This document shows, piece by piece, positions 1 to 24,180 of a DNA stretch of 24,180 nt. Each line of letters opens with the position of its first letter. The first letter of the stretch is position 1. The notes under the pieces are model-generated. The model did no database searches and was not told where the DNA came from. It was given only the letters and a program-made list of their open reading frames with translations. The stretch covers positions 1 through 24,180 of the IMG/VR virus record IMGVR_UViG_3300028007_000008; one strand, given 5' to 3'. This DNA comes from a virus. The translations under genes were made by a program, and so were the position numbers.

Positions 1-1509
1 CAACTGTACTGGCGGTCGCAGCGGCTGGGCTCTTCGGCCATCGAGATCAAGGCGTTCTCGTATGCGATGACGCAATTGGGCGGCTCTTCTCAAGGGGCTG
101 CCAACGCGATGGAGAGCATCGCCGAGTTTGTGAAAAGCTCACCAGGAAACGTTGATTTCCTTTTACAGTGGGGCGTTTCGCCCGAGCATATCGGCAATGC
201 CAAAAAGTCGCTCCAAGACTTGGGAGAGACGTTCAAAAAGCTGGACTACTGGACTGCCAAAAGCATTGCCGGGGCAATCGGCATTGATCCGCTTACGCTG
301 CAGGCGATGCTAAAGGATACGGGCGAATTCGAGAAATGGTACGCCGAGATGGCGGAGCGCATCGGCAAGTTGTTCGGTGTTAATCTCGACGATGCGTCCG
401 GCGCAGCAAAAGAATTCGCGACCAACCTTCGTATGCTGAAGGCCGAAGCCGAGCTCGCGTTCAATCTTGCACTGTACAAAGTTCTCGACTGGTTGCTCCC
501 ACGGCTTGAGGCGCTGGCGAAATGGGTGGAGGACATCCTCTCAGGCAAAAAGCTGTCGGGTGTCGGCGGCGAGTTCCAGAAGATTGCCAAGGACGTAATG
601 TTGCTGCTCGACGCGCTGGGCGAGCTCGCTGGCACGCCGTACATGCAGAATTTCGCCGACAAGATGCTGAGCGCGCTGGATCACGTGATCAAGGGGCTGA
701 CCGGATTGGTGAAATTGGTCAACGACGTCGTCAATGGAAATTGGGCGGCGGCTTGGGCTGACGTGAAAGGGATTGTCTGGCAGGGCTCAGGCGTACTTGA
801 TGATGTAACCGATGCTGTAGTCGGCTACGGCCAAGACAAGTACAACCGCGACCCTGTCGGTGACCCCCACAATCTGATGCCAGATTGGATGCATGGTAAC
901 GCCAACGACAACGAAGTTGGCGGGAGCGGAGGAGGTAGGCGAGGGGGTGGCGGCACAACCAAGGCACAGCAAGCCGAACGCCTGCTCATGGCGTCAGGCT
1001 TTTCCGCCCCGGTGGCAAAGGGTATTGCAGCGGTCCTCTGGGCCGAGTCAGGCCTTAACGAGCGTCGCTGGAATGGCGAGGGCAGCGGCGCCTATGGGCT
1101 GGCACAGTGGCTGACCAAGAGCCGCGTCGCTGAATTTGCGCGCAAGTTCGGGCATTCCATCTACGGGTCGAGCTTTGAAGAGCAGATCGCGTTCGTGGCG
1201 CATGAGTTGCGCACCACGCATTCGGCTGTCGGTGACCGCATCAGGCAAATGACTGACCCCCTAATGGTTGCTGCCCATGTTATCGACCAGTTCGAAGCGC
1301 CCGGCCCGGCTGGCGCGCGTGGAGACTTGCGTAGGGCTGGACAGTACCTCGGCGTATCTGGCTCCGGTCGGTCGGCAACCGTCAACCAGACCAACAGCTA
1401 TTCGATTGCGAGCAACCACGACCCGAAGGCGATCGCGCATGAAATTGCCGCCACGCAGCACGACATCAACCAGCGGCTCGTCGCGAATTTCGGGCTGATT
1501 GTGCAGTGA
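1..1509 (+). CDS. Tail tape-measure protein with C-terminal tail lysozyme domain (5'-truncated)
   Basis: The reading frame is open to the left edge, so the N-terminal part is missing; the ATG at 67 is only an internal Met. The visible 502 residues begin with helical, alanine- and leucine-rich sequence typical of the C-terminal third of tape-measure proteins (a helical segment around 160-240), then a glycine linker at 919-954. After it comes a compact domain with the helix WAESGLN, GAYGLAQW and a long amphipathic tail, matching the phage tail lysozyme family (Phage_lysozyme2). The likely catalytic Glu is encoded at 1045-1047. Tape-measure proteins set tail length and are ejected ahead of the DNA; a fused muramidase-type domain would open peptidoglycan locally during entry. 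The next gene starts inside its stop codon (GTGA overlap). The family assignment of the lysozyme end is good; the tape-measure role is inferred from position and composition. Confidence 0.8.
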   Translation, partial: QLYWRSQRLGSSAIEIKAFSYAMTQLGGSSQGAANAMESIAEFVKSSPGNVDFLLQWGVSPEHIGNAKKSLQDLGETFKKLDYWTAKSIAGAIGIDPLTLQAMLKDTGEFEKWYAEMAERIGKLFGVNLDDASGAAKEFATNLRMLKAEAELAFNLALYKVLDWLLPRLEALAKWVEDILSGKKLSGVGGEFQKIAKDVMLLLDALGELAGTPYMQNFADKMLSALDHVIKGLTGLVKLVNDVVNGNWAAAWADVKGIVWQGSGVLDDVTDAVVGYGQDKYNRDPVGDPHNLMPDWMHGNANDNEVGGSGGGRRGGGGTTKAQQAERLLMASGFSAPVAKGIAAVLWAESGLNERRWNGEGSGAYGLAQWLTKSRVAEFARKFGHSIYGSSFEEQIAFVAHELRTTHSAVGDRIRQMTDPLMVAAHVIDQFEAPGPAGARGDLRRAGQYLGVSGSGRSATVNQTNSYSIASNHDPKAIAHEIAATQHDINQRLVANFGLIVQ

Positions 1510-2327
1510 CCCCCGGCAAAGGCATCCTCCGCGTCTTCGGCGGCTTCTATGCCGAAGTAACCGTTCGCGAGCAGCATACCGACGACCTGACCATCACGAC
1601 GCACCCTGTCGAACGTGGAGCGCCAATCTCGGACCACGCCTTCAGGATGCCGGCGCTTCTGACCATCGAGGCCGGGTGGTCGGCGGCTGGCGCCTACGAA
1701 CAAGCAAACCCCTCAACGGCGGACACCAAGCCAAGGTCCAACTTCCAGAAGCTGACGGACGCCTACAACCGTCTATTGCCGACAGTCGCGGCAATCGGCG
1801 GGACCGACGCCGTGACCAAGCTCTCGACCGCCTACAACACCATCGCGCTGGGCAACGCGCTGACCTCGCAGTCGTCGACACAGAACCTGAACGACCTCTA
1901 CGGCCAGATCGCACCGGTGATCGATGAGTACAGCCCGGCAGCCGCACAGACGCTCGCAGGCATCGTCGCCAACATCGCCTCAACGCAGGACCAGCAAACC
2001 GGCACCGAAGACGGCGCCAAACCGCTACGCGACCTCTATGAGAAACTCATCCAGCTTCAGCGCAGCGCCAAGCTTATCTCAGTTGAAACCGGCAAACGCG
2101 CGTACGACAACATGCTGATCCGGTCGATCCGAACACAGACCGATCAGTCCTCGGAAAACATCCTGATGATCACCGCGCAGTTGCAGGAGGTTTTGCTCGT
2201 GGACACGGTTCAGACGACCATGCCGGCGACCGCCAGACGGGCTGATCCCGCAGCCTCTGGCGGGGTCACGCAGAAGGGCGTGAAGTCGGCCGTCAGCTAC
2301 TCCGGCCCGATCCCGACGTACGCCTGA
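1506..2327 (+). CDS. Dit-like baseplate/tail protein with inserted helical repeat
   Basis: This 273-residue protein starts with GTG overlapping the tape-measure stop. The N-terminus (about 8-62, strands around FGGFYAEVTV and the MPALLTIEAGW segment) and the C-terminal part (about 174-238, with KRAYDNMLIRSIRTQTDQ and a following ENILMITAQLQEV) resemble the Dit-like tail proteins that follow tape measures in contractile phages and help link tube, tape measure and hub. Between them, roughly residues 78-170 are helical and contain a motif of the type xLxDxYxxL at residues 82, 105, 127 and 173 (weaker at 149), that is, a period near 23 residues. This insertion is not what I know of the family core. 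The C-terminal 35 residues are Ala/Gly/Ser/Pro-rich and probably flexible. The position between tape measure and plug supports a baseplate role. Family assignment is by recall and moderately sure. Confidence 0.6.
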   Translation: MTPGKGILRVFGGFYAEVTVREQHTDDLTITTHPVERGAPISDHAFRMPALLTIEAGWSAAGAYEQANPSTADTKPRSNFQKLTDAYNRLLPTVAAIGGTDAVTKLSTAYNTIALGNALTSQSSTQNLNDLYGQIAPVIDEYSPAAAQTLAGIVANIASTQDQQTGTEDGAKPLRDLYEKLIQLQRSAKLISVETGKRAYDNMLIRSIRTQTDQSSENILMITAQLQEVLLVDTVQTTMPATARRADPAASGGVTQKGVKSAVSYSGPIPTYA

Positions 2328-2334
2328 GGCGCTT

Positions 2335-2646
2335 GTGGCAGCTTTCGAAATCCCTCTCACCGCTGAGCCGCAGACGTTCTCGGTCCAGCTGCTTGGCATC
2401 GCCTACCAGATGACCGTGCAGTGGCGGAACAATGCCCAAGGCGGCTGGGTGCTCGACATCGCCGACGCCGCTGGAACGCCGATCGTCAGCGGTATCGCGC
2501 TCGTCACCGGGACGGACCTTCTTGGCCAGTATGCCTATCTGGGCATCGGCGGCTCGCTGCTTGTGCTGAATAATGCTGGCGGCGATGATGCGCCGACGTT
2601 CACCGATCTCGGCACCGATACCCATCTCGTCTTCGTGACCGCCTGA
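2335..2646 (+). CDS. Baseplate plug protein, Pam3 gp18-like (DUF6983 type)
   Basis: This 103-residue all-beta protein starts at GTG 2335, seven bases after the preceding stop. It has the pattern of the small baseplate plug family named after cyanophage Pam3 gp18: an opening PQTFSVQLLGIAYQMTVQW, a central GGWVLDIADAAGTPIVSGI and the signature DLLGQYAYLGIGGSLLV. In Pam3 and in Pseudomonas phage E217-type baseplates, a protein of this kind plugs the tube end at the hub. Its place between the Dit-like and hub genes matches that arrangement. Nothing looks broken. The function is taken from family knowledge; the sequence shows only the conserved motifs and size. Confidence 0.7.
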   Translation: MAAFEIPLTAEPQTFSVQLLGIAYQMTVQWRNNAQGGWVLDIADAAGTPIVSGIALVTGTDLLGQYAYLGIGGSLLVLNNAGGDDAPTFTDLGTDTHLVFVTA

Positions 2647-2648
2647 CC

Positions 2649-3569
2649 ATGGCCACTCACAACCAGTTCATCCGCAAGGCGAGTCTGTTGATTGGCGACG
2701 GAACGACCGCCGTTGACATGTCCAATCTGCACTTCTCGTTCCGGATCAAACAGGCGGAAGTTGGCATCCCGCAGACGGCATCGATCCGGATCTACAACGT
2801 CTCGAACGTCACGTTTCAGCAGATTGTCGAGTACACCAAGGTCCAGCTCAGCGCCGGATATCAGCACGGCGCATTCGGGGTCATCTTCAACGGCGAGATC
2901 GTCCAGGCAAAGGCGGGCAGGGAAAACGCGGTCGATTCCTACATCGATATCATCGCCGCCGAAGGCTACCGAAGCCATCAGCAACCAATCTTCGTCACGT
3001 TGGCCGCCGGATCGACCGTGCTCGACATGGCGAATGCCGCAGCCGCCGCGATGGGCCGCAAGCTGAACAACTTCACGAGCGAAAAGCCTGCGCAGTTGCC
3101 GCGCGGTATCACTGCTTATGGTGCAGCGCGGCGTGTGCTGACCGATGCGGCGACCAAGATGGGGGCGATCTGGTACTTTTCGAACGAAGGCATTGACCTC
3201 GTCCCGGTCGACAGCCCCAAGAGAAAAGAGTCGGTAGTCTTGAACGGCGGCACCGGCATGATCGGCTGGCCGGAACAGACGCAGGACGGCATCCGCGTGC
3301 GCTGCCTGCTCAACCCGAACCTGACGCTTGGTGCGACGATTAAGCTGAACAATGCTTCCATTCAGGCGGCGACATTTGCCACCGCCTATCAAGCCCAAGT
3401 CGGGAACTACAACCTGCCCCGCCCCGACCCGGACGGTACCTACCGCATGTACGTGATCGAGCACTCCGGCAACACCAGGGGAAATGACTGGTACAGCGAC
3501 TTGGTCTGCCTCTCGGTCGATCTCACCAATGCAGGCATGACCGGCATCTTTCAGAGGTACCTGTTCTGA
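2649..3569 (+). CDS. Baseplate hub protein (gp27/E217 gp41-like)
   Basis: The 306-residue product starts at ATG 2649, two bases after the previous stop. It opens with a strand-rich domain containing the segment LHFSFRIKQAEVGIPQTASI, a 'structural epitope' pattern shared with hub proteins of simple contractile baseplates (T4 gp27 fold, protein D-like). Then come YIDIIAAEGYRSHQQ and an alanine-rich helix TVLDMANAAAAAM, followed by GAARRVLTDAATKMGAIWYF. The C-terminal half has the conserved stretch QDGIRVRCLLNPNLTLGATI. Hubs trimerise at the tube end and hold the spike, which is encoded directly downstream with a TGATG one-base overlap. The fold-level assignment rests on pattern and neighbours, not on a search. 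Confidence 0.62.
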   Translation: MATHNQFIRKASLLIGDGTTAVDMSNLHFSFRIKQAEVGIPQTASIRIYNVSNVTFQQIVEYTKVQLSAGYQHGAFGVIFNGEIVQAKAGRENAVDSYIDIIAAEGYRSHQQPIFVTLAAGSTVLDMANAAAAAMGRKLNNFTSEKPAQLPRGITAYGAARRVLTDAATKMGAIWYFSNEGIDLVPVDSPKRKESVVLNGGTGMIGWPEQTQDGIRVRCLLNPNLTLGATIKLNNASIQAATFATAYQAQVGNYNLPRPDPDGTYRMYVIEHSGNTRGNDWYSDLVCLSVDLTNAGMTGIFQRYLF

Positions 3570-4174
3570 TGGACCAGCGGCAACGCCTCGGCGACCCGAC
3601 AACAGCTATCGCGATGGCAACGCGCGAGCGACAAGCGCAAATGTACACCGCCCTGCCCGGCATTATCCAGTCCTTTGATCCCGCCGCGATGACCTGCGAA
3701 GTCCAGCCCTCGATCCAAGGCACGCTGTCCGATCCGAAGACCGGCAAGGCGACGAACGTGAACCTGCCGCTTCTGGTCGACTGTCCCGTGCAGTTTCCCT
3801 CTGGCGGCGGCGTCACGCTGACCATGCCGATTGCAGCGGACGACGAATGCCTCATCATCTTTGCCTCGCGCTGCATCGATGCCTGGTGGCAGAATGGCGG
3901 CATCCAGCCCCCAATGGTCTACCGCATGCACGACTTGTCGGATGGCTTCGTCATCCCCGGCATCTGGTCGCAGCCGCGTGTGCCGGCCGGCGTCTCGACC
4001 AGCAAGGCACAGCTGCGCAGCACCGACGGCGCTACAATTCTCGAGCTCGATCCGCAGGCGCAGCGCATCAACATGGTGGCGCCGGGCGGCGTCTACATCA
4101 ACGGCATCCACTTCGACGAGCACAAGCACAGCGACGTCCAAGCCGGATCAGGAATCAGCGGAGGCCCGCAATGA
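3569..4174 (+). CDS. Baseplate spike protein, gp138-type N-terminal domain with HxH tip
   Basis: This 201-residue protein begins at an ATG that overlaps the hub stop by one base. The N-terminal region (about 20-135) shows the OB-fold pattern of the gp138 spike family: a PGIIQSFDPAAMTCEVQPSI opening, a loop ending LPLLVDCPVQFPSGGG, then LTMPIAADDECLIIFASR and a WWQNGG turn. The C-terminus forms short repetitive strands (GATILELDPQAQRINMVAP) ending in HFDEHKHSDVQAGSG. The HKH triplet is the HxH type used by P2 gpV, phi92 gp138 and Mu gp45 spikes to bind an iron ion at the needle tip. The protein would be the membrane-piercing needle. The length is normal for the family and the gene is followed by an ATGA overlap with the wedge gene. 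Confidence 0.78.
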   Translation: MDQRQRLGDPTTAIAMATRERQAQMYTALPGIIQSFDPAAMTCEVQPSIQGTLSDPKTGKATNVNLPLLVDCPVQFPSGGGVTLTMPIAADDECLIIFASRCIDAWWQNGGIQPPMVYRMHDLSDGFVIPGIWSQPRVPAGVSTSKAQLRSTDGATILELDPQAQRINMVAPGGVYINGIHFDEHKHSDVQAGSGISGGPQ

Positions 4175-4632
4175 GAGTTCGCGCGCTCGACGCCAACGGC
4201 GACATGACTTTCGGCCTCAGCGCCGCCAACTTCCTCATCAATTCTGCAGCGGCGGTCGCGCAGTGCATCAATACCCGGCTTGGCCTGATCAAGGGTGAGT
4301 GGTTCCTCGACACGACTGAGGGCACCGATTGGGGCGGCAAGATACTCGGCCGTCAGCCCAAGGCGGGGTACGACGCCGAGATCCGCCGCGTCATTCTCGG
4401 CACGCCGGGGGTCACGCAAATCACCGCCTATTCCAGCGACCTGACCAATCGCGCGCTGGCGGTGAACGCGACGGTACTGACAGCATACAGCGCACAGTCG
4501 CTCGTACTTAGCGCGGCATTTGGCCGGGGGCTGCAGCCGGTTGCACCCGTTACCGGGTTCCCGGTCGGCACCTCACCGTCCCTCGCGTTGCTCGACTTCA
4601 CTTTCGTGCTCGATGAATCGGTTCTCGGATAA
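4171..4632 (+). CDS. Baseplate wedge protein, gp25/XkdS/Mu gp46-like
   Basis: I use the ATG at 4171, which overlaps the spike stop (ATGA) and gives 153 residues; an upstream start in the same frame would run through most of the spike gene. The middle contains GEWFLDTTEGTDWGGKILG followed by EIRRVILGTPGVTQITAY and a beta hairpin of alternating hydrophobic residues. This is the pattern of small wedge proteins of the W/gp25 or DUF2634 type (XkdS, Mu gp46), which connect the sheath to the J-type wedge. The next gene is the J/gp47 protein, as expected for this family. The C-terminal 40 residues form a further strand-rich piece. The call is supported strongly by synteny and moderately by sequence. 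Confidence 0.65.
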   Translation: MRVRALDANGDMTFGLSAANFLINSAAAVAQCINTRLGLIKGEWFLDTTEGTDWGGKILGRQPKAGYDAEIRRVILGTPGVTQITAYSSDLTNRALAVNATVLTAYSAQSLVLSAAFGRGLQPVAPVTGFPVGTSPSLALLDFTFVLDESVLG

Positions 4633-4646
4633 GGGCTACCGCAGAC

Positions 4647-5828
4647 GTGACAACCTATCCGCTTCCAACGCTGGGCGCCCAGGTGGGCCCGGCCGGGATC
4701 ACTGCGCCCTCTTTCGACGATACCCTGCTGTCGCTTCAGGCGACCTATCAGCAGATCTACGGCGCCGATGCTGTCCTCACTCCCGATACGCAAGACGGTC
4801 AGTGGATTGCGGCCATCGCGCAGGCAATTGCCGATGTGAATGCCGGGGCGATCGCGGTCTACAACAGCTTTTCGCCCAGCACCGCACAAGGCGTCGGCCT
4901 GTCCTCCGTCGTGAAGATCAATGGCCTTCGCCGCGAGACGCCGTCGAACTCCACTGCGCAGGTTCTGATCACCGGCACGGCAGGGACCGTCATCACGAAT
5001 GGACAGGTGCAGGATAGCAGCGGCAACGTCTGGAACCTGCCGACCACAGTCACCATTCCGGAAAGCAGCTCGATCACCGTCACAGCGACTGCTGCGCAGC
5101 TTGGGGCCATTTCCGCAGCTATCGGGACAATCACGAAAATCCTCAACCCGACGCGCGGCTGGATTTCTGCGACAAACACGTCCGCCGCCTCGCCGGGCGC
5201 GCCGGTTGAGAAGGACGCGACCCTGCGCCAGCGTCAGGCCCGGTCGACCAACCTGCCGGCCCGTACGCCGCTTTCAGCCATCCTCGCTGCTGTCCGCAAT
5301 CTTCCCGGCGTCTCGCGGGCAGAAGCGCATGAGAACGACACGGGGACGACCGATAGCGAAGGCGTGCCGGCCAACACGATCTGGCTGGTGGTCGAAGGAG
5401 GCGATACCACGGCGATCGCGACGGCGATTGCGAACGGCAAGATCGGCGTCGCGACCTACGGCAGCGTGATCCAGACCGTGACCGACGAGTTCGGCATACC
5501 GTCGACGGTCCGCTTCGACCGGCCGACTTACCGCCGCATCGTGGTCAACGTCACGCTGAAGCCGCTTGCAGGCTACACTGTGCAGACCGGCAACAACATC
5601 ATCGCGGCGATCAACGCCTACATCAACTCGCTGGCAGTCGGTGAAAGCGTGTTCCTCACGCAAGTGATTGCTGCTGCGATCCAAGGCAGCGGCGCTCCGA
5701 CCACCTTCAACCTGACAGCGCTCACCATGGCGGTCTACCCCGACTCACCGGCGGCGGCTGACCTTCCGATGGCGTTCAACCAGGCCCCGCAGCAGGCGCT
5801 GGCGGACATCAGTCTGGCGCTGATCTGA
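4647..5828 (+). CDS. Baseplate J/gp47 family wedge protein
   Basis: This 393-residue product starts at GTG 4647. It has the usual order of the J/gp47 family: an N-terminal helical region with LSLQATYQQIYGADAVL and DGQWIAAIAQAIADVNAGAI, a strand-rich middle with a variable QVQDSSGNVWNLP loop, and the conserved ARSTNLPARTPLSAILAAV-LPGV segment near residues 199-225. The family C-terminal domain follows, with RRIVVNVTLKPLAGY and a helix before SLAVGESVFLTQVIAAA. The length is typical (Mu gp47 is about 360 residues). The protein forms the periphery of the baseplate wedge and drives the change that triggers sheath contraction. It overlaps the following wedge gene by one base (TGATG). Confidence 0.9.
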   Translation: MTTYPLPTLGAQVGPAGITAPSFDDTLLSLQATYQQIYGADAVLTPDTQDGQWIAAIAQAIADVNAGAIAVYNSFSPSTAQGVGLSSVVKINGLRRETPSNSTAQVLITGTAGTVITNGQVQDSSGNVWNLPTTVTIPESSSITVTATAAQLGAISAAIGTITKILNPTRGWISATNTSAASPGAPVEKDATLRQRQARSTNLPARTPLSAILAAVRNLPGVSRAEAHENDTGTTDSEGVPANTIWLVVEGGDTTAIATAIANGKIGVATYGSVIQTVTDEFGIPSTVRFDRPTYRRIVVNVTLKPLAGYTVQTGNNIIAAINAYINSLAVGESVFLTQVIAAAIQGSGAPTTFNLTALTMAVYPDSPAAADLPMAFNQAPQQALADISLALI

Positions 5829-6493
5829 TGGCGGGCGACGTCACGCCCTACACCGGGCTGATCACCTCAAAGCATGCCGACAAGCCGAATTTCATGGCAA
5901 CGGTCGCGGCATCGGTGCAGCCGATTGCCGATACGCTTGCGACCTTGAACGGTCTGAACGCGGCATTCGATCTGGACCTTGCGCAGGGGCAGCAACTGGA
6001 CATCCTCGGCGAGTGGATCGGCGCAAGCCGGTTCGTCTCAAGTGCGCTGGACGGGGTCTATTTCAGCTTCGACATCAGCGGGCTTGGGTTTGAGCAGGGG
6101 GTCATTTGGAGTCCCGGCGAGCCCTTGACCGGTCTCATCGCTCTTCCGGATGACGTCTACCTGACGCTTCTCAAGGCCACGATCGTCGCCAACCATTGGG
6201 ATGGCTCGATCTCCGGCGCCTACACCGCATGGCAGACGCTGCTCGGGCCGCAGGGTTATCAGATCCTGATCCAGGACAATGGCGACATGACCATGGTCCT
6301 CGCGCTGCATGGTGCGCTGGTCGATCCGGTGTTCACTCAACTGTTCGCGGCTGGGGTCCTGGATCTGCGGCCGGCTGGCGTGGAAGCGTCCTACGTCATT
6401 CCGACCATTCCCGCCGCACCCTTCTTCGGCCTCGATATCGAAACCGAGTACGTCGACGGCCTCGATTTCGGTGCCTTCGGCCAGTTCACCTGA
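5828..6493 (+). CDS. Baseplate wedge protein, DUF2612 (Phage_Wedge1) family
   Basis: This 221-residue protein starts at an ATG sharing one base with the J-gene stop. The segment YTGLITSKHADKPNFMATVA, followed by LDLAQGQQLDILGEWIGASR, a PDDVYLTLLKATIVANHWDG block and a C-terminal DLRPAGV, is characteristic of DUF2612 proteins, the third wedge component after gp25- and J-like proteins (functional counterpart of Mu gp48 or P2 gpI). The C-terminal 25 residues (FFGLDIETEYVDGLDFGAFG) look like a repeated strand motif (GLDIE / GLDFG) that probably contacts the tail fibre encoded next. The protein would attach fibres to the baseplate. The family match is good; the fibre-docking role of the C-terminus is inference. 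Confidence 0.75.
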   Translation: MAGDVTPYTGLITSKHADKPNFMATVAASVQPIADTLATLNGLNAAFDLDLAQGQQLDILGEWIGASRFVSSALDGVYFSFDISGLGFEQGVIWSPGEPLTGLIALPDDVYLTLLKATIVANHWDGSISGAYTAWQTLLGPQGYQILIQDNGDMTMVLALHGALVDPVFTQLFAAGVLDLRPAGVEASYVIPTIPAAPFFGLDIETEYVDGLDFGAFGQFT

Positions 6494-6507
6494 CATCGGA
6501 GTAACTC

Positions 6508-7722
6508 ATGCCCGCAAGCACGGATTTCCTGCCCTTTGCCACGGGGGCAGGCGCAAACGTCGTTTCGCAATCGGTCTATGCGGCCGACTCTGCCCTCAGC
6601 AACGGCTTCTCCTCGGGCATTGCGTCTTCTGCCAAGTTCAACAAGGTGTTCCGGCAAGCGAGCTTCGTTGCCGCCGGCGTCGCAACGTGGATGGCGAACG
6701 CGCTGAACACCAACATTCCCGATGACGGCAACCTCAGCGCCTTCGTCGCCAACCTCGCGCTGGCGGTGCGAGCCGCGGCATCAGGCGGCAACTTCATTGC
6801 CGACACCGGTTCGGTCAACACGCTGATCGGCACCAGTTCGCCGGCGCCAACCGCGCTTGCGGCAGGCATGCAGGTCGCAATCCAGATCGCCAACACGAAC
6901 ACCGGCGCGGTGACCTTCAACTATGCGGGCCTTGGTGTGAAGGCCGTCCTTTCCGAGGGCAACGCGGTCAAAGCGGGCCAGATGGTCGCGGGCCAGATCT
7001 ACCTGCTGATGTACGACGGCACGCAGTGGGAATTGCTGAGCGTAGGTGTCGACGTTCCAGCGAGCACGTCCCAAGCCGGCATCGTGTTGCTGGCCGCCAA
7101 TAGTGATGTGGCGGCCGGCACCGATACCGCGAAGGCTGCGACCGCACAGGGTGTTGCCAGAGCGGTGCAGTCTGGCGGCTACAACTACGCAGCCGACAGC
7201 GGCAGTGCCAATGCCATCACGGTTACGTTGACCCCTGCACCAGCTGCGTATTCGGTCGGCCTCGTGGTCGAGGTCCTGATGAACGCCACGAACACCGGTG
7301 CGACGACGATCAACGTCAACGGGCTTGGCGCGAAGACCGTGCAATTCAATGGCGCCGTGCTGGTTGCCGGCCAGCTGGTCGCGGGCCGCATCTACAGCAT
7401 GATCTACGACGGCACGAACTTCCAGCTTCAGACGTCCGCCGCGCCGGTTATCACTGCTTCTTCGTTCTCTGCCTCGGCGGGCTACATCCAGTGGTCCAAC
7501 GGCTTCAAGATCCAATGGCAGACAATCACCGTGACGACCACGACGACCCAGTCGTTCAGCTATCCCAGCGCGTTCAACAACGCGTCGGTGGCCTGGATCA
7601 ACGGCGATGATGCCTCGAACGACGTCTCCGTCTTCGTCTCCGGCACCACGGCAAGCGGCGCGACGGTGCGCAGCACGTTGGCCTCTTCGGCGACCTGCAC
7701 CCTCTTCTCCATCGGCTACTGA
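6508..7722 (+). CDS. Tail fibre with duplicated module and gp53-like C-terminal tip
   Basis: This 404-residue fibre starts at ATG 6508, preceded by a good GGAG ribosome binding site at 6498-6501. The N-terminus (FLPFATGAGANVVSQSVYAA, then SSAKFNKVFRQASFVAAGVA) is the standard baseplate-attachment domain of fibres in this phage type. Two copies of an 85-residue module follow, both ending in a VAGxIYxxxYDGTxxxL pattern. The C-terminal 90 residues (GYIQWSNGFKIQWQ, a threonine run, SYPSAFNNASVAW) match the tip domain of gp53-like fibres, which trimerises and likely contacts the receptor. Composition is rich in Ala, Thr, Ser and Gly, as expected. The assembly chaperone follows 10 bases downstream. 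Confidence 0.82.
   Translation: MPASTDFLPFATGAGANVVSQSVYAADSALSNGFSSGIASSAKFNKVFRQASFVAAGVATWMANALNTNIPDDGNLSAFVANLALAVRAAASGGNFIADTGSVNTLIGTSSPAPTALAAGMQVAIQIANTNTGAVTFNYAGLGVKAVLSEGNAVKAGQMVAGQIYLLMYDGTQWELLSVGVDVPASTSQAGIVLLAANSDVAAGTDTAKAATAQGVARAVQSGGYNYAADSGSANAITVTLTPAPAAYSVGLVVEVLMNATNTGATTINVNGLGAKTVQFNGAVLVAGQLVAGRIYSMIYDGTNFQLQTSAAPVITASSFSASAGYIQWSNGFKIQWQTITVTTTTTQSFSYPSAFNNASVAWINGDDASNDVSVFVSGTTASGATVRSTLASSATCTLFSIGY
6784..7041 (+). repeat. Tail-fibre module copy 1
   Basis: This is the first of two homologous protein modules in the tail fibre, from GGNFIADTGSVN to the YDGTQWELLS end. Shared landmarks with copy 2 are the GG opening, ANTNTGAVTF against ATNTGATTI, GLGVKAV against GLGAKTV, and VAGQIYLLMYDGT against VAGRIYSMIYDGT. 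The DNA copies have diverged, so the duplication is old. Confidence 0.85.
7174..7434 (+). repeat. Tail-fibre module copy 2
   Basis: This is the second copy of the fibre module, from GGYNYAADSGSANA to the YDGTNFQLQT end, separated from copy 1 by about 44 residues containing SQAGIVLLAANSDVAAGTD, a common fibre linker motif. Such modules probably form stacked beta domains along the shaft. Confidence 0.85.
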
Positions 7723-7732
7723 GGCTCCCCAA

Positions 7733-8122
7733 ATGCGGTATTTCTCTCCATCGACGCGCGGGTTCTACACCTTGGATGCCAATGCTGGCTTCATCCCGGA
7801 TGATGCTGTCGAGATCGACGACAACGCATATGAGGATCTCATGGCCGGACAGGCCACTGGTCAGCAGATCCTGGCTGGCAAGGATGGCATGCCTGTGCTC
7901 GCCGATCCTCCTTTGCCCTCCGACGCCGAACTGATCACGCGGTGCAAGGAAACGGCGCGGAGCTTGCTCGCAGCGACGGACTACACGCAGGCTGCCGATG
8001 TCGCGGGCGCGCTGAAGAACGCATCTGCATTCACGGACTATCGAGCAGCGTTGCGCGCAATTTTTCGCAACCCGGTAAAGTCGCCGAAATGGCCTGAGAC
8101 ACCTCAGCCCGATTGGGGCTGA
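7733..8122 (+). CDS. Tail fibre assembly chaperone-like protein
   Basis: The ATG at 7733 gives 129 residues and lies 10 bases after the fibre stop; a longer in-frame start would lie inside the fibre gene and is not credible. The N-terminus (MRYFSPSTRGFYT, then IPDDAVEIDDNAYEDLMAGQ) and the C-terminal helical part (CKETARSLLAATDYTQAADV, a YRAALRAIF motif and a proline/tryptophan end KWPETPQPDW) match the small fibre-assembly proteins found immediately after tail fibres. These bind the fibre tip during folding and are often absent from the finished virion. A strong terminator follows 31 bases after the stop, so this is probably the last gene of the tail transcription unit. Confidence 0.75.
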   Translation: MRYFSPSTRGFYTLDANAGFIPDDAVEIDDNAYEDLMAGQATGQQILAGKDGMPVLADPPLPSDAELITRCKETARSLLAATDYTQAADVAGALKNASAFTDYRAALRAIFRNPVKSPKWPETPQPDWG

Positions 8123-8153
8123 TCAGCCGCCGCCTGACCCTACCCAGTTCCAG

Positions 8154-8180
8154 AACCCCGCTTCGGCGGGGTTTTTCTTT
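8154..8180 (+). terminator. Rho-independent terminator with UUCG loop
   Basis: An 8-bp perfect stem (8154-8161 with 8166-8173; core CCCCGC/GCGGGG) closes a TTCG tetraloop in the very stable C(UUCG)G context and runs into a T-rich tail (TTTCTTT, 8174-8180). It sits between the fibre chaperone and the tailspike gene. Only 17 bases separate the T-tract from the next ATG, so no promoter fits between them. Confidence 0.88.
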
Positions 8181-8197
8181 GCCAGGATGCGCCAGAC

Positions 8198-10546
8198 ATG
8201 ACCTTTACCCCCGGCAAGGTGCTTACTGCCGCCGACCTCAACGCCGCGCTCGCGAACTACGTTCCGATCGCCTCGCTGGCTGCCACTGCATCCGGACAGG
8301 GCGGTTCGCTGGTCGGCCTGTCCACCGGCGATACGGTAGAGCAGTTTCTCGCAAAACTGATGGGTACGAATGGCGCCGGTATCATCGGTGCGGCTGGCGG
8401 CGGCTCGGTTCAGGCATTCTTCAATATGCTCATGTCGAGCACCGGCGCTACTGCGATCGGCTACGGTAGCGGGACGGTCAAGGCAGCGCTTGACGCCACC
8501 TCCATCTCGATTTCCGATCTCGGCTCGCGCGCTTCGTTTCTGAAGACCTATCCCTCGGCACTGCCCTATGAGGTCCTCCAGATCACCGGCGGCGGTGGTT
8601 CGGGCGGCACGCCCGGGACCTATGTCGGCGGCACCACCGGTGGCTTTGACGGGTTCACGTGGTCGGTGTTCGTCGGCTCGGATGGCAAGGCCGTCCCCCG
8701 TATCGATACACCAGGCATCTCGACCAGCAACACAGCGCCGACGCTTGTCATGCCGACGATCCCCGGCCTGACCGGCGCGACAACGCCTGTGGCGGTTGTG
8801 GGAACTATCCCGGTCAACCGGCTCTTTATGTCGCCGTCCACCGATGGCAGTCAGCGCATCGGCTGGATCAACAGTGCCGGGTCGCTCAGTCCCTACCTGA
8901 TGGCGGGCGTCCAGTACTCCGAATATCTGAAGGCAGGTGTCGACGCCGCCATAGCCTCGGTGACCAGCATCATTTCCGAGATCCAGACTGATGCCTTCGC
9001 GATGGCGAGAGTCGACAAGGATGGTTTCCTGATCGAACTGCTTGGCAACGACTTTCTGCAGCAGTCCCCGAACCAGACCTTTCTGCTGGACCTGATCAGC
9101 CACTCTACGATCGAGACCGATGCCTTCGCCTACGCGCTTGTCGACAGCGCCGGCTTCCTGATCGACGCGTTCATTGCTGACAGTACCGGTTCCTATTGGG
9201 CCAGCACGGGCAAGCCTATCCTAACTTTGGGAGCAATTCCGGACGTCAGCGCAGCCGCGCCGGTTGATGGCGACACGCTTTCGTTTGATGCCGCCACCGG
9301 CAAATGGAAGGCAAAGGCCCCAAGCACCGCCGATGTGACGCCCTACATGCCCGCAGGGAACTATCTTGCGGCTGCGATCTACGGCCAGTCGGTCTTCCGC
9401 GGTTTCGATACGACCGCCATCAGCACGAGCGCGTTTTCGGGCGGAGGTCTGCTGATGTTCAACGGCGGCATGTCCGGACTGGACTACTCGAACTCGGCCA
9501 ATCTGGCGTCGCTGACGAACGCGGTTGAGGCAGGGGTGGAAAGCGCTGGTCGCGGCGTCGGTGAAAGCTTCTCGCAGTTTTTCGCCAGTGAAGCAGGCTA
9601 TGCCTTCACCGCTGATGGCGTAAACCTGATCCTTTCGGTCCCGGCAGAAGGCGGCAAGAGCGCAGCCGAGCTTTCCAGCGGCGGCGCCTATTTCCCGCGC
9701 TTGCAATACATGATCGACGCGATCGACACGTTGGCGCGCGCCGGCGGCAAGGTGCCCGATGTCGTCCACATCGTCTATTGCCAGGGCGAGGCCGATACAG
9801 TGGGCGGCACTTCCGCGGCGCTGTGGTATTCCCAGATCGAGACCGGCATTCGGCAGCCTTTCGAGACCTATTGCCAGACCAAGTTTGGCCGGAAAACCAA
9901 GGTCCGGGTCATCATGACCCAGGTGGCAAGCCACGAGTTCTACGGCATCACCGACCCGGCCATCGCGCGGCAGGTGCTGGCCATGTGCAACACCGACCCG
10001 AACTACATTCTTGCCGGTCCGATGTACCAGTATAACTATGGCGCCGCCGGGATCGGCTCACACCTGCTCAACGCGACCGAGGTCAAGTGGGCGGCTGCCA
10101 TGTGCGGCCGTGCCCTTCAGCGCGCCGCGCGCGGCGTGCGGCACAAGTGGATCAATCCGCTGCGCGCCTGGCAGGATGGTCCGCGCACGGTTGCCATCGA
10201 GTACGATGTGCCGGTTGGCCCATTGGTGATCGACACCGTCTCTGTGACGGATCCCGGCCAGAAGGGCTTCAACCTCTATTCCGGATCGACGGAGGTGCCG
10301 ATCTCAGCGGTCTCGATCGTCGGCCTCGGCAAGCGAACCGTCCTGCTCACGACCAGCTCAGACATCCCGGCAGGCTCAATCCGCGTCGACTACGCCCACA
10401 AGGGCGGCGCAACCAACGTCAACGCCGGGCGGACAACCGGGTCTCGCGGGTGCCTCCGTGACAGCGATCCTGCCGTTTTCGACCCCTCTGGGATCAACAA
10501 GCCGCTCTTCAACTGGGCCCCCATCCATCGCGTCACCGTAGGATAA
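8198..10546 (+). CDS. Tailspike / receptor-binding protein with SGNH (sialate acetylesterase-like) domain
   Basis: The 782-residue product opens with MTFTPGKVLTAADLNAAL, a common attachment motif of fibres and spikes. A strand-rich shaft follows, including two related 25-residue segments (8978-9052, 9107-9181) and a DTLSFDAATGKWKA fibre repeat near residue 365. Around residue 390 an enzyme-like domain begins. IYGQSVFRG carries a GQS nucleophile block (Ser398) and VYCQGEAD matches the WxQGExD block (Gln529, Glu531, Asp533). GSHLLNATEVKWAAAM carries the C-terminal His block (His622). These are the blocks of SASA/DUF303-type SGNH esterases that remove O-acetyl groups from surface polysaccharides. 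The usual Asp of a DxxH block is not in place here (the residues before His are IGS). A beta-sandwich C-terminus (about 645-782) follows. Likely role: host capsule or O-antigen recognition and deacetylation; activity is inferred. Confidence 0.72.
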   Translation: MTFTPGKVLTAADLNAALANYVPIASLAATASGQGGSLVGLSTGDTVEQFLAKLMGTNGAGIIGAAGGGSVQAFFNMLMSSTGATAIGYGSGTVKAALDATSISISDLGSRASFLKTYPSALPYEVLQITGGGGSGGTPGTYVGGTTGGFDGFTWSVFVGSDGKAVPRIDTPGISTSNTAPTLVMPTIPGLTGATTPVAVVGTIPVNRLFMSPSTDGSQRIGWINSAGSLSPYLMAGVQYSEYLKAGVDAAIASVTSIISEIQTDAFAMARVDKDGFLIELLGNDFLQQSPNQTFLLDLISHSTIETDAFAYALVDSAGFLIDAFIADSTGSYWASTGKPILTLGAIPDVSAAAPVDGDTLSFDAATGKWKAKAPSTADVTPYMPAGNYLAAAIYGQSVFRGFDTTAISTSAFSGGGLLMFNGGMSGLDYSNSANLASLTNAVEAGVESAGRGVGESFSQFFASEAGYAFTADGVNLILSVPAEGGKSAAELSSGGAYFPRLQYMIDAIDTLARAGGKVPDVVHIVYCQGEADTVGGTSAALWYSQIETGIRQPFETYCQTKFGRKTKVRVIMTQVASHEFYGITDPAIARQVLAMCNTDPNYILAGPMYQYNYGAAGIGSHLLNATEVKWAAAMCGRALQRAARGVRHKWINPLRAWQDGPRTVAIEYDVPVGPLVIDTVSVTDPGQKGFNLYSGSTEVPISAVSIVGLGKRTVLLTTSSDIPAGSIRVDYAHKGGATNVNAGRTTGSRGCLRDSDPAVFDPSGINKPLFNWAPIHRVTVG
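8978..9052 (+). repeat. Tailspike shaft repeat copy 1 (25 residues)
   Basis: This segment encodes the core TDAFAMARVDKDGFLIE and pairs with the copy at 9107-9181; 14 of 25 residues are identical. A TDAFA-x-A-x-VD-xx-GFLI core of this type is common in phage fibre shafts and probably forms a repeated beta turn. Confidence 0.7.
9107..9181 (+). repeat. Tailspike shaft repeat copy 2 (25 residues)
   Basis: This is the second copy of the shaft repeat, core TDAFAYALVDSAGFLID, 14 of 25 residues identical to copy 1. It precedes the linker leading to the SGNH domain. Confidence 0.7.
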
Positions 10547-10550
10547 TCTC

Positions 10551-11315
10551 ATGCCTCTCATTCAGACACTCAAGGGAGTATCGGCGCCCGCCGGCGCGCT
10601 CTACTACGGCGAGAGCTGGCCCAACATCGGCGGTTCGTCGCTCTACGCTGCGTACATGTTCGGCAACGGCCAGAAGAACGCAGACAACGTCCATCACGAC
10701 TACAGCTTCCACGGGCGGAAGCGCACGCAGGTCGGCACGCCCACCCTTGGGTCGGGTTTCGCCACGCCCGACGCAAACAACTACTATCTCACGCCGTTTA
10801 CCGACACCGAGCTGGTTGCGGCCGGCACGCCCAACGAGTGGACCTTCTGCGGCGTTGCCAGAGCGAATGGAGCTTCGAACGGCTCGTTGTTCTCTGCCGA
10901 GCATAATTCCGATCTGGCGGGGTTCCGCGCGTGGATGGCCACCAGCGGCAACTTGAGCGCGCACATGTACGATGCGGATGGCCCAACTGGCAGCGCCAAC
11001 CCGATCGTCAACGGCAGCGCCGCGATTTGGAATTTTGTTGCGGTCTCTTTTTCGGCCGGGGAGGTGAAGGCTTACCGGCGCAATGCCGGAACCGGCATGC
11101 TGACCGCTAGCGCGACACCCTCGCCGGCCAGTGTGGCGACGTCGAGCAAGCAGTTCATGATTGGCCGGCGCACACCGAACACCAGCGATGCCGGCGGCAT
11201 CAGCATCTGCACTGAGGCCTTCTACAACCGGGTGATGACCGCAGGCGAGATCGACACGATCTACGCCAAGATCAAAGCCTTCCTGGCGGCGCAGAGCTAC
11301 GCGTTCGCGATCTAG
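10551..11315 (+). CDS. LamG-like (concanavalin-fold) tail or virion surface protein
   Basis: This 254-residue protein starts at ATG 10551, four bases after the tailspike stop. From about residue 90 the pattern NEWTFCGVARA, FRAWMATSGNLSAHMYDADG, WNFVAVSFSAGEVKAYRR and FMIGRR is that of a LamG/concanavalin A-like jelly roll. It ends in EAFYNRVMTAGEIDTIYAKI, the typical closing motif of such domains ('variable hydrophobic pair, then helix'). The first 80 residues are unlike any family I can name. Coming directly after the tailspike, it is probably a second carbohydrate-binding or receptor-binding component. A lectin role is inference; there is no catalytic motif to suggest a glycanase. Confidence 0.55.
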   Translation: MPLIQTLKGVSAPAGALYYGESWPNIGGSSLYAAYMFGNGQKNADNVHHDYSFHGRKRTQVGTPTLGSGFATPDANNYYLTPFTDTELVAAGTPNEWTFCGVARANGASNGSLFSAEHNSDLAGFRAWMATSGNLSAHMYDADGPTGSANPIVNGSAAIWNFVAVSFSAGEVKAYRRNAGTGMLTASATPSPASVATSSKQFMIGRRTPNTSDAGGISICTEAFYNRVMTAGEIDTIYAKIKAFLAAQSYAFAI

Positions 11316-11324
11316 GAGCGGCAT

Positions 11325-11744
11325 GTGATCTACCCTTTGTCCGCCCACAAGTTCGCAATTGCCTGGCTGCCGGCGTTGACGGTCGCCTCGGTTGCCGATC
11401 CGGCGCCGCGGCTTGCCGACGCGTTCGTCGTGCCGATCGGCGGCGTGTCGATCCCGCTCGCTACCTGCGTGCTTGGCGCGCTTGGTGTGGCTCTCGCCCG
11501 TCCGCTTGCCCGGCGGCAGGAGAGCACACTGCCGCTCCCGCTTTTCCTGGTCGTTTCGGCGATAATGCTGCTGACGGTCGAAATCTGGATCATCGATAGC
11601 CGGCCGCCGGCGCTGTTCGCCTTTGTCATTGCAATCGGGCTCGGCTTCTCGGGCTTTTCCCTCATCGAGCTGGTTGGCGGCCAGGTGCGAGAGTTTGCCG
11701 CGCGCCTGATCACTGCGCTCACCAACAAGGACCAAACACCATGA
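11325..11744 (+). CDS. Multi-span membrane protein, possible holin
   Basis: The product has 139 residues. The GTG at 11325 follows an AGGAG site at 11314-11318 with good spacing; the ATG two bases upstream meets a stop at once. Hydrophobic segments lie near residues 9-25 (weak), 41-59, 71-90 and 95-118, with a basic stretch (ARPLARRQ) between the second and third and a polar charged tail. A small 3-4-span protein between the tail and packaging genes, overlapping a DUF2730 gene, is where Mu-like phages keep lysis genes, so a holin is the best guess. I do not recognise a named holin family in it. There is no endolysin beside it, which weakens the call. Confidence 0.45.
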   Translation: MIYPLSAHKFAIAWLPALTVASVADPAPRLADAFVVPIGGVSIPLATCVLGALGVALARPLARRQESTLPLPLFLVVSAIMLLTVEIWIIDSRPPALFAFVIAIGLGFSGFSLIELVGGQVREFAARLITALTNKDQTP

Positions 11745-12112
11745 GCGAAAGCTGGCTCGAGCTGGCCATTATCGGCTTCATCATCGCGGGCATTGCCGCC
11801 GCCATCTTCAAGGGCGGCGCGGCCAACCCGGAGAGCACTGGCTCTCTGGGTCGCGAGCTTCGCCAGGTGAAGAACAAAGTCGGCGCGCTCGATGTGAAGG
11901 TCGATCAGATCGAGCAGCAGGTGGCGGGCCTTGAAGGTTCCTCCGCCAAGACGCTCGACCTGCGCCGGATCGAGGCGGACGTGGCGGAACTGAAGCGCGA
12001 GGTGGGCACGCTGCGCGAGACGGTCGCCGCCCAGCATGCCGACATCGAGCACACGCGCCGCCAGGTCGACCGGCTTTACGACTTCATCGTTGAAAGGGGG
12101 ATGAGCAAGTGA
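11741..12112 (+). CDS. DUF2730 family membrane/coiled-coil protein (Mu-like)
   Basis: The product has 123 residues, starting at an ATGA overlap with the putative holin. One N-terminal membrane segment (about 6-23, LELAIIGFIIAGIAAAIF) is followed by a long heptad-rich coiled coil from about 36 to 115 (KNKVGALDVKVDQIEQQV, then further heptads). This layout, length and the C-terminal QVDRLYDFIVE motif fit DUF2730, a family found before the terminase genes of Mu-like phages. Its function is not established. The single anchor plus periplasm-length coiled coil resembles an inner-membrane spanin, so a role in lysis is possible but unproven. It overlaps the next gene by four bases (GTGA). Confidence 0.75.
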   Translation: MSESWLELAIIGFIIAGIAAAIFKGGAANPESTGSLGRELRQVKNKVGALDVKVDQIEQQVAGLEGSSAKTLDLRRIEADVAELKREVGTLRETVAAQHADIEHTRRQVDRLYDFIVERGMSK

Positions 12113-12426
12113 GCCTCGCCAGCGAATTCAAGCCCGCCAACGACGCGCATATCCGCCTCGTGATCCTGAAGCTGCTCGCCGCGCAGGCCATGGGCAATGC
12201 CAACGATGCCGTGGTCTACGAGGCACTCAATGCCATGGACCTCACCTGTAGTCGTGAAGCTGTGCGCGAGCACTTCTTCTGGATGGGCGGGCAGAACCTC
12301 GTCTCAGTGCTCGATCTGCGGCTCAACAACGGTCTCGTCGTGGCTACGCTTACGGAGCGTGGCGGCGATGTGGCCAAGGGGCGCTCGTTTGTGCCCGGTG
12401 TCGAGCGCGAGCGCGCAGGGGACTGA
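12109..12426 (+). CDS. Mu gp26-like winged-helix phage protein (VpaChn25_0724 family)
   Basis: This 105-residue product starts at GTG 12109, after a GGGGG-rich site and overlapping the previous stop. The order of a helical region (IRLVILKLLAAQ), SREAVREHFFWMGGQNLVSV as a recognition-helix-like segment, a beta wing (LRLNNGLVVATLTERGGDVA) and the end GRSFVPGVERERAG is the pattern of a small family that always lies between DUF2730 and DUF3486 in Mu-like prophages. The fold looks like a winged helix, so DNA binding during packaging or late regulation is plausible. No experimental function is known to me. Confidence 0.75.
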   Translation: MSLASEFKPANDAHIRLVILKLLAAQAMGNANDAVVYEALNAMDLTCSREAVREHFFWMGGQNLVSVLDLRLNNGLVVATLTERGGDVAKGRSFVPGVERERAGD

Positions 12427-12429
12427 GCC

Positions 12430-13017
12430 ATGGGATTGTCCCCTGCAGCTGCCAAGGCGCGCCGCAAGCGCACGCCTTCGACGATCGACCGGCTCGATCC
12501 GGAGATCCGCGAGCTGATCAGCCAGCTGCGGATCGACAAGGGCTGGACGATCGACGAAATCCGCGAGCAGCTCGTGCAGATCGGGCAGGGACATGTCAGT
12601 CGCTCTGCGTTGGGGCGCCACGTTCGCTCGCTCGAGGACGTGAGCGCGGATCTGCGCGAGACACAGGTCTACGCCGAAGCGCTCGCCAAGCAGGCGGGCA
12701 ATTCCGACCAGAGTCGCATGCTCGATCTCAACGCCCAGCTGCTGCAGGCGAACATGTTCCGCCTGATGCTGGCGGCCAAGGATGGCGAAGGTATCCAGCT
12801 CGGGCCTAAGGACGCCAAGGACTTCGCCGATGCGCTGCGCTCGATCGCGCTGACCCGCAAGACGGACATGGACCTGATCGAGAAGGCCGAGAAGCGCGCG
12901 GCCGAGAAGGCGACCAAAGAGGCGGCTGAGAAGGCTGTGAGCGCGGCCCGGACCAAGGGGCTGTCGCGCGATACGGTCGAGGCGATCCGCTACGCCGTGC
13001 TGGGGAGCGAGGGATGA
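12430..13017 (+). CDS. DUF3486 family protein, Mu gp27-like, probable small terminase subunit
   Basis: The product has 195 residues. The N-terminus is basic (KARRKRTPSTIDRLDPEI), followed by LISQLRIDKGWTIDEIREQL and HVSRSALGRHVRSLED, a helix-turn-helix. A long helix (about 75-130) and a highly charged, alanine-rich coiled coil (EKAEKRAAEKATKEAAEKA, about 148-170) follow, ending in GLSRDTVEAIRYAVLG. This is the DUF3486/Mu gp27 family, encoded just before the large terminase and taken as its DNA-recognition partner. The expected order is interrupted here by two small cysteine-rich genes between it and the large subunit. The next gene begins in its stop codon (ATGA). Confidence 0.88.
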   Translation: MGLSPAAAKARRKRTPSTIDRLDPEIRELISQLRIDKGWTIDEIREQLVQIGQGHVSRSALGRHVRSLEDVSADLRETQVYAEALAKQAGNSDQSRMLDLNAQLLQANMFRLMLAAKDGEGIQLGPKDAKDFADALRSIALTRKTDMDLIEKAEKRAAEKATKEAAEKAVSAARTKGLSRDTVEAIRYAVLGSEG

Positions 13018-13463
13018 TTGACGAGAACATGATCCTGCCGTGCGACGTGAAGCTGCCGCCGGCAACGACCATCAAGGCCGGCTGCACGCTGGGCACACTG
13101 CTCCTGGCGCTCAAGGCGGTCGAGCGACCTTCGCAGTTCGGTACTGACCTGCAGAACGTGCCGGAGTGCGCGGACTGCATTCACCTGCAGGGCAAGACCA
13201 CCTGCGGCCGGCCGGTGCCGAGTTACTGGAACCCGGCAACCAACCAACGCAGATCACGCGTCGCCGCCTCGATCGAGATGGAGCGCACCGATCGCAAGGT
13301 GTTGGGCAGCAAGCGCGTCCGCTGCGGCACGGCCGGGATCTACTTCGAGGCGAAGGGCCCGCCAATCGGCGGCAAGTCCGGCACCGTGATCATCGATGAG
13401 GCGGCACATTTCCTGCCCGGCCGAGACACTGTCGGCGACAGCGATGGGGACGATGGAGCATGA
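13014..13463 (+). CDS. Small cysteine-rich phage protein with P-loop-like C-terminal tail
   Basis: I do not recognise a characterised family for this 149-residue protein. The middle has CADC at residues 52-55, Cys64 and Cys104 (CG in both late sites) around a variable loop with NPATNQRR and ASIEMERTDR. A four-cysteine pattern of this sort, ending in GIYFEAK, occurs in small zinc-binding phage proteins. The last 35 residues are different: GPPIGGKS (115-122) fits the Walker A consensus GxxxxGK[ST], and it runs directly into GTVIIDEAAHF, almost the same as the Walker B segment of the terminase two genes downstream. The two motifs are far too close together for a normal ATPase. The C-terminus is acidic. 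It overlaps both neighbours by four bases (ATGA), so it is part of the packaging operon. Confidence 0.65.
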   Translation: MIDENMILPCDVKLPPATTIKAGCTLGTLLLALKAVERPSQFGTDLQNVPECADCIHLQGKTTCGRPVPSYWNPATNQRRSRVAASIEMERTDRKVLGSKRVRCGTAGIYFEAKGPPIGGKSGTVIIDEAAHFLPGRDTVGDSDGDDGA

Positions 13464-13684
13464 GCGGTGCTGGCAACCCCTGCCCGGTTAAGGGCTGCAC
13501 CGCGCACGCGAAGCCAAACCAGCTGATGTGCTGGCCGCATTGGCGCCGGGTGCCGAAAGCGCTCAACCACGCGGTCTTTGACACCTATCGCAACCTGCGC
13601 CGTGATCCGGCTGCCTACCGGCAGGCGCGTGATGCGGCGATTGCCGCGGTGGAAGCGAAGGAAGCGGAAGAGCGCGCCCGATGA
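13460..13684 (+). CDS. Small zinc-finger-like phage protein
   Basis: The product has 74 residues with ATGA overlaps at both ends. Its N-terminal half contains CPVKGC (Cys8, Cys13), then MCWPHWRRVP (Cys24, His27), giving a C-x4-C-x10-C-x2-H set that could hold one zinc ion. A conserved-looking segment KALNHAVFDTYRNLRRDPAA follows, and the rest is a charged helix. Similar tiny proteins appear near terminase genes of many phages, but I know of no proven function. It lacks the second His/Asn of an HNH nuclease, so DNA or protein binding is more likely than cleavage. Confidence 0.65.
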   Translation: MSGAGNPCPVKGCTAHAKPNQLMCWPHWRRVPKALNHAVFDTYRNLRRDPAAYRQARDAAIAAVEAKEAEERAR

Positions 13685-15237
13685 GGCTCTCTCCCGAAGA
13701 CCAGGCGAAGCGTGACGCGCTGATCCGGGCGCGCGAGATCCAGGGGGATCGCGCGGCTTCGGAAAACGCGATCATGCGGCTGCCCAAGGGCGACCTGCTG
13801 CTGGGCTACCAGCAGAAGCCGGTGAACATGCTGTTCGCGGGCGTCTCGCTCCTCGTCATCGAGAAATCGCGGCGCATCGGATTGACGTGGGGCATGGCGG
13901 CCTATGCCGCGCTGCGCGCCGCCAGCTCCACTGCGGCAGGCGGCCAGAACGTCTGGTACATGGGCTACGACAAGGACATGACCCTCGAGTTCATCGAGGT
14001 CTGCGCCATGTGGGCTCGGGCGTTCGGCCATGTCGCCGGCGACGTCGAGGAGGACGAGGTCCTCTACGTCGACGACAATGGCAAGGAACAGGGCGTCAAG
14101 GCGTTCTCGATCCGCTTCGCCTCCGGCTACCGGATCACGGCGCTGCCGAGCGTGCCGCGGGCACTGCGCGGCAAACAGGGCATCGTCATCATTGACGAAG
14201 CCGCGTTCCACAAGAACGTGAACGAAGTGATCAAGTCGGCCATGGCGCTGCTGATCTGGGGCGGCCAGGTCGTGGTGATTTCCACGCACGACGGCGTCTC
14301 CAACCCGTTCAACGTGCTGCTGGATGAGATCAAGGCGGAGAAGCGCAAGGGCGCCTGGCTCAAGATCACGTTCCGCGATGCGATGGATGCCGGGCTCTAT
14401 GAGCGGGTCAGTCTGGTCGCCAAGACCAAGGGCACAGAGCTGCCGCCCAAGGACCAATGGGAAGCGGATATCCGCGCTGCCTATGGCGATGACGCGGAGG
14501 AAGAGCTCGACTGCATCCCGAAGGTCGGCTCGGGCTCGCTCATCAGCCTCGAGGACATCATTGCGGCCGAGCATGACGACTGCGGCATCCCGGAGCTTTA
14601 CCAGGGCGGGCTTTGCTACATGGGCCGCGACGTGGCGCGGCGGCGCGACGGCCAGATCCAGATCGTGGGCGAGCTGCTGGGCGATGTGCTGTGGGAGCGC
14701 GATGGCTATCGTGAGACCGGGCAGAGCTTTGCGCATCAGGACGCCTGGTTCGATGCCCGTTTCGCCGATCGCCGCATGGTGCAGGCGCGCGTTGACCAGA
14801 CCGGCATGGGCGAGAAGGTGGTGGAAGATCAGATCCGCAAGCACGGCGCGACGCGTGTCGTGGGTGTGCTGCTGACCGGCCCCAACCGTGTCGACCTTGC
14901 CCTTGGCCTCGCTCGGCGGTTCCAGGAGCGCAAGATCCGGATCCGGCACGACGCGCGGACCCGTGCCGATCTGATGGCGATCAAGAAGATCGGTTCGGAA
15001 GAGTCGGGCGGGATCCGCATCATCAACGACGGCGCCGTCCACGCGGACGAATTCTGGGCCTATTCGCTGATGAGCCAGGCCTGCGACATGGCGGGCGCGC
15101 TCTATGAGTACCGCGGCATCCGCGTGGGCGGTCGTTTCGAGGGCGGCCCGAAGCGCGGGCAGCCCGGATGGGTCCATCCCGACGATATCGGCCGCGAGAC
15201 GCGCGGCACCCGCTTCGGCATGCCGGGAGCCTGGTAA
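13681..15237 (+). CDS. Terminase large subunit, Mu gp28-like
   Basis: This 518-residue DNA-packaging motor starts at an ATGA overlap. The ATPase part shows the terminase-type Walker A (EKSRRIGLTW, residues 61-70), Walker B with catalytic Glu (GIVIIDEAAF; Asp172, Glu173) and the coupling motif VVVISTHDG around 199-207. The RNase H-like nuclease part shows three spaced acidic residues: GRDVARRRD (Asp317), VDQTGMGEK (Asp372) and HADEFWAYSLM (Asp456). All catalytic elements are present and the length is near that of Mu gp28. The enzyme moves DNA into the procapsid through the portal encoded downstream and cuts it. It overlaps the following mini-gene by one base (TAATG). Confidence 0.93.
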   Translation: MRLSPEDQAKRDALIRAREIQGDRAASENAIMRLPKGDLLLGYQQKPVNMLFAGVSLLVIEKSRRIGLTWGMAAYAALRAASSTAAGGQNVWYMGYDKDMTLEFIEVCAMWARAFGHVAGDVEEDEVLYVDDNGKEQGVKAFSIRFASGYRITALPSVPRALRGKQGIVIIDEAAFHKNVNEVIKSAMALLIWGGQVVVISTHDGVSNPFNVLLDEIKAEKRKGAWLKITFRDAMDAGLYERVSLVAKTKGTELPPKDQWEADIRAAYGDDAEEELDCIPKVGSGSLISLEDIIAAEHDDCGIPELYQGGLCYMGRDVARRRDGQIQIVGELLGDVLWERDGYRETGQSFAHQDAWFDARFADRRMVQARVDQTGMGEKVVEDQIRKHGATRVVGVLLTGPNRVDLALGLARRFQERKIRIRHDARTRADLMAIKKIGSEESGGIRIINDGAVHADEFWAYSLMSQACDMAGALYEYRGIRVGGRFEGGPKRGQPGWVHPDDIGRETRGTRFGMPGAW

Positions 15238-15413
15238 TGGAACTGCAGGTGCAGGTCGCTGTGACTGTCAACGAGATCGAGAAGCTCATTGCCGCGCTCA
15301 AATCGGCGCCAGGCGCGGATCAGCGTGCCGTGGCCGTGGCGAGGACGCATTTCGAGACTGCGCTGCTGTGGACCGCCAACGCAGCGGCCGGCGAGGCTAT
15401 CATCAATGGCTAG
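15237..15413 (+). CDS. 58-residue protein, candidate Acb2/Tad1-hairpin-like cyclic-nucleotide sponge
   Basis: The ATG at 15237 overlaps the terminase stop by one base; the gene ends inside the portal start region (8-base overlap). A longer in-frame start within the terminase gene is not needed. The protein is two helices joined by a short turn: TVNEIEKLIAALKSA and then DQRAVAVARTHFETALLWTA. The second helix, with the R-x-VAxARTHFExALLW pattern, resembles the C-terminal helix of Acb2-type anti-CBASS proteins and other members of the Acb2/Tad1 hairpin group, which sequester cyclic oligonucleotide signals and assemble as helical oligomers. The full ligand-binding set cannot be checked by eye. 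That it is a gene is likely (tight coupling on both sides); the function is a hypothesis. Confidence 0.6.
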   Translation: MELQVQVAVTVNEIEKLIAALKSAPGADQRAVAVARTHFETALLWTANAAAGEAIING

Positions 15414-17112
15414 TGCTCCTCCTACGCTGGTCGATCCGTACGGCCGCCCGCTGATCCGTGAAGCGCTGACACGCGAGATCGCCGCGCCTTCGCGCACCTC
15501 AGTTCGCACCATCCAGTCCGGCCATCCGGCGCAGGGACTTGATCCCGGCAAGCTGGGCACGATCCTGCGCGCGGCCGAGGACGGCAACGCAATCGCGTAC
15601 TTCGAGCTGGCGGAGGAAATGGAGGAGAAGGACCTCCACTATCTGTCCGTGCTCGGTACTCGGAAGCGCGCCGTCTCGCAGCTGCCGATCGAGGTCGAGC
15701 CGGCCGACGACAGCGCGCAGGCCAAGGATGACGCCAAACTGGTCGAGGACTGGCTTGACCGCGATCTCCTTGAGAGCGAGCTGTTCGACATCCTCGACGC
15801 GATCGGCAAGGGCGTGAGCACGGTCGAGCTGATCTGGCAGACGACATCCTCGCTCTGGACGCCTAAGCTCCTCAAGTGGCGCGATCCGCGCTGGTTCGAA
15901 TTTGACCGGACCGATGGCGAGACCTTGCTGCTGCGCGGCGGCGAGCAGGGCATCGGCGAGTCTACGCCGTTGCCGGCTGCAAAGTTCATCACGCACTTCC
16001 ATCCGGCCAAGAGCGGTCTGCCGATCCGCAGCGGTCTCGCCCGCATCGCGGCGTGGGGCTACATGTTCAAGAACTTCGCGATCAAGGACTGGGTGACCTT
16101 CCTCGAGGCGTATGGCCACCCGATCCGGATCGGCAAGTACGGCCCCAACGAGAGCGAAGAGAACAAGTCGATCCTGGAGCGGGCGCTCTACCAGCTCGGC
16201 TCCGACGCGGCCGCCGCGTTCCCGGAGACAATGTCGGTCGAGTTCGTCGACCGGAAGGCCGGCACTGCGCCCAACGATCTGTGGCGTAGCCACGCCGAGT
16301 ACTTCGACCTGCAAATCAGCAAGGCGGTGCTGGGACAGACCAACACGACCGATGCGCAGGCGGGCGGGCTCGGCTCCGGCCAGGCGAACGTGCACAACGA
16401 CGTGCGCGGCGACATCGAGCGGGCCGATGCCAAGCTGCTGGCCGCGACGCTCAACCGTGACCTGGTCGTGCCACTGGTGATGCTCAACCGGGGCATGCGG
16501 GACAAGTATCCGCGCATCAAGATCGGCCGTCCCGATCCGGTCGACGTCGAGAGCATGGTCAAGTCCGCCACCGCCTTGGCTGGGATGGGCGTGGAGATCG
16601 ACGCGGATGAAGTGCGCGAGCGCGCCGGCCTTCCGGGCGCGAAAGCAGGCGGCAGGATGCTCGTGCCGGGAAGTCAGATGAGCCCTGATCCGGCGACCCC
16701 TCCAAACGGCGCTGGAACGCCCGCAGGAGCGCGTGGAGGCGCTGTCCCCGCCAAACCGGGCGCGGCAGCGCTCTCAAGGCCTCTTAAACCGGCTGACGGG
16801 GCTACTGAAGCCGCTCTCCAGAGTGCAAGATCGGGTGGTGGCGACGGAAATGGCGGGCAGAGCGTCCGAGAGCCCGATGCCATCGCGCTCACGACGGAAG
16901 AGGCGCTCGGCGACTGGGAGGCCCTGATCAACCCGCTGCTCGATCCGGTGGAGACGCTGATCGGGGACTGCGGCGATCTTGGCGAGCTGCAATCGCGCCT
17001 GGTCGAAGTGCTGGGCGACATGGATGTGAGCGCCTTCGCCGATCTTCTGGCCAAGGGGCAATTCGCGGCTCGGATTGCAGGGCTGGCGAGCCCGCAGCCG
17101 TCCGGAGACTGA
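15406..17112 (+). CDS. Portal protein, DUF935 / Mu gp29-like
   Basis: I place the start at ATG 15406 (568 residues), eight bases before the end of the mini-gene; the in-frame extension further upstream gives an Arg/Pro-rich stretch that is plainly out-of-frame reading. The core has the DUF935 pattern: AEDGNAIAYFELAEEMEEKD followed by HYLSVLGTRKRAVSQLP, KLLKWRDPRWFEFDR, FITHFHPAKSGLPIRSGLAR and VTFLEAYGHPIRIGKY. AEYFDLQISKAVLGQTNT and VHNDVRGDIERADAKLLAAT follow. The protein forms the dodecameric ring at the capsid vertex through which DNA passes. The region near residues 415-500 is Pro/Gly/Ala-rich and looks disordered, before a final helical domain. The length is a little above Mu gp29 because of this linker. 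Confidence 0.92.
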   Translation: MASAPPTLVDPYGRPLIREALTREIAAPSRTSVRTIQSGHPAQGLDPGKLGTILRAAEDGNAIAYFELAEEMEEKDLHYLSVLGTRKRAVSQLPIEVEPADDSAQAKDDAKLVEDWLDRDLLESELFDILDAIGKGVSTVELIWQTTSSLWTPKLLKWRDPRWFEFDRTDGETLLLRGGEQGIGESTPLPAAKFITHFHPAKSGLPIRSGLARIAAWGYMFKNFAIKDWVTFLEAYGHPIRIGKYGPNESEENKSILERALYQLGSDAAAAFPETMSVEFVDRKAGTAPNDLWRSHAEYFDLQISKAVLGQTNTTDAQAGGLGSGQANVHNDVRGDIERADAKLLAATLNRDLVVPLVMLNRGMRDKYPRIKIGRPDPVDVESMVKSATALAGMGVEIDADEVRERAGLPGAKAGGRMLVPGSQMSPDPATPPNGAGTPAGARGGAVPAKPGAAALSRPLKPADGATEAALQSARSGGGDGNGGQSVREPDAIALTTEEALGDWEALINPLLDPVETLIGDCGDLGELQSRLVEVLGDMDVSAFADLLAKGQFAARIAGLASPQPSGD

Positions 17113-17116
17113 GCAT

Positions 17117-17674
17117 ATGGCCGCGTCCAACCTGCGCCAGCGTGATTTCGATCTGGCCTTTGCCTTCGGCCGATCTGAGGTCGCAGCCTATCGGGACGCT
17201 ACAGGCGCGCTGGCGACCGCTGCAGTGGATGCGCCTCGCTTCGACCACGATGCGGCCAGGGCTTCGCGCGGCCTGCTGGTGAGTGCCGGGTTCGATTTCG
17301 GCGGCGGCGATCGGGTAGTGGTTGAGCCGGAAATCCTGCCCGCAGCACTGTTCGACTTTACGACGCCGACAGCAAGCGATGCGACTGTGTTCCACTGGTT
17401 TGCGCCTGCTGTCGATGATGATGCCGACTGGGCGCCGGTTCGCAGGGCCTGGTACACTCGCAGTGCCAAGCTCTGCGCTGACGCACTCATGGCGCAGGCC
17501 GGGCATCATCTGGCCATCGGTGTGGTGAGCGGCTTTCGCACCAACGTTCTGGGCAGGGTTCGGTACCGTGGATATTCATGGACGGTCGCGGGAGTGCTGC
17601 TTGCGGGCGCTGCGGCAATCTCTGACAGCCAGGGCCGGCCTCTCATCACGGGCGGCGCGAGCAGGCGAAGCTAA
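17117..17674 (+). CDS. Putative virion protein with PRFDHD motif, unknown role
   Basis: ATG 17117 lies four bases after the portal stop and gives 185 residues. Residues 18-52 read GRSEVAAYRDATGALATAAV, then DAPRFDHD, then RASRGLLV. This 'xYxDxxGxLxTAxxxxPRFDHDxxxxxxxGLLV' segment recurs in many phage structural proteins, often ahead of receptor-binding or head-fibre parts. The rest is strand-rich (GFDFGGGDRVVVEPEILP, VRYRGYSWTVAGVLLAG) and does not match a family I can name. Its place between portal and F-type head protein suggests a head or head-fibre component. Two bases separate it from the next GTG start. The function is not known. Confidence 0.7.
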   Translation: MAASNLRQRDFDLAFAFGRSEVAAYRDATGALATAAVDAPRFDHDAARASRGLLVSAGFDFGGGDRVVVEPEILPAALFDFTTPTASDATVFHWFAPAVDDDADWAPVRRAWYTRSAKLCADALMAQAGHHLAIGVVSGFRTNVLGRVRYRGYSWTVAGVLLAGAAAISDSQGRPLITGGASRRS

Positions 17675-17676
17675 GC

Positions 17677-19344
17677 GTGGCGGGCACGACACCAGAGCCT
17701 TTGCCGCGCCTTGATCCGGCGGAAGCGATCGCGTTCTTCCGCGCCAAGGGCTGGGAGATCGCCTTCGACTGGCGTGACGTTTGGGCGGAGGAGAACATCC
17801 GCGCCTTCACCGTTGCGAAAGCGATGAGCCGCGACCTTCTCGAGGACATCCGCGGTGCCGTCGATACCGCACTCGCCGAAGGCCAGACGCTGCAGCAGTT
17901 TGCCAAGGAACTTGCGCCGCGCCTGTTTGCGAAGGGCTGGTGGGGCAAGAAGCTGATGACCGACCCGGCGACGGGCGAACAGAAGGTTGTCCAGCTCGGC
18001 AGTCCGGCGCGCCTTCGCACGATCTATGAGACCAACCTGCGCACGAGCTACATGGCTGGGCGCTGGCAGCGGATCGAGCGATCGAAGGCACTGTTCCCGT
18101 TCATCCGGTATGTCTCGGTGCTCGATGGGCGGGAGCGGCCGCAGCACCATGCCTGGCACGGCACGATCCTGCCGGTCGACCATCCCTGGTGGGACACGCA
18201 CTTCCCGCCTTGCGGCTGGGGCTGCCGGTGCGATGGTCAGCCGATCAACCGCCGGATCATGGAGCGCCGCAACTGGAAGAGCGAGGCGCCGCCCGAATTC
18301 GCCAAGCGCAACTATGTCAACAAGCGGACCGGCGAGGTCATCCGGGTCGAGGCGGGCATCGATCCCGGCTGGGGCTATAACGTGGGCAAAGCGCCGCACG
18401 ATGGGATCGCGCCTGCGCCGCGGCTGGGTGGCGACATGGGCGAACTCAATGCGGCGACGTTCACTGCGGCTGAGTTCGAAAAGGTCAAAGGCTTCTTCGG
18501 CGGGTTCGGTCTTGAGGATCGCGCGGCGGCGATGAAAGGCAAGATCTGGCAGGACGCAGCCGGTTGGCCGGTGCCGATCTCGCTGGGGCTGCTGCGCGGG
18601 CCGACAGGGCGCATGGTCAAGCTACGCCGGATGGAGCTGCTTGCACTCACGCTTGCCGGCCAGGTGCTGTTGCAACCCGATACGATTAGCTGGCTCTGGA
18701 TCAAAGGTGAGGATGGCCGGCTGCTCCTCGTGCGCCGCTACATGTCTGCCGCCGGCGTGGTCGATATCGGTGGTAGCTTCTGGCGTTGGCGCGCCGGCGC
18801 TGCGCGTGGGCTTGCCCAGGGCAAGCTCATCTGGACGGCTGAGAAGGGCGTGCTGGCTGCCTATGATCCTCATCAGGCCAGGCATCCGAAGGGAAGCCGG
18901 GACGGCGGACGGTTTCGCAGTACCGGGCGCTCTGCTGCTGCGGCGGCGCTTTCAGGGGCTGAGCTTCCGCAGCACGTCAAGCCTTTCAACACGGCGATCC
19001 TTGGCGCGGTCTCCAGCGATGCTGCTGCCGTTGCAGCTAGGGCCGGTCTCGATATCAGCGGCAGAGGTGTGCTGCTCGACCAGTCCGGGGCAAAGCACAT
19101 CCTTCAGCGGCACGGCCCGAGGGCGCAACGTCGCAAGGGCGAAGATCCCGTCGGACCATCCGACATGCTTTCGGCCCATCGCCTGCTCAATGCCGCGCAT
19201 TCCTTTTCCGATGAGGGTGTGCATCGGCATGGCATGACACGCATCGCGGCCCACACGACTGGCTCGAATGGCAAGCCGATGCGGATCATCGTCGATCGCA
19301 GCAAGCGGAGCCTGCGGATCGTCACCATGTTCCATGTGGTTTGA
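17677..19344 (+). CDS. Head morphogenesis protein (Mu gp30/F, SPP1 gp7 type) fused to two PBECR-like nuclease domains
   Basis: The product is a 555-residue protein starting at GTG 17677. Residues 15-185 are the minor head protein: FFRAKGWEIAFDWRDVWAEE, YETNLRTSYMAGRW (117-130), VLDGRERPQHHAWHG and the cysteine cluster PPCGWGCRC (Cys179, 183, 185). About 285-385 looks like a PBECR2-type (barnase-EndoU-ColicinE5/D-RelE-like) domain: WPVPISLGLL (297 on), PDTISWLW (334-341) and LLLVRRYMSA. Next is RHPKGSRDGGRFRST (from 402), a short motif common in phage head proteins and possibly a cleavage or linker site. About 455-555 resembles PBECR3: AKHILQRHG (His474, His479), DMLSAHRLL, and the TMFHVV end. 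Mu F is only about 425 residues, so the C-terminal 370 residues are an accessory cargo. Such domains may be packaged in the capsid and act as a toxin on delivery; catalysis is inferred. Confidence 0.85.
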   Translation: MAGTTPEPLPRLDPAEAIAFFRAKGWEIAFDWRDVWAEENIRAFTVAKAMSRDLLEDIRGAVDTALAEGQTLQQFAKELAPRLFAKGWWGKKLMTDPATGEQKVVQLGSPARLRTIYETNLRTSYMAGRWQRIERSKALFPFIRYVSVLDGRERPQHHAWHGTILPVDHPWWDTHFPPCGWGCRCDGQPINRRIMERRNWKSEAPPEFAKRNYVNKRTGEVIRVEAGIDPGWGYNVGKAPHDGIAPAPRLGGDMGELNAATFTAAEFEKVKGFFGGFGLEDRAAAMKGKIWQDAAGWPVPISLGLLRGPTGRMVKLRRMELLALTLAGQVLLQPDTISWLWIKGEDGRLLLVRRYMSAAGVVDIGGSFWRWRAGAARGLAQGKLIWTAEKGVLAAYDPHQARHPKGSRDGGRFRSTGRSAAAAALSGAELPQHVKPFNTAILGAVSSDAAAVAARAGLDISGRGVLLDQSGAKHILQRHGPRAQRRKGEDPVGPSDMLSAHRLLNAAHSFSDEGVHRHGMTRIAAHTTGSNGKPMRIIVDRSKRSLRIVTMFHVV

Positions 19345-19520
19345 TGACTGCCGGCCTACATGCCCGAAGGCCCAAGGCGATACGTCCGAAACGTGTGGCA
19401 GAGCCCCTGCAATATGCTCATCGCGTCGGAGCTGCAAGAGCGGCTTGGCTAAACGGGCTTTCTGGGCTTAAGCAGAGGGCGCGAAGAGCGGACCCGTCGT
19501 CAATGTCGATCGGCATGTAA
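19344..19520 (+). CDS. Possible 58-residue basic protein translationally coupled to the toxin-bearing head gene
   Basis: An ATG at 19344 shares one base with the stop of the preceding gene (TGATG), the same coupling used by several genes here, and the frame stays open to TAA at 19518-19520. The product is strongly basic (RRPKAIRPKRVAEP; LKQRARRAD) with one possible helix around AARAAWLNGL. I do not recognise it. Its place behind two nuclease-type domains makes an immunity or modulator role worth testing, but a highly basic immunity protein would be unusual. It could equally be a chance frame in a 209-base gap. Support is only position and the overlap. Confidence 0.35.
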   Translation: MTAGLHARRPKAIRPKRVAEPLQYAHRVGAARAAWLNGLSGLKQRARRADPSSMSIGM

Positions 19521-19536
19521 CGCGCGCTTGTAACGC
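19516..19536 (+). promoter_or_regulatory. Direct repeat TGTAACGC x2 upstream of the protease gene
   Basis: TGTAACGC occurs at 19516-19523 and 19529-19536, 13 bases apart start to start, ending 17 bases before the ATG at 19554. This is the longest gene-poor gap in the head region, so the repeat could be an activator or operator site for an internal late promoter. No convincing -10/-35 pair is visible; the assignment is tentative. Confidence 0.3.
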
Positions 19537-19553
19537 CTCGGTACAGCCGGGGC

Positions 19554-20642
19554 ATGACGAAACCGGCTCATCCTTCCCTGGCCAACGAAGAGATGGCTCT
19601 TGCATCGATGCAGGAGCTGATCGGCGCCGACGGGCAGGTGAAGCGCGAGTTCCTGGTCCTTCCCTACGGCAATCCGTTCTACGGTCGCGATGGCCGCGGC
19701 CCCTGGATCATGCGCGACAGATCGCATGCGGAGCGGGTGCTGAACTTCACCCGGCAGACGCTCGGCGGCGTGGACATGGTGATCGACTACGATCACGCGT
19801 CCGAGTTGGCAGCGCCGGAGGGTAAGGGCCGCGCACTCGCGGCGGGCTGGGTCAGCAAGCTCGATATCCGCGAGGACGGGATCTGGGCCAGCGTTGACTG
19901 GACCCAGCAGGCCGAAGCCGAGCTGGCTGCGCGCCAGTACCGCTACATCAGCCCCTATTTCCGCGTCGACAAGAAGACGCGCGAGGTGACGCGCCTGGTC
20001 AATGCCGGCCTCACCAACACCCCGAACCTCGATCTTCCAGCGCTTGCCCACATGCGGGCCGGCGCATCTGAAGGAGAAGACCCTACCATGACCATGATTG
20101 CCCTGGCGCCGCTCGTCGCGGCGCTGGCCCTGGGTTCCGCGGCCGGCGAGACGGAAGTCCTCGCCGCGATCGGGAAGCTCAAGGCCGATCGCGATGGCAG
20201 CGAGGCTGCCCTCAATGCCGCCCGCACCGAGCTTGGCCTTGGTGCCGATGCCGGCAGCGAAGCGGTGCTTGCCGCTGTCCAGGCGGCGAAGGCGGCGAAG
20301 CCCGATCCGGCCCAGTTCGTGCCGAAAGCCGGTTACGACCAGCTGCAGGCGCGGCTGGCCCGTCTCGAGGAGGACCGTGTCCTTGCCTCGGTCGAGGCGG
20401 CCGTTGCCAGCGGCAAGCTGCCGCCGGCGATGAAGGACTGGGCGCTGGATCTCGGCAAGAAGGACGAGGCTGCGCTCAATTCCTACCTCGCTGCCGCAGT
20501 GCCGTTCCCGGCCGGTGCGGCAATCACCGGCGAGTCCAAGCCCGAGAAGGGCAAGCTCACCGAAGAAGAAAAGGCGATCTGCTCGATGATGGGCCTCAGC
20601 GAGGCCGACTTCATCAAGCATCGCGACGAAGGGAACCTCTGA
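19554..20642 (+). CDS. Mu I (gp32)-like prohead protease / scaffold
   Basis: The product is a 362-residue protein from ATG 19554. The N-terminal part (about 30-165) fits the Mu-like protease family: REFLVLPYGNPFYGRDGRGP, VDMVIDYDHASEL (DYDH at 78-81), a glycine/tryptophan turn AAGWVSKL, RQYRYISPYF (Ser133) and RLVNAGLTNTPNLDLPAL. The His of DYDH and the Ser of the ISP block are the likely active-site residues. From about 179 the sequence changes to an Ala/Lys/Glu-rich helical scaffold ending in EEEKAICSMMGLSEADFIKH. As in Mu, the 3' half can be made alone from an internal start. The enzyme matures the procapsid and removes the scaffold before packaging. The gene is followed one base later by the decoration-type gene. 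Confidence 0.9.
   Translation: MTKPAHPSLANEEMALASMQELIGADGQVKREFLVLPYGNPFYGRDGRGPWIMRDRSHAERVLNFTRQTLGGVDMVIDYDHASELAAPEGKGRALAAGWVSKLDIREDGIWASVDWTQQAEAELAARQYRYISPYFRVDKKTREVTRLVNAGLTNTPNLDLPALAHMRAGASEGEDPTMTMIALAPLVAALALGSAAGETEVLAAIGKLKADRDGSEAALNAARTELGLGADAGSEAVLAAVQAAKAAKPDPAQFVPKAGYDQLQARLARLEEDRVLASVEAAVASGKLPPAMKDWALDLGKKDEAALNSYLAAAVPFPAGAAITGESKPEKGKLTEEEKAICSMMGLSEADFIKHRDEGNL
20088..20642 (+). CDS. Nested in-frame scaffold protein (Mu Z-like) from an internal start
   Basis: Inside the protease gene, AAGGAG at 20071-20076 lies 11 bases before an ATG at 20088 in the same frame. Starting there gives 184 residues, exactly the helical, charged scaffold half of the protein (ALAPLVAALALGSAAGETEV at its start, a long heptad-like middle, GLSEADFIKH near its end). 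Mu makes its scaffold Z from gene I this way, and a well-formed ribosome binding site at the domain boundary is what that strategy needs. The scaffold is expected in larger amounts than the protease. Expression is inferred from the site and the Mu precedent. Confidence 0.68.
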   Translation: MTMIALAPLVAALALGSAAGETEVLAAIGKLKADRDGSEAALNAARTELGLGADAGSEAVLAAVQAAKAAKPDPAQFVPKAGYDQLQARLARLEEDRVLASVEAAVASGKLPPAMKDWALDLGKKDEAALNSYLAAAVPFPAGAAITGESKPEKGKLTEEEKAICSMMGLSEADFIKHRDEGNL

Positions 20643-20643
20643 C

Positions 20644-21054
20644 ATGGTTGCACTTACCGATGCCCGCGTGACGCTGCGGCGCGACGCGGAAACCTTCAGC
20701 CGCGGCGTCGCGGCGACGAAGAAGATCTTCGAGGGATCGCTGGTCTGCCTCAGCGCGACCGGCTTTGCGACGCCGGGCGCAGTCGCCACCACTCTGAAGG
20801 CCGATGGCGTGGCGCTCACCACGGTCGACAACACGAGCGGCGCTGACGGCGCGGTGAGCGTGGAAGTCCGCAAGGGCACCTTCCGCTTCGCCAACAGCGC
20901 AGCAGGCGATGCCATCACGCGGGCCGAGATCGGGACCACTTGCTACGTGGTCGATGATCAGACCGTGGCCAAGACCAACGGCACCAACACCCGCAGCGCC
21001 GCTGGCACCGTCGTCGACGTCGATGCCCAGGGTGTCTGGGTCAAGATCGCCTAA
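20644..21054 (+). CDS. Putative capsid decoration (cement) protein
   Basis: This 136-residue, strand-rich protein lies between the protease/scaffold and major capsid genes, the usual place of decoration proteins. Residues 2-20 read VALTDARVTLRRDAETFSR; then come KIFEGSLVCLSATGFATPG, VEVRKGTFRFANSAAGD and TTCYVVDDQTVAKTNGTN, ending VVDVDAQGVWVKIA. Alternating short strands and glycine turns of this kind resemble DUF2190-like cement proteins, although I cannot be sure of the family. It probably trimerises on the outer capsid surface. An AAGGAGG site at 21053-21059 for the next gene overlaps its stop. Confidence 0.55.
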   Translation: MVALTDARVTLRRDAETFSRGVAATKKIFEGSLVCLSATGFATPGAVATTLKADGVALTTVDNTSGADGAVSVEVRKGTFRFANSAAGDAITRAEIGTTCYVVDDQTVAKTNGTNTRSAAGTVVDVDAQGVWVKIA

Positions 21055-21068
21055 GGAGGGCAGCAAGC

Positions 21069-21965
21069 ATGAAGATCACCGGAGCCGCGCTCCAGACGCT
21101 TGGCGTCGCGTTCAACACGGCGTTCTCGAACGGCGTCAACATGGTCGCCGACACGGACATCAGCGATATCGCGATGGAAGTGCCGAGCACCACGGGCAAG
21201 GAAGAGTATGCCTGGCTGGGCGAACTGCCCGACATGCGCGAGTGGATCGGCGACCGCGTCGTCAACCAGCTCACTGGCTCGACCTACTCGATCGCCAACA
21301 AGGACTGGGAGCAGACCGTCGCGGTCAAGCGCAACGACATCCAGGACGACAACATCGGCCAGTACACCACGCGCTTCCGCGCGATGGGCCGCGCGACCGC
21401 CTCGCACCCGCCGAAGCTTGCCTGGGGCCTGCTCAAGAACGGCTTCAACACTGTCTGCTACGATGGCCAGTTCTTCTTCGATACCGACCACCCGGTACTC
21501 GACGCGACTGGAGCGCCGCAGTCTGTGGCCAACTTCGTCGATGGCGCATTCGCGCCCTGGTACCTGATCGATACGGCGCATGAAATCTCGCCGATCATCT
21601 TCCAGAACCGCCAGGCTGCGAACTTCGTTGCCAAGGACAAGCCGGATGATGAGAACGTCTTCCGCCGGAAGGAATTCCTCTACGGCGTAGATGCCCGCTA
21701 CAACGTCGGCTTCGGCCTGTGGCAGCTCTGCTATGCCTCCAAGGCGGACCTGACGGCGGACAACTTCGGCACGCTCTTCCAGATGATGGAAGGCCAGAAG
21801 GGCGACTACGATCGCCCGCTGGGCACCACGCCGAAGCTGCTGGTCGTGCCGCCGGTGCACCGCAAGAAGGCGATGCAGATCATCAACGCAGATCGCGATG
21901 CCGCCGGTGCCACCAACGTCTGGGCCGGTTCGGTCCAGCTGAAGGTCGTGCCGTGGCTGGCCTGA
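21069..21965 (+). CDS. Major capsid protein, Mu gpT (gp34)-like
   Basis: The product has 298 residues, close to Mu gpT (about 305), with a strong ribosome binding site (AAGGAGG, 21053-21059). Family features are the opening ITGAALQTLGVAFNTAFSNG, then STTGKEEYAWLGELPDMREW, DWEQTVAVKRNDIQDDNIGQ and a long central helix before KLAWGLLKNGFNTVCYDGQF. FFDTDHPV, QLCYASKADLTADNF and LVVPPVHRKKAMQIINADRD follow. These define the HK97-fold Mu-like_gpT family, the main shell subunit. No sign of damage. Its stop overlaps the next start by one base (TGATG). Confidence 0.95.
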   Translation: MKITGAALQTLGVAFNTAFSNGVNMVADTDISDIAMEVPSTTGKEEYAWLGELPDMREWIGDRVVNQLTGSTYSIANKDWEQTVAVKRNDIQDDNIGQYTTRFRAMGRATASHPPKLAWGLLKNGFNTVCYDGQFFFDTDHPVLDATGAPQSVANFVDGAFAPWYLIDTAHEISPIIFQNRQAANFVAKDKPDDENVFRRKEFLYGVDARYNVGFGLWQLCYASKADLTADNFGTLFQMMEGQKGDYDRPLGTTPKLLVVPPVHRKKAMQIINADRDAAGATNVWAGSVQLKVVPWLA

Positions 21966-22615
21966 TGCCGATCGGCGGCGCGCTGCGCGTCAAGGCTCTC
22001 CAGCCTGCTCGCCGGCGCGCGGGCTTCGCCTTCACCTCGATCCCGCGCGAGCTGGCATTCGAGGAACTGGGCGAAGGCCTCGCCGGGTTCATTCGCCTGG
22101 TGATGATCTGCGAGGATCCTTACCTCAAGGTCACGTTGGTGAACGGCGACGATGAGCTGCCCGTTGATTCGGACGTGCTCGCCGCGATGCAGAGCGTGCT
22201 CGAGGCGGAAAAGCTCCGTGTCGATCCGGCCAATCCGCCTGCGCCCATTTCTGGATTGATGGGGGAGCGCGATGCCGCGGCACCTGCCAGCGCGGGGGAA
22301 GGTGATCAGCAGCCATCCGACCCCGCGCTGGATCAGCCGATGACCATGCACGGCGACGGCCCGACGCAAGCCGGCGACGCGGACGTCGCTGGGCCGGTGG
22401 CTGGCGAGGCATCGCCGCCACTGGTTCCGGCCGGCGGACCGGAAAGCGGAGCGGTGGGAAACAACACCCCGTCGGATGCCCATGCCTCGGATGCTGGTCC
22501 GACTATTGCTGATACCACCGCGAGCGAAAGCCAACCGGCCGGGGAGCAGACCGGCTCCCCGGCCGCCGACGCCAAGCAGCGGCCGAACACCAGGCGTGAA
22601 AAGGCCAAAGCCTGA
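21965..22615 (+). CDS. HI1506/FluMu-like head-region protein with long disordered tail
   Basis: The ATG at 21965 shares a base with the capsid stop and gives 216 residues; the longer frame reaching upstream lies within the capsid gene and has no support. The N-terminus (VKALQPARRRAGFAFTSIPR, ELAFEELGEG, then DPYLKVTLVNG near residue 55) fits the small FluMu/HI1506-type domain that follows the major capsid gene in Mu-like phages. From about residue 90 on the protein is rich in Ala, Pro, Gly, Asp and Ser with almost no hydrophobic residues and ends with a basic RREKAKA. That tail of over 110 residues is longer than I would expect. Function unknown. Confidence 0.65.
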   Translation: MPIGGALRVKALQPARRRAGFAFTSIPRELAFEELGEGLAGFIRLVMICEDPYLKVTLVNGDDELPVDSDVLAAMQSVLEAEKLRVDPANPPAPISGLMGERDAAAPASAGEGDQQPSDPALDQPMTMHGDGPTQAGDADVAGPVAGEASPPLVPAGGPESGAVGNNTPSDAHASDAGPTIADTTASESQPAGEQTGSPAADAKQRPNTRREKAKA

Positions 22616-22685
22616 CCACGCTGCAGGGCGGTGCCGCCAGGCGCGCCGCCCGGCCCATTTTTCAAGCCGTCGAGGAAGCTGAGCC

Positions 22686-23108
22686 GTGTCCACCTTCGCC
22701 AACGTCGCAGACATGCGCGCTCGCTTCGAGGAGCCGGACCTTGTCCAGCTTACCGATGTCGACGGCGTGGGCGTGGTTGATGAAGACAAGGTCGAGGTGA
22801 AGCTGGCGTCGGCCGACGCGCTGATCATCGGGTACATCGCCGCGCGCTACCGCGACGTAAACACCTTTGCGGGCAACACGATCCTGAAGGATGTGGCCTG
22901 CGACTACGCGTTCTCGCTGCTCTGGAAGACGGACCTGCCGAAGTGGGTCGAGGATCGGCGCAAGCTGGCGCTCGACACCCTTAGCCGCATCGCGAACGGC
23001 AGTATCAAGCTCGACCAGGGCACCGAGGAAGCGCAGCCGCGCCCCGGCCAGATCCTGACCAGCGGGCCGGAGCGGCGCTTCACCCGCGATAGTCTGAGTG
23101 GCTACTGA
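22686..23108 (+). CDS. Mu gp36-like head-tail connector, DUF1320 family
   Basis: The 140-residue product starts at GTG 22686 after an AGGAAG site. The pattern FANVADMRARFEEPDLVQLT, KLASADALIIGYIAARYRDV, LKDVACDYAFSLLWKTDLPK and a final RRKLALDTLSRIANGSIKLD is that of DUF1320 (Mu gp36), a small helical adaptor thought to act at the head-tail interface. The C-terminus (PGQILTSGPERRFTRDSLSG) is a typical flexible extension with the RxFTRDSLxxx ending common in the family. It overlaps the next gene by one base. Confidence 0.9.
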   Translation: MSTFANVADMRARFEEPDLVQLTDVDGVGVVDEDKVEVKLASADALIIGYIAARYRDVNTFAGNTILKDVACDYAFSLLWKTDLPKWVEDRRKLALDTLSRIANGSIKLDQGTEEAQPRPGQILTSGPERRFTRDSLSGY

Positions 23109-23614
23109 TGTCCGTCTCATTCCGCGTCACGTCTGAAGGCGGTCTGGCGATCGAGCGCAAGCTCGCCGGCCTCGTCAAGGCGTTCGGTGATCTTGAGCCG
23201 CTGATGCAGGGCTTCGGGATCTATCTCGAGAGCGCGACGATCGACCGCTTCGAGAATGAGCGCGGTCCGGACGGCCAGCGCTGGAAGCCTTCGCTTCGCG
23301 CGCGGCAACAGGGCGGCAAGACGCTGACCGACAGCAGCCAGCTGCGCTCCTCGATCACGTCCGTCGCAGGCAGCGAAAGCGTCGAGGTGGGCACCAACAA
23401 GATCTACGGCGGCATCCACCAGTTCGGCGGCACGATCCGCGCGAAGAATGCCGAGTATCTCACGTTCCGCCTTCCCGGCGGGCTCGGCGTGCGGCGCGTG
23501 AAGTCCGTCAAGATGCCGGCGCGTCCCTTCCTGGGGCTTTCGAGCGAGGATGAGAACGAGCTGCTCGCTCTCACTGCCGACTATGCCCGCCAGCAGCTTG
23601 GGGGTGCAACATGA
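23108..23614 (+). CDS. Phage virion morphogenesis protein (Mu gpG / P2 gpS-like)
   Basis: The product has 168 residues. The family order is visible: FGDLEPLMQGFGIYLESATI, DRFENERGPDGQRWKPSLRA (the RFxxExxPDGxxW core), GKTLTDSSQLRSSITSV, VGTNKIYGGIHQFGGTI and the closing MPARPFLGLSSEDENEL. These proteins are needed for head completion or head-tail joining. In Mu the corresponding gene G lies between F and I; here it lies after the gp36-like gene, a placement seen in other Mu-like prophages. It overlaps the next gene by four bases (ATGA). Confidence 0.9.
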   Translation: MSVSFRVTSEGGLAIERKLAGLVKAFGDLEPLMQGFGIYLESATIDRFENERGPDGQRWKPSLRARQQGGKTLTDSSQLRSSITSVAGSESVEVGTNKIYGGIHQFGGTIRAKNAEYLTFRLPGGLGVRRVKSVKMPARPFLGLSSEDENELLALTADYARQQLGGAT

Positions 23615-24180
23615 TCGCCGCCATCGAGAACGCGGTGATCGGCGCGTTGCGCGCGATGTCGGACAGCGGTGCGCTGGGCTACCGGTACCGGCTGCTCGAC
23701 ACCTATCCCGACGACTTCGACCAGTACTTCACGGACAAGAAGGGCCTGATCCGCGCGCCAGCGGCGTGGTGCGTCTTCCTCGCGCTCGACGATTGCCAGG
23801 ATCTGGGCGACGGTCAGGGGCCGCAGGGCATCGGGCGCTTTGCCCTTGTCGTGGCGGGGCAGAACCTGCGCAATGAAGAGGCGAGCCGACATGGCGGTCC
23901 CGATGGCGCAGCAGAGCCGGGCAGCTACCAGCTCGCGGTAGATGCCGCGCGCATCCTCTCCGATAACTGGCTGGAGGGCTTCCCGGCCGTGGCGCTGATC
24001 CGCCCGATCTCCGTCGCCGGCATCCGGCTTGTCCAGCGCACGCCGATGATGGCCGAGAACAAGCTGTCGCTGATGGCGCTAGAGCTGCGCTGCACGTTCC
24101 CGATCGGGCAGTTCGCGGACGAAGCCATCGACCTCGAGCAGCTGCATGTGGACTGGGATGTCCCGCCGATCGGGAATGTC
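23611..24180 (+). CDS. Mu gp37-like protein, DUF1834 family (3'-truncated by window end)
   Basis: ATG 23611 overlaps the preceding stop and the frame stays open for 190 codons to the right edge, so the C-terminus is missing. The N-terminus IAAIENAVIGALRAMSD, then YRLLDTYPDDFDQYFTDKKG, PAAWCVFLALDD and RFALVVAGQNLRNEEASRHG match the DUF1834/Mu gp37 family. A later part, YQLAVDAARILSDNWLEGFP, matches as well. The family lies after the gp36/gpG-like genes and is thought to be a tail-terminator or neck component. The next genes expected in Mu-like order would be gp38-like and the tail sheath, beyond the window. Confidence 0.85.
   Translation, partial: MIAAIENAVIGALRAMSDSGALGYRYRLLDTYPDDFDQYFTDKKGLIRAPAAWCVFLALDDCQDLGDGQGPQGIGRFALVVAGQNLRNEEASRHGGPDGAAEPGSYQLAVDAARILSDNWLEGFPAVALIRPISVAGIRLVQRTPMMAENKLSLMALELRCTFPIGQFADEAIDLEQLHVDWDVPPIGNV

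Follow-up and report, generated by a model that had tools for sequence, protein, structure and literature searches.

A long, predicted helical insert with a repeated motif in the likely tail tube initiator of Novosphingobium-linked phages

What is a long, predicted helical insert doing in a protein of the phage tail tip? The question is raised by the 273-residue product of positions 1506..2327 (+ strand) of a viral sequence of 24,180 nucleotides (IMG/VR record IMGVR_UViG_3300028007_000008; "the window" below is this whole stretch of DNA), whose GTG start overlaps the stop of the tape-measure gene. A preliminary description called the product a Dit-like baseplate protein and placed between its conserved halves a block of regular helical repeats of about 23 residues, proposed as a hairpin arm projecting from the tail tip and possibly docking the tape-measure C terminus or fibers. 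Our analyses uphold a repeated motif and a predicted helical insert; they do not uphold one of the five proposed motif copies, at residue 149, or the regular units.

The frame at 1506-2327 matched the Pfam family Dit_like (PF21821) with an E value of 2.3e-32 (112.2 bits, against a cut-off of 24.2), and the conserved positions D26, T31, H33, P34, D43, H44, T195, G196, Y200, and M203 are all there, each with an identical residue in 102 to 106 of 106 aligned rows. The nearest solved sequence was Pam3 gp17 (9.2e-07 with the single sequence, 6.9e-29 with profile A4), and the core of the AlphaFold model showed the tube fold of the same protein (7yfz_a; Z of 13.4, rmsd of 2.1 over 114 residues), so that the assignment to Dit-like baseplate proteins is borne out by both sequence and fold. 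"Dit-like" is only the name of the family; the role of the product is likely that of a tail tube initiator. Its gene sits between the tape measure and the plug and hub genes, in the order tape measure, initiator, plug, hub, spike, gp25-like, J (Table 1). A plug gene is thus present, and a Pfam search of the initiator gave no LysM match, which fits the expectation for the plug type of baseplate, namely, a plug gene and an initiator without LysM, as set out in the available text of PMC11915804. We infer from family membership that the initiator belongs to a contractile-tailed phage with a simple baseplate and forms a hexameric ring.

The tape-measure frame is open to the start of the window. The protein encoded by 4171..4632 had no Pfam match; the name gp25-like is our own, and we take the protein as the sheath initiator. 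The DUF2612 protein is taken, by gene order, to be a second wedge protein. Elsewhere in the window, positions 17677-19344 encode a Mu F-like head protein, the later part of which gave weak, subthreshold matches to the PBECR2 and PBECR3 nuclease families, and a 782-residue frame downstream of the baseplate genes (8198-10546) had no Pfam match at an E value of 0.1.

Table 1. Features of the tail-tip region of the window and of the initiator insert
Feature	Residues	Nucleotides	Strand	Basis
Tape-measure protein, 3' part, tail lysozyme domain		67..1509	+	PF18013, E 2.1e-16; phrog tape-measure families
Insert, between beta3 and family helix	~61-172	1686..2021	+	Slot length, L169, dN/dS
Predicted insert helix	79-119	1740..1862	+	AlphaFold, block-mean pLDDT 73-86 for residues 81-120
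Motif copy 1, KLTDAYNRL	82-90	1749..1775	+	Free motif search
Motif copy 2, KLSTAYNTI	105-113	1818..1844	+	Free motif search; DNA likeness to copy 1
Predicted insert helix	124-142	1875..1931	+	AlphaFold
Motif copy 3, NLNDLYGQI	127-135	1884..1910	+	Free motif search
Predicted insert helix	144-167	1935..2006	+	AlphaFold
Claimed degenerate copy, TLAGIVANI	149-157	1950..1976	+	Unsupported
Conserved family helix with claimed last copy, PLRDLYEKL (173, nt 2022)	171-187	2016..2066	+	
Baseplate plug, Pam3 gp18-like		2335..2646	+	PF22479, E 4.1e-26
Baseplate hub, E217 gp41-like		2649..3569	+	PF22759, E 4.1e-11; phrog_196 baseplate hub
Spike-like protein with Apex motif		3569..4174	+	PF18352 and PF18946
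gp25-like protein with C-terminal extension		4171..4632	+	phrog_120 baseplate wedge subunit, E 1.3e-24
Baseplate_J wedge protein		4647..5828	+	PF04865, E 9.4e-15
DUF2612 protein, after J-like wedge gene		5828..6493	+	PF11041, E 5.3e-45

Measured as the residues between the columns of W58 and Y178, the slot that holds the insert comprises 119 residues in 4 rows and 10 to 67 in the other 102 (median of the 106, 26); the loop between beta3 and the family helix thus varies widely in this family, from 10 to 119 residues. Besides the window and L019, the 106 rows comprise 104 entries of a list of 108 (thinned at 90% identity from 145; L085, L115, L127, and L128 were excluded); the loci came from pattern scans, at least 68 in one and the best 80 of at least 554 in another, so that the length range is that of a sample, and all length comparisons take the loci as independent, ignoring kinship. 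A locus found later and standing outside these rows, L168, has a slot of 100 residues, and L169, which is collinear with the window over the genes on its contig, has one of 16. Against the family the insert is wider than first drawn (about residues 61-172). It had also been held to be foreign to standard family members: its length is indeed unusual, but slot length varies across the family, and an insertion in this slot has been described for gp11 of Vibrio phage XM1. Searches for relatives of the insert gave a single match, at an E value of 4, in the phage collection, nothing better than 0.4 among PDB sequences, and no Pfam family at 0.1. Long slots elsewhere (L088, L091, L092, L094, L099, L102, L160, and L168) hold different sequence, rich in Ala, Gly, and Ser; by our reading, some appear to contain glycine-zipper-like stretches, unlike the insert of the window.

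The motif starts at residues 82, 105, 127, 149, and 173 (nucleotides 1749, 1818, 1884, 1950, and 2022) and their spacings of 23, 22, 22, and 24 had been given correctly. A free search of residues 61-187 for the best four similar 9-mers returned exactly those at 82, 105, 127, and 173, with a score of 66 that was reached by none of 5000 composition shuffles (maximum, 65) and none of 2000 shuffles preserving the hydrophobic/polar/Gly-Pro pattern. For three copies within the insert only (61-170), 13 of 3000 composition shuffles and 32 of 2000 pattern-preserving shuffles reached the score. In a control with real proteins, 5.1% of 1200 tiles (out of 1844, each of 127 residues, taken from long open frames in related loci) scored as high; the eight top-scoring tiles, which alone were inspected, were collagen-like. 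The insert carries a repeated L-x-x-x-Y helix motif, and the four copies stand above chance in shuffles. Longer self-similarity of the block is marginal: the best ungapped pair (77-94 and 122-139, lag 45) was equaled in 2 of 300 composition shuffles of residues 76-187, and in 13 (61-187) and 19 (61-170) of 300 pattern-preserving shuffles. No single lag between 8 and 45 was significant (p 0.18), likeness at the DNA level was found only between copies 1 and 2 (21 nucleotides, 81%, lag 69), and TRF listed no tandem array in 1400-2400.

Two of the five proposed copies fared differently. That at 149 had a mean score of 2.8 against the other four, lower than three other windows of the block, and is not supported. 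The one at 173 is motif-like, but it lies within the conserved family helix (of the 106 rows, 105 have Y178 and 98 have Q185) and hence outside the insert. With copies 1 and 2 sharing a predicted helix, no copy at 149, and the last copy in the family helix, regular 23-residue units were not found. The placement of that last copy bears on the origin of the insert, for which one candidate is the family's own linker-helix segment, duplicated in tandem: a score of 20 against this last copy is obtained with copy 1 and again with copy 3, and the two Pfam matches of the protein overlap at profile positions 38-73. Against a profile built from 116 distinct family helices, however, the score of the best window of the insert was reached by 631 of 3000 shuffles and the sum of its best three windows by 225 of 3000; such an origin is thus unsupported against the family profile, and we consider it quite doubtful.

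AlphaFold modeling of the whole protein as a single chain from the 106-row alignment (mean pLDDT, 81; pTM, 0.64) predicted, with medium confidence, three helices in the insert, after which comes the family helix (171-187). Averaged by block, pLDDT within the insert ranged from 55 to 86 and was low at its edges, and this part of the model was in effect informed by the four insert-bearing rows only. A model of the L001 insert by itself, from a four-row alignment, gave nearly identical helix boundaries with a mean pLDDT of 51.6 and lends them weak support; its best PDB match was a designed protein (Z of 10.8, rmsd of 3.8, 127 aligned residues), and because of that low pLDDT such matches would say no more than "helical bundle-like," so that no fold was assigned. 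Residues 98-100 of the four carriers read GGT, GGP, or GGS, which may mark a break in helix 79-119, whereas both predictions leave this helix unbroken. In the single-chain model, then, the insert was neither disordered nor one helix without units. The proposed hairpin arm stands as far as helices are predicted and projection is likely by analogy; as a set of regular 23-residue hairpins it does not.

Once recurrences are merged, four carriers of the insert were found: the window, L001, L002, and L019. The contig of L001 recurs identically as L086, and its gene is identical to one in Novosphingobium sp. NDB2Meth1 (L018); L002 recurs as L087; and L019 is a Novosphingobium MAG. The insert-bearing phages are thus a small clade linked to Novosphingobium, two of them having been found in Novosphingobium genomes; among 397 genomes of the NDB2Meth1 family, the one match was NDB2Meth1 itself. 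Over six pairs, dN/dS of the insert was 0.07-0.16, falling to 0.03 or less in residues 105-140, compared with 0.01-0.10 for residues 7-60 and 0.06-0.10 for residues 173-240 (one pair saturated). The whole insert is under purifying selection and is overall somewhat less constrained than the core, while its middle (105-140) is constrained at least as strongly as the core. These values bear on the idea that the phage tolerates the insert as a folded decoration, one that takes up room around the ring and has no particular partner. The different, often Ala/Gly-rich sequences in other long slots indicate that the slot accepts many inserts, and the weaker constraint on the insert as a whole and the low pLDDT at its edges are what such a decoration would lead one to expect; the constraint on residues 105-140 and the complete lack of indels in the insert among the four sequences (aligned, they show a single gap, at residue 2 of L002) argue against it, and we regard mere decoration as unlikely, if not strikingly so.

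A guide to function is offered by XM1 gp11, a baseplate organization protein (PDB 7kh1) that matches Dit_like (E value, 1.9e-19) and has the fold of the window's protein (Z of 11.2, rmsd of 3.6, 125 aligned residues). As described in the available part of the XM1 paper (PMC10457771), gp11 has a long insertion, residues 85-127, in the equivalent slot before the family helix, and this insertion touches gp12, which is immunoglobulin-like, and the (gp16)2-gp17 wedges; by our reading of the sequence, beta3 (about 61-70) and the family helix (149 onward) would flank it. By analogy, the insert studied here most likely projects outward. We lean slightly toward a reading in which it is an outward brace between the tube ring, the plug, and the wedge and sheath-initiator modules. 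In the Novosphingobium-linked clade, the beta3-to-helix loop would have gained about 100 residues and become a helical domain. The hexameric ring would thus send six of these domains outward into the gap between the ring, the plug protein, and the wedge/sheath-initiator modules, where they would keep the wedges braced to the hub up to the moment of contraction. The proposed partners are the plug and the Baseplate_J wedge protein, with the gp25-like protein as a proposed neighbor; hexamer, outward position, and partners we infer by analogy with XM1 gp11. The somewhat weaker constraint on the insert than on the core (0.07-0.16 versus 0.01-0.10) speaks against a brace.

The docking of the tape-measure C terminus, as first suggested, would draw on the adjacency of the two genes, whose products are both expected at the tail tip. 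A profile built, at 67 loci with slots below 40, from the C-terminal 48 residues of the upstream frames matched all 18 tails from loci with slots of 40 or more, those of the four insert carriers included, at E values of 7.4e-05 or better (21 of the 106 rows, which had no usable upstream frame, were excluded). The expected link between insert length and tape-measure C-terminal type thus did not appear, and docking is disfavored because tail type is constant across slot lengths, although one and the same tail might still be docked by inserts that vary. Within the clade, moreover, the insert is kept where the tape measure changes: the tail of L002 differs, and the tape measure of L001 (L001 1193-2989), whose C-terminal tail resembles that of the window, had no Pfam match at an E value of 0.1, whereas those of the window and L169 match Phage_lysozyme2. 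In XM1 the slot insertion touches gp12 and the wedges instead (PMC10457771, available text), and in Mu and A-1(L) the end of the tape measure meets the hub and spike, according to the available parts of PMC11915804 and PMC10966104. Docking of the tape measure therefore seems to us very improbable. Nothing in these analyses pointed to the docking of fibers, the other role first suggested.

The insert-less L169 offers a view of the putative partners of a brace. Over the BLAST-aligned parts, its plug, hub, spike, gp25-like, and J-like proteins (the last from a gene cut by the contig end) are 45-60% identical to those of the window with at most 12 gap positions, so that no large partner change accompanies the insert, which counts against a brace. 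The exception is the C terminus of the gp25-like protein, outside the BLAST alignment, which is about 30 residues longer in all four carriers than in L169. It is conceivable that the insert mainly clasps this sheath initiator, thereby strengthening the start of the sheath, and that the C-terminal extension of the sheath initiator coevolved with the insert. Each XM1 gp11 holds two sheath initiators (PMC10457771, available text), and slot length and gp25 tail length are weakly correlated (Spearman 0.45 over 70 loci, kinship otherwise ignored; 0.36, p 0.003, over 67 loci with the clade reduced to one); L095, however, combines a comparable tail with a short slot, of 32 residues. The tail values themselves cover 70 of the 106 rows (72 had a recognizable gp25-like frame, and 70 gave a tail length with the pattern used) and are uncorrected for kinship, and at least one is wrong, the 96 of L092 being a pattern error in a sequence without such a tail. 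A clasp of this kind we consider quite unlikely. Still more ambitious, and distinctly improbable in our view, is a sixfold collar outside the ring, made up of the repeat-built helical domains and serving with the plug as an additional contraction lock, by which the sheath initiator and the wedges would be clamped to the ring. Should the insert indeed be a brace, the way in which a simple baseplate retains its wedges before contraction could be read from the length and content of the loop, and the insert-bearing clade and the collinear L169 form a natural pair for testing it.

Inserts at the equivalent site are known from related phages; what is unusual here is the length and the short repeated motif. 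In the baseplate literature examined, as far as its available text goes, XM1 provides the only insertion in a tube initiator (PMC10457771). The likeness to XM1 would be one of position only: the searches above brought up no sequence relative of the insert, the profile comparison of the window's protein with XM1 gp11 aligned only the half after the slot, and the XM1 insertion is called "loop-like" in the available text of PMC10457771, whereas three helices are predicted here. XM1 gp12 also has no Pfam match, unlike the window's plug, which matches PF22479; the XM1 gp12 gene (L187 1798-2154) encodes 118 residues, compared with the 188 given in the available text of PMC10457771. The closest solved relative in sequence and fold, gp17 of cyanophage Pam3 (PDB 7yfz), has no insert and lacks 20 profile positions in the slot, while the window's plug matches the family of Pam3 gp18. 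As in the window's protein, the tube-like domain is enlarged by extra material in the initiators of Mu (gp43), Milano, and A-1(L). The extra part of the Mu (helix-rich) and A-1(L) (alpha/beta) initiators is described in the available parts of PMC11915804 and PMC10966104 as a separate domain joined to the tube-like domain, and none of the three has a beta3-helix insertion according to these descriptions, by which rather than by sequence they were compared. The helix-rich domain of the Mu initiator meets the wedges (PMC11915804, available text).

Follow-up and report, generated by a model that had tools for sequence, protein, structure and literature searches.

A mini-gene at the terminase-portal junction of a Mu-like virus encodes a putative hairpin-only relative of Acb2

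Introduction

Acb2 is a homohexameric viral protein that takes up cyclic di- and trinucleotides, the alarm molecules of bacteria, and inhibits CBASS. It was found in the phages PaP2 and PaMx33/41, and its canonical references are T4 Vs.4 (PDB 7UQ2), PaP2 p26 (PDB 8H2J/8IXZ), the Pfam family PF24729, and PHROG 717. In T4 Acb2, the Y8A substitution disrupts dinucleotide binding (PMC12657218) and T68M reduces the affinity of the protein (PMC12657230). The trinucleotide site is the central channel at the trimer interface, as in Tad1 (PMC12043709). Phages deleted for acb2 escape CBASS via major capsid mutations (PMC10419184), and the Panoptes defense is triggered when Acb2 sequesters dinucleotide decoys (PMC12657218). 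Here, we describe a short gene of a Mu-like virus whose product resembles the helical hairpin of these proteins.

Results

A 58-codon gene overlaps both TerL and portal

The window, that is, the whole stretch of DNA analyzed, is a 24,180-base IMG/VR virus record carrying a Mu-like late module. This module includes a Gp27-type terminase small subunit gene (12430-13017), the terminase large subunit gene TerL (13681-15237, plus strand; Pfam Terminase_6N/6C and PHROG terminase large subunit), a Mu-type portal gene (15406-17112, plus strand; PF06074 Portal_Mu, E=1.2e-101), and a gene for a gpF-type head protein (17677-19344). Between TerL and portal lies the mini-gene (P0001; 15237-15413, plus strand), which runs from an ATG at 15237-15239 to a TAG stop at 15411-15413 and is predicted to encode a 58-aa hairpin-only Acb2-like protein on the basis of its open reading frame, PF24729 match, conserved homologues, purifying selection, and AlphaFold2 model. 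The TerL stop codon TAA (15235-15237) and the mini-gene ATG share one A (TAATG), and the end of the mini-gene overlaps the portal start, an ATG at 15406, by 8 nt. A Shine-Dalgarno-like GGGAG is located 7 nt 5′ of the mini-gene ATG, and a GAGG 9 nt 5′ of the portal start. The preliminary description had placed a frame of 58 residues here and had called it translationally coupled to both neighbors; the coordinates, the length, and both overlaps were borne out, whereas coupling is what this geometry suggests. A sigma-70 promoter-like site was not found around the mini-gene, which would be consistent with transcription inside the late operon, and the single terminator-like site detected there is no more than chance expectation.

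Two other genes of the module drew our attention. Between the terminase subunit genes, a cysteine-containing 149-aa gene (13014-13463) matched neither Pfam nor PHROG; its relatives are found near the hairpin gene in the sphingomonad phages L167, L179, and L183, which suggests a shared late accessory gene set. At its C terminus, the gpF-type protein has a long extension that weakly matches the nuclease domains PBECR2 (E 0.029) and PBECR3 (E 0.05), possibly a fused toxin-like domain.

The mini-gene product resembles the Acb2 hairpin

The sole Pfam match of the 58-aa protein was PF24729 (Acb2_Tad1_hairpin; E=1.2e-5, 25.9 bits, profile positions 21-55 of 58), with a score 1.1 bits below the curated cut-off of 27 bits. 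All ten family members scanned matched the same profile; most hairpin-family members scored 14-26 bits, and the cut-off was exceeded by the junction orthologue of G007 (27.3 bits) and by the more distant relative L187 (29.0 bits). A tblastn comparison of the 58 aa with 50,697 phage records (E threshold 10) yielded 12 matches, all weak, and each of the five examined was a canonical Acb2. The frames of Lsp-JY19, MR5, MQM1, and Zuri reached 57-72 bits to PF24729, and the MKPT02 frame (KIKGYRDLTQSEID...RDLALARTHLEDACIRAVRAVARP) is Acb2-type by its motifs. Public records label the Acb2 homologues of the Pseudomonas phages MR5, MR6, MR7, pphageBV72, and others "NAD/FAD-utilizing enzyme" or, for MKPT02, hold no same-strand annotation.

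A 20-sequence alignment of the hairpin family showed T37, A42, and A49 to be invariant and D28, R30, A33, F39, E40, T41, L44, and W45 to be at least 90% conserved. Codons 28-37 (D28-Q-R30-A-V-A-V-A-R36-T37; 15318-15347, plus strand) cover the loop and the start of helix 2, a segment common to canonical Acb2, and codons 38-45 (HFETALLW; 15348-15371, plus strand) form the remainder of the helix-2 motif. By hhalign, family columns 28-52 were placed on residues 59-83 of T4 Acb2, so that the invariant T37 aligned with T68. Searches of the PDB by phmmer with the single protein and with two family profiles retrieved no Acb2 chain, and NCBIfam gave no match for the 58-aa protein, nor for T4 Acb2 itself.

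A canonical Acb2 was found in G008 (L014 contig; TerL 74%, portal 66%), which is closely related to the window phage. This 78-aa protein (L194:2003-2239) scored 69 bits to PF24729, and its tblastn matches include PaP2 p26 and PaMx33/41. Its gene directly follows a 589-aa frame, which from its sequence is a probable tail sheath, and the TerL-portal junction of G008 holds a zinc-finger-like gene instead of the hairpin gene.

Judged by sequence, the mini-gene product is homologous to the Acb2 hairpin and is not a canonical Acb2. The preliminary description had likened its second helix to that of Acb2-type proteins and had named the lack of a profile match as grounds for dropping the idea; the sole Pfam match, shared by all ten homologues, and the weak tblastn matches to canonical Acb2 uphold the resemblance.

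Structure prediction and a possible ligand

AlphaFold2 predicted two helices, 2-23 and 29-51, folded as a two-helix hairpin with a mean pLDDT of 90.2, in agreement with the 58-residue helical hairpin proposed earlier. Foldseek found no significant match for the monomer model in the PDB and BFVD, a null result that is uninformative because a lone two-helix hairpin carries too little information.

The dinucleotide pocket of Acb2 uses N- and C-terminal elements that are missing here, and the trinucleotide sites are in the hairpin core; hence, a cyclic trinucleotide such as cA3 would be the most likely ligand. The hairpin form thus appears to have retained the trinucleotide core and lost the dinucleotide pocket. 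Arg67 of PaP2 Acb2, which we take to be a trinucleotide-site residue, would align with R30 of the window protein. Binding of 3′,3′-cGAMP is not expected, because the tyrosine-bearing N-terminal dinucleotide segment is absent, and the replacement of the C-terminal motif could mean that ligand binding has been lost or changed. The earlier reading as an Acb2-type sponge is partly supported: the family kinship holds and makes the function plausible, but 3′,3′-cGAMP, one of the ligands then put forward, is not expected to bind.

We favor, with moderate confidence, the reading that the mini-gene is a mobile accessory gene encoding a minimal relative of the Acb2/Tad1 core that consists of the hairpin only. 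This protein is a putative sponge for CBASS signals and is possibly trinucleotide specific. It would be made late, alongside the packaging genes, would oligomerize via helix 2 as Acb2 does, and would sequester the cyclic oligonucleotide alarm signal of a CBASS-type defense.

The loss of both the N-terminal and the C-terminal conserved Acb2 segments, together with the near fixation of F39-E40-T41 and W45 of helix 2 in the hairpin branch, could also be explained by an Acb2 hairpin that has diverged, ceased to bind CBASS signals, and taken on another role, for example with an ADPR-type signal or a protein. However, the polar D-x-R...T segment is still conserved with canonical Acb2, and T37 aligns with T68 of T4 Acb2, the substitution of which reduces affinity for nucleotides (PMC12657230). 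We regard such a change of role as rather unlikely.

The gene is patchily distributed and changes its position

Relatives were collected by portal and TerL similarity, the distance from TerL stop to portal start was measured, and the intervening frames were read. Homologous frames of 57-62 aa, with 28-50% identity, occupied the same TerL-portal junction in several relatives, namely L008/L165 (Novosphingobium sp. NDB2Meth1), L010, L013, L029, L031, L032, and L034, and in L102, where the homologue is followed by one more inserted frame. L007, L018, and L088, which share 73-84% portal identity with the window, lack the mini-gene, and their TerL and portal overlap directly. The family profile matched in eight of 40 related virus records, seven of which were hairpin-only and the remaining one of which was the canonical frame of G008. 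Six of the seven hairpin-only copies were at the TerL-portal junction; the seventh, in G020 (L195:1912-2136), was approximately 9 kb downstream, after a gene matching the window ORF at 23108-23614.

A degenerate-pattern search recovered further homologues in Sphingopyxis, Sphingobium, Sphingomonas, Novosphingobium, and Moraxella. In the unrelated sphingomonad phages L167 and L177, the hairpin gene follows a head-tail-adaptor-like gene (recognized by a weak PHROG match in L167 and by sequence likeness in L177), and in Moraxella phages it lies upstream of the terminase genes. No member of the family was found in the plasmids searched. These observations show that the mini-gene is accessory and dispensable and moves between late-operon sites.

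The overlap with both TerL and portal, and the location of related genes, which in most of the phages examined is a head, connector, or terminase module, would suit a small head or packaging accessory, a partner of terminase or portal that shares the two-helix hairpin fold by coincidence. This explanation is disfavored because close relatives, including the three with 73-84% identical portals, do not have the gene, and because unrelated phages carry it elsewhere, beside non-homologous neighbors (head-tail adaptor, terminase small subunit); moreover, unrelated accessory genes occupy the same junction. Patchiness rules out a packaging protein as the main reading, and we consider a coincidental packaging partner quite improbable. 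Conservation as a terminase or portal partner, which the preliminary description had named as evidence against a sponge, was thus not what we found. The check that it had proposed, whether Mu-like relatives keep a small ORF at the junction, showed homologues in several of them, none in L007, L018, and L088, and unrelated genes in others.

The junction itself is a variable slot, in which other genes replace the hairpin gene in L011/L097, L119, L014/L015/L017/L019, L012, L023, and L096. These alternatives are a 39-aa zinc-finger-like gene, a gene for a lipid-desaturase-like protein (PF10520, E=7.6e-34), a frame whose similarity to uracil-DNA glycosylase falls slightly below the cut-off, and other small frames.

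The mini-gene is under purifying selection

Pairwise dN/dS values of the homologues ranged from 0.09 to 0.58 and were mostly 0.2-0.4; the mini-gene homologues are therefore under purifying selection. Although the mini-gene is short and the window is rich in chance ORFs, a chance short ORF of a G+C-rich genome is scarcely credible and is ruled out by conservation, given dN/dS well below 1 and protein-level conservation among phages that place the gene at different sites. This confirms that the mini-gene is a real, conserved protein gene.

Discussion

A SMODS nucleotidyltransferase was detected above the cut-off in 31 of 299 host-family genomes, many of the matches being partial; CBASS-type signaling therefore occurs among the likely hosts. 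A SAVED-domain search of six host genomes gave no match and neither did its positive control, making that search uninformative. We speculate that late expression might counter signals raised by capsid assembly, which would agree with the capsid mutations of acb2-deleted escape phages (PMC10419184).

A further-reaching proposal, which we offer tentatively, is that the sphingomonad and Moraxella phage proteins constitute a previously undescribed hairpin-only branch of Acb2, which would have shed the dinucleotide pocket and act as a cyclic-trinucleotide-only sponge, the hairpin core alone being sufficient. If this is true, such a sponge would evade dinucleotide-based counter-counter-defenses such as Panoptes. 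Should trinucleotide binding require no more than the hairpin core, the dinucleotide and trinucleotide sites of Acb2 would be separable modules and phages could drop the former, which would matter because Panoptes responds to Acb2 soaking up dinucleotide decoys. The analysis also points to a set of very short putative anti-defense genes slightly below present profile cut-offs, and it suggests that further accessory genes may be sought at the TerL-portal junction of these phages.

Among described families, two PHROGs of unannotated function were matched by part of the 20 hairpin members: PHROG 15810 (55 aa) by five, with a best E of 2.8e-4, and PHROG 14434 (53 aa) by four, with a best E of 1.8e-3; the window protein matched neither. 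With Tad1, which we know here by description (PMC12043709), the mini-gene product shares the helical hairpin that PF24729 spans; unlike Tad1, the 58-aa, helices-only protein has no N-terminal antiparallel beta-sheet. Hairpin-family proteins are shorter than Acb2 (51-62 versus 74-93 aa). Every hairpin member aligned lacks the short N-terminal helix segment of Acb2, IKGYR-x-L-x-x-x-E-I-D-x-x-N-x-x-K, which holds Y8 of T4 and a conserved K23, and the C-terminal R-A-[IV]-x-x-P of most canonical Acb2 proteins is replaced by x-A-N-A-x-G-G-E in most hairpin members. T4 Acb2 itself has D61, and not arginine, at the position of the family R30. Like Acb2, the mini-gene is a small phage gene for two long antiparallel helices, and its product carries the D-x-R-x-[LVI]-[AS]-[IVL]-x-x-T motif, which spans the loop and the first part of helix 2 and is common to most canonical Acb2 proteins and most hairpin members.
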